DNA of 64,000 nucleotides. Source: Methylophilaceae bacterium. Its GTDB lineage: Bacteria > Pseudomonadota > Gammaproteobacteria > Burkholderiales > Methylophilaceae. A program made the translations under genes and the position numbers. The DNA is taken from positions 76,942 through 140,941 of the forward strand of contig JAOKBJ010000002.1 in NCBI GenBank assembly GCA_028244835.1, read 5' to 3'. The notes under the pieces are model-generated. The model was given only the letters and a program-made list of their open reading frames with translations. It made no database searches and was not told the DNA's origin. Positions 1 to 64,000 of the stretch are shown piece after piece (position 1 is the first letter of the stretch; each line of letters begins with the position of its first letter).

Positions 1-410
1 GATCCCCACAAACGAATATTACTATAGCTACCATTTGTTGCAGCTAAATGAGACAATGTTAAAGATTCTGCTAGAGGTATCGTTGAACTGGTAAATAAAC
101 TCATCGACATCATCACCAAAAAAATAAGAAAGAAACTATCTGCCCAGAAAACTCCTATATATCCTAAGCAACCAATAAATGATGCAAGCCTTATCCACCT
201 AGCTCTTTTATTGGTATGGTCAGCAAGCCATCCCCAAAAATTAGGTGCAAAAATACGACTTATCTGAAATAAAGACAGAAGTATTCCAATCTGAAATGCT
301 GTAAAATTTTTTGATTGTAAATATAATCCCCAATAAGGGACGAATAATCCGACAAAAAAATAATAGAAAAAATAGAAGCGAGATAGTCGCCAATATAATG
401 AATGAATCAA
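1..410 (-). CDS. MFS permease, MFS_1-like family (3' part beyond the window)
   Basis: This is the N-terminal part (about 136 residues) of an inner-membrane major facilitator transporter; the rest lies off the left edge. The visible protein has a first hydrophobic helix rich in Phe and Tyr, then [12 protein letters not shown], then the loop [15 protein letters not shown], which is the GxLaDrxgrR-type motif between helices 2 and 3. This pattern resembles the MFS_1-like group (nucleoside or phenylpropionate permeases); the substrate cannot be told. I chose the TTG at 408-410 as start because the frame is closed by a stop 21 bases further upstream and no ATG is available. The start overlaps the aroC stop as TTGA, so it is probably translationally coupled to aroC. 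Family is fairly sure, function is not. Confidence 0.8.
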
Positions 411-1495
411 CTTGGAAATGGATTTATTCTTTTAACATCCATATTTTGTGCTCTATCACGGAGAACATGATCAATCAAAACCAATGCAAGCATTGCCTCT
501 GTAATTGGAACTGCCCTTATTGCAACACAAGGATCATGGCGACCAGTTGTTTTCATTTTGACCGTCTTCCCTTTAAGATTGATTGAGCTTCTATCTTGAG
601 GGATGCTTGATGTTGGCTTAAATGCTACATTTACTTCAATATCTTGTCCAGTAGAAATGCCACCTAAAATACCTCCAGCGTTGTTTGTCTTAAAACCGTC
701 ACTTGCCATCTCATCACTATGTTCAGTTCCTTTTTGAGATATACTAGAAAACCCTGAGCCAATTTCTACACCTTTGGTAGCATTAATACTCATCATTGCT
801 GCAGCAATATCAGCATCTAATCTAGAAAAGATTGGTTCGCCTAAACCAGTGGGAACATTAGTTGCGCATACAAATATTCTTGCTCCTACTGAATTTTTAT
901 CTGCCCTTACATTAGATAAATAGTCTTCCAATTCTTTTAAGATTGATTTGTTGGCAACAAAAAAAGAATTTTGATTGACATGCTTCCACCCATTGAAGGG
1001 TATATTTTTTTCGCCTAACTGGCTCAAACAAGCTTTAATTTCAACTTTATATTTTTCTTTTAGCCATTTCTTGGCAATAGCTCCAGCAGCAACACGAACA
1101 GCAGTTTCTCTTGCACTAGACCTGCCACCACCTCTATAATCCCTGATACCATACTTCTGAAGGTATGTAAGATCTGCATGACCAGGACGGAATGTTTCTT
1201 TAATCTTAGAGTAATCTTGGCTTCTTTGATCATTATTTCTAATAATAAAGCCAATGGGAGCACCAGTAGTTTTTCCTTCAAAAATACCTGAAAGAATTTC
1301 AACTTCATCACTTTCTTTTCTTTGAGTTACAAATTTTGATGTACCTGGCTTTCGACGATCTAGATCAATTTGTAAATCTGCTTCACTTAACTTCATACCT
1401 GGTGGGCACCCGTCTACAACCCCTCCAATTGCAGAGCCGTGAGACTCACCAAATGAAGTTAAAGTAAATAATTTACCGAATGTATTTCCAGACAT
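407..1495 (-). CDS. aroC: Chorismate synthase
   Basis: AroC converts 5-enolpyruvylshikimate-3-phosphate to chorismate, the last common step to aromatic amino acids, folate and ubiquinone, using reduced FMN in the cytosol. The 362-residue protein has the family's usual length. It shows the N-terminal signature [12 protein letters not shown], the GRSSARETA segment that binds substrate and flavin, and the C-terminal [14 protein letters not shown] motif. The ATG start gives the standard family N-terminus ([10 protein letters not shown]). The gene lies 58 bases downstream of rluE on the same strand, and its stop overlaps the start of the MFS permease by 4 bases. Confidence 0.97.
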
Positions 1496-1553
1496 AAAAG
1501 CCTTAATTATTATATTTTGAATTAAATTATATCACTGCAATGAAAAAAAACCT

Positions 1554-2087
1554 TTAAGACTCTATAACTAAAAAATCACCTGGCAATAGTTTATCAATCT
1601 TGTATTCGCCAATTTCAACTCTAATTAACCTTAGAGTTGGATGTGAAATAGCAGCTGTCATTCTTCTAACCTGCCTATTTTTTCCTTCTGAAATTTTAAT
1701 TTCTATCCATTCAGTTGGTATATGCTTCCTTTTTCTTATTGGCGGCTCTCTTTCCCATACATAAGGATCAATAATTCTTTTAACTAAAGCAGGTTTAGTA
1801 AAGTAATTCTTAACCTTTAACCCTACTCGTAATTTCTCCAATGCACCGTCAGTAGGGTTATTTTCAACCTGAGCCCAATAAGTTTTATAAATATCATTTT
1901 TTGGATTGGATATTTTATTTTGTAAAACCCCATTGTCAGTTAAAATAAGCAATCCCTCGCTATCTGAATCAAGTCGGCCAGCAGGGTAAACATTTTTATA
2001 TGGGATAAAATCTTTTAATGATGCATAACTATTATGCTCTGAGAACTGGCTAATTACGCCGTAAGGTTTATTAAATAAAATAATCAT
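1554..2087 (-). CDS. rluE: 23S rRNA pseudouridine synthase, RluE-like
   Basis: This 177-residue protein belongs to the RsuA/RluB/E/F family of pseudouridine synthases. It carries the catalytic signature AGRLDSDSEGLLILT with the active-site Asp in GRLD, and the later motif EGKNRQVRRM. It has no N-terminal S4 domain, which fits RluE (modification of 23S rRNA at U2457 in E. coli) better than RsuA or RluB. I start at ATG 2087; the in-frame TTG directly before it at 2090 is possible but there is no clear ribosome site for either. It is divergent from icd with only 27 bases between the starts, so its promoter must overlap the icd 5' end. Confidence 0.88.
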   Translation of the reverse strand: MIILFNKPYGVISQFSEHNSYASLKDFIPYKNVYPAGRLDSDSEGLLILTDNGVLQNKISNPKNDIYKTYWAQVENNPTDGALEKLRVGLKVKNYFTKPALVKRIIDPYVWEREPPIRKRKHIPTEWIEIKISEGKNRQVRRMTAAISHPTLRLIRVEIGEYKIDKLLPGDFLVIES

Positions 2088-2114
2088 CAATTAAGGTAAA
2101 GAGAGAGAAAATTT

Positions 2115-3362
2115 ATGTCTAGCAAAATTCAAATTCCAAAAAAAGGTGAGGCAATAAGGATAGATTCTAACTTAAAATTAGATGTTCCAAGCCAACCAAT
2201 CATACCATTTATTACAGGTGACGGAATTGGGATTGATATTACCCCTTCAATGCAGACTGTTATTGATCATGTAGTTAAAAGAGCATATGGCGACACAAGA
2301 AAAATAGAATGGATGGAAGTATTTGCAGGACAGAGGGCAACAGAACTATATGGTAATGATAATTGGCTTCCCAATGAAACCATAGATGCTTTAAAAAAAT
2401 ATATTATTTCAATCAAGGGTCCCTTGGCAACTCCTGTTGGCGGCGGCATTCGCTCTTTGAATGTTGCTCTACGACAAAGACTTGATCTCTATGTATGCTT
2501 AAGACCAATTAAATATTTTAATGGGGTTCCTAGTCCATTAAAAAATCCAGAAAAAACTAATATGGTTATTTTTAGAGAAAATACTGAAGATATATATGCT
2601 GGAATTGAATGGGAGGCTCAATCAAAAGAAGTTAATCAATTACTTTCTAAATTAGATGAATTTGGAGTTAAAGATAAAGTGCGCTTTCCTGATACCTGCG
2701 CTCTCGGAATAAAAGCAGTTTCAAAGGAAGGTAGTCAAAGACTAATTAGAAAGGCAATAGAATATGCAATTTCTCATAATAAGAAGTCTGTAACTTTGGT
2801 TCATAAAGGAAATATAATGAAATACACCGAAGGTGGATTTAAAAAATGGGGTTATGAGCTAGCAGAAGAAGAGTTTGGCGCAAAGAAGAATAATTCTGGA
2901 GAGCACCGATTAGGTAACGGATTGGTTATTAAAGATTCTATTGCGGATGCATTTCTTCAAGAAATTTTATTAAAACCTGAAGAATATGATGTAGTAGCAA
3001 CTTTAAATCTTAATGGGGATTATATTTCTGATGCGTTAGCTGCACAAGTTGGGGGAATAGGAATTTCACCAGGAGCAAATTTGTCTGATTCAACTGCTAT
3101 TTTTGAAGCCACGCATGGAACGGCACCAACTATTGCTGGCAAAAATATCGCTAATCCAAGTTCTTTAATTCTTTCAGCTAAAATGATGTTAGAACATATG
3201 AAATGGATTAAAGCAGCAAATATACTAAGTTCTTCTTTTCATGAAACATTAAAAAAAAGACAAATGACTGTTGATTTTGCTTCACAAATTAAAGACTGCA
3301 AAGCATTATCAACTAGTGAATTTGCAATTGCATTAATTACAAATATAAAAAAAGGCTCCTAG
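2115..3362 (+). CDS. icd: Isocitrate dehydrogenase (NADP+)
   Basis: Icd oxidises isocitrate to 2-oxoglutarate and CO2 with NADP+ in the citric acid cycle. The 415-residue product matches E. coli Icd in length and keeps the substrate loop [20 protein letters not shown], whose Ser is the site phosphorylated by AceK in E. coli. It also has [12 protein letters not shown] and the [13 protein letters not shown] cofactor region. A purine-rich AGAGAGAGAAA stretch ahead of the ATG can serve as ribosome site. The gene starts 27 bases from divergent rluE and ends 13 bases from the convergent csp gene, with a hairpin across its stop. In an obligate methylotroph this enzyme would be mainly biosynthetic (inference). 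Confidence 0.97.
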
Positions 3363-3372
3363 GGAACCTTTT
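3350..3372. terminator. Bidirectional hairpin between icd and csp
   Basis: The sequence AAAAGG C TCC TAG GGA A CCTTTT can fold into a stem with one C-A mismatch and a three-base loop. It spans the icd stop and the 13-base gap to the csp stop. A-rich and T-rich flanks on the two sides give short U tracts in both directions, so it may end both convergent transcripts. The stem is short, so confidence is moderate. Confidence 0.5.
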
Positions 3373-3375
3373 AAT

Positions 3376-3579
3376 TTAAGCTTTTTGGATATTTGAAGCT
3401 TGCTTACCTTTAGGACCATCAGTTACCTCGAAAGACACTCTGTCTCCTTCTTTTAAACTTTTGTATCCCTCTTCCACTATTGCAGAAAAGTGAGCAAATA
3501 AATCATCACCACCGTCATCCGGAGTGATAAAACCAAAACCTTTTGAATCATTGAACCATTTAACTATTCCTTCAGCCAT
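3376..3579 (-). CDS. Cold-shock protein (CspA family)
   Basis: This is a 67-residue single cold-shock domain, a five-stranded OB fold that binds single-stranded RNA and DNA. Both RNA-binding motifs are present: KGFGFI (RNP1) and DLFAHFS (RNP2, with Leu-Phe-Ala in place of the usual Val-Phe-Val). The start is ATG 3579, with AAGGA nine bases upstream, giving the typical [11 protein letters not shown]. The longer open frame upstream would add 16 residues unlike the family. It follows dsbC on the same strand but has a 184-base leader region of its own. Whether it is cold-induced or constitutive cannot be said from the sequence. Confidence 0.95.
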
Positions 3580-3599
3580 TACGATACATCCTTTACAAA

Positions 3600-3728
3600 T
3601 TTGGGGGGCCCCTAAAGTTTGGGTCAAGAGAGTGAAAGTGAAAAGCTTAAAAAATTAAGAAAAACACAAAATGTTACCTGAAACCAAACACCTGAGACGT
3701 ATTTTCATAGATTCAAGATAAATGTCAA
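3600..3728 (-). promoter_or_regulatory. Promoter and structured leader of the cold-shock gene
   Basis: The gap between dsbC and csp (3580-3763) holds a perfect -35 hexamer TTGACA on the minus strand at 3723-3728. The -10 is weak; the best 17-base-spaced candidate is AAAATA at 3700-3705. The presumed leader is over 100 bases long, as is usual for csp genes. It ends in a strikingly GC-rich dyad at 3600-3616 (TTTAGGGGCCCCCCAAA on the minus strand), about 12 bases ahead of the AAGGA ribosome site. The GGG of this dyad could also pair with an upstream CCC (3621-3623). A role in temperature-dependent folding is inference. Confidence 0.5.
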
Positions 3729-3763
3729 GTTTTTTTACAATTTAAAAAAAAGTAATTTATTAG

Positions 3764-4462
3764 TTAATTTAAATATTCTTCTAACTGTTTGTATGGTATT
3801 GCCCCAGGAACCCTCTTACCATTAGATAGAATAATTGTTGGTGTAGAAGAAATTCCTAATTCTTTTCCTAATTTCAAAACTTTATTTATTGGTGTTTTGC
3901 AATCGCCAGAATTTTTTGGGAGCTTATCCTTAAAAATATATTCACTCCAAGCTTTCGATCGATCTATAGCGCACCATATTTTTTTTGATTTTAGTTCAGC
4001 TTCTGGATGAATAGCTAATGGATACAAAAATGTATATATCGTTATGTTATCAACATTAGACAACTCTCTTTTTTCAAGTCTTTTACAATAAGGGCAGTCT
4101 ACATCAGAAAAAATTGCTATTTTTCTTTTACCATCTCCTTTAACCACTTTAATTGCATCTGATAATGGTAAATCCTCAAAGTTAATTCGAGTTAATTCTT
4201 CAAGCCTAAGCTCAGTTAAATCATTTTTAGTTTTTGGATCTACCACCCTTCCCTCAACTATTAAAAAATCAAAATTCTCATTCGTATAAATAATTTGCCC
4301 GCCAATATAGACTTCATACAAGTCATTAAAATTAGTTTTTTTTATATTTTTTATTGGCAACTCTGGATATGTTTTTTTCATAATCTTTCTTAATGCATCA
4401 TTATCGGCATGCGCAATGAAAGAAAGAAATAAGAACAAGAAAATAGAAATACTTTTGATCAT
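3764..4462 (-). CDS. dsbC: Thiol:disulfide interchange protein DsbC
   Basis: DsbC is a periplasmic disulfide isomerase that reshuffles wrong disulfides in exported proteins. The 232-residue product starts with a signal peptide (MIKSISIFLFLFLSFIAHA, cut after the last Ala). It then has the N-terminal dimerisation domain and a thioredoxin-fold domain with active site DCPYCKRLE and cis-Pro loop STPTI. Two further cysteines (KKIWCAID and GDCKTP) match the structural pair of E. coli DsbC. The start overlaps the stop of the upstream ubiquinone hydroxylase gene by 4 bases (ATGA), so it is the distal gene of the pepP-ubi run. Its clients may include LptD, encoded about 5 kb away. Confidence 0.93.
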   Translation of the reverse strand: MIKSISIFLFLFLSFIAHADNDALRKIMKKTYPELPIKNIKKTNFNDLYEVYIGGQIIYTNENFDFLIVEGRVVDPKTKNDLTELRLEELTRINFEDLPLSDAIKVVKGDGKRKIAIFSDVDCPYCKRLEKRELSNVDNITIYTFLYPLAIHPEAELKSKKIWCAIDRSKAWSEYIFKDKLPKNSGDCKTPINKVLKLGKELGISSTPTIILSNGKRVPGAIPYKQLEEYLN

Positions 4463-5598
4463 GAAATTGCCTTTTTAATTAGATAATTTTTTATATTATC
4501 TTTGGTTTCGAGTAAATTAATACCCTTGATTAAGACTTGATTAATAAACTTACTTTTACTTGAAAATGCCCACTGTAGTCCAGTGGTTAATGTACTAAAT
4601 TCAAAAGTATCTAATCTACGTGACCTTTCAAAGCGACGCAGAAAACCAGTTAGTCCAATATCTTTATACTGTTTAGATTTCATGCATTTTTCAAAATCCA
4701 TAATATCTCTAATGCCTAAATTTAAACCTTGTCCAGCAAGTGGATGTATTGAATGGGCCGCATTCCCCATCAAAACAACTCTTTTGTCAAAAAACTTATC
4801 ATTTAAAACCATTGTTAAAGGAAAATTATTTTTATTAGAAATGTTAGATATTTCTAAAAATTCATCTCCTATAATACTCTTAAGTTTGTTGATAAATTTT
4901 GAATCACTCATATCATTTAGTTTATTAAAGATATCATAATCACAAGACCATACCACTGAGACAGTTCTTGGTCCAATCGGCAATAATGCTAGAACACTAT
5001 CTTCTAAAAAATATTGCTTTGCGTTTTTTTCAATGTCTATAGCTGTCTCAAAATTAAAAACTATCGCATTTTGATTAAAATTTTTAATTTTTTTTCTAAT
5101 ATCAAGATGTTCTTTTATTCTAGACTTTGCTCCATCGCATGCTACTAATAAAGATGCAGCTAGGTTTCCTTTTTCCAACTCAATCCGAACCTGATCTGGC
5201 GAATTCTCTATAATTATTTTCTTTGGTTCTGAGAAAATTTTAATATCGTGAGATTTTAGTTTCAACTGAATTTCCTTCATCAGTTTTTTCTCAGAAACCA
5301 TATAAACCAAAGCAGGTTGAAAAACTGAATCTGCGCTAAAATTTGTTTTAGAATCTTGTCTAATAATTTGAATATTTTCTATAGGATATAAAGAATTAAA
5401 AAAAATTTCTCTTAACCCAATTGATTTCATCCAATCTACTGAGCCTGGACTTAAAGCATAGGTTCTATCTACAGTATTATTAACATCTGATTTGATTTGA
5501 TATACATCAAGACCATTATTTATGAGACAAAGGCTAGCTAAGTTACCAATAACTCCTCCTCCATAAACAATAACTTTATTTAATAATCTATTTTCCAT
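4459..5598 (-). CDS. UbiH/UbiI/UbiF-family FAD monooxygenase
   Basis: This 379-residue flavoprotein belongs to the UbiH/COQ6 hydroxylases that add ring hydroxyls during ubiquinone synthesis. It has an N-terminal dinucleotide-binding motif (VYGGGVIGNLASL), the middle CDGAKS motif (DG fingerprint), and the C-terminal FAD signature GNAAHSIHPLAGQGLNLG. It is a diverged paralogue of the upstream gene, overlapping it by 11 bases. In E. coli the equivalent order is pepP-ubiH-ubiI, so position suggests UbiI (C5 hydroxylation), but beta-proteobacteria vary in which carbon each paralogue hydroxylates. I therefore leave the symbol blank. Confidence 0.88.
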   Translation of the reverse strand: MENRLLNKVIVYGGGVIGNLASLCLINNGLDVYQIKSDVNNTVDRTYALSPGSVDWMKSIGLREIFFNSLYPIENIQIIRQDSKTNFSADSVFQPALVYMVSEKKLMKEIQLKLKSHDIKIFSEPKKIIIENSPDQVRIELEKGNLAASLLVACDGAKSRIKEHLDIRKKIKNFNQNAIVFNFETAIDIEKNAKQYFLEDSVLALLPIGPRTVSVVWSCDYDIFNKLNDMSDSKFINKLKSIIGDEFLEISNISNKNNFPLTMVLNDKFFDKRVVLMGNAAHSIHPLAGQGLNLGIRDIMDFEKCMKSKQYKDIGLTGFLRRFERSRRLDTFEFSTLTTGLQWAFSSKSKFINQVLIKGINLLETKDNIKNYLIKKAIS

Positions 5599-6742
5599 AA
5601 CTCATTTTCTTTACGAATTTTTTTTTGATAGGTGGAATAAGGTCTAAAAAAGACAGCGCCATACCTCTAATTTTATTCACAGCTATAATATCATTCGAAA
5701 AAAGTGTTACTAAAGAATCTGTAAACCATAAGATATCTTTAGTTTCTTTTTTTCTCATGTAATTAAATTTATTAATCATTAATTTAAGCTCTAAATTAAC
5801 ATCTTTTTTTATACAATCTGCCAGTATCCATGCATCTCTTATCCCTGTATTTAATCCCTGTCCCGCAACTGGATGCATTATTTGAGCAGAATTTCCAATA
5901 ATGGCAATATTTTCTTGTGGGTACTTTGAAATGTATGATTGCCTTAAAGGAAAAGTCATTCTTTTTTCGGATAGTTTAAAATTGCCAACACGGTCTCCAA
6001 AATGTTTTTGAAGTGCTATTAGAAATTCTGAGTTATCAAGTTGGCTTAATTTCGCTATGACGCCTTTAGGGCCTGTCCATACTAGAGAATATTGACCATT
6101 AAGATTTGGTAAGAGCGCCATTGGGCCCATAGTTGTAAACCTTTCATATGCAATATTAACATGAGGTATATCAGTTTCTATATGAGTAACCAATGCACTA
6201 TGCTCAAAAAACTTATTACTTCTTTCAATATTAATACCATTGATTTCTGAATTTCCGCCATCAGCTAATACCAGTAAGTCACAATTCAATGTCTTTTCTT
6301 TAGCTTTATATTTAAAAATTAAATTTTGTGTTTTTTCTTTGCTTGCAAATGATAATACTTCTGCTCTATAAAAAGCTTCAATATTTTCTGAATGTGATAT
6401 TTTTTTTTGAAGAGCCGTGACGAGATCACCATAAGAAATAATATAGCCTAATGCTTCCTGTTCAAATTCTTTGGCCTCCATTAAAGACCTACCAAAAGTT
6501 CCTTTTTGGCTAGTGTGGATAGTTTTAATAGGAGTCAATCTCTCCTCTAAATACTTCCATACATCAATTTTTTGTAAAATAAATTTAGTACCGTTTGATA
6601 ATGCTAATGCCCTTTTGTCATTCTTTGTTTGGATCTGTGAATTGGACTCTAAAAGTAATATTTTAGATTTTTGTGAATTATTTAATAAAGCAAAAATTGC
6701 CCCAACTGGTCCCCCACCAATTATTGCAATTGAGTTACTCAT
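5588..6742 (-). CDS. ubiH: 2-octaprenyl-6-methoxyphenol hydroxylase, UbiH-like
   Basis: This 384-residue FAD-dependent monooxygenase acts in ubiquinone synthesis. It starts with IAIIGGGPVGAIFALL (FAD ADP-binding GxGxxG), carries VLADGGNS in the middle and GNSAQIMHPVAGQGLNTG near residue 285, the conserved FAD/ribityl motif of UbiH, UbiI and UbiF. It lies directly after pepP (8-base overlap), exactly as ubiH follows pepP in E. coli, which is the main reason for the UbiH name. The paralogue immediately downstream presumably hydroxylates another ring carbon. Confidence 0.87.
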   Translation of the reverse strand: MSNSIAIIGGGPVGAIFALLNNSQKSKILLLESNSQIQTKNDKRALALSNGTKFILQKIDVWKYLEERLTPIKTIHTSQKGTFGRSLMEAKEFEQEALGYIISYGDLVTALQKKISHSENIEAFYRAEVLSFASKEKTQNLIFKYKAKEKTLNCDLLVLADGGNSEINGINIERSNKFFEHSALVTHIETDIPHVNIAYERFTTMGPMALLPNLNGQYSLVWTGPKGVIAKLSQLDNSEFLIALQKHFGDRVGNFKLSEKRMTFPLRQSYISKYPQENIAIIGNSAQIMHPVAGQGLNTGIRDAWILADCIKKDVNLELKLMINKFNYMRKKETKDILWFTDSLVTLFSNDIIAVNKIRGMALSFLDLIPPIKKKFVKKMSYGK

Positions 6743-8066
6743 TTAAACTACCTATTACATCCTCCAAATCTTCAACCTCTTTTGGAGCATTCGAACTTAG
6801 TACTTTGTTTCCGGAAGAAGTTACTAAAACATCGTCTTCGATTCGAATACCAATACCCCAGAACTCTTCAGGCACATTACTATTAGGTTTGATATAACAA
6901 CCAGGCTCAACAGTTAAAACATTACTATCCTTAAATTTTATAGGTCTTGAAGCCTCTCCATCCAGGGGATTATCAAAATATTTACCAGTATCATGAACAT
7001 CCAAACCAAGCCAATGGCTAGTTCTATGCATAAAAAATTCTTTATAAAGTTCTTTTTCAAACACCTCATCATGAGAGGCTTTCAATATTTTTAAATCAAT
7101 GAGTCCATTAATAATTTCCTCAATAGCAGCTTTGTGTGGGTCATCAAAATAGTTACCAGGTGTAACTTTGCTAATCGCTTTTTTTTGCGCACTAAGAACA
7201 ATCTGATAAATATCTTTTTGTGGTGATGTGAATTTTCCGTTAATTGGATATGTTCTAGTAATATCAGAAGCATAGCCTTCTAATTCACACCCCGCATCAA
7301 TTAACAACAAATCTCCATCCTTTAGTAGGCTATTATTACTAACATAATGAAGAGTACATGCATTATGACCGCCAGCTACAATAGAGCTATAGGCAGGATA
7401 CCTTGCACCATTTTTCATAAATTGATTTAATATTTCCCCTTCAATTTGATATTCAAATTTACCAGGCTTTGTTATGCCCATTGCATATATGTGCGCTTGA
7501 GCAGCAATATTAGCTGACTTCTGCATAATATTAACCTCACCTTGGCTTTTTAAACACCGCATACCATCTAATACCTTACTTAAATCAACGTATTTATCCT
7601 CAACAACTTTTTTTTGCCCCGTCCAGTTTTGTAAATTTGCGATACTTTTAATTGCACAATTTGATGGAGTTGTTGATGGTAAACAATAAATACTTTTGTT
7701 AGGAATGTAGCCCTTTAAAATCTTAGGGGCTATTTTATTGATTTCTTCAAGCGAATAAGCCTCATCAAATAAAAATTGCTTTGCTGCTTCTTCAGGTCCA
7801 TATATGTATCCATTCCATATCTCTTTACTTGTATCCTTAGGCTTACAAAAAAGAATAGCTCTAGGCTGATCACCAGCTACTATAAAAATGACTGCTTCAG
7901 GTTCAGGAAACCCTGATAAATAATGAAAATAACTATCAGACCTAAATGGGTAATTACAATCTCTATTTCTTGAAGATTCATCTGAATTTGAAATTACAGC
8001 TATGCCTTCCCCTAGTGTATCTGCTAATTTTTTTCTTCTTTTCTGAAATTCTATATAGGTATCCAT
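6735..8066 (-). CDS. pepP: Xaa-Pro aminopeptidase (aminopeptidase P)
   Basis: PepP is a cytosolic dinuclear manganese peptidase that removes an N-terminal residue preceding proline. The 443-residue protein has an N-terminal AMP_N domain and a C-terminal pita-bread domain. Metal ligands are visible in order: Asp in LIDAGCELEG, Asp in YASDITRTYP, His in LDVHDTG, Glu in LTVEPGCYI and Glu in GIRIEDDV; HWLGLDVHDTG is the family's signature stretch. Length equals that of E. coli PepP. It sits two bases after murU and overlaps ubiH by 8, linking the peptidoglycan-recycling pair to the ubiquinone genes in one run. Confidence 0.96.
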   Translation of the reverse strand: MDTYIEFQKRRKKLADTLGEGIAVISNSDESSRNRDCNYPFRSDSYFHYLSGFPEPEAVIFIVAGDQPRAILFCKPKDTSKEIWNGYIYGPEEAAKQFLFDEAYSLEEINKIAPKILKGYIPNKSIYCLPSTTPSNCAIKSIANLQNWTGQKKVVEDKYVDLSKVLDGMRCLKSQGEVNIMQKSANIAAQAHIYAMGITKPGKFEYQIEGEILNQFMKNGARYPAYSSIVAGGHNACTLHYVSNNSLLKDGDLLLIDAGCELEGYASDITRTYPINGKFTSPQKDIYQIVLSAQKKAISKVTPGNYFDDPHKAAIEEIINGLIDLKILKASHDEVFEKELYKEFFMHRTSHWLGLDVHDTGKYFDNPLDGEASRPIKFKDSNVLTVEPGCYIKPNSNVPEEFWGIGIRIEDDVLVTSSGNKVLSSNAPKEVEDLEDVIGSLNE

Positions 8067-8068
8067 AG

Positions 8069-8737
8069 TTAATCTCTGTTATTTACAATTTTAAGTCTTT
8101 CTGGAGTTCCAATGTCTGACCAAACTCCTTTAAATAATTCACCTTTTATTAAGGATTTAGATATAGAGCTATTAAGCAAGGGTAGTAGTTGCATTTTTAC
8201 TCCTGCCTCGATCCCATTAAAAAACCTTGGATGATATACAGCAATACCCGAAAAAGTATACAAAGTTTTAGAATTTTTTACCAAGTAATTATTTTCTAAT
8301 AATCCAAAATCACCAGCTAAATTGTGTTCGGGATTCAATACAAGTACTAAATGTCCATCACTACTATTATTTAAATTAATTAATCGTAACTTTGAATAAT
8401 CAAAATCTGAAAAAATGTCAGCATTAATGACTGCAAATGGCTCTTTACCAATTATTGGCAAAGCATTCTTAATACCTCCTGCTGTTTCTAATATTGGGTT
8501 TTCTTCTGAATAAGTAACATTTAATTGCCAAGTAGAGCCATCGCCAACAAAATTTTTAATTATTTGAGGCAAATAACAAACATTAATTACGACATCCTTG
8601 AACCCTGTAGCTGATAATTTTTCAAGATGCCATTCGATCAATGGTTTTCCTTTGACACTAATAAGTGGCTTAGGGTTATCTCTAGTAAGATACCCCATCC
8701 TTTCTCCTCGACCGGCAGCTAAAATCATTGCTTTCAT
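8069..8737 (-). CDS. murU: N-acetylmuramate alpha-1-phosphate uridylyltransferase
   Basis: MurU makes UDP-MurNAc from MurNAc-1-phosphate and UTP in the anhydroMurNAc recycling route that bypasses de novo UDP-MurNAc synthesis. The 222-residue protein shows the nucleotidyltransferase signature MILAAGRGERMGYLTRDNPK followed by PLISVKGKPLIEWHLEKL, the metal-binding NADIF, and a C-terminal WSDIGTPERL. It begins at the base after the amgK stop. The order amgK-murU next to lptD is the same as in Pseudomonas, where the pair was characterised; that context favours MurU over a generic sugar nucleotidyltransferase. Confidence 0.92.
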   Translation of the reverse strand: MKAMILAAGRGERMGYLTRDNPKPLISVKGKPLIEWHLEKLSATGFKDVVINVCYLPQIIKNFVGDGSTWQLNVTYSEENPILETAGGIKNALPIIGKEPFAVINADIFSDFDYSKLRLINLNNSSDGHLVLVLNPEHNLAGDFGLLENNYLVKNSKTLYTFSGIAVYHPRFFNGIEAGVKMQLLPLLNSSISKSLIKGELFKGVWSDIGTPERLKIVNNRD

Positions 8738-9697
8738 TTAACTAATGACCTTATCTAAAACTTTCCTTAAAGGGTGAAGGCTTTTATATCTCTCAGATGT
8801 GAGCATTAAATATTTCTCAACTAAAGGTATATCTTTAAGGTACTGATTTTTTTTATCACGAATTGATAGTCGCGAGAAGATACCCAAGATCTTTAAATGT
8901 CTTTGCACTCCCATCCATTCAAAATCTTCATAAAAACTTGAGAATTCTTCATTTTTTATCAATCCTAATTTTTTCGCCTTTTCCCAATATCTTACCGACT
9001 GATCTAATACAAAGTCTTCGTCCCATTCTATATAGGCATCTTTTAAAAGTGAAACAAGGTCATAGGTCAAAGGTCCTAAAATTGCATCTTGATAATCCAA
9101 TATACCAGGATCATATTCCGGTATAAACATTAAGTTTCGACTATGATAATCCCTATGAACAAAACATTTTTTTTGTGTGAGATTCTTTTTTGCGATCAAT
9201 TTAAATATTTTGCTCAATGAAGCTTGGTCTTCTAGATTAAATTTTTTTAACTTTTTAAGATACCATTCTGGAAATAGAGACATCTCTCTTATTAGCAACT
9301 TTTCTGAATAATTCTGAAGCCCTTTAGTTTCAACTTTAGTTTGAATTTTTAATAGAGAATCGATTGCTTTAAGATAAAGTTGATAAGAATTTTTTTTATC
9401 AAGAACGTCTAAAAAAGTTTGACTTCCGAAATCTGTCATTAATATAAAGCCTAAATCAGCATCAAAAGAAATAACTTTGGGGGAGTTAATCTCTGCGACA
9501 ACAAACTTTTTAGTTATATTTATAAAGCAATCTATTCTTTCTAAATTAGGAGGGGCATCCATTAGGATATATGTTTCATTATTGGAAGTTATTCTAAAAT
9601 AACGCCTAAAACTAGCATCTGATGATGCGGGCTCTATTGTAAAATTTTTATTTAATAGACTTTTTAGCCAATTTTCTATGATTTCTTTTCTATCCAT
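8738..9697 (-). CDS. amgK: N-acetylmuramate/N-acetylglucosamine kinase AmgK
   Basis: AmgK phosphorylates the anomeric carbon of MurNAc (and GlcNAc) salvaged from peptidoglycan, feeding MurU. The 319-residue protein has the aminoglycoside-phosphotransferase fold. It has an N-terminal ATP-binding region (SSDASFRRYFRI, then YILMDAPP), the catalytic loop FVHRDYHSRNLMF and the metal-binding ILDYQDAILGP. It is the first gene of the minus-strand run amgK-murU-pepP-ubi-dsbC and is divergent from lptD. The complete pair implies a recycling path that would lower dependence on MurA and thus fosfomycin sensitivity (known for the family, inferred here). Confidence 0.92.
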   Translation of the reverse strand: MDRKEIIENWLKSLLNKNFTIEPASSDASFRRYFRITSNNETYILMDAPPNLERIDCFINITKKFVVAEINSPKVISFDADLGFILMTDFGSQTFLDVLDKKNSYQLYLKAIDSLLKIQTKVETKGLQNYSEKLLIREMSLFPEWYLKKLKKFNLEDQASLSKIFKLIAKKNLTQKKCFVHRDYHSRNLMFIPEYDPGILDYQDAILGPLTYDLVSLLKDAYIEWDEDFVLDQSVRYWEKAKKLGLIKNEEFSSFYEDFEWMGVQRHLKILGIFSRLSIRDKKNQYLKDIPLVEKYLMLTSERYKSLHPLRKVLDKVIS

Positions 9698-9741
9698 AAC
9701 ATTCTCATTCAGTTATAAATAATCGGTTTTTTAAAATTACT

Positions 9742-9762
9742 TGAGTTATAATCCTTAACTCA
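9742..9762. promoter_or_regulatory. Inverted repeat with TATAAT between amgK and lptD
   Basis: The 148-base gap between divergent amgK and lptD holds arms TGAGTTA (9742-9748) and TAACTCA (9756-9762) around seven bases. A perfect plus-strand -10 hexamer TATAAT (9747-9752) lies inside it; the -35 at the right spacing is poor. The arrangement looks like an operator or activator site over the lptD promoter, but no regulator can be named. Confidence 0.45.
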
Positions 9763-9817
9763 CTGATTTATATTAGTTTTGTATAAAAATTAGATAACAA
9801 AAGAAGTATATTAAAAA

Positions 9818-9841
9818 ATGACTATATCAGATTTAGATTGA
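9818..9841 (+). other. Possible seven-codon leader ORF ahead of lptD
   Basis: An ATG at 9818 opens a frame coding MTISDLD that stops with TGA at 9841, five bases before the TTG start of lptD. A weak purine stretch (AGAAG) lies about 12 bases upstream. Since the lptD TTG has no good ribosome site of its own, ribosomes ending here could reinitiate at it. This is a reading from position only and may be chance. Confidence 0.25.
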
Positions 9842-9845
9842 TACA

Positions 9846-12113
9846 TTGACTTCATTCATAAAGAAAAATTATTTTATGTCTATTTTAATACTATTTTTAA
9901 ATAGTACTTTTTCTTATGGGGAAGAGCAATTAAACGCTGGAGACCTTTTAATAGAAGGCGATACTCTTGAAAATATTTTAGACCGAAAACTTAAGGCTTC
10001 AGGCAATGCGATTTTAAAAAAAAATGGTAAAACCATTAAAGCCGACCTTATAGAATATGACCAAGTGTCTGATGAGCTTTATGCTATTGGTGATGTAAGT
10101 ATTGAAAGTAGTGGGGGCTCATTAACTGGCTCTTCATTGGAGCTATCTGTTAATGAGAACATTGGCGTAATACCTAATGCTTCTTTCTCTTCTACCCTAG
10201 GCAACCCAAGTAATTCATTTAACAACACATTACGTGGTAAAGCAAAAGTGCTATTTATCGAAGGAGAAAATAAAAAAAGATTACAAAATGCCTCAATTAC
10301 AACCTGTGAAGTAGGAAAAGATGACTGGTTCATTAAAGCATCAGAAATTGAAGTTAATGATAGCTCAAAAACAGTAGAAGCTAAGAATGCTAAACTAGAG
10401 TTTAAAGGTATTCCAATCTTATACTCACCTTTAGTAAATTTTTCTTTTAACGATGATAGAAAATCAGGCTTTTTAGCTCCTTCTATTGGTACGACATCCA
10501 GAAGTGGTTTCGAATCCTCTATTCCTTATTATTTTAATCTTTCTCCAACAACTGATGCTACTATCACTCCAAGATATTTTGGTAAGAGAGGGTTGCAAGT
10601 TCAGGGGGAATATAGGTACCTAGATAAAAACTATTCTGGTACAAGTAATCTTGAATATTTAAATAATGATGACGCTAGTGAAAAAGATAATCGATATTAT
10701 GCAAATATTCATCACAGACAAAAGATAACTGAAAACCTTAATGGCGGAATGCGAATAGAAAAAGTTTCTGATGATAATTATTTTTCTGATATGTCATCTT
10801 TAATATCAGCAACCAGTAAAGTAAACCTGCCTCAAGAAGCATACCTTAATTACTCAACAGAAAAGTTAGATGTTAGCTTTATTGCACAAAGGTATCAAAA
10901 TCTCACAACATCTAGCTCGCCATATGAGAGACTTCCAAGTTTAAGTATTAGTCATTCAGATGAGCATGAAAATCTTAGTGGGCTCTCAAGTCTTGAAACA
11001 GAACTTGAAATGTCTTTAACTCAGTTTGAAAGAAATCATAATTTTGTTGCTTCATCTTCGGACAAAAATATCACAGGCACAAGGTTCATTGCTAACCCAA
11101 GTATAGCAGTTCCATTCGAAACAGCTTATGGCTATATTAAACCTAAACTTACAATGAATATAAGAAGCTATGAGCTTGAAGGTGGCTCAACCGATTCTAA
11201 ATCAATGACGATTCCAACATTATCAGTTGATAGTGTTGTATATCTGGATAAGAAATTGAGCCTCGCAGGTAAGGACTTTGTTCAAACCTTGGAGCCAAGA
11301 ATTTTTTATTCTTATACCCCATACAAAAATCAAGCAGCTTTGCCTATGTTTGACACTGCTCTAATGGATTTAAATTTGGAAAGTTTATTTATTGAAAATC
11401 AGTTCGTTGGGGGAGATAGGGTTATGGATTCTAACCAATTTACTATTGCTGCTACAACAAGATTTATTGACGATACTGGCTATGAAAGACTAAATGCAAC
11501 TTTGGCTCAGAGATTTTACGTAAATGATAGAGAGGTTCTAAAAGAAAGTCGCTATATAAATTCAGTAATCCAAAGTGATTCATCAGATCTATTTTTAACG
11601 GCAACAGCATATATAAATAAAGAATTAAGAGTTGATAGTGCGCTTCAATATAACCCTGATGAAAGTAGAACTAATCGTGCTACTTTTAGAACTACTTTCA
11701 ACCCTCAAGCAGGGAAACTAATTGATGCAAGCTATAGATTAATTAGACACCCTACTGAAAGTAATAATGATATCAAGCAAATAAATTTGGCAGGCCAATG
11801 GCCAATGGGGCAAGGCTGGTATTCAATAGGTCGTTATAATTATGATGTAAAACAATCCAGAGTAGTTGAATCCTTAGCTGGACTGGAGTTTGATGGGGGA
11901 TGTTGGACATCTAGATTAGTACTAAACAGATTATCATTAGCTACAACTGATAAACCAAACTATACGTTATTTATTCAACTTGAGCTGGGAGGATTAGGAT
12001 CTTTGGGGGCAAGTAATGATGCTAATTTATTTGATGTATTAAACAGGAATGTTCCAGGAGCGTCATTTGCATCAAATATACCTGACCAATATAGAAAAGA
12101 AAATCTAAATTAA
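9846..12113 (+). CDS. lptD: LPS-assembly outer-membrane protein LptD
   Basis: LptD is the outer-membrane beta-barrel that, with LptE, inserts lipopolysaccharide into the outer leaflet. The 755-residue protein has a signal peptide ending near FSYG, an OstA-type periplasmic jellyroll at about residues 30-180, and a C-terminal barrel ending in a 'CW' segment near residue 686. I keep the TTG start: it supplies the basic KK ahead of the hydrophobic core, whereas the ATG at 9876 would leave a signal too short. It contains only two cysteines, C154 and C686, so just one inter-domain disulfide can form, where E. coli has two. It is followed by surA with a one-base overlap (TAATG); the partner gene lptE is at 18333. 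Confidence 0.95.
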   Translation: MTSFIKKNYFMSILILFLNSTFSYGEEQLNAGDLLIEGDTLENILDRKLKASGNAILKKNGKTIKADLIEYDQVSDELYAIGDVSIESSGGSLTGSSLELSVNENIGVIPNASFSSTLGNPSNSFNNTLRGKAKVLFIEGENKKRLQNASITTCEVGKDDWFIKASEIEVNDSSKTVEAKNAKLEFKGIPILYSPLVNFSFNDDRKSGFLAPSIGTTSRSGFESSIPYYFNLSPTTDATITPRYFGKRGLQVQGEYRYLDKNYSGTSNLEYLNNDDASEKDNRYYANIHHRQKITENLNGGMRIEKVSDDNYFSDMSSLISATSKVNLPQEAYLNYSTEKLDVSFIAQRYQNLTTSSSPYERLPSLSISHSDEHENLSGLSSLETELEMSLTQFERNHNFVASSSDKNITGTRFIANPSIAVPFETAYGYIKPKLTMNIRSYELEGGSTDSKSMTIPTLSVDSVVYLDKKLSLAGKDFVQTLEPRIFYSYTPYKNQAALPMFDTALMDLNLESLFIENQFVGGDRVMDSNQFTIAATTRFIDDTGYERLNATLAQRFYVNDREVLKESRYINSVIQSDSSDLFLTATAYINKELRVDSALQYNPDESRTNRATFRTTFNPQAGKLIDASYRLIRHPTESNNDIKQINLAGQWPMGQGWYSIGRYNYDVKQSRVVESLAGLEFDGGCWTSRLVLNRLSLATTDKPNYTLFIQLELGGLGSLGASNDANLFDVLNRNVPGASFASNIPDQYRKENLN

Positions 12114-13420
12114 TGAATAGAAAAATTTATTTAACTTTAATATATTTTGTAATCTTCATTCAGGTAAGTCTAAATTTATTAGCAGATGAAAAATATAAAG
12201 AACTAGATAGGGTTGTAGCAATAGTTGAAAAAGAAGTTATTACTGACGTAGAACTCAGAAATGCAATAAAACAAGCGCAAAAGTTTAACAAACAAAAAGA
12301 TGCCCCTAAAGAACAGTATCAAGAATTAATTAAGGCAGAAGTTCTAGATAGCCTCATTCATAAAAGTTTAATTGAGCAATATGCAGCCCAAGCAGGATTT
12401 TCAATAGAACAAAAAAAAATAGATAAATTTATAGCTAATCTTGCTGAAAAAAATAAAATGAATATCGAAGAATTAAAAAAAAATATTGAAGCTGATGGTC
12501 TAAAATTCAGCAAATTTATAGATAATGTCCGTTACGAATTACTTTTAAAACAAATAAAAAATAAAGAAATTAGTACAAAAATTAATATTTCTGATTTCGA
12601 GATAGATTCCCAATTACGTAAAAATGCAATACTTAATCCAGACGTTTTTAATTTATCTCATATATTAATTAAAAATTCTTCAGAAGCGTCAGACTCTGAA
12701 ATAGAAACTAACCATAAAAAAAGTCTTGAGGTTTATGAGATATTATTATCAAACAAAAGTTTTGAGGAAGTGGCTAAAGAATATTCAGATGATTCAACAG
12801 CTAAATCTGGAGGAAATATTGGCTGGAAAAAAGAACAGGAGTTGCCTCAATTATTCAACAATGAAATAGCAAAAATTAATATAGGAGAAGTAACAAAGCC
12901 ATTCAAGTCTCCAAGTGGGTTTCATATATTAAAAATAAATAAAAAAAAAGGTATTACGAAAAAGAAAGTTCTCATAAAGCAAACTAAATTAAAGCATATT
13001 ATTATTAAGCAAAATGAAATTACACCAGAAGAAGTAATACTTAAAAGATTAAATAGATTTAGAAATTTAATTATTGAGGGAAGTGAAACATTTGATAAAT
13101 TGGCAAAAGAATATTCAGAAGATGGTTCAGCAGCTGATGGTGGCAATCTTGGGTGGATTAGTCCTGGTACTACTTTGCCAATATTTGAAAATACCTACGA
13201 AAATTTAGACATAAATGAAATTAGTAAGCCAATCAATACCTCACTAGGTTGGCATATACTTCAAGTCACTGAAAGAAGAGAAAATGATTTAACTGATGAA
13301 TCAATTAAATATTCAGCCAGAATGCAATTAGTTAATCAAAAAACTGAACTGATATTTAAGGACTGGATAAAGCAACTGAGAGATCAATCATTTATTGATA
13401 TAAGACTAATTCAAGAGTGA
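12113..13420 (+). CDS. surA: Periplasmic chaperone and peptidyl-prolyl isomerase SurA
   Basis: SurA escorts unfolded outer-membrane proteins, LptD among its key clients, across the periplasm. The 435-residue product has a signal peptide (hydrophobic stretch ending near LLADE), the N-terminal chaperone domain starting DRVVAIVEKEVIT, and two parvulin domains. The first spans about residues 178-277 (LSHILIKNSSEAS to GFHILKIN) and the second about 293-395 (KHIIIKQNEIT to GWHILQV). Each has the SGGNIGW or DGGNLGW turn. It sits between lptD (1-base overlap) and pdxA (4-base overlap), the widespread proteobacterial order. Confidence 0.96.
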   Translation: MNRKIYLTLIYFVIFIQVSLNLLADEKYKELDRVVAIVEKEVITDVELRNAIKQAQKFNKQKDAPKEQYQELIKAEVLDSLIHKSLIEQYAAQAGFSIEQKKIDKFIANLAEKNKMNIEELKKNIEADGLKFSKFIDNVRYELLLKQIKNKEISTKINISDFEIDSQLRKNAILNPDVFNLSHILIKNSSEASDSEIETNHKKSLEVYEILLSNKSFEEVAKEYSDDSTAKSGGNIGWKKEQELPQLFNNEIAKINIGEVTKPFKSPSGFHILKINKKKGITKKKVLIKQTKLKHIIIKQNEITPEEVILKRLNRFRNLIIEGSETFDKLAKEYSEDGSAADGGNLGWISPGTTLPIFENTYENLDINEISKPINTSLGWHILQVTERRENDLTDESIKYSARMQLVNQKTELIFKDWIKQLRDQSFIDIRLIQE

Positions 13421-14403
13421 AAGATATTATAAAAATAATAATTCTTTCAGGAGAGCCTGCAGGTATTGGTTTGGACCTGTGCATAAAATTAGCGTACCAA
13501 AAAATTTCTGCAGTAATTACTGTTATAGCTAATCATGATGCGATTCTAGACAGAGCCAAGCTCCAAAATAAAAAGATTAAAATTTTAACAAAAGCAATTC
13601 CACACAAAGGTAATGGAGAGATTCATATAATTGATATGCCCCTTGTAAAAAAAGTATCTCCTGGAAAGCTAGATCAAGCAAATTCAATAGCTCAATTAGA
13701 TGCAATTGATTTTGCTGTCAACGAATGCTTAAATGAAAAATATCATGCTCTTGTAACGCTTCCTGTTAATAAAAAAATACTCTCTTCTAGTAATCAAAAA
13801 TTTACTGGTCATACGGAATATATTTCAAACTTATGTAATTCAAACAATAAAGAAGTGATGTTGCTGGTTGATAATAAAAAACTAAGAGTTGCTCTAGTAA
13901 CAACACATATTTCACTATCAGAAGTTGTTAAATCGATTACAAAAACAAAATTAGAGCAAACAATCAAAATACTAAATAATGATTTAAAGAATAATTTCAA
14001 AATAAAAAATCCCAGAATAACTATTACAGGACTTAATCCTCATGCAGGAGAAGGCGGTGAATTTGGTAATGAAGAGAAGTTAGTAATAACGCCTATAATA
14101 AAAAAACTTACTAATGAGGGTTTAAATTTAGTAGGTCCTATTCCTGCTGATACGGCTTTCACACAAAAATATATTAAAACTACAGATAGCTTTCTTGCGA
14201 TGTACCATGACCAAGGCCTTGCACCATTCAAAGCCCTTTCTTTTAATCATGGAGTTAATACTACTTTAGGGCTTCCAATCATCCGAACCTCAGTAGATCA
14301 TGGAACTGCTCTAGATATAGTTGGATCAAAAAAAATTGATGCAAATAGTTTTTTTGAATCTATTGCCTTAGCAATTAAACTAGCTCAAAATAAAAAAAAA
14401 TGA
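13417..14403 (+). CDS. pdxA: 4-hydroxythreonine-4-phosphate dehydrogenase
   Basis: PdxA oxidises 4-phosphohydroxy-L-threonine in the DXP-dependent pathway to pyridoxal 5'-phosphate. The 328-residue protein shows the N-terminal SGEPAGIGLDL, the metal-binding His in GHTEYI, NPHAGEGGEFG, and the C-terminal MYHDQGLAPFK. The start is GTG, overlapping the surA stop as GTGA, and the stop overlaps rsmA by 4 bases, so translation is probably coupled along lptD-surA-pdxA-rsmA. PdxA length is normal. Confidence 0.96.
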   Translation: MKDIIKIIILSGEPAGIGLDLCIKLAYQKISAVITVIANHDAILDRAKLQNKKIKILTKAIPHKGNGEIHIIDMPLVKKVSPGKLDQANSIAQLDAIDFAVNECLNEKYHALVTLPVNKKILSSSNQKFTGHTEYISNLCNSNNKEVMLLVDNKKLRVALVTTHISLSEVVKSITKTKLEQTIKILNNDLKNNFKIKNPRITITGLNPHAGEGGEFGNEEKLVITPIIKKLTNEGLNLVGPIPADTAFTQKYIKTTDSFLAMYHDQGLAPFKALSFNHGVNTTLGLPIIRTSVDHGTALDIVGSKKIDANSFFESIALAIKLAQNKKK

Positions 14404-15179
14404 TTCGCGCAAAAAAGAAATTTGGTCAGAATTTTTTAATTGACCAACAAATTATTAAACAAATAATAGATGCTATAAATCCAGACAGTACCCAATCAAT
14501 CCTTGAGATTGGTCCTGGTCTTGCAGCATTAACAATACCTTTATTAAATAGATTAAATCATATTGATGTAGTTGAAATTGATACTGATATGGTTGAATTT
14601 TTAAAAAATAATATACCCTCTTCTAAAATAACAATATATGAGGAAGATATCTTAACCTTTGAAGATCAGCGACTTTCAGAATTTGATTTTATTATTGGTA
14701 ATCTGCCATACTATATTTCAACACCAATTCTCTTAAAAATTGCAAAGAGTAAAAAAAATAATTCAGGTCTCTTCTTTATGCTTCAAAAAGAAGTTGCTGA
14801 GAGAGTTTCCGCAGTGCCCTCAACCAAAATGTATGGTCGTCTTTCATCAATGTTGCAATATTTTTATGAAATAGAATTGCTATTTGATATTCCTGCTGGT
14901 GCTTTTAACCCAAAACCTAAAATTACCTCTTCTTTTGTCAGGTTTACTCGAAGAAATCCTGAAGAATTAAATGCTTTAAATAATGATAATTATGAAAGAG
15001 TAATCAAACTAGCCTTCCAACAAAAAAGAAAAACATTAAAAAATAATTTTAAAGGAATTCTTGATGATAATGATTTCTTAAATTTATCTATAGACCCATC
15101 AATAAGGGCAGAAACCCTTTCAGTACATAAATTTATTAGCATTGAAAACTATTTAACTCAAAGAAAATTATCTTTTTGA
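14400..15179 (+). CDS. rsmA: 16S rRNA (adenine(1518/1519)-N6)-dimethyltransferase
   Basis: RsmA (KsgA) dimethylates two adjacent adenines in helix 45 of 16S rRNA late in small-subunit assembly. The 259-residue protein begins RAKKKFGQNFLIDQQII, has the SAM-binding ILEIGPGLAALT, the catalytic IGNLPYYIST (NLPY) motif and a C-terminal helical domain with QQKRKTLKNN. It overlaps pdxA by 4 bases. In E. coli apaG and apaH follow; here adk follows instead, and apaH lies about 48 kb away, so the operon tail has been rearranged. Confidence 0.96.
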   Translation: MIRAKKKFGQNFLIDQQIIKQIIDAINPDSTQSILEIGPGLAALTIPLLNRLNHIDVVEIDTDMVEFLKNNIPSSKITIYEEDILTFEDQRLSEFDFIIGNLPYYISTPILLKIAKSKKNNSGLFFMLQKEVAERVSAVPSTKMYGRLSSMLQYFYEIELLFDIPAGAFNPKPKITSSFVRFTRRNPEELNALNNDNYERVIKLAFQQKRKTLKNNFKGILDDNDFLNLSIDPSIRAETLSVHKFISIENYLTQRKLSF

Positions 15180-15216
15180 TTGCTGTTATAATTTTTAATT
15201 TATTGGGATAGAAATA

Positions 15217-15873
15217 ATGAAAATAATTTTATTAGGTGCCCCCGGAGCAGGCAAAGGAACTCAGGCAACTTTTCTTAAAACAAAATTTAATATTCCTCAA
15301 ATATCCACTGGTGATATGTTGAGATCTGCTGTAACAAATAAAACAGAGCTTGGTGTTTCTGCAAAAGATTATATGGACCAAGGGCTTTTGGTACCTGATG
15401 ACCTTATAATCAATCTCGTTAAGTTAAGAATTAATGAAGATGATTGTCAGAATGGTTTCTTATTGGATGGCTTTCCAAGAAGCATACCTCAGGCTCAAGC
15501 AATGAAGGATATTGGTATAAATATTGATTGTGTTATTGAAATTCAAGTTCCTGATGAAGAAATAATTGAACGGTTAAGTGGAAGAAGAATTCATCTTGAA
15601 TCTGGAAGGATTTACCATATAAAATACAACCCACCAAAGGAAGAAGGAAAAGATGATATTACTAGCGAACCTCTTATCATTAGAGATGATGACATTAAAG
15701 AAACAATATTAAAAAGATTGGAAACATACCATCATCAAACAGAACCACTAGTTTCCTTCTATTCTAGTTGGTCCAATGAGAATATTGAAAACTCACCGAT
15801 ATTTATTAGTGTTGAGGGAACGAAGACACCAACTAAAATTAACAACGAGCTAGATGAGAAACTATCAAAATAA
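15217..15873 (+). CDS. adk: Adenylate kinase
   Basis: Adk interconverts ATP plus AMP with two ADP. The 218-residue long-form enzyme has the P-loop [10 protein letters not shown], the AMP-binding ISTGDMLR, the [10 protein letters not shown] segment and a LID that begins with [17 protein letters not shown]. The LID lacks the zinc-binding cysteines seen in some lineages, as in most gram-negative enzymes. A 37-base gap separates it from rsmA and its stop overlaps the leuS start by one base (TAATG). Confidence 0.97.
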
Positions 15874-18323
15874 TGAATACTGAATATCAATTTAAAAAAA
15901 TAGAAGCGAATATTCAAGCAAAATGGAAAGCTTCTAATGCTTTCTCAGCATCTGAAAGTAATAAATTACCGAAATTCTATGCGTTATCGATGTTTCCATA
16001 TCCTAGCGGAAAATTACATATGGGGCACGTGAGAAACTATACGATTGGTGATGTTATTTCGCGATATAAAAGAATGAATGGATTTAATGTTTTACAACCA
16101 ATGGGGTGGGATGCTTTTGGGTTACCTGCAGAAAATGCAGCAATTAAAAATAATACAGCACCTGCAAAGTGGACAAATGAAAATATCAAGCATATGCGTT
16201 CACAGCTTCAACAGTTAGGTCTTTCAATTGATTGGGATAGAGAAATTTCAACGTGTAATGTCGATTATTACAAATGGGAACAATGGCTTTTTATCAAACT
16301 TTATGAAAAAGGCTTGATATACAAAAAAACTTCCATAGTTAATTGGGACCCGGTTGATCAAACTGTCCTTGCTAATGAGCAAGTTATAGATGGAAAAGGT
16401 TGGCGCTCAGGTGTGGAGGTTGAAAGAAAAGAAATTCCACAATATTTTATGAAAATTACTGATTATAAAGATGAGCTTCTCGAAGGGCTTGAGGACTTAA
16501 ATGAATGGCCTGAAAAAGTAAAGACAATGCAAAGAAATTGGATAGGTAAAAGTACAGGCGGGGAAATTGAATTCGATCTACCATCTTCCCCCTCAATTAA
16601 AGTTTATACAACTAGGCCTGATACTTTAATGGGAGCAACTTATCTTGCCATTGCTCCAGAACACAATCTAAGTATTGAATTATCCAATGGAAATCTAGAA
16701 ATTAAAAACTTTTTAAAAGAGTGCGCAAAGACAGGTGGCTCTGAAGCTAAAACGATGGCTGGAGAAAAAAAGGGTATCTTCAGTGGAGTATTTGCTAAGC
16801 ACCCAATAACAGAAGAAAATATTCCAATATGGATAGCGAATTATGTCCTCATAAACTATGGAGATGGTGCAGTGATGGCTGTTCCTGCTCATGACGATAG
16901 AGATTTTGAATTCTCTAAGAAGTACGAGCTACCAATTAAGCAAGTCATTAAATCTGAAAACTATGATGGAACTAAGGCGTATACAGGGTCGGGTGTCCTT
17001 ATAAATTCGAATGAATTTAATGGTCTTTCAAATGAAAAAGCAAAGAATGCTATTCTAAAAAAGGTAGAGTCTTTAGGCAGAGGGAAAAAGAAAATCAATT
17101 TCCGCCTTCGTGATTGGGGAATATCTAGACAAAGATATTGGGGCTGCCCTATTCCAATGATTTATTGTGATGATTGTGGTGAGCTTCCAGTTAGTGAAAG
17201 CGATCTTCCAGTTACCCTGCCTGAAGACGTTAGGATGGATGGCTCTGATGTTGGATCACCTTTAAATAAAATGCCTGATTTTTATTCATGTAAATGTCCT
17301 AAATGTGGCAAAAATGCAAAAAGAGAAACTGATACATTGGATACTTTTTTTGAGTCTTCATGGTACTTTGCGAGGTACACATCTTTTGATCAAAAAAATA
17401 AAATGCTCGATGATAGAGCAAACTATTGGCTTCCTGTTGATTATTATATAGGTGGGGTTGAGCATGCAATCATGCACCTCCTTTATGCCAGATTTTTTAA
17501 TAGAGTTCTAGGTGATCTTGGTCTGGTGAAATCAAAAGAGCCTTTTAAAAAATTACTAACTCAAGGGATGGTCTTAAAAGATGGTACTAAAATGTCAAAA
17601 TCTCAAGGAAATACCGTTGACCCACAAGAGCTTATTGAAAAATATGGTGCTGATACAGCAAGACTATTTATAATGTTTGCTGCACCTGCAGAACAAAGTT
17701 TGGAATGGTCAGATCATGGAATTGATGGCGCCCATCGATTCCTAAAAAAATTATGGGGTATTGTTGACGGACATATTGAACAAAAATCCGTCAGAGAAGA
17801 TGGTATTGATACGAACCTAGAAAAACCCATAAAGGATTTGAATTTTAAATTACATTCAACCATACAAAAAGTTACTGACGACTTAGAAAGAAGAAATAGC
17901 TTTAATACAGTAATATCATCAATCATGGAGTTACTAAATTTTCTAACTAATTCTGATAAAAATAAAAAATTACCTTATTCTACAAAACAAGAAGTGTTGG
18001 AAAACATTTTATTGATGCTTAATCCATTTGTACCTCATATTACTTCAGAATTATGGGGACATATTAAAGAAGATACAAACATAGATAGTATGGCATGGCC
18101 AACTGTTAATAATTCAGCGTTGATTCAAGATGAAAATAAAATAGTTATCCAGGTCAACGGAAAGCTAAGAGGAAATATGATAATATCAAGTCACGAAACA
18201 GAAGATAAAATAAAAGAAAAAGCAATTGAAGTTGAATCTGTCCAAAAATATATAAATAATGAAAGTGAAATTAAAAAAATTATTTATATTAAAGAAAAAC
18301 TGATTAATATTGTTATTGGTTAA
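15873..18323 (+). CDS. leuS: Leucyl-tRNA synthetase
   Basis: LeuS charges tRNA-Leu and edits mischarged products. The 816-residue class Ia enzyme has the HIGH-type motif [15 protein letters not shown] near residue 45, the CP1 editing domain at about residues 220-410 with the [12 protein letters not shown] motif, a short zinc-type insertion (CDDCGELP and CPKCGKNAK), and the KMSKS loop [15 protein letters not shown] near residue 575. The anticodon-binding and C-terminal domains follow. It is fused tightly into the adk-leuS-lptE-holA run. Confidence 0.97.
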
Positions 18324-18332
18324 TTACTCATT

Positions 18333-18806
18333 ATGAAGAAAATTTTTAATTTTATATTTTTGCTTATTTTTACAGCAAATATTGCCTCATGTGGATATCA
18401 ACTTCGAGGGTCACAAGAAATAAATTTTAAATCAATAACAATAATTGGTGGATCGCCTAGCTTTGTCAAAATAATGAAGAAAAAATTTAAGCAATCTGGA
18501 GTTAAGGCGCAAGAAGAAAATGCTGAAAAAATTCTTGAAATAACCAATGATGCTTTTTCAAAAAAAATTCTCTCGCTAAGTTCATCCGGAAAAGTTAAAG
18601 AATATCAAATTAATTATAAAGTTTTCTTTAGGTTTAAATCAAAAAATGGGGAATGGAGTGATGCATCAAATATTGAAACAACTCGAGACTTCACTTATGA
18701 TGATAAAAACATAATTGCTAAAACGAAAGAAGAATCGCGCCTCATTAAAGGTATGCAAGAACAACTTGTTAGAACTATAGTCACTCAAATATCAGTTATA
18801 GAATAG
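18333..18806 (+). CDS. lptE: LPS-assembly lipoprotein LptE
   Basis: LptE is the outer-membrane lipoprotein that plugs the LptD barrel. The 157-residue product starts with a lipoprotein signal (MKKIFNFIFLLIFTANIASC) and then CGYQLRGSQEI, the conserved GYxLRG that follows the acylated cysteine in this family. A single globular domain follows, ending VRTIVTQIS. Position directly after leuS and before holA matches E. coli (leuS-lptE-holA). Sequence conservation is low in this family, so context carries much of the call. Confidence 0.92.
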   Translation: MKKIFNFIFLLIFTANIASCGYQLRGSQEINFKSITIIGGSPSFVKIMKKKFKQSGVKAQEENAEKILEITNDAFSKKILSLSSSGKVKEYQINYKVFFRFKSKNGEWSDASNIETTRDFTYDDKNIIAKTKEESRLIKGMQEQLVRTIVTQISVIE

Positions 18807-18810
18807 TGTA

Positions 18811-19830
18811 ATGGAATCTAATTTTGCACCAAAAACTATAATAGAAAAGACTAAAGAATTAAATAAAAATTGTGTAGTTATTTTAGGAAATGAGCCAGTT
18901 GTTTCTAATCATATCAAAAAAGAAATAAGGGCTTTTACTGATTCTAATAATATTGAATATCAAGCTATTAATCTTGATGCTGCCTATAAGATCAATGAGA
19001 TAAAACTACTATTTGAGAATGAGTCGTTATTTTCTACTGAAAAACTGTTTAGCATAAGTATGCCAGCTGGAAGAGTCTTAGTTGAAACAAAAAATTTTAT
19101 TTCTGATGTTATTTTAAATAATCCCACCGATTTTTTTATTCTAAATTTTCAAAAACCAACTAAAGAATTACTAAAGTCTTCTTGGTTCCAAGAAATAAGT
19201 AAGCAATCAGTTCAATTTGAAGCTAATGAGCCAAATTTAAATCAAATTCAACAAGCAATTAAAATAAGATCGAGTTTTCATAATTTAGAACTAGATAACG
19301 AATCTATATCGTTATTATCAAATTTATCACTAGGTAACTTACTATCCGCTGAAAATGAAATCATAAAATTGTCGTTAGTTGAGTTAGGATCTGATATAGA
19401 TATAAGGAAATTAATAGCCCATATCTCCAATGGGTCTAAATTTGATAGTTTTAAATTATTAGATTGTTGTATGTCAGGACAAATCAAACAAACAGCTCAG
19501 GTATTAGCATATCTTGAAGAAGAAGGAATCGAGCCTTTAATGATTAATGGGCTCTTCTCATGGATTTTTACAGCTATTTCAAAATTAAAATTTTCTCCCG
19601 ATAACTCTATTACAAATTCGAGGTTAATAGAGTTGCGTATATTTGGGACATCTCAGAATTTAGTCCGCACTTCTTTAAAAAAACTTTCATCTAATCAAGT
19701 TGAAGCAAGTTTGATTAAAATTAAAGAGATTGATCTAATGTGTAAAGGAATTAGTGTCGGTAATCCTTGGTTAGAAATTAATAGATTTGCGTTTGGAATA
19801 TCTCGTATATTTTATAAAAAAACAGCGTAA
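18811..19830 (+). CDS. holA: DNA polymerase III subunit delta
   Basis: HolA is the delta subunit of the clamp loader, which opens the sliding clamp on DNA. The 339-residue protein has the usual length and features: an N-terminal AAA-like domain without a P-loop (VVILGNEPVVSN), NESLFSTEKLFSIS, and a helical C-terminal domain. It starts four bases after lptE and ends nine bases before proA. The adjacency lptE-holA-(proA)-nadD supports the call, as the family is divergent in sequence. Confidence 0.92.
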   Translation: MESNFAPKTIIEKTKELNKNCVVILGNEPVVSNHIKKEIRAFTDSNNIEYQAINLDAAYKINEIKLLFENESLFSTEKLFSISMPAGRVLVETKNFISDVILNNPTDFFILNFQKPTKELLKSSWFQEISKQSVQFEANEPNLNQIQQAIKIRSSFHNLELDNESISLLSNLSLGNLLSAENEIIKLSLVELGSDIDIRKLIAHISNGSKFDSFKLLDCCMSGQIKQTAQVLAYLEEEGIEPLMINGLFSWIFTAISKLKFSPDNSITNSRLIELRIFGTSQNLVRTSLKKLSSNQVEASLIKIKEIDLMCKGISVGNPWLEINRFAFGISRIFYKKTA

Positions 19831-19839
19831 AATAATTGA

Positions 19840-21096
19840 ATGAATATAAAAGACTACATGCTCAAGATTGGAAGCGAAGCAAAAAACGCAAGCTTTACTA
19901 CAGCATCTTCAACAACATCACAAAAAAATCAATTTTTAAATAATTTAGCTCATAGAATACTTGATAATAAAGATAATATTACCACTCATAATAAGAAAGA
20001 TCTTATCCAGGCTTCAAAAGACAACCAAGACGATGCATTCATTGACCGGCTAACCTTGAATGAAAAAAATATAGTTGGTATGGCAGATGGATTATTCCAG
20101 TTAGAAAAATTAGATGATCCAATTGGCCAAATCAGCAACCAAAAAACTATGCAGTCAGGTATCAAAGTAAGCCAAATGCGAGTCTCCCTTGGAGTCATAG
20201 GCATGATATATGAATCAAGACCAAACGTCACTGTTGATGCAGCTGGACTATCGATAAAATCTGGAAATGCAATAATTTTAAGAGGTGGTTCCGAGGCAAT
20301 TAATTCTAATACATATCTAGGTGAATTAATTACTCAATCATTAAAAGAAACTGGGTTTCATTCTAACTCTGTACAGATTATCAAAATAACTGATAGAGAA
20401 GCAGTAGATGAACTAATTACAATGAGTAACTTTGTTGATGTAATAATTCCGCGCGGTGGAAAGAGCTTGATAAAGAAAATAACTGAAGATGCAAAAATCA
20501 ATGTTATTAAGCATCTTGATGGAAATTGCCATATCTATGTTGATGAATTTGCTGATATTGATACAGCAATTAATATTGTAGATAATTCTAAAACACAAAG
20601 GCTTGCTACTTGTAACACTTTAGAGTCACTAGTAATTTCATCTAAAATAGCAAAAGAATTTTTACCAAAAATACACAAAATATTTAGCAGAAAAAAAATA
20701 GAGATGCGCGGATGCGCTCAGACAAAAAAAATTATTCCCGAAGTAAAAAATGCTGAAGAAGAAGATTATTATATGGAATATGCAGGTCCAATTATATCAA
20801 TTAAGATTGTCAAATCAATTGATGAAGCAATTGGACATATCAACAAGTATTCTTCAAAACATACAGAGTCAATCATTACAAAAAATCAGGAAAATGGACA
20901 AAAATTTATTAGAGAAATTGACTCTTCAAGCGTAATGATAAATGCTTCAACGCGATTTGCTGATGGATTTGAATATGGTTTAGGGGCTGAAATTGGTATA
21001 TCTACTGATAAATTTCACGCAAGAGGTCCAGTAGGGCTTGAAGGTCTAACCTCACTCAAATATATAGTATTGGGAACTGGTCAAATTAGAAAATAA
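19840..21096 (+). CDS. proA: Gamma-glutamyl phosphate reductase
   Basis: ProA reduces gamma-glutamyl phosphate to glutamate semialdehyde with NADPH, the second step of proline synthesis. The 418-residue aldehyde-dehydrogenase-fold protein shows GVIGMIYESRPNVTVDAAG, the NAD(P)-binding region with IPRGGKSLI, the catalytic cysteine in RLATCNTLES, and the C-terminal GLGAEIGISTDKFHARGPVG. Its pathway partner proB is about 20 kb away on the other strand, so the two steps are not in one operon. Confidence 0.97.
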   Translation: MNIKDYMLKIGSEAKNASFTTASSTTSQKNQFLNNLAHRILDNKDNITTHNKKDLIQASKDNQDDAFIDRLTLNEKNIVGMADGLFQLEKLDDPIGQISNQKTMQSGIKVSQMRVSLGVIGMIYESRPNVTVDAAGLSIKSGNAIILRGGSEAINSNTYLGELITQSLKETGFHSNSVQIIKITDREAVDELITMSNFVDVIIPRGGKSLIKKITEDAKINVIKHLDGNCHIYVDEFADIDTAINIVDNSKTQRLATCNTLESLVISSKIAKEFLPKIHKIFSRKKIEMRGCAQTKKIIPEVKNAEEEDYYMEYAGPIISIKIVKSIDEAIGHINKYSSKHTESIITKNQENGQKFIREIDSSSVMINASTRFADGFEYGLGAEIGISTDKFHARGPVGLEGLTSLKYIVLGTGQIRK

Positions 21097-21098
21097 AT

Positions 21099-21770
21099 AT
21101 GTCTGATAATAAACTAATTGGTCTATATGGTGGGGCCTTTGATCCCATCCATAATGCGCATATATCCATAGCTCAAAACTGTATAAAAAAAATTGGTTTA
21201 AATAAAATAATTTTTATACCGACAGGTAATTCGCCTACTTACAAAAATTTAACTGCGCATCATCATAGATTAGAGATGTTAAATATAATTTGTAAAAATA
21301 ATAATTTTGAAATTTCAGATTTTGAAATTAAAGAATATATTAATCAAAAAAAAGTATCTTACACACTTAACACCCTAAAGTATTTTAAGAAAAATATTGA
21401 ATCTACTTTAATATTCATTCTTGGCGCAGATGTATTTTCTACTATAAATAAATGGCACAAGTGGAAAGAGATACTAAACTACTGTCATTTAGTTCTAGTT
21501 GATAGAACATCTGTAGAATCCGATATTAACAATATGCCCAATGAGGTTAAAATATTTTTCAATGATAATGTCACCAATGATATTAATGATCTTATGAAAA
21601 ATGACCAAGGTAAAATCTACCCTATACAAATGTCCATGTTTGATGAGTCCTCAAGTCAAATAAGAGATAGATTAAAGAAAAATTTAGATATTAAGGATTT
21701 AATACCAAAACCCATTCACGATTATATTCTACAGAATAGTCTTTATAACTTACCAGGCCATAATAAGTAA
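21099..21770 (+). CDS. nadD: Nicotinate-nucleotide adenylyltransferase
   Basis: NadD adenylates nicotinate mononucleotide on the way to NAD. The 223-residue protein begins with GLYGGAFDPIHNAHISIAQN, the nucleotidyltransferase GGxFDPxHxxH motif, and ends with the SSSQIRDRLK motif that binds the nucleotide (ISSTxIR type). Two bases separate it from proA. Its last nine codons, including the stop, overlap the 3' end of bioD on the other strand by 28 bases. It ends the long plus-strand run that begins at lptD. Confidence 0.95.
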   Translation: MSDNKLIGLYGGAFDPIHNAHISIAQNCIKKIGLNKIIFIPTGNSPTYKNLTAHHHRLEMLNIICKNNNFEISDFEIKEYINQKKVSYTLNTLKYFKKNIESTLIFILGADVFSTINKWHKWKEILNYCHLVLVDRTSVESDINNMPNEVKIFFNDNVTNDINDLMKNDQGKIYPIQMSMFDESSSQIRDRLKKNLDIKDLIPKPIHDYILQNSLYNLPGHNK

Positions 21771-22420
21771 TTTGATAAATTAAATGTATTAACTTCTTTT
21801 TGGAATGGTACCTTCCCCATAAAGGGAGCATCAATATTTTCTACAAGATATTTAATATTCTCATCAACCTGCTTCATATTTGGATCAATACAGTTAGCAA
21901 TCCATCCGTATAGTTTATGATGATGATTTTTTATCGACTCAAAAGTAAGCATTGCATGATTAATACAGCCTAGCCTTATCCCTACAACCAAGATAATTGG
22001 TATTGATAAATAGCTAATAAGATCCTCAATTGAGTTATCATTTCCTAAGGGGACTTTGTAGCCACCTGCCCCTTCAACAAATAAATATTCGCATTCCTTT
22101 TGTAATAACAAAAAATTCTCTTGAATTTTGGGGAAGAGTATTTTTTGATTTGATAGATTTGATGCAATATGTGGAGCGATTGGTTGTTCAAATGAATATG
22201 GGTTAATATTTGTGACTGGTTTTCTAACACTATTTATTGATAAAAATTTATGAACGTCGCTATTAATGGTGTGCTCATCAATAATTTCGGTACCAGCTGC
22301 AACTGGCTTCATCCCGCAAGCTAAATACCCTCTTTCTTGAAAAAATTGTATTAGGCCACAGGTAATTTCAGTTTTACCTATGTGCGTATCTGTACCAGTA
22401 ATAAAAAAAGATTTATTCAT
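21743..22420 (-). CDS. bioD: Dethiobiotin synthetase
   Basis: BioD closes the ureido ring of dethiobiotin from diaminopelargonate, CO2 and ATP. The 225-residue protein has the P-loop variant ITGTDTHIGKTEI at the N-terminus, the LVEGAGG-type segment FVEGAGGYKVPLG, and an adenine-binding region near ANCIDPN. It is the last gene of the bioB-F-H-C-D run, 21 bases after bioC. Its 3' end overlaps nadD tail to tail by 28 bases, the longest convergent overlap in the window. Confidence 0.95.
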   Translation of the reverse strand: MNKSFFITGTDTHIGKTEITCGLIQFFQERGYLACGMKPVAAGTEIIDEHTINSDVHKFLSINSVRKPVTNINPYSFEQPIAPHIASNLSNQKILFPKIQENFLLLQKECEYLFVEGAGGYKVPLGNDNSIEDLISYLSIPIILVVGIRLGCINHAMLTFESIKNHHHKLYGWIANCIDPNMKQVDENIKYLVENIDAPFMGKVPFQKEVNTFNLSNYLLWPGKL

Positions 22421-22441
22421 ATTTTTAAATAATTAATTCCA

Positions 22442-23257
22442 TTATTTATCAGATTGTTTCCAAGCATACCCATATAAAGCTTCATAAGTTGCAGGGAAAA
22501 TTCCATCATAGCTGTATTTCCTATACCCATCTGAAATTAATTTTAAAAATAATTTACTAGACAACCCGATTTTTTTACTCTCAAAACCACTTGAAGCGCC
22601 AATTTTTTTTAAATCTAGAAAAAGCATATTAATATCTTTGTAAGCTAAACAGAATTCTTCTGAATTAATGATTGGATCAATAAAGCCTTCAGCATCAAGT
22701 ATTTTTTTAATACTCTTAATTTCTATAAAATCATTTGTTTTCTGGTATTTTGATATTTTTTTTGTGATATTTTTTAATTCAAAAAGTGTATTTGGCCCAA
22801 ATGTGCTAAAAATAAATAAACCCCCAGGCTTTAATATTGATTGTATCTCTTTAAAGGTATTGGAAAGATTATTGCACCACTGAAATGAGCTTGTTGACCA
22901 AATTATATCAAATGTATTTTTAGGAAAAGGTAATTCTTCAATATCGCCACATACATAACTTAATTCATTATTTCCTAAACTATGATTAGCATTATTATGC
23001 TGTTTTCTTTTTGCTTCTCCCAACATATTTATTGAAAAATCGTAATTAATTAATTTAATTTTAGTAAATTTTTTGTTTAATATTTTTCCATTTCTTCCTG
23101 TCCCGCATCCAAGATCTAAAATTGAATTTGGCCTAACTTTTACCAAATTTAATTTTTTAAACAGGTTATCAGATATTTTATCTTGCAAGGATGAGTACTG
23201 GTCATATGTTTTAGCATGCCTATTAAATGCTTTGCGCTTAAACTCTTTATCAATCAT
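22442..23257 (-). CDS. bioC: Malonyl-[acyl-carrier protein] O-methyltransferase BioC
   Basis: BioC methylates malonyl-ACP so that it can enter fatty-acid elongation towards pimeloyl-ACP. The 271-residue class I SAM methyltransferase has the family start FNRHAKTYDQYSSLQ, the SAM motif ILDLGCGTGRNGKIL, and SSFQWCNNLSNTFKEI, a BioC-typical stretch. It lies between bioH (8-base overlap) and bioD. Context makes this much more likely than a generic methyltransferase. Confidence 0.94.
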   Translation of the reverse strand: MIDKEFKRKAFNRHAKTYDQYSSLQDKISDNLFKKLNLVKVRPNSILDLGCGTGRNGKILNKKFTKIKLINYDFSINMLGEAKRKQHNNANHSLGNNELSYVCGDIEELPFPKNTFDIIWSTSSFQWCNNLSNTFKEIQSILKPGGLFIFSTFGPNTLFELKNITKKISKYQKTNDFIEIKSIKKILDAEGFIDPIINSEEFCLAYKDINMLFLDLKKIGASSGFESKKIGLSSKLFLKLISDGYRKYSYDGIFPATYEALYGYAWKQSDK

Positions 23258-24023
23258 TAGTTATTGACCCTTTTATAAACTCTTTGACTAATTGATAACA
23301 TTTTCTTTGATGGCTTATAAATGGAAGATGGCCTGCTGAATCAAAAATAAATATTTCTGATTCTTTAATTTGTGATTGCATCCAAATAGAGGCTTTATAG
23401 TCTGAGATAGTGTCTTGCTTTCCGCTGATTATCAATGTTGGAATATTGATATTCTTTATATTTTCTCGAATATCGACTTTCTCTAATATTTCTAAGGACT
23501 TTTCTAAGCCCTCTTTTGTTGAAGGCCGTTCATTTATAGAATCACTTTCTAACTTCTTTAGAATTTCTTCTTTTTCTTCCTCTTTTTGAATTTGTAATAA
23601 AAAAAATTTCTTTAACGTTTTTTCCCAATTATTTAATAAATCTTTTTTAAATTTTAAGAAAAAGTTTTTATTTACGCCATATTCCCATCCATGTTTTTTT
23701 ATAAAGCATGGAGTTGCTGAAATGCAAACTAAAGAATTAACATTCTTTGTATATTTTAAGCAGTATTTCATTGCGATTAAGCCGCCTAAGGACCACCCTA
23801 TTATTGATGCTCTCTCTGGAATCAATCCATGTATTTCATTTATTAAGTTGTCTATTTTATATGGATTAATTATTTCACTTTTTCCCATTCCTGGAAGATC
23901 GATAATATATAATTTATATTTAGACATTATTAACTTAGCAAATTCTTCCCAAATCTTTCCTGACACACCCCATCCATGAATTAAAACTATCGGCCTTCCC
24001 TCACCTATTATTTTTATATGCAT
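23250..24023 (-). CDS. bioH: Pimeloyl-[acyl-carrier protein] methyl ester esterase BioH
   Basis: BioH removes the methyl group from pimeloyl-ACP methyl ester, ending the BioC-primed chain extension. The 257-residue alpha/beta hydrolase shows VLIHGWGVSGKIWEE, the nucleophile elbow IGWSLGGL with the catalytic Ser, the Asp in SGKQDTIS and the His in SAGHLPFISH. It overlaps bioC by 8 bases and shares one base with bioF, so the four genes are probably translated together. Confidence 0.94.
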   Translation of the reverse strand: MHIKIIGEGRPIVLIHGWGVSGKIWEEFAKLIMSKYKLYIIDLPGMGKSEIINPYKIDNLINEIHGLIPERASIIGWSLGGLIAMKYCLKYTKNVNSLVCISATPCFIKKHGWEYGVNKNFFLKFKKDLLNNWEKTLKKFFLLQIQKEEEKEEILKKLESDSINERPSTKEGLEKSLEILEKVDIRENIKNINIPTLIISGKQDTISDYKASIWMQSQIKESEIFIFDSAGHLPFISHQRKCYQLVKEFIKGSITND

Positions 24024-25210
24024 TACTTTGTATTTAAATTAATTAACTCAGCTAACCTTAGAATATCTTTAAATTCATGTAGCGCTGATATTGAAATTCT
24101 TAATCTTGATGTTCCCCTAGGAACCGTTGGGGGCCTTATTGCTGGAACATAAAATCCTTCCTCAAATAGCTTTTCTGAGATTTTGATTGTCTCGCTATTA
24201 TCATTAATCAAAATTGGTTGAATTGGTGTAATCGAGTTGCTTAGCAATAATTTATTTTCAATTTTTTCTCTTAATAAATGTATTGATTTTAAAAGATTGT
24301 TTCTTAAGCTCTTACCTTCTTTAACGATTCGCAACGAGGTAAGTATTCCACATGATATTGCGGGTGACGAAGCTGTTGTATAAATATAAGTTCTCGCTTT
24401 TTGTATCAAGTAATTAACAATATTTTTATTTGCTAAGACTATTGCACCTGAAATGCCTACTGATTTTCCTAAGGTAAACATATAAATTATTCTTTTCTTT
24501 TGTTTAGGCTTTAAATCTAATTCTGGATAATAATGTTCTAATATACCTTGCCCATTTTTACCTAATACCCCATAGCCATGAGCATCATCAACGTAAAGAT
24601 AAGCATCATACTTTTCACATAAATCTATTATTGCAGGTAAGTTAATCAGGTCGCCATCCATACTAAACACTGCATCTGAAATAATTAGCCTTCTTTTACC
24701 ATAACTATTTTTACCATAACTATTTTTAAGTGCTTTTTCTAAATGGACTAAATCTAGATGGTTATAACGAATAAACTTTGATTTGCTTAATAATGAAGCC
24801 TCATTCAGTGAGGCATGATTCAATCTATCAGAAAATATTACATCATTTCTATCGCATAAAGCACCTATTACTCCTATATTTGCAGAATATCCTGATGAAA
24901 ATAAAATACCTTTATCAAAACCTAAACTTTCGGAGGCTAAGTTTTCTACTTTGTCATGAATATCATAATGTCCAGATATTAAATGTGATGCACCAGAACC
25001 ATTGCCATAATTCTTAATTCCATCAATTATAGATTTTTTTATAATTTTATTTTGTGTTAATCCAAGATAATCATTACTAGAAAAATTATGAACCCACCGG
25101 TTATTAATTTTAATCTTTCCTTTTTTCAGTGCTTGAATTGATTTTCTCTGCCTATATAATTTTTTACTAGCTAAATCTTTTAGATTTACTGATAGGTCTT
25201 GATGCATCAT
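24023..25210 (-). CDS. bioF: 8-amino-7-oxononanoate synthase
   Basis: BioF condenses pimeloyl-ACP (or CoA) with alanine, using pyridoxal phosphate. The 395-residue protein shows NDYLGLTQNK, SGHYDIHDKVE, the PLP-pocket DDAHGYGVLG, and the Schiff-base Lys in FTLGKSVGISGAIV, where Ser-Val replaces the usual Ala-Phe/Leu. Around residue 165 it has a doubled KNSYG unit (KNSYGKNSYGKRRL) caused by a 15-bp tandem duplication. One base separates it from bioB. Confidence 0.96.
   Translation of the reverse strand: MMHQDLSVNLKDLASKKLYRQRKSIQALKKGKIKINNRWVHNFSSNDYLGLTQNKIIKKSIIDGIKNYGNGSGASHLISGHYDIHDKVENLASESLGFDKGILFSSGYSANIGVIGALCDRNDVIFSDRLNHASLNEASLLSKSKFIRYNHLDLVHLEKALKNSYGKNSYGKRRLIISDAVFSMDGDLINLPAIIDLCEKYDAYLYVDDAHGYGVLGKNGQGILEHYYPELDLKPKQKKRIIYMFTLGKSVGISGAIVLANKNIVNYLIQKARTYIYTTASSPAISCGILTSLRIVKEGKSLRNNLLKSIHLLREKIENKLLLSNSITPIQPILINDNSETIKISEKLFEEGFYVPAIRPPTVPRGTSRLRISISALHEFKDILRLAELINLNTK
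24696..24725. repeat. 15-bp in-frame tandem duplication inside bioF
   Basis: The unit TTACCATAACTATTT occurs twice head to tail (24696-24710 and 24711-24725), with two further matching T bases. On the coding strand it doubles the residues KNSYG. The copies are identical, which points to a recent slippage event or a still-variable site. Confidence 0.9.
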
Positions 25211-25211
25211 A

Positions 25212-26222
25212 TTACAATGTTGATAAATTTAATCGTTTAAACAATTTTTTATCTTTTTTAATGTCTGGATTACCAGTAGTCAATAACTGTTCCCCATAAA
25301 AGATTGAATTTGCTCCAGAGAAAAATGCTAAAGCTTGGATACCGTCGTCCATAACCTCCCTTCCAGCAGACAACCTAACAAAACTTTTTGGCATAGTAAT
25401 TCTTGCAACAGCAATTGTTCTTATAAAGTCAAAATGATCAAGTTTTTCAATTTTGTTCAAAGGTGTTCCCTCTACCTGAGTTAAGAGATTAATTGGTACA
25501 CTTTCTGGTGGTCTTTTCATATTTGCTAGTTGTGATATCAAACTTACCCTATCATCTATTGACTCACCTAATCCAACAATACCGCCACAACAAACATTTA
25601 TTGATGCACCTCTAACACGCTCTAGGGTATCTAGCCTGTCTTGATATGTCCTAGTTGATATAATGTCACCGTAAAACTCTGGGGAGGTATCTAAATTATG
25701 GTTGTAGTAATCTAATCCAGCATCTTTTAGTTGCTCAGCTTGTCCTTCTTTCAACATTCCCAAAGTGGCACAAGTTTCAAGACCTAGCTCCTTGACTTTA
25801 GCTATCATTTCTTTAACTGAATTTAGATCTTTTTCTTTAGGTCCTCTCCATGCAGCGCCCATACAGAACCTGCTAGCTCCTGCCTCTTTTGCAAGTTTTG
25901 CAGAAGTTATAACCTCTGAAATATTCATCAATGGCTCATTATCAACTTCTGTATCGAACCTAGCAGATTGAGGACAATATCCACAATCTTCAGAACAACC
26001 CCCAGTCTTAACTGACAGCAAAGTGCTTAATTGGACTGCATTAGGATTAAAATTTGATCTGTGGACAACATGAGCCTGATATACTAAATCGTTAAATGGT
26101 AATTGAAAAAGTAATTTAATTTCTTTCTTTGTCCATTTTTCTATTTTGTTTTCGTTAAACTTCTCTCTGGGCTTTATAAAGTGAAGTGTTTTATTTTTTT
26201 CTATTGAATTTTGGGTGCTCAT
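25212..26222 (-). CDS. bioB: Biotin synthase
   Basis: BioB is the radical-SAM enzyme that inserts sulfur into dethiobiotin. The 336-residue protein has the radical-SAM motif [14 protein letters not shown] for the 4Fe-4S cluster, [13 protein letters not shown], and [13 protein letters not shown] with cluster-associated cysteines. The N-terminal extension is a little long but normal. It is the first gene of bioB-F-H-C-D; bioA, needed between BioF and BioD, is not in the window. The 101-base gap to divergent trmL must hold the operon promoter; I see no convincing BirA operator there. Confidence 0.97.
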
Positions 26223-26323
26223 ATATCACCTAAGTTATTGATTTTATTTAATTATTTAATTAATTATGTATATGTTAACAAATTTTACACTATATTTATA
26301 ACAACTGTCTAAATTTTAATCAT

Positions 26324-26788
26324 ATGTTTAATATTGTTCTATATGAGCCTGAAATACCACCAAATACTGGAAATATTATTCGCCTATGCGTGAATACATC
26401 TTCTAATTTGCACCTAATAAAACCATTAGGGTTTAATTTAGATGAGAAGCAAGTTCGTCGTGCGGGCCTTGATTATCATGATGTGGCTAAAATTAATATT
26501 TATGAAACTTATAGTGATTGTTTAAAAACATTAAAAGGTAATAGGTTTTTTGCTGTTACGACTAAAGCAACTAAATATTATGGTGACTTTGATTATAAAA
26601 AAGGGGATGTTTTTGTTTTTGGTCCTGAAACAAGAGGATTACCTATGAGTATCCTTGATAATTTAATAGAAGATGAAAAAATTAGGGTTCCGATGGTTAA
26701 AAATAATAGAAGCTTAAACTTATCTAACTCAGTTGCTATTGTTTTATACGAGGCATGGCGACAAATAAATTTTGAATCAGGAATCTAA
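26324..26788 (+). CDS. trmL: tRNA (cytidine(34)-2'-O)-methyltransferase TrmL
   Basis: TrmL methylates the wobble base of certain leucine tRNAs. The 154-residue SPOUT protein begins NIVLYEPEIPPNTGNIIRL, has the knot motifs VFGPETRGLP and VPMVKNNRSLNLSNSVAIVLYE, and the GLDYHD segment. It is a lone plus-strand gene divergent from bioB. Its TAA interlocks with the gpsA TAG on the other strand in the shared bases CTAA (4-base overlap). Confidence 0.95.
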   Translation: MFNIVLYEPEIPPNTGNIIRLCVNTSSNLHLIKPLGFNLDEKQVRRAGLDYHDVAKINIYETYSDCLKTLKGNRFFAVTTKATKYYGDFDYKKGDVFVFGPETRGLPMSILDNLIEDEKIRVPMVKNNRSLNLSNSVAIVLYEAWRQINFESGI

Positions 26789-27783
26789 TTTTCCGGCTTT
26801 ATAGATCGCCCCAAGAGATCGAACACGGCATCTTTTGGTGGCTTACCTAGCTGAACAACATTATTTACCTCGGATGTAATTGGCATCTCAATTTCTGTGT
26901 TATCGATTCTCCTTATTACCTCGGTAGCTGTATAAACTCCCTCAGCAACATGTCCTAAATTACTGAGAATAGCCTTCAAAGTTTCTCCTTTTGCGAGCTG
27001 GATACCAACTTCACGATTTCTTGAATATTCTCCCGTGCAAGTTAAAACTAGGTCTCCTGAGCCAGCTAGACCACTAAAGGTATCCGGATTAGCGCCTAAA
27101 TATGAGCCGAATCTTGAAATTTCCGCCAAGCCTCTTGTTATTAAGGCCGCTCGGGCATTATTCCCAAAACCCATACCATCTGAAATTCCAGAGGCAATTG
27201 CTATGACATTTTTTAAAGCCCCTCCTACTGATGCACCAACTACATCCTGACTTGTATAGACTCGCAAATTATGATGATGAAAAATATTTGCAGCAAATAT
27301 TGTTGTCTCTTTGCTTGTTGTGGCTAAAGTCAATGCGGTTGGAAGAGATCTAACTAATTCTGCAGCAAAACTAGGGCCAGATACAACACCCCAATCTCGA
27401 TTATTTTTTTTTGGGTCGCCTAATTCTTCAAAAGCAATTTCATGGGGTAATTTAGCAGACCCTTGCTCTAATCCTTTATTAGCCCATATAACTGGAGCTG
27501 ATTGATTAATCTCATTTATTAATTTTAAGATTTTTCTAAAGCCTGCAGTAGGAACAGCACAGACTATTATATCTATATCGGATAAAGCGAAATTAATATC
27601 ATCACTAATTTCTAAAAAAGATGGGAATTTAAAATCGCCTAAATACAAAGGATTTGATTTAGCTTTCTTCATTCCAGATACGTGTCCAGAGTCTCTAGCC
27701 CAAAGCTTAGTTGGGTGTAATTTACTTAAATGAATAGCTAAAGCGGTTCCCCAGGCTCCAGCACCAAGAACGCATATTCTCAA
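26785..27783 (-). CDS. gpsA: Glycerol-3-phosphate dehydrogenase [NAD(P)+]
   Basis: GpsA reduces dihydroxyacetone phosphate to sn-glycerol-3-phosphate for phospholipid synthesis. The product has the N-terminal Rossmann motif ICVLGAGAWGTALA, WANKGLEQ, SGPSFAAE, and the catalytic-Lys region GGALKNVIAIASGISDGMGFG. I chose the TTG at 27783, which lies one base after the stop of the upstream gene and has GGGGA six bases ahead; it gives the normal family N-terminus. An ATG at 27804 (seven residues longer, overlapping the upstream gene) is the alternative and lacks a clear ribosome site. The order rhodanese-grxC-secB-(SH3)-gpsA matches E. coli apart from the inserted SH3 gene. Confidence 0.94.
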   Translation of the reverse strand: MRICVLGAGAWGTALAIHLSKLHPTKLWARDSGHVSGMKKAKSNPLYLGDFKFPSFLEISDDINFALSDIDIIVCAVPTAGFRKILKLINEINQSAPVIWANKGLEQGSAKLPHEIAFEELGDPKKNNRDWGVVSGPSFAAELVRSLPTALTLATTSKETTIFAANIFHHHNLRVYTSQDVVGASVGGALKNVIAIASGISDGMGFGNNARAALITRGLAEISRFGSYLGANPDTFSGLAGSGDLVLTCTGEYSRNREVGIQLAKGETLKAILSNLGHVAEGVYTATEVIRRIDNTEIEMPITSEVNNVVQLGKPPKDAVFDLLGRSIKPEN

Positions 27784-27784
27784 A

Positions 27785-28246
27785 CTATATTCCCCAAACC
27801 TCATTTATTCTAATAAAACCCTCTAGGCCTGTAGAAACAGATTTAACCTTAATCCAACCATTTGTAACTATTGGAGAGACTAGACTCAGAACAACAAGCT
27901 CCTCAATATATGCCAATTTAGCTTCGCTAGTGCTTGGTTTATTATAAATAGTTGCTTGAGGATTCAAGGTGATGACGGTTCTTTCTCGAACAAGATTTTT
28001 TGTTTGAGCCCAGCTAATCTTTCCTAAATGATCTTCGACTTTTTTCCAATCTTTTAAACTAACAATAACTTTGAGCGGATAACCTTCAGTTACAATAAAT
28101 TTTTTTTTAGTCGCAGTTGACGGTCCTTCAAATAAAATTAGGTTCTTATTCTTAACAGAAAGAAATTCAGCGAAAACAGTCGAACTAAAAAATGTAAAAA
28201 AAATCCCTAAAAAGAAAACAAACCTAAAAAAAAATTTAGGAGTCAT
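27785..28246 (-). CDS. Exported SH3-domain protein
   Basis: This 153-residue protein has a signal peptide (MTPKFFFRFVFFLG onward, ending FSSTVFAE) and then a bacterial SH3-like region, about residues 35-150. Repeated patterns such as GYPLKVIVSLKDWKKVED and GWIKVKSVSTGLEGFI are typical of SH3_4/SH3b domains that bind cell wall or proteins. I start at ATG 28246, one base after the secB stop; the longer frame would run into secB. Its exact role is unknown; position between secB and gpsA suggests an envelope function. Confidence 0.82.
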   Translation of the reverse strand: MTPKFFFRFVFFLGIFFTFFSSTVFAEFLSVKNKNLILFEGPSTATKKKFIVTEGYPLKVIVSLKDWKKVEDHLGKISWAQTKNLVRERTVITLNPQATIYNKPSTSEAKLAYIEELVVLSLVSPIVTNGWIKVKSVSTGLEGFIRINEVWGI

Positions 28247-28247
28247 C

Positions 28248-28733
28248 TTAAGATTTTTTAGCGTCTTTTTTTTGTTTTTCCTGCATATATAAAGCTTCAA
28301 AATTTATTGGCTGCAATTGAACAGGGTTAAATCCTGCTTTTACAGTAAAATTTGCAATTGCTTCTCTTGCGTATGGGAATAAAATATTGGGACAAGTGAT
28401 TGAAAGAACAGTCTCCAATCCTTCATCAGGAATATTCGTAATAGCAAAAATTCCTGCCTGGACCAAATCTACAACAAAAGCAGTTTGATCATTAATTTTA
28501 GAAGTTATTGTCAATTGAAGTGATACTTCAAAAAAATCATCTGCAAGAGGCTTTGTTTCATTGCTTAATTCTACAGAAACCTTCGGAGTATCTCGACTAG
28601 TGAATATCTCTGGTGAATTTGGAACCTCAACTGATACATCTTTCAAGTATAATTTCTCTATTGCAAACCCAGGCTGGCTATCTTTACCTACCTTAACTTT
28701 TGCTTTTGATTTATTTTTTTTATCTGCTGCCAT
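28248..28733 (-). CDS. secB: Protein-export chaperone SecB
   Basis: SecB holds preproteins unfolded and delivers them to SecA. The 161-residue protein has a Lys-rich N-terminal tail, then FAIEKLYLKDVSVEVPNSPE, VSLQLTITSKINDQTAFVVD and the C-terminal CPNILFPYAREAIANFTVKAGF with PVQLQPINFEALY, all SecB hallmarks. The C-terminal extension is Lys-rich. It lies 94 bases downstream of grxC and has a GGGGAAA ribosome site. Confidence 0.97.
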   Translation of the reverse strand: MAADKKNKSKAKVKVGKDSQPGFAIEKLYLKDVSVEVPNSPEIFTSRDTPKVSVELSNETKPLADDFFEVSLQLTITSKINDQTAFVVDLVQAGIFAITNIPDEGLETVLSITCPNILFPYAREAIANFTVKAGFNPVQLQPINFEALYMQEKQKKDAKKS

Positions 28734-28827
28734 ATTTTCCCCAATTTTTTAATATCTATAAGTTAATCAAACTAAAACGCTATTCTATCGGTTTAAACGA
28801 TAAGAATGAAGTGTTAACGGTAAGTTT

Positions 28828-29088
28828 TTAATTTACTGTCAATAATTTATCTAATTCCCCAGATAAATCAGCTGCTCTTAGCTCTTGGAAGCCGCCGATA
28901 TATAATTCATCAATAAATATCTGAGGAACGGTTCGCTTCCCTGTAATTTTTATCATTTTCTCTAATTCTCTAGGGTCGTCATCTATTAATATTTTTTCAA
29001 TTACATCGAAACCCTTCTCTGAAAAAAGTCTTACAGCATTTGAACAATAGGGACAGTAGGAGCTTGTATACATTAATATTTTTTTCAT
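28828..29088 (-). CDS. grxC: Glutaredoxin 3
   Basis: This 86-residue dithiol glutaredoxin has the active site SSYCPYCSNAVRLF, the cis-Pro segment KRTVPQIFID and the GSH-binding GGFQEL. It reduces disulfides with glutathione in the cytosol. It overlaps the upstream rhodanese gene by 4 bases. The rhodanese-grxC-secB order is widely conserved in proteobacteria. Confidence 0.95.
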   Translation of the reverse strand: MKKILMYTSSYCPYCSNAVRLFSEKGFDVIEKILIDDDPRELEKMIKITGKRTVPQIFIDELYIGGFQELRAADLSGELDKLLTVN

Positions 29089-29498
29089 ACATTTTTCTCT
29101 GAAACAGGGAGTTGCAATTTAATCCACTCTGAAAAACCACCTTCAATACTCATTACTGATTTAAATCCTTTCTGACTTAAAATTCTCATTGCCCTTCCTG
29201 AGCTATTGCCAGAACCACAATATACTAATATTGTTTTTTTAGACTCCCTCTTAAGTCTATCTATAGATTCGGGAAGATTTAAAAGGCTTATATTTATAGC
29301 ATTCGGTATATGGCCAACATTAAACTTTTTTTCGTCTCTAACGTCAATAATTACACAAGCTTCTCTATTCATAAGTAATACTGCATTCTCAACCTTTATT
29401 CTTATAACGCCTCCAGATAAAGCCTGAGGAAACAAAAGTAAAAGACCCGAAGTGATAATAATAAAAACTAGTAAATAGTCATTCAATGATAGATCCAA
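29085..29498 (-). CDS. Membrane-anchored rhodanese-like protein (YibN type)
   Basis: The 137-residue protein has one N-terminal membrane helix (DYLLVFIIITSGLLLLFPQA) and a single rhodanese domain with ACVIIDVRDEKKFNVGHIPN and the active-site loop VYCGSGNSSGRAM. The loop keeps the catalytic Cys. The E. coli homologue is YibN, in the same place before grxC and secB. The start is TTG at 29498, preceded by AAAGGAAA at good distance. Sulfur-transfer partners are unknown. Confidence 0.88.
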   Translation of the reverse strand: MDLSLNDYLLVFIIITSGLLLLFPQALSGGVIRIKVENAVLLMNREACVIIDVRDEKKFNVGHIPNAINISLLNLPESIDRLKRESKKTILVYCGSGNSSGRAMRILSQKGFKSVMSIEGGFSEWIKLQLPVSEKNV

Positions 29499-29511
29499 AA
29501 AATTTCCTTTT

Positions 29512-29565
29512 AAATATAAAACATTTATGATTTAGCATAGCTAAATCGAAAAGTGGCATTATAAT
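29512..29565. promoter_or_regulatory. Divergent promoters sharing a perfect palindrome (rhodanese / gpmI)
   Basis: The 105-base divergent gap contains arms GATTTAGC (29529-29536) and GCTAAATC (29540-29547) around ATA, an uninterrupted 8-bp dyad. A perfect plus-strand -10 TATAAT lies at 29560-29565 for gpmI. A minus-strand TATATT lies at 29512-29517 for the rhodanese operon. The palindrome sits where the -35 of both promoters would be, and neither has a TTGACA-like -35. One protein bound here could control both directions. Confidence 0.6.
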
Positions 29566-29603
29566 TGAACGTTAAGATATAAGAAAATAAATTTTAAATA
29601 AAA

Positions 29604-31148
29604 ATGCAAAAAAAACCAATAGTTTTACTTATTTTAGATGGCTTCGGACATAGTGACAATCACGAGTTTAATGCCATATCCAAGGCTAACACACCAAATT
29701 GGGACTCTTTAAATAAAAAATATTTAAATACATTGATTAATGCTTCAGAGTCATATGTTGGGCTTCCTTCTGGCCAAATGGGCAATTCAGAGGTTGGGCA
29801 TCTAAATATTGGCTCAGGTAGAGTAATACATCAAGATATAGCACGCATAAACCTGAGCATAAAAAATAAAAAATTTTTTTCGCAGTCCTTACTAAATGAA
29901 AATTTCCAATCACTAAATAAAAACAATAAAACATTACATATTTTTGGTCTTTTATCAGATGGAGGTGTTCATAGCCATATAAATCATTTCGATGCTATTT
30001 TGAAGCTAGCAAAGCAAAATAATTTAGAAAAAGTTTACGTTCATGCATTTTTAGATGGGAGAGATACACCACCCAAAAGTGCTGAAAAATATATTGCAAG
30101 TATAGAAAAATCTTTTCAAAATTATAAAACAGGTGAGCTTGCATCAATATCTGGAAGATTTTATTCAATGGACAGAGATAATAGATGGGAAAGAACTGAA
30201 GCTGCATTTAACTTGTTAGTTCATGCGAAAGCTAAATATAAAAAAAACTCACCTCAAGAAGCAATAAAAGAAGCTTACAAAAGAAACGAAACTGATGAAT
30301 TTATTACTCCGACACTAGTAAAAATAAATGGTGAATTTGAAGGAATTAAAGATAATGACACAATAGTATTTATGAATTTCAGATCTGATCGTGCAAGACA
30401 AATAACAGATGCAATTTTAAATGATAATTTTAACCATTTTGATAGAAAGCTACCCCCGAAGAACTTAACCTACTTCACACTAACCGAGTATGATAAAAAA
30501 CAAAAAAAGGCGCAACCGATTTTTGAGCCAATACAAATAAATAATTCATTAGGACAAGTTATTTCAGAAAAAGGAAAAACACAACTAAGAATTGCTGAAA
30601 CAGAAAAGTATCCTCATGTTACTTTCTTTTTTAATGGAGGAGAAGAGAATATATATCCTGGAGAAGATAGAATTCTAGTCCCATCTCCAAAAGTAGAAAC
30701 TTATGATTTAAAACCTGAAATGAGTGCTTACGAAGTAACAGATAAATTATGTAAAGCGATAAAGGACCAGAAATATGATGTCATAATTTGTAATTATGCA
30801 AATGCTGATATGGTAGGTCACACTGGAAATATAGACGCAGCCATTAAAGCAATTGAATCACTAGATAATTGCGTTGGTAAAGTTTCTGATGCTATAAAAG
30901 AAAATAATGGTCATATGCTGATAACGGCAGATCATGGAAATATTGAACTTATGATGGATGAAAAAAATAATCAATTACACACACAACATACTACAAATTT
31001 AGTGCCTTTTGTCTATATGGGTAAGAAATCTTCTATAACTAAAAAAAATGGGTGCCTGTCAGATATAGCTCCAACAATACTTTATATTATGGGAGAAAAA
31101 CCGCCAAAAGAAATGACAGGAAAAACTCTAATAAAATTTAATGAATAA
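29604..31148 (+). CDS. gpmI: 2,3-bisphosphoglycerate-independent phosphoglycerate mutase
   Basis: GpmI interconverts 3- and 2-phosphoglycerate with two manganese ions. The 514-residue protein shows LILDGFGHSD (metal Asp), the catalytic Ser in GQMGNSEVGHLNIG, HAFLDGRDTPPKS, RSDRARQI, the metal-binding NYANADMVGHTG and TADHGNIE. All the alkaline-phosphatase-superfamily ligands are present. It overlaps envC by 8 bases, the E. coli order. Confidence 0.97.
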   Translation: MQKKPIVLLILDGFGHSDNHEFNAISKANTPNWDSLNKKYLNTLINASESYVGLPSGQMGNSEVGHLNIGSGRVIHQDIARINLSIKNKKFFSQSLLNENFQSLNKNNKTLHIFGLLSDGGVHSHINHFDAILKLAKQNNLEKVYVHAFLDGRDTPPKSAEKYIASIEKSFQNYKTGELASISGRFYSMDRDNRWERTEAAFNLLVHAKAKYKKNSPQEAIKEAYKRNETDEFITPTLVKINGEFEGIKDNDTIVFMNFRSDRARQITDAILNDNFNHFDRKLPPKNLTYFTLTEYDKKQKKAQPIFEPIQINNSLGQVISEKGKTQLRIAETEKYPHVTFFFNGGEENIYPGEDRILVPSPKVETYDLKPEMSAYEVTDKLCKAIKDQKYDVIICNYANADMVGHTGNIDAAIKAIESLDNCVGKVSDAIKENNGHMLITADHGNIELMMDEKNNQLHTQHTTNLVPFVYMGKKSSITKKNGCLSDIAPTILYIMGEKPPKEMTGKTLIKFNE

Positions 31149-32358
31149 CAATTCTTTCTCAAAAAATACTTTCAGAGCTATTATATTTTTTCATTTATTA
31201 ATATTTGCATCTTTATGCTTTGCAGAAAATGAAGCTACTAAAACAAAAAAAAATCTTCTTAAAATACAAGAAGAAATTAATCAACTTGATCAAAATATAA
31301 AAAAAAATACAAAGACTAAGAAAGACTTATCGTCTGAGCTAAAACAAAAAGAAAAAAAAATAAGTAAAACAAAAAAAGAACTTTATAGAATAAAGAAAAA
31401 ATTTAAAATCAATAAAAATAAGATTAAAAAATTTAATGCACAACTTATTAAACTTGAAAAAAAAATAAAATTAAAAAAGAAAGCACTTTCTTCTCGACTC
31501 TATCAATCATACACAAAAGGTAATCCTGGATATTTACAAATGTATTTAGGAGGAATTAATCCAAGTCAGATCTCAAGAGAGTCTTACTATATTGGTTACT
31601 ATAGTAAACAACAAGATGTTGAGATTAAGGCAATTAAAAAAGCTTATAAACAAATTGAAGATACAAAAAAATTAACAAATCAAACATTAAAAAAAGTTCT
31701 CTCACTAAAAAAAAGAAAAGAAAGAAATGCAAAAAAACTTAAGAAACAAAAAAGGGATAAAGCTAAAGTAATTAAAAAAATTAATAAAAAATTATTATCA
31801 CAAAAAAAAACGAAGCAAAAATTAATTAAAAATGAAAAAAAATTAACTACTATCTTTAAGGCATTACAAAAAAAAATTAAGACTGATGCTAATAGAAAAA
31901 AAATTAAGACAACTAAGACTGATAGTAAATCAATCCCAGATAGTAAATTTGATGGTATTAACTTTAGAAAACTCAAAGGAAAATTAAAACTTCCTGTTAA
32001 AGGAAAAATAATACATAAATATAATTCAAAAAGAAAAGATACTGGTGTGGCCTGGAAGGGAATTTTTATCAAAGCAAAAGAAGGTAGAGATGTTTATGCT
32101 ATTGCGTCAGGCAAGGTTGTATTTTCGGATTGGATAAAAGGATTTGGTAATATTATTATAATTGACCATGGTAAAGGCTATATGAGCCTTTATGGAAATA
32201 ATTCTTCCCTACTTAAAGAAAGTAATGACATTGTAAAAGGTGGTTCAGTTATTGCACTTGTAGGCAATAGTGGAGGAAATTCAACTAATGGCCTTTATTA
32301 TGAATTAAGGAAGAATAGTAAGCCATTTAACCCATTAAAATGGACAACTTTTAAATAA
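31141..32358 (+). CDS. envC: Murein hydrolase activator EnvC
   Basis: EnvC activates amidases at the division septum. The 405-residue protein has a signal peptide ending near LCFAE, two long Lys-rich coiled coils (about residues 30-120 and 150-255), and a C-terminal LytM/M23 domain from about residue 285. The zinc ligands of active M23 peptidases are missing: the region reads YMSLYGNNSS where active enzymes have YxHL, and LYYELR where they have HxH. This fits the non-catalytic activator role. The coil DNA is full of A runs up to nine bases. It faces yjbQ with one base between the stops. Confidence 0.93.
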   Translation: MNNNSFSKNTFRAIIFFHLLIFASLCFAENEATKTKKNLLKIQEEINQLDQNIKKNTKTKKDLSSELKQKEKKISKTKKELYRIKKKFKINKNKIKKFNAQLIKLEKKIKLKKKALSSRLYQSYTKGNPGYLQMYLGGINPSQISRESYYIGYYSKQQDVEIKAIKKAYKQIEDTKKLTNQTLKKVLSLKKRKERNAKKLKKQKRDKAKVIKKINKKLLSQKKTKQKLIKNEKKLTTIFKALQKKIKTDANRKKIKTTKTDSKSIPDSKFDGINFRKLKGKLKLPVKGKIIHKYNSKRKDTGVAWKGIFIKAKEGRDVYAIASGKVVFSDWIKGFGNIIIIDHGKGYMSLYGNNSSLLKESNDIVKGGSVIALVGNSGGNSTNGLYYELRKNSKPFNPLKWTTFK

Positions 32359-32359
32359 A

Positions 32360-32779
32360 CTAATTTCCAATTAAGTGAATTTTTACTTTTCTGTTGAATT
32401 CGCTGTATCGGTGTTCAAAAATATAAACCCCCTGCCACTGTCCCAGTAAAAGTTTTTTGTTTCTTACTGGAACTGATATGTTGATTTGAGTTAATGCTGT
32501 TCTTATATGAGCTGGCATATCATCATCACCCTCTATTGTGTGAGTGAATAAAGGATCTCCATCTTTAACTAATCTAGAAAAAAAACTTTCTATATCTCTT
32601 TGAACGTCTGAGTCATAATTTTCATTTAGCAATAGACTTGCTGATGTATGTTGAATAAGAAGTGTGAGTAGTCCATCTTGAATTTCTTGCTTATCAATCC
32701 AATCAACAATACTTAGTGTTATATCATAAAGCCCACGCCCCTGTGTATGTAAAGTTATTTCATCAAAACTTTGCTTCAT
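32360..32779 (-). CDS. YjbQ/UPF0047 family protein
   Basis: This 139-residue single-domain protein shows the family signatures LLIQHTSASLLLNEN, ESFFSRLV, ILT-like GDDDMPAHIRTAL, and LLGQWQGVYIFEHR. Members form trimers with a metal-like site and have weak thiamine-phosphate synthase activity in vitro; the true role is unclear. It overlaps lspA by 4 bases at its start and is convergent with envC. Confidence 0.92.
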   Translation of the reverse strand: MKQSFDEITLHTQGRGLYDITLSIVDWIDKQEIQDGLLTLLIQHTSASLLLNENYDSDVQRDIESFFSRLVKDGDPLFTHTIEGDDDMPAHIRTALTQINISVPVRNKKLLLGQWQGVYIFEHRYSEFNRKVKIHLIGN

Positions 32780-33240
32780 TTTGAGTGTGACTTTTTAATC
32801 ATTGTGTCATAAATTATTATTAGTACTCCGATAGTTATAGCAGCATCTGCAATATTAAATGCAGGCCAATAATAATCATTAAAATGAAAATATAAAAAAT
32901 CAGTTACGTAGCCCAAAGAAATTCGATCGTAAAGATTACCTAAAGCACCCCCCAATAACAATGATAAGCCTAGAGCTGTATAAAAATCATCTTTATGTTT
33001 TTTTATCATAATAATAATAAATACAGATGCCATTGTCGCAACTATTGATAAAAAATACCTTTGCCACCCACCCGCATCACTCAAAAAACTAAATGCAGCT
33101 CCTTCATTTTTAAAATGTACAAGATAAAAATATGGATTGATTCTGATATATTGAGTATCAAAAATATTCTTAATTATTAGTGCCTTTGTAAGCTGGTCTG
33201 ATAAAAAGACTAAGCTAGATAATATAAAATATTTAAGCAT
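32776..33240 (-). CDS. lspA: Lipoprotein signal peptidase
   Basis: LspA cleaves signal peptides from diacylglyceryl-modified prolipoproteins in the inner membrane. The 154-residue protein has four hydrophobic segments, starting [19 protein letters not shown], and the two catalytic Asp motifs [15 protein letters not shown] and [12 protein letters not shown] start at ATG 33240, preceded by AGGAAAGGAAG; this overlaps ileS by 8 bases and gives the normal length. The longer frame to 33309 would add 23 charged residues unlike the family. LptE and the lipoprotein at 56963 are likely substrates. Confidence 0.95.
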
Positions 33241-36001
33241 GCTTCCTTTCCTCACCCTCCTCAAAAAGATTACTAATGCATCTTTTACATATCGTAGGGT
33301 GTTTATCATTCTGTCCTATATCTTCAACATAATGCCAACACCTTTCACATTTATTACTCTTACTGGCGCTAACCTCAATTTCTAAAGCTTTTTGTGACTC
33401 CTCAAGAGTGCTATTTGATGTAATGAGAATATATTTTAATTCGTTACCAAAAAAAGATAGGCTTTTATAAATATCTGAAGGTGCTGAAATTTTTAATTCA
33501 GCCTGAAGTGAAGAACCAACAACACCCTCTTCCCTGAGTGCTTCTATTTTTTTATTAGCTAAGTTTCTAACATTGAGTATATGCTGCCATCCTAACAACT
33601 CTTTTTCAGAAAGGCCATGGCTAGGTAATTCATACCAATTCTCAACAAAAATAGTACTTTTATTATCTTTATTTACCACATTCCATAACTCTTCAGCAGT
33701 AAAGCTTAAAACAGGAGCCATAAGCCTTATAAGTGATTGCGCAATATGGAACAATGCAGTTTGTGCAGACCTTCTGCCATGAGAGTTTTCAGCTGTCGTA
33801 TACAATCTATCTTTTAATATATCAAGATAAAAACCTCCCATATCTTCAGAACAAAACGATAAAAACTTTTGCATTGCTAGATAAAAATCAAATGCGTCAT
33901 AATCTTTTATAATATTACTTTGTAACTCTCCAACTAAATATAATCCATAACGATCAATTGACAACATGTCTTTTGAACTAATTAACATTTTCTTTGAATC
34001 AAAATCTTCTAAATTTGCCGATAAGAATCTTAACGTGTTTCTTATTCTCCGATAACTTTCTGAAACTCTTTTTATAATCTCATTTGAAATATTTAACTCG
34101 CCTGAGTAATCTGTTGTCGCTACCCACAATCTTAGAATATCAGCACCGAATTGGTCCATTATTTTTTGTGGTGCGATAACATTTCCTTTTGACTTACTCA
34201 TCTTGTAGCCTTGCCCATCAACCACAAATCCATGTGTCAAAAGAGACTTATAAGGTGCATTTCCATTAATTGCACAACTTGTAAGAAGGCTTGATTGAAA
34301 CCATCCTCTATGTTGATCTGAGCCTTCAAGATATAAATCAGCTGGAGATGTTAAATCATCTCTAGCCTCTAAAACTGATTGATGGGTTGTTCCAGAGTCA
34401 AACCAAACATCAAGTGTGTCATTTATTTTAATATAATTCTCAACATCCTCGCCCAAGATTGATTTTGAATCCATATTAAACCAGGCATCGACTCCTTCTT
34501 TTTCAATCTTTCGAGCAACAATTTCAAAAAATTTAAGCGTATCTGGGTGGGGGATATCAGTATCCTTATGAATAAATATTGGGATTGGAACTCCCCAATT
34601 TCTTTGCCTTGAGATACACCAGTCAGGTCTCCCCTCAATCATAGACTCAAGACGTTTTTTACCCCACTCAGGGTAAAATTTAGTTTTACTTACTCCCTTT
34701 TTTGCTAATTCTCTAAGAGAATTTTTATCAGAACCTTTATGCTCCATTCCAATAAACCATTGAGGTGTTGCTCTAAAAATAATTGGCGATCTATGACGCC
34801 AGCAGTGAGGATAGCTATGAATAAATTTTTCTTCGTTTACCAACAAATTCTTACTTTTTAAAATATCAATAACTTTAGGATTAGCTTCCCATACAGTTAA
34901 GCCTGAAAAATATAAAATATTATTTTTAAATTTCCCTTTTGCATCAACTGGATTTTCTACTGGTAAGTTATATTTTATCCCAACAATATAATCATCTAAC
35001 CCATGAGCTGGTGCTGTATGGACTAAACCAGTACCTGTTTCAGTCGTTACATGGTCACCGCATATAATTGGAACATTTTTCTCTATAAATGGATGTGAAA
35101 ATAATACCCCTTCTAAATCCGAGCCTTTGCAAGTTCCAACTTTTGTTGATGACAAATCATAAGTTTTAAATTTAGTATCAGCTAATTCATCTGCAAGAAT
35201 AAAAAAATTATTTTTGCATTTATATAAACCATATTGAAATTTTGGATTAACTGAAATTGCCTCATTTGCCGGCAAGGTCCAAGGTGTAGTTGTCCAGATA
35301 ATAGCAGAAGCTTTTCCTACCTCTTTAACTCCAAAAATATTTTCAATGTCTTTAGAGTTAAGGCAATCAAATTGAACATCAATCGCAAGTGAAGGTTTAT
35401 CTTCATACTCAACTTCTGCTTCAGCTAATGCTGATGCACAATCAGTGCACCAATGAACTGGTTTATTTCCTTGGTACAACAATCCTTTATCATAAATTTT
35501 TGCAAGAGATCTAACTATATTCGCTTCAGTTTTAAAATTTATTGTAAGGTAAGGATTGTCCCAATCTCCAAGAACACCCAACCTCTTAAAATCATTTTTC
35601 TGTTTTTCTACCTGAATTAATGCGTATTCGCGACAAAGCTCTCTAAATTTATTTGGATCAATATCTTTACCATTCTCTTTCTCAACTACTAGCTCAATTG
35701 GAAGGCCATGACAATCCCATCCAGGAACATAAGGTGCATCAAAGCCAGAAATTGTTTTAGATTTAATAATAAAATCTTTTAAGATTTTATTAACAGCATG
35801 ACCTATATGGATATCTCCATTTGCATATGGGGGTCCATCATGCAAGATATATTTTTTCTTGCCCTTTCTTGCAGTCCTAATTTTTTTGTAAAAATCTTTC
35901 TTCACCCATTCCTTAGCCCACTCTGGCTCTCTTTTTGCTAGATTGCCACGCATTGGAAATTCTGTATCAGGAAGATTTAATTTATATTTATTGTCAGTCA
36001 T
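33233..36001 (-). CDS. ileS: Isoleucyl-tRNA synthetase
   Basis: IleS charges tRNA-Ile and edits valine. The 922-residue class Ia enzyme shows the HIGH-type motif [18 protein letters not shown] near residue 60, the CP1 editing domain with [12 protein letters not shown], the KMSKS loop [15 protein letters not shown] near residue 600, and a C-terminal zinc finger CERCWHYV with CKRC. It sits between ribF and lspA with 8-base overlaps on both sides, the common ribF-ileS-lspA order. Confidence 0.97.
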
Positions 36002-36896
36002 AATTTTTTAGAAAAGTTTTAGCATTAGCGATATCTTTCTTTATCTGTATTTTAAGCTCTTCTATTGATTTGAATTTTACTTCGTCCCTAATTTTCTTTA
36101 AAAAAGTGATATGAACATGTTGGCCATATAAATCTCTAGAAAAATCTAAAACATGAACCTCAAGAAGTAATTTTGAGATGCCAGTTATTGTTGGTCTTGT
36201 ACCTAAATTTGCTACTCCAAATTTATCATTTAATTTTACAGCAAAGACGCCCTTTATTGGGGGGCGATTATGAAACATATGGATATTTGCAGTAGGAAAA
36301 CCAATCTCTCTTCCTCTTTGATCGCCATAAATAACTTTTCCAGATATAGAATAATGCCTACCAAGTAAATCCTTGGCTAAGCCTAATTCACCTAATGATA
36401 ATGCTTCCCTTATTTGTGTGCTAGAAACTCTTTTATCATCTATAGTAATCTCTTTAACAATTAGAGTCTCAATGCCGCTTTTCTCTAAGTCTTTTATACC
36501 AGAATCTCTATTTATTCCATATCTAAAATCTTCACCTACTAAAATAGTTTTTGTTGAGAGTTGGTTTTTTAATTTTAGAACAAAGTTAGCGCCTGACATA
36601 TTAGCAAAACTTTTGTTAAATTTCACAATGTAAACACGATCAATTTTTTTTTCTATGAAAAATTCTATCTTTTCACGAAGGCTTGTTAGTCTGCTTGGAG
36701 CGTCTTTTGAAGTAAAGAACTCTTTTGGATGTGGTTCAAAAATCATAATTGCTGATTCTATTTTCAACTCTTTTGATTTAATTAATAATCCATTAATTAA
36801 TTCTTGATGTCCTAAATGTATTCCATCATAATTTCCTATTGTTAATACGCAAGGAAAATGCGAACCAGATTTGGGAATATGTCTATATATTTGCAT
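35994..36896 (-). CDS. ribF: Bifunctional riboflavin kinase / FAD synthetase
   Basis: RibF turns riboflavin into FMN and FAD. The 300-residue protein has an N-terminal nucleotidyltransferase domain with [16 protein letters not shown] and a later SSTQIREAL, and a C-terminal flavokinase domain (about residues 180-300) with [12 protein letters not shown] and KGVFAVKLN. The products feed the several flavoproteins in this window (aroC, UbiH pair, the FAD/Fe-S oxidoreductase). It overlaps ileS by 8 bases and follows murJ by three. Confidence 0.96.
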
Positions 36897-36899
36897 TTA

Positions 36900-38435
36900 T
36901 TAAATTGTTTTCTTAAAGAAATCAGAAATATTCAATCTACATAATTTTAAAGCAATGAAGTACAAAATTATGCCAAACAATATTAAAGCTAACAGGTGAA
37001 TAAATCTATAAAAAGCTGAATAATTTATCCATAAATCAATTGTCCCTTTAAAATAAAGTAATCCAATCGCCATCACGAACGTTGCAAAAATTATTTTAAT
37101 TAAGAATATCATCCAATCAGCCTTCAATTTAAATATATTTCCCTTTTTTAAATGGTAAAAAAGTAACCCTGCATTAATACATGCCCCTATACCAATGGCT
37201 AAAGCTAATCCTGCGTGTTTTAAATACCCAATAAAAATTAAATTCATAAACTGCGTACACAACAAGGTAAATAAAGCAATTTTTACTGGTGTTTTAACAT
37301 TCTGTTGAGCATAAAATGCTGGTGCTAAAATTTTTATTAAAATTAATCCAACTAAACCAATACTATAAGCGGTTAATGCATACTGAGTCATCAAAACATC
37401 TGTCTCTGTAAAAGCGCCATAATAAAATAAAGTAGTTATTAAGGGAATGGCTAAAACTACTAAAGCCGTTGCAGCAGGTACTGCTAATAATAAACCTAAC
37501 CTCAAGCCCCAATTAACCAACTCCGAATAGTCTGCTGTTTTTTTACTAGAAAAACTTTTTGATAAATTTGGAAGTAAGATAGTACTCAAAGCAACTCCAA
37601 GAACGCCAGCAGGAAATTCCATAAGGCGATCAGCATAATACAGCCAAGATACACTTCCTGCAGCAAGAAAAGATGCAAAAATAGTATTAATTAATAAAGA
37701 GATTTGCATTATTGAGACTCCCAAGATTGCTGGCCCCATTAATCTTAATATTCTCCATACCCCCTTATCTTTTAGGTCTAAATTAAATTTAGGTAAACAG
37801 CCAATTTGCTTTAAAAAAGGAATCTGAAAAAATAATTGCAAAACACCTCCAAAAAATACTGCCCAAGCTAATACTTTGATAGGTTCTTCAAAAAAATCTG
37901 AAAAATATAATGCAGATACGATAAAAGAAATATTAAGCCAAACAGGAGTGAATGCTGGAACGATAAATTTTCCATATGTGTTTAGTATGCCTCCTGCCAT
38001 AGATACTAAAGATATAAAAAAGATATATGGAAATGTTATTTGAAGTAAATTAACAGTTAAATTAAATTTATCAGGATCTGCAATAAACCCAGGGGCGCTA
38101 ATATATATTAGCCAAGGAGCACCAAAAACTCCTAAAAGTGCAATGAAAACCAAAAAAATGCCTAATAAGGTAGCTACCTTATTAATTAAAAAATTTACTT
38201 CTAATTTTGATTTCTTATTTTTATATTCTGATAAAATTGGAATAAAAGCTTGTGTGAATGCACCTTCAGCAGATATCCTTCTAAGTAAGTTTGGTATTTT
38301 AAATGCCACGAAGAAAGCATCAGTTTCAATACCTACACCAAATATTCTTGCAATAATACTATCCCGAATAAACCCTAATATTCTGGATATAGTGGTCATT
38401 CCTCCAACGCTAGCAAGTGTTTTAAATAGATTCAT
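36900..38435 (-). CDS. murJ: Lipid II flippase MurJ
   Basis: MurJ moves lipid II across the inner membrane for peptidoglycan synthesis. The 511-residue polytopic protein belongs to the MOP superfamily and shows TTISRILGFIRDSIIARIFG at the N-terminus, DAFFVAFKIPNLLRRISAEG with essential arginines, and about 14 hydrophobic segments. It starts the minus-strand run murJ-ribF-ileS-lspA-yjbQ and is divergent from rpsT across 143 bases. Confidence 0.96.
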   Translation of the reverse strand: MNLFKTLASVGGMTTISRILGFIRDSIIARIFGVGIETDAFFVAFKIPNLLRRISAEGAFTQAFIPILSEYKNKKSKLEVNFLINKVATLLGIFLVFIALLGVFGAPWLIYISAPGFIADPDKFNLTVNLLQITFPYIFFISLVSMAGGILNTYGKFIVPAFTPVWLNISFIVSALYFSDFFEEPIKVLAWAVFFGGVLQLFFQIPFLKQIGCLPKFNLDLKDKGVWRILRLMGPAILGVSIMQISLLINTIFASFLAAGSVSWLYYADRLMEFPAGVLGVALSTILLPNLSKSFSSKKTADYSELVNWGLRLGLLLAVPAATALVVLAIPLITTLFYYGAFTETDVLMTQYALTAYSIGLVGLILIKILAPAFYAQQNVKTPVKIALFTLLCTQFMNLIFIGYLKHAGLALAIGIGACINAGLLFYHLKKGNIFKLKADWMIFLIKIIFATFVMAIGLLYFKGTIDLWINYSAFYRFIHLLALILFGIILYFIALKLCRLNISDFFKKTI

Positions 38436-38513
38436 AAATAGTCTTTACAATATTAACTTGATTTTATCATGCTAGGCAAAACTAAAATTAACAAAGTAAA
38501 TGTATTCAAATAC

Positions 38514-38552
38514 TTGTATCTATATGTGAAAATGGATAAACTACGTTTTCAC
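38514..38552 (+). promoter_or_regulatory. rpsT promoter with an inverted repeat over the -10
   Basis: A plus-strand promoter fits TTGTAT (38514-38519), a 17-base spacer and TAAACT (38537-38542). Arms GTGAAAA (38526-38532) and TTTTCAC (38546-38552) flank the -10 and the presumed start site. The dyad could be an operator or, if transcription starts earlier, a leader hairpin. The rpsT ribosome site is AAGGAT, seven bases before the ATG. Confidence 0.5.
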
Positions 38553-38578
38553 TAAAATATCGTAAATAAGGATGTAAT

Positions 38579-38839
38579 ATGGCCAACACGGCTCAAACAA
38601 AAAAACGTGCAAGACAGAATGATACCCAACGCATTCACAATGCAAGTCTTAGATCAACATTAAGAACTGCTTTAAAGAAAATTACTAAAGCAATTCTCTC
38701 AGGTGATAAAAAAGTTGCAAAAAAAACTTTTGATGAAAATACACCTGTTATTGACAGAATTGCTGACAAAAAAATAATTCATAAAAATAAAGCAGCGCGC
38801 CATAAGTCAAGATTGAATTCTGCATTAAAATCAATGTAA
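38579..38839 (+). CDS. rpsT: 30S ribosomal protein S20
   Basis: S20 is a small basic helical protein that binds 16S rRNA early in 30S assembly. The 86-residue product shows [29 protein letters not shown] and the C-terminal [18 protein letters not shown], all typical. It is a single-gene unit with its own promoter and a strong hairpin terminator, facing purK. It is divergent from murJ-ribF-ileS, as in many proteobacteria. Confidence 0.98.
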
Positions 38840-38846
38840 TGACACT

Positions 38847-38871
38847 AAGCTTCTTACTTTAGAAGCTTTTT
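38847..38871 (+). terminator. Intrinsic terminator after rpsT
   Basis: A perfect 8-bp stem AAGCTTCT / AGAAGCTT with a six-base loop (TACTTT) is followed by TTTTT and a further T run. It starts seven bases after the rpsT stop and fills the 30-base gap to the convergent purK stop. On the minus strand no T run follows directly, so it mainly serves rpsT. Confidence 0.85.
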
Positions 38872-40045
38872 AGTTTTTCCATAAAATCTTTCTTATTGCT
38901 TCTGATTTTTCAACAACATCTTTTTGTGATTCATTTTCTAAACCTAAAATTGTTATATGTCCCATTTTTCTTCCTATGCGTGGCTCTTTCTTGTCGTATA
39001 AATGAAGATTAATTCCAGGTCCTGCAATCATATTAAATTTAGGCTCCATTTGTTTTCCATTTCTAAACCATAAATCACCTAAAATATTCAACATTAAAGA
39101 TATTGGAAACTTTGTTACTTCTTTTTGTGGTTCGCCACCAACCAAAGTTAAAACTTGCTGATCAAACTGATTGTAGACGCAGGCATCAATAGAAAAATGT
39201 CCTGAATTATGTGGTCTTGGTGCAATCTCATTAACAAAAAGAGTATCGTTACTTAGAAAAAATTCTACTGCCATAACTCCAACGTAATTTAATTCATTAG
39301 CTATTCTCTTAGCTAATTTTATTGCCAGGCTCTTAAGATCAATTGATGCTGAATTAGGATGAATTGAAGAGTAATCTAAGATACCTGCTTCATGGTTATT
39401 TCTAATCAATGGATATAATACAAACACCTCATTAACGGATCTAGAAAGTACTATAGAAAATTCACAATCTAAATCTAGTTTTAATTCAAAAGTACATGGT
39501 GTACTATTGAAATGTTTGAATGCATCTTCTAGCTCAGTCTTATTATTGACATGAATTTGACCTTTACCATCATAACCAAATTGAGCTGTTTTAAGAATGC
39601 CTGGATAGATTAAAGTTTTGGAATCTAAATTATTTATTGACTCAATACTATCAATAACAACATAGCTCCCAACAGGGATACCGCATTCCTTAAGAAAATC
39701 TTTTTCTTTGATTCGGTTTTGTGCAATAGATATTGCTTTCGAGCTGGGACGAACAATAATATCTTTTTCAAGGTACTTGAGAGTTTCAGCAGGAACATTT
39801 TCAAATTCAGTAGTAACTGCACTACAGCTAGCTTTAAGTTCATCGAGAGCTTTTAAGTCATTGTATGGCTTACATATGTGTTTTTCAGCTATTTTACCTG
39901 CTGGACTTTGCTTATCTGGATCAAATACCACAACTGAATGTCCCATTTTTTGTGCTGCAATAGTAAAAAATCTGCCTAATTGGCCGCCACCCAAAATTCC
40001 TAAAAATTCAGGGGTGTTAATTATTTTATTTAACTTACTTTGCAT
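38870..40045 (-). CDS. purK: 5-(carboxyamino)imidazole ribonucleotide synthase
   Basis: PurK makes N5-CAIR from AIR, bicarbonate and ATP in purine synthesis. The 391-residue ATP-grasp enzyme starts [20 protein letters not shown], has [21 protein letters not shown] (ATP-binding loop), [19 protein letters not shown] and a C-terminal domain. It overlaps purE by 11 bases and follows it on the strand, so the enzyme pair is made together. Confidence 0.96.
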
Positions 40046-40524
40046 CCAGCTTCATATTAAGAACTTTTGTAACTTGTTTTTTTCTAAAATCTTTTAGCTT
40101 TTTATTAATTTCTTTATCATTTACCGCAATTAAAGAAACAGCAAATAATCCAGCGTTATATGAGCCAGCCTCTCCAATAGCAAATGTTGCTACAGGAATG
40201 CCTTTTGGCATTTGTACAATTGATAAAAGTGAGTCATGTCCTTCAAGATGTTTGGATGGCACTGGAACACCTAAAACTGGTAGGGTAGTTTTAGAAGCAA
40301 CCATTCCTGGAAGATGTGCTGCCCCTCCTGCCCCCGCAATAATAACTTGGAAACCTTTTTTTTCAGCATCTTCTGCAAATTTAAACATTAAATCTGGAGT
40401 TCTATGAGCTGAAACAACTTCAGCCTCATATGAAATTTTAAAATTATCAAGAACTTCTGCCGCATATTTCATTATTGGCCAATCACTATCTGACCCCATA
40501 ATAATTGCTACTAAAGATTTCTTC

Positions 40525-40532
<8 letters not shown>
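40035..40532 (-). CDS. purE: N5-carboxyaminoimidazole ribonucleotide mutase
   Basis: PurE moves the carboxylate of N5-CAIR to give CAIR, the step after PurK. The 165-residue class I protein shows [29 protein letters not shown] and [15 protein letters not shown], which line the active site. It overlaps proB by 8 bases. The purE-purK pair here sits downstream of obgE-proB rather than next to lpxH as in E. coli. Confidence 0.97.
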
Positions 40533-42685
<2,153 letters not shown>

Positions 42686-42701
42686 CTATATTTTTCCAAA
42701 C

Positions 42702-42730
42702 AAAAAAGCCCTATCAACTGATAGGGCTTT
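42702..42730 (-). terminator. Intrinsic terminator after rplU-rpmA
   Basis: A perfect 12-bp stem AAAGCCCTATCA / TGATAGGGCTTT (42705-42716 and 42719-42730) with a two-base tip is followed on the minus strand by a T6 run. It is the strongest hairpin in the window. It lies 19 bases after the rpmA stop and before obgE, so it limits obgE-proB-purE-purK expression relative to the ribosomal genes. Confidence 0.9.
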
Positions 42731-42748
42731 AGATATATTATAATTTTC

Positions 42749-43006
42749 TTAAACAGGTAGTATGTTTACTAATTTTCTTTTTAAAGCACCTTTCGTTGTG
42801 AAGTTTACTTTACCATCTGTTTTAGCAAATAAAGTATGATCTTTACCCATACCTACATTCTCACCAGGATGCATTTTTGTTCCTCTTTGCCTTAGAATAA
42901 TGCTCCCAGCTCTCACAAATTCCTCTCCAAAAGCTTTAACACCTAATCTTTTTGCATTAGAATCTCGCCCATTTCTTGAACTTCCACCTGCTTTTTTATG
43001 TGCCAT
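42749..43006 (-). CDS. rpmA: 50S ribosomal protein L27
   Basis: L27 lies at the peptidyl transferase centre. The 85-residue protein starts [20 protein letters not shown] and has the central [20 protein letters not shown], both diagnostic. The N-terminus is the short proteobacterial form without a cleaved propeptide. It is 19 bases after rplU and shares its promoter. Confidence 0.98.
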
Positions 43007-43025
43007 ATTTAATTACCCTTAAAAT

Positions 43026-43340
43026 CTATTTGACTGCAATTTTATCAATCTTAATCTCAGTGAAGGTTTGTCTGTGCCCTTGTGACTTTCTATAACCTTT
43101 TCGACGATTCATTTTAAATATTTTTACTTTATCGCCCTTGCCATGAGATACAACAGTTGCATCGACACTTGCACCTTTAACTATTGGGGTACCTATTGTT
43201 ACAATATCTCCATCAACAACTGTTAAAACTGAATTTAAATTAAAAGCTTTTCCAACCTCAGTTGTCAGCTTTTCTACTTTTATTGTGTCGCCCTCAGTTA
43301 CTTTAAACTGCTTACCGCCTGTTTTTATCACCGCGTACAT
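43026..43340 (-). CDS. rplU: 50S ribosomal protein L21
   Basis: L21 binds 23S rRNA and contacts L20. The 104-residue protein has [20 protein letters not shown] and the C-terminal [14 protein letters not shown]-type segment ([17 protein letters not shown]). It opens the rplU-rpmA unit behind a strong promoter and faces away from ispB, the usual proteobacterial arrangement. Confidence 0.98.
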
Positions 43341-43381
43341 TTAGAATACCTTATTAAATAATATACAAATTAGACCAGCGA

Positions 43382-43410
43382 TTATACTCATAAAATTACA
43401 AACTATCAAT
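43382..43410 (-). promoter_or_regulatory. Strong sigma-70 promoter of rplU-rpmA
   Basis: On the minus strand TTGATA (43405-43410) and a perfect TATAAT (43382-43387) are separated by exactly 17 bases. Transcription would start near 43375, giving a leader of about 35 bases ahead of the rplU ATG. It is the best-matching promoter I can see in the window. The rest of this 175-base gap, towards ispB, is AT-rich with no clear second promoter. Confidence 0.85.
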
Positions 43411-43515
43411 TTAATTAATTCTTTAAAAGAAGTAATTAATAATAACTATTACTTATTAGAATTAAATTTAATGTGATAAGATTTTAACTAAATTAATTCA
43501 TTAAGCATACAAACC

Positions 43516-44484
43516 TTGCCTTTAGAAGACATAATATCCCCGATTCATACAGATTTACAATGCGTTAACAGTGTGATTAAAAAGTCACTTAGTTCTGATA
43601 TCCCAATTATTAATCAGATTTCCAACCATATTATTAGCGGTGGTGGAAAAAGAATGAGGCCAATTCTTCACTTACTGATGTCAGGGATGGGTGGAGAAAT
43701 TACTGAAGTTAATCACAAAATTGCTGCAATTATTGAGTTTATTCATACCGCAACCTTATTACACGATGATGTGGTTGACCAGTCTGAGAGAAGAAGAAAT
43801 ATAAAGACTGCAAATGCAATTTTTGGCAATTCAGCAAGCGTTTTAGTTGGGGATTTTATTTACTCTCGGTCGTTTCAGATGATGGTAGGTGTTAATAATA
43901 TACAAATAATGAAAGTATTGTCAGATACTACTAACGCAATCTCGGAGGGGGAAGTACTGCAACTCCTTAATATTCATAACCCTGATATTAATGAAAATCA
44001 ATATTTTAAAGTTATCCAATTTAAAACTGCAAAACTTTTTGAAGCCTGCGGAAGTCTTGCAGGAATTGCAAATACAAATAGTCCTGAAATGATTAATGCA
44101 TATTCAAAACTAGGGCTTCATTTTGGAATCATTTTTCAACTAATTGACGATATTCTTGACTATTCAGGCAATTCAAATCAGATTGGAAAAAATATAGGCG
44201 ATGATTTAAATGATGGTAAAGTTACTTTGCCATTAATTTATGCAATGAAAGATTCTACCAAACAACAATGTAAGATCATTAAAGAAGCTATTAAAATAGG
44301 TGACATAAGTAGACTTCCAGATATTATTGAGATTGTTGAAGAAACAAAATCAATCTCTAAGGTACAGATAAAATCTGAAGAGCAATTTGAAAATATAAAA
44401 AAAATACTAGATAAAATGCCAAATAATGATTTTAATAAAATAATACTTGATCTTGCAAAATACTCTGTCTATAGACAAAACTAA
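43516..44484 (+). CDS. ispB: Polyprenyl (octaprenyl) diphosphate synthase
   Basis: IspB makes the long all-trans prenyl chain of ubiquinone. The 322-residue protein has SGGGKRMRPILHLL, the first Asp-rich motif LLHDDVVDQSERRR and the second QLIDDILDYSGNSNQIGKN. The start is TTG at 43516: it aligns with the family N-terminus, and the first in-frame ATG lies within the conserved GGGKRMRP. No clear ribosome site precedes it. Chain length (C40 expected) cannot be read. Its TAA interlocks with the TAG of the next, convergent gene. Confidence 0.95.
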   Translation: MPLEDIISPIHTDLQCVNSVIKKSLSSDIPIINQISNHIISGGGKRMRPILHLLMSGMGGEITEVNHKIAAIIEFIHTATLLHDDVVDQSERRRNIKTANAIFGNSASVLVGDFIYSRSFQMMVGVNNIQIMKVLSDTTNAISEGEVLQLLNIHNPDINENQYFKVIQFKTAKLFEACGSLAGIANTNSPEMINAYSKLGLHFGIIFQLIDDILDYSGNSNQIGKNIGDDLNDGKVTLPLIYAMKDSTKQQCKIIKEAIKIGDISRLPDIIEIVEETKSISKVQIKSEEQFENIKKILDKMPNNDFNKIILDLAKYSVYRQN

Positions 44485-44831
44485 TTTAAAAGAATCTTCT
44501 CGCCACTTTTAATATTATAATAACTTAAACGAGCGGAACCAGAATTTTTTTTGGTAATATCTCCCTGAAAAACTACTTTTCCATCAATATCGACACTTGC
44601 ATACCCATTATTATAAAGCACAACCTCAGCCTCTTGACTTTCTTGCTTTAAGAAAAATATTATATAATTATCATTTTCAGATTCATCCCACACCTCCCAA
44701 TTTTTATGGCCTGATAGATCGGTGAGCCAACCTGTTAAATCAACTTCAACCTTACAAATAACGGAGTCAAGCAAAGAGGGATAATCTTCAGTTAAATTAA
44801 TTGAGTGGCTTTCTAAATTTTTTTCTTTCAT
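44481..44831 (-). CDS. Unknown 116-residue acidic protein
   Basis: I do not recognise this protein. It has no signal peptide or membrane segment. The middle is hydrophobic and beta-like (NDNYIIFFLKQESQEAEVVLY, shortened here by context, then GYASVDIDGKVVFQGDI), and Trp is notable in GWLTDLSGHKNWEVWDES. It is a lone minus-strand gene, divergent from coaE by 76 bases and overlapping ispB tail to tail by 4. An ATG start, a complete frame and its tight fit between known genes argue that it is real in this compact genome. Confidence 0.65.
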   Translation of the reverse strand: MKEKNLESHSINLTEDYPSLLDSVICKVEVDLTGWLTDLSGHKNWEVWDESENDNYIIFFLKQESQEAEVVLYNNGYASVDIDGKVVFQGDITKKNSGSARLSYYNIKSGEKILLN

Positions 44832-44907
44832 AATTAGTCTTAAACATTATCATATAAACTTATTAATTAATATGGTGTTAAATTAAAATTTTTCAAGGTA
44901 GAGTGGA

Positions 44908-45513
44908 TTGTATATAATTGGAATGACAGGCGGTATTGGCTCAGGGAAAAGTGAGGCGTCAAAATTATTTGAGGAGCTCTCTGTCCCCATAATAGACCTT
45001 GATGATATTGCGCACAGAATTACTAAAAAAAATTGTCTTGGATACATTGAAATCATAAAATACTTTGGAAAAAAGTATCTTGATACCAACAAAAATATAA
45101 ATAGAAAGAACCTTAAGATAGATATTTTCAATTCTACTAAGGTAAAGAAAAAAATAGAATCAATATTGCATCCAATAATTCTTAGTGAGTGTAAAAAGCA
45201 AATATGTAAATATAAGTCAGAAAAATTTATAGTGATAGTGATACCATTACTTTTTGAAACAGAAAATTATTTAAAAATAATAGACGAAAGCCTCTTTGTT
45301 GACTGCAATGAGGATATTCAATTTAAAAGGGTAAGTGATAGAGATAATCTAGATGGGAGCTTAATTAAATCTATTATCAACTCTCAATTATCTCGAGATC
45401 AAAAAATAAAGAAAGCAGATACAATAATTGAAAATAATCATAGTAAAGCTTTATTTAAAGAAGAGATTTATAGATATCATAATAATTTAAAACTTAGAAT
45501 TGGAAAAAAATAA
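44908..45513 (+). CDS. coaE: Dephospho-CoA kinase
   Basis: CoaE phosphorylates dephospho-CoA, the last step to coenzyme A. The 201-residue protein has the P-loop GMTGGIGSGKSEASKLF, IIDLDDIAHR and VIPLLFETENY. The start is TTG at 44908, needed to keep the first strand; AAGG lies about 12 bases upstream. It leads coaE-zapD-yacG, the standard order, but the pilD/pilB genes that often precede coaE are absent. Confidence 0.95.
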   Translation: MYIIGMTGGIGSGKSEASKLFEELSVPIIDLDDIAHRITKKNCLGYIEIIKYFGKKYLDTNKNINRKNLKIDIFNSTKVKKKIESILHPIILSECKKQICKYKSEKFIVIVIPLLFETENYLKIIDESLFVDCNEDIQFKRVSDRDNLDGSLIKSIINSQLSRDQKIKKADTIIENNHSKALFKEEIYRYHNNLKLRIGKK

Positions 45514-45515
45514 AA

Positions 45516-46250
45516 ATGAATGAATATGAATTTCCACTAAATGAACGAATAAGAAAATTTCTTAGAATTGAGGAGGTTTTTAATAAAATTGAAGCTCAAA
45601 TATTAATGAGAAAAGAATTTTCTGTGTATAGTTGTTTCAATACTTTGTTCGATATTATGGGATACGCATCTCGTGCAGACCTTAAGGTTGAGCTTATTCA
45701 AGAGATTGAAAAACAACGCTTAAAAATAAAAACTAAAATTAAAACCAAAAAAAATATAAAAATTACTTATGACCTTGATCGAATAAGAGTAAAACTGGAA
45801 AAAAGTAAGACTTTATCAGGGTTTAATTTTGGTGATGACAAATTCTTACATGAGATTAAAACTAGGTCTGATAGTCCTTATGGGATTTTAAGTAGCGATT
45901 TTCCAGAATTCCAATTTTGGTTAGAAAGAGCTTCATTCTCCGATAGAAAAGCTTATTTTAAAAAAAAATTAGATGGTTTTATGCCGATTAAATATGCTGT
46001 CACATATTTGATCGGACTTTTAAGATGCAACGTTGAAACTAATCCAATGCAAACCCGAAATGGCTCTATTCAATATAAACTCAATCCTTTGTTAAAAAAT
46101 GATCTTGTTATTATCACTCTGGGAAAATCATCAAATTATTTTCCTGTTATTTCAGCAAATAAATATGCTGTAAATGTTCATTTCTCAACTAATCAATCTA
46201 TATCAAAATTAAAATTAATTAAATTTAAACTTGGTGTAGCTTCTTTTTGA
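45516..46250 (+). CDS. zapD: Cell division protein ZapD
   Basis: ZapD binds the FtsZ C-terminal tail and bundles filaments at the Z ring. The 244-residue protein starts EFPLNERIRKFLRIEE, typical of the family, has a mostly helical N-terminal half and a C-terminal beta-rich half. Its place between coaE and yacG is conserved across beta- and gamma-proteobacteria. Sequence similarity within the family is modest, so context helps the call. Confidence 0.93.
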   Translation: MNEYEFPLNERIRKFLRIEEVFNKIEAQILMRKEFSVYSCFNTLFDIMGYASRADLKVELIQEIEKQRLKIKTKIKTKKNIKITYDLDRIRVKLEKSKTLSGFNFGDDKFLHEIKTRSDSPYGILSSDFPEFQFWLERASFSDRKAYFKKKLDGFMPIKYAVTYLIGLLRCNVETNPMQTRNGSIQYKLNPLLKNDLVIITLGKSSNYFPVISANKYAVNVHFSTNQSISKLKLIKFKLGVASF

Positions 46251-46251
46251 T

Positions 46252-46416
46252 ATGTCCAGCATATGTCCAAACTGTAAAAAAAATTCAGATCTTTCTGTAG
46301 ATAATAAATTTAGACCATTTTGCTCAGAAAAATGTAAATTGATTGATTTTGGTGCTTGGGCTTCAGAAAAATTTCAAATACCAGGAGCTAAAGAGGGAGA
46401 CAATGAAAGCTTATAA
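46252..46416 (+). CDS. yacG: DNA gyrase inhibitor YacG (zinc protein)
   Basis: This 54-residue protein begins MSSICPNCKK and has RPFCSEKCKLIDFGAWASE, the four-cysteine zinc site (CPNC and CSEKC) and the conserved KLIDxGxWA of YacG. In E. coli YacG binds GyrB and inhibits gyrase. It starts one base after the zapD stop and its last 14 bases overlap the start of the copper-chaperone gene. The C-terminal tail is acidic, as in homologues. Confidence 0.93.
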   Translation: MSSICPNCKKNSDLSVDNKFRPFCSEKCKLIDFGAWASEKFQIPGAKEGDNESL

Positions 46417-46834
46417 TTACTTAATATTTTTTGTCCTATTTGCTTTATTTCCCTATATTTCTTATGGTGAAGAATTCTCGGTTACCACAGAAAATAATAT
46501 AATTTCAGAATTAAGGCCTGGTCAAAAAGTTACAGCTGGATTTATTGATATAACTGTAAGTAAAGATGCAAAAATCATTAAGATTGAAGCAGAAATGATT
46601 GGATTCATAGAGGCTCACTCAATGATAATGGATGGTGAGATAATGAAAATGAGAAAAATTTCACCTGTGTTAGTCAAAAATAAAAAATATAAATTTAAGC
46701 CAGGCGGTAATCATCTAATGTTATTTGATGTTGCTAGGGAACTTAACGCTGGGGGTGATATTAACTTGCTTTTTACTTTTCAGCTAAAAAATAAAAAAAT
46801 ATTTAAGAAATCTATTAAATTTAAAATTAAATAA
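46403..46834 (+). CDS. Periplasmic copper chaperone, PCuAC family
   Basis: The 143-residue exported protein has a signal peptide (MKAYNYLIFFVLFALFPYIS, cut near YGEE) and one PCuAC domain. The copper ligands are visible: EAHSMIMDGEIMKMRKI and PGGNHLMLFDV, the H-M...M-x-M...H-x-M pattern. Such proteins deliver Cu(I) to the CuA site of cytochrome c oxidase, often with Sco1. I start at ATG 46403, which has GGGAG just upstream and begins inside yacG; the longer frame would read through yacG. Its stop touches that of the Nudix gene with no gap. Confidence 0.9.
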   Translation: MKAYNYLIFFVLFALFPYISYGEEFSVTTENNIISELRPGQKVTAGFIDITVSKDAKIIKIEAEMIGFIEAHSMIMDGEIMKMRKISPVLVKNKKYKFKPGGNHLMLFDVARELNAGGDINLLFTFQLKNKKIFKKSIKFKIK

Positions 46835-47788
46835 TCATTTCCAGATTAATCTTTGTGATGCTATCCCTATTGCTCCATTCTCCAAAGCAACTTCATAATC
46901 TTTAACACCTAAGCCTCCAAGGGCATATATTGGTGTATTAACTCTATTTACTATTTTTTCAAATTTATCCCAACCTATTGGCTTTATATCTGGGTGAGAT
47001 TGAGTTTTTCTTATAGCTGACAAAACTATAAAATTCAAATTCAATTTTTCAGCAATATCGATTTCTTCCTGATTATGACAAGATGCTGAAACTATAAGGT
47101 TCTTAGGTAGTTTTTTAATACTTATAATATCTTTTGAAGTTAAGTGGACTCCATCAGCTTTTATTTCATATGCTAAATTTACATTAGAATTAATGATTAC
47201 TTTTACATTCTTTGGCTTACAAATTTTAATAACTTCTTTTGCAAATATTTTAAAATCATCAATAGAAATATTTTTTTCACGAACCTGAATCATTTTTAAT
47301 CCATTACTAATTTTATTTTGCAACTGATTAAAAAATACTTTTCTTGATGTTTCTGATAAATTTGTTATTGCATAATGCTTTGGAAGATTGATAGATTTTT
47401 GAACAAATAGATTTGCAGGAAGAATGGGAGAAACGTTTGGGTTTTTTAGGCATGTCCACACTAATTTTTGATTCTCTTGCGGTGTGACTTCACCTTCCCA
47501 TTTCTGCACTTTAAAAAAATGAAGGGTAATATCATTTCCATCATAGGAATATTTTCTTGTAACCCACTTTTTAAATTGGGTTATCTTTACACCAATCTCT
47601 TCATAAATCTCACGATATAGAGCTTCAGATGATGTTTCACCTTTTTCTATTTTTCCTCCTGGAAATTCCCACCACCCTTCCCATGACTTTTGAGGCGGTC
47701 GCTGTCCAAGAAGTACTTGGTGATTATCGTTAATTAAAACTGCAACAGAAACGTTAACATACACTGCTTCAGGTTCTATATTCAGCAT
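46835..47788 (-). CDS. Nudix hydrolase fused to a ThiE-like domain
   Basis: The 317-residue protein joins two enzymes. Residues 1-130 are a MutT-type Nudix domain with GGKIEKGETSSEALYREIYE followed by EIGV, the complete Nudix box; MutT removes 8-oxo-dGTP. Residues about 135-317 resemble thiamine-phosphate synthase, with YAITN, MIQVREKN, ADGVHLTSKD and ALGGLGVKDYEVA. The fusion is known in beta- and some gamma-proteobacteria. Whether the second half still makes thiamine phosphate is doubtful. It overlaps argJ by 20 bases; a GTG at 47764 just after argJ is another possible start. Confidence 0.88.
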   Translation of the reverse strand: MLNIEPEAVYVNVSVAVLINDNHQVLLGQRPPQKSWEGWWEFPGGKIEKGETSSEALYREIYEEIGVKITQFKKWVTRKYSYDGNDITLHFFKVQKWEGEVTPQENQKLVWTCLKNPNVSPILPANLFVQKSINLPKHYAITNLSETSRKVFFNQLQNKISNGLKMIQVREKNISIDDFKIFAKEVIKICKPKNVKVIINSNVNLAYEIKADGVHLTSKDIISIKKLPKNLIVSASCHNQEEIDIAEKLNLNFIVLSAIRKTQSHPDIKPIGWDKFEKIVNRVNTPIYALGGLGVKDYEVALENGAIGIASQRLIWK

Positions 47789-48995
47789 TAATTTTCACGT
47801 ACTCATATGATAAATCAGTTGTCCAAACTGTAGCTTTATGAGTTCCTTCGTTTAAATTAATCTTTACACAAATTTCAGAATTTTTCATTTCCTTTTGAAT
47901 TTTTAACTCATCAAAGTCTTTTGCAATAGCTCCTTCTCTAGCAAATATTATTTCATTGATATATAAATCAATTATGGAAATATTTAAATCCTTTAAATTA
48001 CTATTACCAACCGCTGCTAATATTCTTCCTAGATTCGGATCACTAGCAAAAAAAGCTGTTTTTACTAATGGTGATTTAGCAACGCTCATACCTACCTCCT
48101 TGCATCGAGCTTCATTATTACCACCTAGTACTTCAATTGTTATAAATTTTGTTGCCCCCTCACCATCTCTTATAATTGCTTGTGCAAGCTCCAGAGAAAC
48201 ATCAAAAATTGCTGATTTTAAAACTTTATAATTACTATCTTCTTTATTTATCTTAGAATGTTTCGATTGATTTGTTGCTGCAATAATAAATGAATCATTT
48301 GTTGAAGTGTCTCCATCTACAGAGATACAATTAAATGTTGTATCTGTAATTTCTCTATTTAATTTTTGTAAAATTTCTAAAGATATATTTGCATCAGTTG
48401 AAATAAAAGCAAGCATTGTGGCCATATTAGGATATATCATTCCCGATCCCTTACTTATTCCAGTAATTGTCACTTTTTGGTTTTGAATTATTATACTTTT
48501 TGATACAGCTTTTGGAATAGTATCTGTTGTCATAATTGCCTCTGCTGCTCCAAGCCAATTATTTTCATCCAAGCCTTTCACTAAATTAGGAATGGCTTTA
48601 TTTATTTTCTCAGCTGGAAGAGGTGTCATTATAACTCCAGTCGAAAATGATAAAACTTGGTTAGGCATCACATTCATTTCTAACGCTAGGACTTCACAGA
48701 CTGATTCGGCATCTCTGATACCCCTGTTTCCGTTTCCAGCATTGGCTGAGCCAGTATTTATAATTAATGCTTTTATAGCATTAGTTGATTTAAGGTGATT
48801 TTTTGAAACTACAACTGGAGCTGCACAAAATTTATTTTGAGTAAATGTGCCCGATACTATAGATCCATCATCAAAAACTATTAACATTAAATCGTTACGA
48901 TGATTATCTTTAAGTCCAGCAGACAAAGAAGCCAGTTTGACTCCAGGTATACTTAATAGCTCTTTTTTAATAGGCATTTTTAAATTAATAGCCAT
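47769..48995 (-). CDS. argJ: Bifunctional ornithine acetyltransferase / N-acetylglutamate synthase
   Basis: ArgJ recycles the acetyl group of N-acetylornithine onto glutamate in arginine synthesis. The 408-residue protein is made as one chain and cleaves itself at the motif MIYPNMATMLAF, before the Thr of ATML. It also has AAPVVVSKNHL and NSFIIAATN-type catalytic regions and RDGEGATKF. I start at ATG 48995, five bases after the cysS stop; the longer frame overlapping cysS would add 19 residues unlike the family. Confidence 0.95.
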   Translation of the reverse strand: MAINLKMPIKKELLSIPGVKLASLSAGLKDNHRNDLMLIVFDDGSIVSGTFTQNKFCAAPVVVSKNHLKSTNAIKALIINTGSANAGNGNRGIRDAESVCEVLALEMNVMPNQVLSFSTGVIMTPLPAEKINKAIPNLVKGLDENNWLGAAEAIMTTDTIPKAVSKSIIIQNQKVTITGISKGSGMIYPNMATMLAFISTDANISLEILQKLNREITDTTFNCISVDGDTSTNDSFIIAATNQSKHSKINKEDSNYKVLKSAIFDVSLELAQAIIRDGEGATKFITIEVLGGNNEARCKEVGMSVAKSPLVKTAFFASDPNLGRILAAVGNSNLKDLNISIIDLYINEIIFAREGAIAKDFDELKIQKEMKNSEICVKINLNEGTHKATVWTTDLSYEYVKINAEYRT

Positions 48996-48999
48996 ATCT

Positions 49000-50376
49000 C
49001 TATTTCTGTCTCCAAATAGTGCCTTCAGCGGTATCTTCCAATAGGATATCATTTTCCAGAAGAAGTTTTCTAATTCTGTCAGCCTCTTCGTAATCTTTAT
49101 TTTTTTTTGCCAAATTTCTTTCTTTAATTAAGTCATCAATCATTAATCCATCATCTCCAATGGTCGATATCATAACTCCTTGTAAAAAATCTTCTGGATT
49201 CATAGTTAAAATTCCTAAGCTATTTGCTAAATTAACTAGAAGCTCTATTTTTAGATTATCTTTATTCTTATTTATTTCATTAGCTAATTCATATAATACA
49301 GCTATAGCTGCAGGCGTATTAAAGTCGTCATCAAGTGCCGCTTTAAAACTTATTGCATAATCACTTGTCCAGTCAATTTCAGATTTCTGAGATTTGATTT
49401 TATTTCTAATTGATAAATATAGTCTTGTTAAGCCTTGCTTGGCATCATCTAATTGAATATCTGAATAATTTAGAGGGCTTCGATAATGTGCTTTTAAGAT
49501 AAAAAACCTAACAACTTCTGGTAAATAATTTTTTAAAATAGACTGAATAGTAAAAAAGTTATCTAGGGATTTGGACATTTTTTCATCATCTATTTTTACA
49601 AAGCCATTATGTAGCCAATAATTTGCCATCTTACAATCGTTTGCAGCCTCAGATTGGGCAATTTCATTTTCATGGTGAGGAAATTGTAAATCTTGTCCTC
49701 CACCATGAATATCAAAATATTTTCCTAGGATTACATTACTCATGGCAGAACATTCGATATGCCAACCTGGACGACCTGCCCCCCATGGAGAATCCCATGA
49801 TGGCTCATCTTTCTTAGCTCCCTTCCACATTACAAAATCAAAGTTATTTTTTTTATACTGATCGATATCTACTCGATTTCCAGCCCTTAAATCTTTTAAA
49901 GTTTTACCAGATAGTTTTCCGTAATCTTTAAAATTTGAAACAGAGTAATAAACATCGTTATTATCTCCAACGTAAGCAAATCCTTTTTCTATTAATATTT
50001 GAATCATATTAATGATATCGCCAATATGATTAGTTGCCTTTGGCTCAAAATCAGGTCTCAAAACACCAAGAGCATCTGCATCTTTATTCATTTCAATGAT
50101 AAATCTTTCTGTTAATTCTTCAATGGTAATATTTTCTTCAGATGCCTTAGCAATAATTTTGTCATCAATATCAGTGATATTTCTAACATATTGAACGTTA
50201 TATCCACTCAATCTTAACCAGCGATTAATTACATCAAAAACTACCATAACTCTTGCGTGACCTAAATGGCAAAAATCATAAACTGTCATTCCACATACAT
50301 AGAGACGAACCTCTTTTGGCTTAATAGATTTAAAAATTTCTTTTTGATTTGTTAAGCTGTTATATAGTGAAAGCAT
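49000..50376 (-). CDS. cysS: Cysteinyl-tRNA synthetase
   Basis: CysS charges tRNA-Cys. The 458-residue protein shows the zinc ligand and HIGH-type motif CGMTVYDFCHLGHARV, GWHIECSAMS and PHHENEIAQSEA with further zinc ligands, and the KMSKS motif DEKMSKSLDNF. The anticodon-binding C-terminal domain is complete. It is divergent from ppiA-ppiB-lpxH, the E. coli neighbours, and leads cysS-argJ-Nudix/ThiE. Confidence 0.97.
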   Translation of the reverse strand: MLSLYNSLTNQKEIFKSIKPKEVRLYVCGMTVYDFCHLGHARVMVVFDVINRWLRLSGYNVQYVRNITDIDDKIIAKASEENITIEELTERFIIEMNKDADALGVLRPDFEPKATNHIGDIINMIQILIEKGFAYVGDNNDVYYSVSNFKDYGKLSGKTLKDLRAGNRVDIDQYKKNNFDFVMWKGAKKDEPSWDSPWGAGRPGWHIECSAMSNVILGKYFDIHGGGQDLQFPHHENEIAQSEAANDCKMANYWLHNGFVKIDDEKMSKSLDNFFTIQSILKNYLPEVVRFFILKAHYRSPLNYSDIQLDDAKQGLTRLYLSIRNKIKSQKSEIDWTSDYAISFKAALDDDFNTPAAIAVLYELANEINKNKDNLKIELLVNLANSLGILTMNPEDFLQGVMISTIGDDGLMIDDLIKERNLAKKNKDYEEADRIRKLLLENDILLEDTAEGTIWRQK

Positions 50377-50445
50377 TTATAATTAGGTGATTGCGCCATA
50401 GAGTGGTATTAAAAATTCATTTATGATAAATTAAATTATTCAAAA

Positions 50446-50454
50446 ATTATACCA
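50446..50454 (-). promoter_or_regulatory. Extended -10 promoter of cysS
   Basis: In the 136-base gap before divergent ppiA the minus strand reads TGGTATAAT, a perfect -10 with the extended TGn element. No good -35 is present, as expected for extended -10 promoters. Transcription would start about 60 bases before the cysS ATG. The ppiA side has a strong ribosome site (AAAGGGG) but no clear promoter. Confidence 0.6.
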
Positions 50455-50512
50455 TGCAACATTTTTAGTTTTCAGCCAATTAAATTAATAAATAAAAAAG
50501 AAAGGGGTTTTT

Positions 50513-51082
50513 ATGAAAAATATTCTTAAAATAATAATCTTAAACTTATTCTTCCTGATAAGCTTGAGCTCATTTGCTAAGGACTCTAATACGTTTACTA
50601 TTGAAACAAATCGAGGCAATATAACAATCGAAGTATACCCGGAAAAAGCTCCAGAGACTGTTAGAAATTTTAAGAAATATATAGCAAAAGAATTCTATAA
50701 TGGTTTAATTTTTCATAGGGTAATCAAAAATTTTATGATACAAGGTGGTGGGTTTGATAAAAGTATGATGCAAAAGCCCACAGATGATCCAATTATTAAT
50801 GAATCTAATAATAAGCTTAAAAATAAACCTTACACATTAGCAATGGCAAGAACCAATGATCCCAATTCTGCTACTTCACAATTTTTTATAAACTTAATAG
50901 ATAATGACTTCCTAAATTATTCTGGTAAAAGTTCTAGCAAAATAGGTTATTGTGTTTTTGGAGCTGTAATTGAAGGAAAAGAAATTGTAGATAAAATTGG
51001 TTCTTATAGCACGCATACAAAAAACGGGTTAAGCGACGTACCCATTAAGACTGTCGTTATTAAATCAATCAAGCAAAGGTAA
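50513..51082 (+). CDS. ppiA: Periplasmic peptidyl-prolyl cis-trans isomerase A (cyclophilin)
   Basis: The 189-residue protein has a signal peptide ending SSFAKD and a cyclophilin domain with [33 protein letters not shown] and YCVFGAVIEG. The catalytic Arg (HRV) and the PDSATSQFF-type binding loop are present. It speeds proline isomerisation in the periplasm. It is a tandem paralogue of the cytosolic ppiB that follows after 6 bases. Confidence 0.94.
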   Translation: MKNILKIIILNLFFLISLSSFAKDSNTFTIETNRGNITIEVYPEKAPETVRNFKKYIAKEFYNGLIFHRVIKNFMIQGGGFDKSMMQKPTDDPIINESNNKLKNKPYTLAMARTNDPNSATSQFFINLIDNDFLNYSGKSSSKIGYCVFGAVIEGKEIVDKIGSYSTHTKNGLSDVPIKTVVIKSIKQR

Positions 51083-51088
51083 GTATAA

Positions 51089-51571
51089 ATGAAAATTAAA
51101 ACAAATCTTGGTAGTTTCTCATTAGAACTTGATGAAGAAAAAGCACCGGTATCTTCAAATAACTTTAAGGATTATGTTGAAAAAGGCTTCTTTAATAAGA
51201 CAATTTTCCATCGGGTAATAGATGGATTTATGATTCAAGGTGGTGGATTTGAATTGGATATGACTCAGAAAGATACCCTTCCTCCCATTAAGAATGAAGC
51301 AAATAATGGGTTAAAAAATGAGAAATACACTGTTGCAATGGCGAGAACAAGTGACCCTGATTCTGCAACTTCTCAATTCTTTATTAATACATCTGACAAT
51401 AGTTTTCTTGATTATCCAGGGCAAGATGGAGCTGGTTACTGCGTTTTTGGTAAAGTTACTGAGGGTTTTGATGTTATCGATAAAATTAATTCTGTCAAAA
51501 CAGGATCTAAAAATGGGCACCAGGATGTTCCTGTTGAGGAAGTAATTATTGAGGAAGTAACAACTGATTAA
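51089..51571 (+). CDS. ppiB: Cytosolic peptidyl-prolyl cis-trans isomerase B (cyclophilin)
   Basis: The 160-residue cyclophilin lacks a signal peptide. It has [57 protein letters not shown] and [10 protein letters not shown]. It differs from ppiA mainly by the missing signal and shorter C-terminus. Its stop TAA overlaps the ATT at which lpxH may start, and its last codons contain the GAGGAAG that probably serves as the lpxH ribosome site. Confidence 0.96.
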
Positions 51572-52283
51572 GGTTGATACAAGTGCATTATTTGTTTCTG
51601 ATACTCACTTAAGTGAAGATTCGCCAGAAGTAATTAATCAATTTAATAATTTTATTGAAAATCATGCAAGTCAACATGACTTTCTATTTATACTAGGTGA
51701 CCTTTTTGAGTATTGGATTGGTGATGATGCCAATCAATTTGATTCAGTAGTTGCATCACTTCAAAAATTAAAATCTAATGTTTATTTTATTCCGGGTAAT
51801 AGAGATTTTTTAATTGGCCCTACGTTCTTAAATAAAACTAATATTATTATTCTTGAGGATCCAACATTAATTCAGCTGGGGAATCAACAAGCTGTTATTC
51901 TTCATGGTGATACTTTATGTATCGATGATAAAGAATATCAAGAATTTAGAAGAATGGTTAGATCTGATAATTGGAAAAAAGAATTTTTAAATCAAGAAGT
52001 TTATAAAAGGTTAGAAATTTGTAAAGATTTAAGAATGAAAAGTTCTGAGGCACAAAAAAATAAAGATACTTCCTTAATGGACGTAAACGAAAGCGAAGTA
52101 AAAAAATTATTCAAAGATTTAGACTTTCCCCCAATAATGATTCATGGACATACACACCGACCAAAAATGCATAAATATTTATTAGATAACAATATCTGTA
52201 ATCGATGGGTCCTAAATGACTGGTATGACTCTGGGAGCTATTTAGTTTGGAAAGACGATAAACTTTATTCTAAAACACTGTAA
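51567..52283 (+). CDS. lpxH: UDP-2,3-diacylglucosamine diphosphatase, non-canonical start
   Basis: LpxH hydrolyses UDP-diacylglucosamine to lipid X in lipid A synthesis, at the inner membrane. The 238-residue frame has all metal motifs: [34 protein letters not shown] and HGHTHRP. It is open from a TAA at 51558 but has no ATG, GTG or TTG before the Met at 51954, which would remove the first half of the active site. I therefore place the start at ATT 51567, overlapping the ppiB stop, or CTG 51564; GAGGAAG at 51551-51557 is well spaced for either. Length then equals E. coli LpxH. Confidence 0.9.
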
Positions 52284-52284
52284 T

Positions 52285-52752
52285 CTATTTATTTTTAGTA
52301 AATTCTTCTTTTCTATTTTTTTCAGCCGCTTGATTTAAAATGCCGTTAATATATTTATATCCATCTATCCCGCCAAATGACTTTGCTACCTCTATTGCTT
52401 CGTTTATTACTACTTTATATGGGACTGAGGGGGAATACTTTAATTCGTATAGGGAGGTATATATAATAGATAACTCAATTGGGCTTAGCTCCTCATATGA
52501 TCGATCCAGATAGCTTGAAATTTCTATCTTTAATGTCTCTAAATTTTTAAAAACTCCCTTTAAAATTTCGATGTAGAATTTCTCATCTGCCCTTATAAAA
52601 TCTGGATCTTCACGAATATCTTTTTGAATTTGAGTTAAATCAAACGTATTAACTAAACCACGATATATACTTTTCATAGCTAATTCTCGTGACTTTCTTC
52701 GATTATTAATTTTTTTTCTTGATTTACTTTGAATTTCTTTAGGTTTAATCAT
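52285..52752 (-). CDS. nusB: Transcription antitermination factor NusB
   Basis: NusB binds boxA RNA with S10 and supports rRNA antitermination. The 155-residue helical protein has RRKSRELAMKSIYRGL at the N-terminus, a long linker, and PYKVVINEAIEVAKSFGGID with KYINGILNQAAE at the C-terminus, all characteristic. It overlaps ribH by 8 bases (the classical ribH-nusB pair) and its stop is one base from the lpxH stop. Confidence 0.96.
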   Translation of the reverse strand: MIKPKEIQSKSRKKINNRRKSRELAMKSIYRGLVNTFDLTQIQKDIREDPDFIRADEKFYIEILKGVFKNLETLKIEISSYLDRSYEELSPIELSIIYTSLYELKYSPSVPYKVVINEAIEVAKSFGGIDGYKYINGILNQAAEKNRKEEFTKNK

Positions 52753-53191
52753 TTTTATAATTTTTTAATGCCATTTCAATAGCACCTTCTGCTGCCTCTT
52801 CTCCCTTAACAACCACTCTAGCATGCGCCTCTTTTGAGCTATTTGTTGTAAGCACAGCATTTATAATTGGAATTGAGTGATCTAATTGTATTCGCATAAT
52901 ACCACTTGCGGACTCATTAGATACTATCTCAAAATGATATGTATCTCCCCTAATAACTAATCCAATTGCGATCATTGCATCAAAAAGATCATCGTTGGAA
53001 GTTATCAATTTTTGCAAAGCTATAGGTATTTCTAATGCACCGGGTACAGTCTTATGGATAATATTTTTTTTACTTATTCCTAAAGCTTGCAATTTTGATA
53101 TGCAAGCTTTAGAAATTTTTTGTACAATTTCATTATTAAATCTAGATGAGACTATCCCAATAGATAAACTGTTTATTTCTTCTTCTTTCAT
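52745..53191 (-). CDS. ribH: 6,7-dimethyl-8-ribityllumazine synthase
   Basis: RibH makes lumazine, the direct precursor of riboflavin. The 148-residue protein shows IGIVSSRFNNEIVQKI, VPGALEIPIALQKL, IGLVIRGDTYHFEIV with the catalytic His, and NAVLTTNS. Subunits form pentamers or icosahedra. It follows the MFS gene by only 7 bases on the same strand, and I see no FMN riboswitch nearby; the rest of the riboflavin genes are outside the window apart from ribF. Confidence 0.97.
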   Translation of the reverse strand: MKEEEINSLSIGIVSSRFNNEIVQKISKACISKLQALGISKKNIIHKTVPGALEIPIALQKLITSNDDLFDAMIAIGLVIRGDTYHFEIVSNESASGIMRIQLDHSIPIINAVLTTNSSKEAHARVVVKGEEAAEGAIEMALKNYKND

Positions 53192-53198
53192 ATTATTT

Positions 53199-54752
53199 TT
53201 ATTGAAAAATTATCAATCCTTTTTGTAATGCATTTATTATTCCCCAACCAATTGGAACACTAACAACTAACCATGCTATTGGTAAAAGAACACTTTGAAG
53301 TGCTTTATTAGTATGTGTTGTTGCAGTTACTAGCTTTTCTTTTGAACTCTCAATAGAAGCTTGCTCAACCTTTAATTGCTTTGCTGTCATAAAGAATTTC
53401 TTATTAACAGGCTTAATTAATAGATTTAGAACAAAGCCAACAACTAAAAGTAAGGCTAATATTTTAAAACTAGAGTTATATGCTTGATCAGGAGGAATAC
53501 CTTGCGATAGCTGATACTCTCTTAAATATGAAATCAGCATTGGCCCTATAATTCCTGCAAATGACCATGCAGTTAAAAGGCGGCCATGAATAGCCCCTAC
53601 ATGCTGAGTTCCAAAAATATCTGCTAAATAAGCAGGAATAGTTGCAAAACCCCCACCATACATCGTTAATATAACTAATGTAATTAAAACAAAAGTTGCA
53701 ATGTATTGATTTAGACCGGCCCATGGGGCTGCTAAATATAGCACTGTTCCTAAGCTAAAAAATATTGCGTAAGTCAACTTTCTACCAAGGAAGTCAGATG
53801 AAGATGCCCAAAAAATCCTACCAATAATGTTTGACAGAGATAATAAAGCGCCGAATCCAGTTGCAATTGCACCAATTATTAATGGATCAAAGCTACTAGC
53901 CGCAATTTCTTGAAACATAGGCTTTGCAACAGACAAAACACCTATACCTGCTGAAACATTTAAACAAAGCACCCCCCATAAAAGCCAAAATTGTGGAGTT
54001 TTATGAGCAATTCCAACATGAACATGATTAGCTGAAATCATTGCACTAGTTTTTTTCACATCAGGTTTCCAACCTTCAGGTTTCCAACCTTCAGCAGGAA
54101 CTCGATATCCAAAAGCACCAATTGTCATAGAAACTAAATAAATGCAGCCCATAATAAAAAAGGTTTGAGCAATACCAAAGCTGCTAATAAGATTATCTCC
54201 AAGAGGCATGCCAATCATAGCTCCCCCACCAAATCCCATAATTGCCATACCTGTTGCTAAACCTCTTCTGTCTGGAAACCATTTGATTAATGTTGATACT
54301 GGAGAAATATAACCAAGCCCAAGTCCAATACCTCCAATGACACCTGCCCCTAACCAAATTAACCACAACTGATGAAAAGAAACGCCTAATGATGTAATCA
54401 TTAAGCCGCCACCCCAAAATATTGCTGCTGCCACCCCAGCTTTTCTTGGTCCTGCTTTTTCAAGCCAATGACCAAAAACTGCTGCTGACATCCCCAGAAA
54501 AACTATTGCTATTGCAAAAGTCCAAACAACATCACTTCTTAACCAATCACAAGAGGTTGTAAAAATTCTCTCCCAGATTCCTAGTGACTCTGAGCACTCA
54601 GTTCCAATTAACTTTGTAAGTCCAGGCCAAAATATACTAAAGCCATAAATCATACCTATCGATAAATGGATAAACAAAGCTGCCGGAGGAACCATCCATC
54701 TATTAAATGATTTATCTGCAACAATTTTACTCTTAGCTAAAGATTCAAACAT
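53199..54752 (-). CDS. MFS transporter, oxalate/formate antiporter (OFA) family
   Basis: The 517-residue inner-membrane protein has about 12 helices plus an extra hydrophobic segment near the C-terminus. It shows IGMIYGFSIFWPGLTK early on, GGGLMITSLGVS, WFPDRRGLATGMAIMGFGGG and NIIGRIFWASSSDFLGRK, a pattern of the OFA family, whose members exchange organic acids such as oxalate and formate. The actual substrate is unknown; a C1-acid role would fit a methylotroph. The central loop has a doubled EGWKP unit from a 15-bp tandem duplication. It is divergent from phoB. Confidence 0.82.
   Translation of the reverse strand: MFESLAKSKIVADKSFNRWMVPPAALFIHLSIGMIYGFSIFWPGLTKLIGTECSESLGIWERIFTTSCDWLRSDVVWTFAIAIVFLGMSAAVFGHWLEKAGPRKAGVAAAIFWGGGLMITSLGVSFHQLWLIWLGAGVIGGIGLGLGYISPVSTLIKWFPDRRGLATGMAIMGFGGGAMIGMPLGDNLISSFGIAQTFFIMGCIYLVSMTIGAFGYRVPAEGWKPEGWKPDVKKTSAMISANHVHVGIAHKTPQFWLLWGVLCLNVSAGIGVLSVAKPMFQEIAASSFDPLIIGAIATGFGALLSLSNIIGRIFWASSSDFLGRKLTYAIFFSLGTVLYLAAPWAGLNQYIATFVLITLVILTMYGGGFATIPAYLADIFGTQHVGAIHGRLLTAWSFAGIIGPMLISYLREYQLSQGIPPDQAYNSSFKILALLLVVGFVLNLLIKPVNKKFFMTAKQLKVEQASIESSKEKLVTATTHTNKALQSVLLPIAWLVVSVPIGWGIINALQKGLIIFQ
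54061..54090. repeat. 15-bp in-frame tandem duplication in the MFS gene
   Basis: The unit TCAGGTTTCCAACCT occurs twice head to tail (54061-54075 and 54076-54090) and is followed by four more matching bases. It doubles a Pro-Glu-Gly-Trp-Lys unit in the hydrophilic loop between the two halves of the transporter. The copies are identical. Confidence 0.9.
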
Positions 54753-54780
54753 AATAAGTACCTTTGACGTTTAATATAAA

Positions 54781-54796
54781 AGCTTAATCATAAGCT
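54781..54796. promoter_or_regulatory. Palindrome in the MFS promoter region
   Basis: Arms AGCTTA and TAAGCT flank the four bases ATCA, a perfect 6-bp dyad 29 bases before the MFS start. On the minus strand it lies between a possible -35 TTGGAA (54799-54804) and -10 TTTATA (54775-54780), where a repressor would act. It is separate from the Pho box, about 50 bases away. Confidence 0.4.
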
Positions 54797-54846
54797 ATTT
54801 CCAATTAATTTTCTTACGATTTTAAAATAAAAGTATTTTCACATTT

Positions 54847-54875
54847 TGTCACATAAATGTCACATAAATGTCATA
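54847..54875 (+). promoter_or_regulatory. Triple Pho box upstream of phoB
   Basis: Three direct repeats TGTCACA (54847-54853), TGTCACA (54858-54864) and TGTCATA (54869-54875) are spaced exactly 11 bases apart by TAAA. This is the PhoB-binding pattern (7-bp units, 4-bp AT-rich spacers), with three units rather than the usual two. A weak -10, TATTAG at 54877-54882, lies just downstream. The site implies that phosphorylated PhoB activates phoB-phoR; it may also affect the divergent MFS gene. Confidence 0.88.
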
Positions 54876-54911
54876 ATATTAGAAAGACACAATTTTTGAG
54901 GTTACACTAAA

Positions 54912-55601
54912 ATGGCAGCCAACATACTAATAGTTGAAGATGAGAGCTCGATACTGGAGTTGATATCACTAAATCTCCATCAGGCTGGCTTTAATCCAAT
55001 TCGTGCCATTAGCGCGGAATATGCTAATACCTTAATAAAAGAAACTCTTCCTGACTTAATAGTTCTTGATTGGATGCTACCTGGAATGAATGGTATTGAT
55101 TTTGCTAAAAGACTTAAAGCAGATTCAATAACTAAACTAATACCGATTATCATATTAACTGCAAAAAGTGATGAGGATAATAAAATAGAAGGTTTAAGTG
55201 TTGGGGATGATTATCTTACAAAACCTTTTAGCCCCAGAGAATTAGTAGCACGAATCAATGCATTAATTAGAAGAAGAAGTCCAGAATTATTAAATAATCC
55301 AATAATATTTGAAGGATTAGTTCTTGATCCAAGCTCACATAAGGTTCAAGTAAATAAGAAAAGTATCAACATCGGTCCAACTGAATTTAAAATACTCCAT
55401 TTCTTTATGAAAAATACAGATCGTGTTTTTAGTAGGAATCAAATTCTAGATAAAATTTGGGGAAATAAATCAGAAATTGATGATAGAACAGTTGACGTCC
55501 ATATAAAAAGATTAAGAGAATCGCTTAAAAAATCAGGATTTCATAAATTAGTTCAAACAGTACGTGGGGTAGGTTACAGATTTTCTAAGGAGTTAGAATA
55601 A
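54912..55601 (+). CDS. phoB: Phosphate-regulon response regulator PhoB
   Basis: The 229-residue OmpR-family regulator has a receiver domain (residues 1-120) with acidic EDE, the phospho-acceptor Asp in LIVLDWMLPGMNG, Thr in LTAK and Lys in LTKPF. A winged-helix DNA-binding domain follows (130-229) with SRNQILDKIW and RTVDVHIKRLRESL. The preceding triple Pho box and the following phoR make this PhoB rather than another OmpR-type regulator. No pst or phoU genes are in the window. Confidence 0.95.
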   Translation: MAANILIVEDESSILELISLNLHQAGFNPIRAISAEYANTLIKETLPDLIVLDWMLPGMNGIDFAKRLKADSITKLIPIIILTAKSDEDNKIEGLSVGDDYLTKPFSPRELVARINALIRRRSPELLNNPIIFEGLVLDPSSHKVQVNKKSINIGPTEFKILHFFMKNTDRVFSRNQILDKIWGNKSEIDDRTVDVHIKRLRESLKKSGFHKLVQTVRGVGYRFSKELE

Positions 55602-55663
55602 TAAACAAAGCAATAAAATCATCGTTATAATAAAATAAATTACTCAATAAAGAGACAAATATT

Positions 55664-56956
55664 TTGCAAGATATCCGTTGGAGCACATTCTGGTTCTTTG
55701 TATTAGAAATAATAGTTTTTCTTATCATTTCTAATATATATTCAATTGAAGATGGTTTAATTGTGTGCTTATGTTTAATGAGTTGTTTTTTACTCGTGCA
55801 TATATTTTGGGTTTATAAGCTCTCAAAATGGCTTAATAATCCAACTTTATCAAACCTTCCTCATGGGACAGGTATTTGGCAAAATATATTTAGCAAACAC
55901 TATCAAATTCTTAAAGATAGTAAGAAGTCGAAAAAAAATCTTGTTTCAACATTAGATCAATTTACTCAGGCTGCAGAAGCCTTAATGGACGGGGTTGTTG
56001 TCCTAAATGAAAATAATGAAATTATATGGAGTAATAGGAGATCTCAAGTAATGCTAAATTTGAACTCAAAAAAAGATACAGGGCAGCCTATTAACTATAT
56101 ATTTAGGAATACAGATTTAATTAACTATCTCGAAAAAGGTAATTACGAAGAATCAATTAAGATAAATTTAGAAGCTAATAGTACTAAAACAATCGAAATA
56201 AAGATTGTAATGTTTGGAGGGGCGCAAAAAGTTTTAATTGCAAAAGATATAGGCCAGGCTATCAAAATTGAATCTGAGAGAAAAGAATTTATATCCAATG
56301 TTTCGCATGAATTAAAAACCCCTCTCACTGTTATCTCAGGATTTATAGAAACATTAGAAGATATGTTTTCAATTTCAGGTGAAAAGCAAAAAAATATACT
56401 TAAAATGATGGGAGACCAAGCTTACAATATGTCTAAACTTATTGATGACTTATTATTACTATCCAATGTTGAGTCGAGTATTTTTCAAAATCGTTCAGAA
56501 AAATTATTAATGAATGTAATAATAAGTAAGATTAAAAAAAATATTTCTATCTTAGATTCTAAGAGGCATAGAATCAAATATCAAATTGACAATAATCTTT
56601 CTATCTATGGGTCAAAAAAAGAAATAGAAAGTGCTTTCCTAAATTTAATTACCAATGCAATAAGATATACAGATAAAGATGGTTTCATATCAATTAGTTG
56701 GGGCTTAATAAATGGATTAGCAATTTTTGAAGTTAGAGATACAGGATGTGGGATCAAACCAATGCATATTAATAAGATTACAGAAAGATTTTATAGGGTC
56801 GATGCAGATAGAAGTAGGAATTCTGGTGGTACCGGTTTAGGTCTATCAATAGTTAAAAATATTATAAAACAGCACGATGGCCAATTAAAAATTACTAGTG
56901 AAGTAGGTAAAGGAAGTTCGTTTAAATTAATTTTTAACAAGGAATCAATTATTTAA
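55664..56956 (+). CDS. phoR: Phosphate-regulon sensor histidine kinase PhoR
   Basis: The 430-residue protein has two N-terminal membrane helices (about residues 5-50) with almost no periplasmic loop, as in PhoR. A PAS-like domain follows (about 100-200, ALMDGVVVLNENNEIIWSN). The kinase core has the phospho-His in NVSHELKTPLTVISGF near residue 215, N box NLITNAIRYT, and G boxes RDTGCGIKP and GGTGLGLSIV. The start is TTG at 55664; the next ATG lies far inside the membrane region. It is 62 bases after phoB. Confidence 0.93.
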   Translation: MQDIRWSTFWFFVLEIIVFLIISNIYSIEDGLIVCLCLMSCFLLVHIFWVYKLSKWLNNPTLSNLPHGTGIWQNIFSKHYQILKDSKKSKKNLVSTLDQFTQAAEALMDGVVVLNENNEIIWSNRRSQVMLNLNSKKDTGQPINYIFRNTDLINYLEKGNYEESIKINLEANSTKTIEIKIVMFGGAQKVLIAKDIGQAIKIESERKEFISNVSHELKTPLTVISGFIETLEDMFSISGEKQKNILKMMGDQAYNMSKLIDDLLLLSNVESSIFQNRSEKLLMNVIISKIKKNISILDSKRHRIKYQIDNNLSIYGSKKEIESAFLNLITNAIRYTDKDGFISISWGLINGLAIFEVRDTGCGIKPMHINKITERFYRVDADRSRNSGGTGLGLSIVKNIIKQHDGQLKITSEVGKGSSFKLIFNKESII

Positions 56957-56962
56957 TTAATA

Positions 56963-57664
56963 ATGAAAATTTTAATACTTTTAATAACTTTTACATTGTA
57001 TGCGTGTTCAACTTCTACTCTTCAAAAGAAAGATTCAACTCAATATGATAAGGGCTCTATAAATCAATTTGGTAAATCAGATTTTGATCGCATGGCAGAT
57101 TATGAGATCCGTGAAAATATTGAAAGTCTCAAAATTCTGATGCTCAAATTTTACAAAAAAAATCCAAATCAATTAAAAAAAAGCACATCCGATAATGCTG
57201 AAAAAATGACTAACTGGGTTTTTAATGGTGCCCATAATTGGAAATTTGATCGTATTAATAACGCTCAAAGTATTGATGCATTAAATCAAGTTTTTGATGA
57301 AAATTTTAGAGGTGATAGAGTTTTATCATTAATAACTGGCTTATATACAATGCTTATAAAGGCCCATGGTGATAAAAAAGAGTTTTATATGTTCGACTCA
57401 TTAGACCCTCAAAAAATTTATAATGCTTCTAGAAATTTTGAAATGATTGTTTGGAAATTATCTTCAAAAAAAGATAGTAAAGGACAACTGTATCTTCTGT
57501 CTAATGAGATTAATTCTTCAGAGGCAAATTTATCTTTTGAAAGGGAATTTGGGAAGATAATAGGCCGCACAGATTATTTTGCATTTACCTTATCTGAAAA
57601 AACTGAAAGGGCTGTAACGCGAGTTATCCAAAGCTTTACAACTGGGATTTTCTTGCCTTTTTAA
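56963..57664 (+). CDS. Putative lipoprotein of unknown function
   Basis: The 233-residue protein has a lipoprotein signal (MKILILLITFTLYACSTST) with the lipobox LYAC. The mature part is mixed helical, with MADYEIRENIESLKILMLKF, TNWVFNGAHNWKFDRI and LITGLYTMLIKAHGDKKEFY. I do not know a characterised relative. It starts six bases after phoR and probably belongs to the phoB-phoR unit, so it may be phosphate-regulated (inference). Its stop abuts that of the FAD/Fe-S gene with no base between. Confidence 0.75.
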   Translation: MKILILLITFTLYACSTSTLQKKDSTQYDKGSINQFGKSDFDRMADYEIRENIESLKILMLKFYKKNPNQLKKSTSDNAEKMTNWVFNGAHNWKFDRINNAQSIDALNQVFDENFRGDRVLSLITGLYTMLIKAHGDKKEFYMFDSLDPQKIYNASRNFEMIVWKLSSKKDSKGQLYLLSNEINSSEANLSFEREFGKIIGRTDYFAFTLSEKTERAVTRVIQSFTTGIFLPF

Positions 57665-60600
57665 TTACAATAGAATTTTTTCAATTCCACCTTTTGTAAC
57701 TTTATCTACATATTCTTGAAGCCACCTATCTCCTAAATTATGCTTTGCAAGTTCTACAACAATATAATCTGCTTCTGTATTTGTATCGTCGCCATACCTT
57801 GCCAAACCTTGGAGACATGAAGGACAGGATGTAAGAATCTTTACTGGCTTCTGAAGGTCAGTTGTTTTTGGTAATTCTTTCAAGCCTTTCTCAATTTCTT
57901 CTTGCTTCCTCATTTTAACTTGTGATGCAATATCGGGCCTTGCTACAGCAAATGTACCTGATTCTCCACAACATCTATCATTTAGTGGCACAGTTTGGTC
58001 CATTAATGTATTTGTCACTTCGGTGGGCGAATAAGTTTTCATAGGGCTATGACATGGGTCATGGTACATATACTGCTGTCCATTAACACCTTTCATCTTA
58101 ACGCCTTTTTCCATTAAATATTCATGGATATCGAGTAAACGACAGCCTGGGAAAATTTTTTCGAATTCATATTTTTGTAATTGATCCATACATGTTCCAC
58201 ACGAAACAATAACAGTCTTAATATCTAAATAATTTAATGTATTTGCCACCCTGTGGAATTGAACTCTATTATCTGATGTTATCTCTTGCCCTTTGTCATG
58301 GTCGCCAGATGAAGTTTGAGGATAGCCGCAACATAAATAGCCTGGGGGTAAAACTGTAATTACTCCAACTTCGTAAAGCATGGCTTGCGTAGCTAATCCA
58401 ACTTGCGAAAACAGACGCTCTGAACCACAGCCAGGAAAATAAAATACAGCTTCTGCATCATCCTCAATCCGATCTAGATTTCTTATTACCGGAATGACTT
58501 TGTCATCCTCAATTCCTAAAAGTCCTCTAGATGTCTTTGTCGGCATATCTTTGGGCATAGGTCTATTCATAAAATGAATAACCTGAGCACTTATTGATGG
58601 CTTCCCAACAGTTGCTGTTGGTGATTTCTTTAAATAATTTACTAAGCCAAGCTTCTTAAAGACAGAATGCCCCCATCTCTGGGCTTTGTAGCCAATATCA
58701 ACCATGAACTTTCTCATTATCTTAATGGTTAATGGGTCTTTAAGATTTAAATAAGTCATCGCCATCAACGTGCCAGCATTAAAGTTTTTCTTGTTCTGCT
58801 CTCTTAGAAAATTCCTCATTGCTATTGAAACATCACCATAATCAATATCTACTGGACAAGGTGACAGGCATTTATGGCAGACAGTGCAATGATCAGCTAC
58901 ATCATTAAATTCATCGAAATGTTTAAATGATACCCCTCTCCTTGTTTGCTCTTCATAAAGAAATGCTTCTATTAATAGTGAAGTTGCTAGAATTTTATTT
59001 CTAGGGCTATAAAGTAAATTCGCCCTTGGAACATGAGTTGTACAAACTGGCTTACACTTTCCGCATCTTAGGCAATCACTGATTGAATCTGCAATTTCTC
59101 CTATAGCCGATTGCTCCATAATAATTGACTCTTGTTCAAGTAATCCAAAACTTGGGGTATAGGCATTACCTAAACCAGATCCAGGCATTAACTTACCTTT
59201 ATTGAAATGGCCATTTGGATCTACTTTTGCCTTATAGTTTGCAAATGTATTAATTGTAGATTCATCTATAAACTCCATTTTTGTAATGCCAATTCCATGT
59301 TCGCCTGAAATAACGCCATCTAGACTTTTAGCAAGCTTCATAACTCTTGCAACAGCTCTATTAGCATCTTGCATCATTTCATAGTCATCTGAATTAACTG
59401 GAATATTGCTATGAACATTCCCATCACCTGCATGCATGTGCAAAGCAATGAAGACACGGGATTTCAAAACTTCTTGATGGATATCATTTATCTTTTTAAA
59501 AATTACTTCAAAATCACGACCAGCAAAAATTTCATTCAAAGGTTCTTTTAATTCTGATTTCCAAGATATTCTAATCGCATGAGATTGAATGGCTTCTAGT
59601 AAATTTGAATTGCTATCTTTTACATCTATAAAATTATCAAGCGTATTGAGAGGGGTATCAAGATTGGAAAGAAAATAAACCCACTTCTCTTTAACGCTCT
59701 CAAGAACTGATAATGCTAAGGATTTTTTATTTTCAAATAACTGAGTATCATTATCTTCATCTTCTAAGCTTATTGGGACTGTCTCTATATATTGCTCAAG
59801 CTCATAAATAAGTTTTAATTTGTTATTAATCGACAATTCAATATTAATTCTTTCTATACCGTTTGAGTAGTCGCCTAAGTTATGTAGAGGAATAACAACA
59901 TCTTCATTAATTTTAAATGCATTAGTATGTTTGGCAATTGCAGCAGTTCTTGCCCTATCAAGCCAAAATCGTTTTCGCGCCTCAGGCGACACAGCAATAA
60001 ATCCTTCTCCATTTTTTATATTTGATATTTGAACCACCTGAGAAGCAGCTTCGCCAACAGAATCTTCAGCATCACTGGCAATATCTGCAATTAAAACCAT
60101 TTTAGGCCTCATAGTACGTGTCGATTTTGTGCTATAACCAACCGCCTTGATATATCTTTCGTCTAAATGCTCTAAGCCTGCAAGTAATACGTCATCTAAA
60201 TTATCTACGTAATCTTTAATCTCAACAATTGCTGGAACAGCCTCAGAAACCTTACCAAAAAATTCAAGGCAAATAGTCCTTACATGTTGTGGCATTTTGT
60301 GGAGAATGAAAGTAGCAGAGGTAATAAGACCGTCACATCCTTCTTTTTGTATGCCGGGTAATCCACTTAAAAACTTATCTGTAACATCTTTACCAAGCCC
60401 AATTTTTCTAAAGCTTGCACCAGGAATTTCTAATATCTCTTCTGAACCCTCTGATAGTTTTCTATTACTAGAAAATCTATTAACCTTAAAGCGTGCTTTA
60501 TCAACATCGTGAATCTTACCTAAATTATGATCTAATCTTTCAACCTCCACCCAATTACCATCTGGATCCACCATTCTCCATGAAGATAGATTATCTATTG

Positions 60601-61516
60601 CTGTGCCCCATAATACTGCTTTTTTTCCGCCAGCATTCATCGCAACATTGCCGCCGATACAACATGCGTCTGCAGATGTTGGGTCAGTCGCAAATTCTAA
60701 TCCAGCATTAGAAGCCAAATCCATCGCCCTTCTTGTCACAACCCCAGCCCCACATCGAATAGTTGGAATTTCTTTATTCAGCCCGGGTAAATTTTTATAC
60801 TCTATTGGACTTATATTATCTAATTTTTCAGTATTAATTACTGCAGATAAAGGCGTTAATGGGATTGCTCCTCCTGTATACCCCGTACCTCCTCCTCTAG
60901 GTATAATTGTTAGCTCCAAAGCTATACATTCTTTTACTATGTCAGCAATTTCTTCTTCTGTGTCTGGATTTATTACGACGAAAGGATATTCAACTCTCCA
61001 GTCTGTTGCGTCTGTGACATGAGATACCCTAGCTAAACCATCAAATTGGATATTATGTTTCTTTGTATGGCGCCTTAAACGTGAAGATACTCGCTTTCTT
61101 AGTTTTTTTATTTTCTTAAATTCAGATTCAAATGTGCTAATTGCAGACAATGCCGCAGTTGTTAATTGAGCCACTTTCATATTACCAAAACTTCTGTCTT
61201 CTATTGATTGAACTCGATGATGCATTGCTTGGATAAGCATCTTGAGTCTTTTAGGATTTTCTAGAAGATCATCTTGAAGATAGGGATTTCTATTTACCAC
61301 CCAAAGATCGCCCAAGACCTCAAAAAGCATTTTAGCTGAATGTCCTGTCTTTCTTTCGCCTCGCAATTCTTCTAAAATTATCCAAATCTCATCTCCAAGA
61401 AAACGAAGAACAATCTCTTTATCTGAAAAGGATGTGTAATTATAAGGAATTTCTCGCAACCGAGTTGAAAACTGCGATTGAGCTTTCATTAAATCAGGAG
61501 ATATAGGTGCGTTCAT
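57665..61516 (-). CDS. Giant FAD-linked oxidase / Fe-S oxidoreductase (DUF3683 type)
   Basis: This 1283-residue protein combines a D-2-hydroxyacid dehydrogenase with its electron-transfer partner. In order: a DUF3683-like N-terminus ([14 protein letters not shown], residues 20-140), an FAD-binding PCMH domain with [12 protein letters not shown] near 206, an FAD-oxidase C-terminal domain with [11 protein letters not shown] near 695 and GEHGIG, two 4Fe-4S motifs ([11 protein letters not shown] near 815 and [12 protein letters not shown] near 878), and two cysteine-rich CCG domains (CCGYPQ near 1060, CCGESG near 1182). Substrate is unknown; lactate, glycolate or 2-hydroxyglutarate are options. 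Start ATG 61516 gives the usual MNAP start; the 39-codon longer frame overlaps hemJ. Confidence 0.9.
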
Positions 61517-61609
61517 TAATTTTTCTGTACTATTACTATTAGGGTTATTGTACATTTTATGAGAAGATTTATCATAATTATTAAGAACATTTTTTATAGG
61601 TAAAGTTTC

Positions 61610-62020
61610 ATGCTTTGGATAAAAGCCTTCCACATTATTTTCATGGTTACTTGGTTTGCTGGATTATTTTACCTGCCAAGACTTTTTGTTTATCACGCGA
61701 TGTCGAAAGATAAAATCAGCCACGAACGATTTATCGTTATGGAAAGAAAATTATTTTATGGAATTATGACACCAGGTGCTTTGATTACCCTGATTTTAGG
61801 TGTTTGGCTCTGGTTAAACTATAATTACAGTGGATTATGGCTTAACTTAAAATTACTTTGTGTTATTCTCTTGGTCTTTTATCACATAGCTTGTTTTAAA
61901 TATATGATTGATTTTAAACTCAAACAAAATAAACATTCTCATATCTTCTATCGATGGTTTAATGAGGTACCCGTCATTCTTCTTTTCGCAATAGTCATTT
62001 TAGTGGTGGTGAAGCCTTAA
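61610..62020 (+). CDS. hemJ: Protoporphyrinogen oxidase HemJ
   Basis: HemJ oxidises protoporphyrinogen IX in bacteria without HemG or HemY. The 136-residue inner-membrane protein begins [20 protein letters not shown] and has [11 protein letters not shown], with the conserved haem-binding His and about four helices, plus [17 protein letters not shown]. Length fits the family. It is divergent from the FAD/Fe-S gene by 93 bases and shares one base with the following kinase gene (TAATG). Confidence 0.92.
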
Positions 62021-62949
62021 TGAATAATGTACTAATTTGTGGTTCAATGGCATATGATTCGATCATGGTTTTCAACGACTACTTTAAGAATCATATCTTA
62101 CCCGACCAAATTCACAAACTAAGTGTTTCATTTTATGTGCCTGAGTTAAAAAGAAATTTTGGTGGGACTGCCGGGAATATTGCATACAATTTATCACTAC
62201 TTAATACTTCTCCTTTGGTTATGGCAACGGTAGGAGATGACTTCCAAGCATACGTTGAGCGCTTAAGTAAGTATGAGATTATTCAAGATTATATAAAGAA
62301 AATTCCTGATACTTTTACAGCGCAAGCCTATATTACAACCGACCTAGATGATAATCAAATTACAGCCTTTCATCCTGGAGCTATGAGTGAATCTCATCAA
62401 AATAACATCTCATCAATTACTGAAAAGATAAGCCTTGCAATAATTGCTCCTGACGGAAAAGATGGAATGATTCAACATGCCAATGAATGTGTTGAAAATA
62501 ATATCCCTTTTCTATTTGACCCAGGTCAAGGATTACCCATGTTCAATAAAGATGAATTGATGGTTTTTATAGGGCAGGCAGATTACATTGCTCTAAATGA
62601 TTATGAATTACAACTTGTATTAGATAAAACTAATCTAACTCTATCTAAATTAGCATCTTCTGTAGATGCTTTAATAGTAACCAAAGGGTCACAAGGCTCA
62701 TCTATTTACTCTAAAGGTGAAGAAATTGTTATCAATGCAATTCCAATCAAAATACCCATTGACCCAACAGGATGTGGGGATGCTTATAGGGCAGGTTTAA
62801 TATATGGAATTTTAAATAAATATGATTGGATCAAAACAGGAAAGCTTGCATCTGTGATGGGGGCAATAAAGATTAAATCTCAAGGTGGTCAAAATCACAC
62901 AGCGACATTGTCTGAAATTGAAAGTCTTCTTGGCAGTTCTTTAAATTAG
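62020..62949 (+). CDS. PfkB-family carbohydrate/nucleoside kinase
   Basis: The 309-residue ribokinase-fold protein has GSMAYDSIM at the start, the sugar-binding FGGTAGNIAYNLSLL, VTKGSQGS, and the C-terminal PfkB signature DPTGCGDAYRAGLIYGI with the catalytic Asp. Overall form resembles the adenosine-kinase-like branch, but the substrate cannot be fixed. It overlaps hemJ by one base and apaH tail to tail by nine. Confidence 0.85.
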   Translation: MNNVLICGSMAYDSIMVFNDYFKNHILPDQIHKLSVSFYVPELKRNFGGTAGNIAYNLSLLNTSPLVMATVGDDFQAYVERLSKYEIIQDYIKKIPDTFTAQAYITTDLDDNQITAFHPGAMSESHQNNISSITEKISLAIIAPDGKDGMIQHANECVENNIPFLFDPGQGLPMFNKDELMVFIGQADYIALNDYELQLVLDKTNLTLSKLASSVDALIVTKGSQGSSIYSKGEEIVINAIPIKIPIDPTGCGDAYRAGLIYGILNKYDWIKTGKLASVMGAIKIKSQGGQNHTATLSEIESLLGSSLN

Positions 62950-63750
62950 ATCTCTAGGGTCTGAGTCGATTGATATAATTTTTTTCTCTTCAAAACTATA
63001 TGCAGTTAATTTTCTCCCCCATACACATCCTGAATCTAAAGTAATACCATTTGCATAAGTTTGGATTCCAATTGCAGACCAATGACCAGATAAAATAAAC
63101 TCTTTTCTTTCTTCAGTAGGGAAAAGATACCAAGGGGTAAGGTTGGATGGTAGTTTATTTATATTCTTCTTAAAAGAAAAATCAATTGAGCCATCTTTAT
63201 TTAAAGCACGCATTCTTGTCATAGTGTTAATTGCAAATCTTAGACGATCAGCTTTTTTATAATTTTCATCCCATATGGTTGGGAGATTTCCATACATCTC
63301 TTTTAAAAATTTTTTTGGGTTCTTATTTAATTCGGATGTTACTTCATTGGATAATTGCATTGTTAGTTTTGAAGACCAAGAAGGGTAAATGCCTGCATGG
63401 ACCATTAAATATTTATCATTTCTATGAGCTAATGGAATTGACAAGAACCAATCAATAAATTTTGATAAATTCTTATTTTTAAGAACAGGTTCGAATGTAT
63501 CTTTGGTGGAAATTGATGTTGATTGAAAGGTAACTGCTAGGAAATGAAGGTCATGATTACCTAATACAATTTTTATATTATCTCGATGCTCGTAACACCA
63601 CTGAAGAATCTCTAGTGAGCCTTTGCCACGATTAACTAAATCACCAACTAACCATAACCTATCTTCACTTTTATTAAAATTTACAGCATTTAATAAAGAT
63701 TGGAATGAATAGAAACATCCTTGTAGGTCGCCAATAGCATAAATTGACAT
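62941..63750 (-). CDS. apaH: Diadenosine tetraphosphatase (symmetrical)
   Basis: ApaH splits Ap4A into two ADP and removes NAD-like caps from RNA. The 269-residue calcineurin-fold enzyme has YAIGDLQGCFYSF, WLVGDLVNRGKGSLE, VLGNHDLHFLAV and a C-terminal LDSGCVWGRKLTAY, all the metal and signature motifs. In E. coli apaH closes the surA-pdxA-rsmA-apaG operon; here it stands alone and apaG is not in the window. Confidence 0.95.
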   Translation of the reverse strand: MSIYAIGDLQGCFYSFQSLLNAVNFNKSEDRLWLVGDLVNRGKGSLEILQWCYEHRDNIKIVLGNHDLHFLAVTFQSTSISTKDTFEPVLKNKNLSKFIDWFLSIPLAHRNDKYLMVHAGIYPSWSSKLTMQLSNEVTSELNKNPKKFLKEMYGNLPTIWDENYKKADRLRFAINTMTRMRALNKDGSIDFSFKKNINKLPSNLTPWYLFPTEERKEFILSGHWSAIGIQTYANGITLDSGCVWGRKLTAYSFEEKKIISIDSDPRDLI

Positions 63751-63758
63751 CTAGTAAT

Positions 63759-64000
63759 TTATAACTTACCTCCAGATGCATTTGCCATACTTATAACAGC
63801 TGCAGCAACTTCCTCATCGGTAAGTCTTGAATTTCCGCCTTTAGCCGGCATCATTCTAATACCTTTAATAGCATTATTGATAAGCATCTCTTTACCTTGA
63901 GCAATTCTTGGTGCCCATTGTTCAGCATCTCCAATTTTTGGAGAACCCATTAAACCAGTCGTATGACACATTGCACAATTGGCTTTTATAATTTTATCTG
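63759..64000 (-). CDS. c-type cytochrome, class I (5' part beyond the window)
   Basis: The visible 80 residues hold one haem-binding motif NCAMCHTTG near the right edge, then SPKIGDAEQWAPRIAQGKE and the distal Met in GIRMMPAKGGNSRLTDEE, ending SMANASGGKL. This is the cytochrome c5 pattern (short, Met ligand in the MPAKGG loop). The signal peptide and start lie past base 64000. It would carry electrons in the periplasm; it is 8 bases upstream of apaH on the same strand. Confidence 0.9.
   Translation of the reverse strand, partial: DKIIKANCAMCHTTGLMGSPKIGDAEQWAPRIAQGKEMLINNAIKGIRMMPAKGGNSRLTDEEVAAAVISMANASGGKL

Follow-up and report, generated by a model that had tools for sequence, protein, structure and literature searches.

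A conserved CTG as the probable start codon of lpxH in a clade of the Methylophilaceae

The lipid A gene lpxH very likely starts at a CTG codon (nt 51564–51566, forward strand) in the genome examined here, a reading that is well supported by comparison with related genomes. Expression of LpxH may also be limited and sensitive to IF3, a proposal that the evidence favours by a small degree. The window (the whole stretch of 64,000 nucleotides that was analysed) comes from a draft genome of 1,077,554 bases in 15 contigs, estimated to be 81% complete, and belongs to a group of small marine bacteria, a methylotroph clade within the Methylophilaceae that we take to be 'OM43'.

The proposed coding sequence (nt 51564–52283, forward strand) runs from the CTG to the stop codon and specifies 239 amino acids, as judged by its reading frame and by family and structure matches. 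By homology, the product is LpxH (UDP-2,3-diacylglucosamine diphosphatase). It scored 220.7 bits against TIGR01854 (curated cut-off 190.35) and 265.3 bits against NF003743 (curated cut-off 134), both sufficient for membership of LpxH, and it carries all of the metallophosphoesterase motifs (DxH, GD, GNRD, HGD and GHTHR). Matches to solved LpxH chains extend from residue 7–8 onward. The frame is closed upstream by an in-frame TAA (nt 51558–51560, forward strand), with a single CAA between it and the CTG, and from this stop it reads TAA CAA CTG ATT AAG GTT GAT ACA AGT GCA TTA TTT GTT TCT GAT ACT CAC. No in-frame ATG, GTG or TTG occurs between the TAA and an ATG at nt 51954–51956 (forward strand), which is unusable as the lpxH start because it lies past the DxH, GD, GNRD and HGD motifs. 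The first-pass annotation of the window had described a frame without canonical start codons until 51954, past GNRDF and HGDTL, and its coordinates were all confirmed, as were those of the Shine-Dalgarno sequence GAGGAAG (nt 51551–51557, forward strand) and of the ATTAA (nt 51567–51571) in which the next lpxH codon, ATT (nt 51567–51569, forward strand), overlaps the stop codon of the preceding gene. It had named the CTG at 51564 and the ATT at 51567 as candidate starts, and the comparison of junctions upheld both as the codons to be considered; the ATT is read here as codon 2 of lpxH.

The gene adjoining lpxH upstream specifies a PpiB-like peptidyl-prolyl isomerase (nt 51089–51571, forward strand), with matches to the PpiA/PpiB models that fall below the curated cut-offs. 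Its 3' end contains the lpxH Shine-Dalgarno sequence and overlaps the lpxH start, and its stop codon (TAA, nt 51569–51571, forward strand) begins five bases after the first base of the CTG, a position compatible with translational coupling to lpxH. Directly before ppiB lies a second cyclophilin gene (nt 50513–51082), the product of which has a signal-peptide-like N-terminus, and two peptidyl-prolyl isomerase genes are found in tandem ahead of lpxH in the window.

The lack of a canonical start is a property of most of the clade. At 14 of the 18 clade loci, including that of the window, the stretch from the upstream in-frame stop to the first metal motif contains no canonical codon; whether the lack is conserved in related genomes had been raised by the first-pass annotation, and 13 of the 17 other loci share it. 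The remaining four (L002, L004, L012 and L013) have one in-frame TTG, five codons before the CTG, which coincides with the Shine-Dalgarno sequence because it is part of TTGAGG. In a draft genome such as this one, a canonical start might have been lost to an error of sequencing or assembly, but the same lack in independent genomes of the clade, including HTCC2181 (AAUX01000001.1) and the single-contig genome G019, refutes that explanation, and we give it practically no credence. A conserved start further downstream was also rejected. Counted from the beginning of the SDxH motif, the first canonical codon downstream is 19 to 119 residues away in the 18 loci, at varied positions and always past DxH; in L004 and others it precedes GNRD and HGD. 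Gene finders limited to ATG, GTG and TTG would be expected to cut LpxH past its first metal motif. More widely, a canonical codon lies within 25 codons before the motif in 78 of the best 80 lpxH loci listed from a public genome collection, and the two without one among the matches listed are both from the OM43 genus.

A gene without an ordinary start might also be a gene in decay, the lipid A step being carried out by another enzyme. The lpxH frame is intact, however, and the metal-ligand residues of the LpxH motifs are invariant in the 18-row alignment of the clade, that is, over 18 species. The gene is the single lpxH match in its own genome and its family scores are above the cut-offs, and decay is accordingly a very improbable explanation.

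The CTG itself is invariant at all 18 clade loci, none of its three bases having changed on the tree. On the same tree, the eight bases before it show 4–7 changes each and the bases after it 0 to 10; those without change are the central T in codons 2 and 4, a pattern that hydrophobic residues would be expected to produce. The body of lpxH has 220 ungapped codons, of which only two, one for Trp and one for Phe, are invariant at the DNA level in the 18 loci; all five invariant Leu columns vary in codon, and third positions changed 4.5 times on average. In the two surveyed genomes, CTG accounts for 7.3% and 4.5% of the Leu codons. The same non-canonical codon is kept beyond coding constraint in this clade, while it is found at none of the five loci of a sister subclade (group B, below). 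The GAGG of the Shine-Dalgarno sequence is likewise kept in 18/18 loci, although GAG is used for Glu less often than GAA (37% and 32% in two genomes), and it stands at a usable distance from the CTG, nine bases upstream in nine loci and ten bases in the other nine.

Coding by ppiB does not explain the invariance of the CTG, because the ppiB frame across it differs, being one frame in nine loci and another in nine. Relative to the CTG, the ppiB stop codon is a TGA at +1 in eight loci, a TAA at +4 in one, a TAA at +5 in eight and a TAA at +11 in one. The overlap of the two genes reads CTGA in the eight TGA loci, which corresponds to the widespread ATGA overlap. As the ppiB and lpxH frames overlap by a few bases, LpxH could in principle be made as a PpiB–LpxH fusion through frameshifting or stop codon read-through. 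The alternation of ppiB frames (nine loci versus nine) means that one frameshift rule cannot serve all of them, and folding of the junction in 10 of the 18 clade loci (the plus-strand loci without L013) revealed no conserved RNA structure (-0.23 kcal/mol, no compensatory pair). The invariance of the CTG would, in addition, stay unexplained, and we therefore consider a fusion product highly unlikely.

The lpxH gene was found in 27 of the 31 genomes of the genus, a set that includes HTCC2181, LSUCC0401 and AH-273-G03; the four genomes in which it was not found are 50–84% complete. The 27 junctions sort into three groups. In group A (18 loci, the window included), the CTG is followed by ATT (13 loci), ATA (4) or TTA (1), and then by 9 or 10 codons to the S-D-x-H motif. 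Group B (L022, L023, L024, L026 and L031) has AAA or GAA at the position of the CTG (CTG in 0/5) and then, in 5/5 loci, an ATT at the position of the ATT of the window, overlapping the ppiB TAA. An AAGG is found at an aligned spacing of 5 from this ATT. There is also an in-frame ATG five codons before the ATT, with only a 3-base match at a spacing of 11, and in L023 this ATG is cut off from the gene by an in-frame TAA. The ATT is the likeliest lpxH start at L023 (genome G016), which would give the genus two different non-canonical starts of lpxH. From these junctions, the ATT is probably the start of lpxH throughout group B, with ATT apparently taking the place of CTG in this sister subclade. 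Group C (L019, L025, L027 and L029) has the CTG at the same place as group A in 4/4 loci, followed by AAT or AGT; an in-frame ATG is present four codons before it, and neither the ATG (3-base match) nor the CTG (2–3 bases) has a clear Shine-Dalgarno sequence. Since an uninterrupted upstream ATG is present in frame at 8 of the 9 loci that make up subclades B and C, the absence of a canonical start cannot be claimed for the genus as a whole. An in-frame ATG was also present at all four outgroup loci (L020, L021, L028 and L030). In a tree of LpxH, which was built without the N-termini and drew a long-branch warning from the tree program, group A forms one clade (support 100/99), as does group B (99/97), while group C is weak (64/44).

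Initiation at the ATT of the window (nt 51567–51569) had been stressed by the first-pass annotation on account of its overlap with the ppiB stop as ATTAA. In its favour, weak initiation from ATT and ATA is proven (for infC and pcnB elsewhere, and for infC with ATA in this genus), one or the other is present at this position in 17/18 clade loci, and every locus of subclade B carries an ATT at this codon position, with its AAGG closely upstream and, in L023, with the upstream ATG blocked. Within the window clade, however, the codon changed four times on the tree whereas the preceding CTG never did, and at L009 (from a genome 64% complete) it is TTA. The occurrence of ATT or ATA without ATC in 17 loci is about what ordinary Ile codon use would give (ATC 16–17%), the aligned spacing from GAGG is 12–13, and a start at the ATT would leave the invariance of the CTG unexplained. 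The emphasis on ATT would probably suit subclade B (ATT in 5/5) better than the clade of the window (CTG in 18/18, ATT variable), where we consider an ATT start distinctly unlikely.

The spacing of the CTG was compared with that of unambiguous ATG genes having at least four bases matched to AAGGAGGT, a reference comprising 192 of 484 genes in HTCC2181, 175 of 501 in G019 and 10 of 32 in the window. Spacings of 3–10 were found in 149/192 and 133/175 of the reference genes of HTCC2181 and G019, respectively. The spacing of 9–10, which is that of the CTG, occurred in 27/192 genes of HTCC2181, 18/175 of G019 and 2/10 of the window, and that of the ATT (12–13) in 11/192, 11/175 and 0/10. The lpxH Shine-Dalgarno sequence is a 4–5 base match, and its 9–10 spacing lies on the shoulder of the distribution. 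Since spacing favours CTG over ATT only mildly, the case for the CTG start rests on conservation. A search of HTCC2181 for an altered initiator tRNA or anti-Shine-Dalgarno sequence found neither. It has an ordinary Met tRNA with a CAT anticodon and a GGG/CCC stem, the stem marking it as the probable initiator, and an ordinary 16S end (CACCTCCTTT) with the anti-Shine-Dalgarno CCTCC. With both of these ordinary, a mismatch at the first position is expected when the CTG is read. The yield from CUG in E. coli is quoted as 0.86% of that from AUG, and CUG is said to account for 0.024% of bacterial initiation codons (PMC11497404).

We infer the following course of initiation at lpxH in the cell. The GAGG(A) Shine-Dalgarno sequence inside the end of ppiB would position the 30S subunit, and ribosomes finishing ppiB at nt 51571 would reinitiate at the overlapping CTG. 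This codon would be read by the ordinary initiator tRNA, the first-position mismatch making initiation inefficient and exposing it to discrimination by IF3. Inefficient initiation would keep LpxH low relative to PpiB, and LpxH synthesis would follow IF3 activity, as for infC; the dependence of lpxH on IF3 is extrapolated from the class of its start codon. IF3 has been described as repressing non-canonical starts in the case of sigR of Streptomyces, which has a GTC start (PMC5472188), and IF3 and non-canonical starts are discussed for infC, ccpN and cvfC1 in Staphylococcus aureus (PMC13009471). The conservation of a start as weak as CUG suggests that LpxH production is held low in the cell, and the idea of the first-pass annotation that expression might be limited 'on purpose' would fit the pattern. 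Depletion of LpxH in Acinetobacter is reported to result in growth defects via toxic intermediates (PMC12444477), so that a low level of LpxH must still not fall too far.

The CTG could also be the start of lpxH and be merely tolerated, without regulatory meaning. This explanation shares the CTG start, and its probability is not additional to that of the start. The genomes are small and have overlapping genes, and the sister subclades have other candidate starts, both of which would suit mere tolerance. On the other hand, ATG, GTG and TTG are each one base away from CTG and none of them is found at that codon in 18 loci. As third positions changed 4.5 times on average over the same loci, the CTG looks like the product of selection rather than drift, and we regard simple tolerance as unlikely. 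Much more tentatively, lpxH could be on IF3-discriminated starts across the genus (CUG in the clade of the window and AUU in the sister subclade), tying the UMP-removing step of lipid A synthesis to translation initiation. This would act as a throttle on outer-membrane growth in streamlined bacteria, within a small IF3 regulon that includes infC and perhaps genes for MerR-family, GreA/GreB-family and MEKHLA-domain proteins; we offer this extension as a conjecture, and a doubtful one.

Several known systems can be compared with lpxH. The remark in the first-pass annotation that ATT initiation is known in E. coli mainly for infC was correct as to infC, but pcnB is also known. The pcnB gene of E. 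coli reportedly has an AUU start that limits its translation, going by the title of a 2002 paper by Binns and Masters. It resembles lpxH in having a weak start, but this is AUU rather than CUG. In the genus studied here pcnB, taken as a further positive control, proved to have a canonical in-frame codon upstream in 20/20 anchored loci (25 were tried, five of which had no anchor). For infC, a gene in which a non-canonical start is expected, an ATA was found at the same place in 26/26 loci of the genus that were examined (L114–L139, the genome of the window being represented by L132); 28 loci had been found, and two were left out, one being broken by stops and the other partial. The infC start is ATT in E. 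coli and ATC in Streptomyces (PMC5472188), and AUA in S. aureus (PMC13009471). Both infC and lpxH show a conserved non-canonical start of an essential gene, but the infC codon is a third-base near-cognate and the gene is autoregulatory, whereas lpxH has the first-base near-cognate CUG and codes for a lipid A enzyme.

The GTC start of sigR is reported as conserved in 32 of 34 species, along with its Shine-Dalgarno sequence, low expression being needed (PMC5472188). It is similar to lpxH in this double conservation and differs in having been tested experimentally, in its strong Shine-Dalgarno sequence (AGGAGGTG), in specifying a sigma factor and in the codon, GTC. In S. aureus, ccpN (AUA) and cvfC1 (AUU) have conserved non-canonical starts with reporter yields of about 10%, rising for ccpN to as much as 30% in rich medium, and the word CUG is absent from the main text of that study (PMC13009471). 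The Shine-Dalgarno sequences of these two genes are extended, while lpxH has only GAGG(A). The lpxH gene of E. coli K-12 has a GTG start directly behind ppiB. The gene, the gene order and a start weaker than ATG are thus the same as in the window, but GTG is canonical, and two bases separate it from the ppiB stop, so that there is no overlap.

Conserved non-canonical starts are already known; a literature search, limited in depth and coverage, found no mention of lpxH initiating at CUG. The question of why weak starts are selected finds a clean natural example in a lipid A gene whose apparent start, CUG, has been kept in 18 species. If true, the lpxH start would be a control point of lipid A synthesis other than LpxC, which is presented as the best characterised regulatory node of the pathway in a 2025 review, the consulted portion of which mentions no translational control of LpxH (PMC12444477).

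The rarity of such genes was gauged from 958 ortholog pairs of HTCC2181 and G019. In five pairs, both genomes lacked a canonical start for over 20 residues beyond the aligned start: lpxH, infC, a MerR-family regulator, a stretch apparently antisense to a tRNA, and one resembling FolB, with an ATG where that family starts. As infC, a known case, was recovered, the survey is able to find true cases. The same survey applied to the window flagged 14 of the 80 ORFs with a match in G015, and those other than lpxH look like short overhangs or antisense ORFs. The MerR-family regulator (PF13411; G015:C3, frame A, minus strand, nt 223134–223554) and its G019 counterpart have CTG GAA at the same place, and in the two genomes the frame runs for 26 and 36 codons before a canonical one appears, making it a possible further CUG start. 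A GreA/GreB-family factor (PF03449; G015:C3, frame A, plus strand, nt 713888–714374) begins ATC or ATT AAA AAC/AAT TAT, with no canonical codon upstream in either genome, and possibly uses an ATC/ATT start. For a MEKHLA-domain protein (PF08670; G015:C3, frame A, minus strand, nt 419006–419447), the first canonical codon lies 20 and 28 residues past the aligned start in the two genomes.
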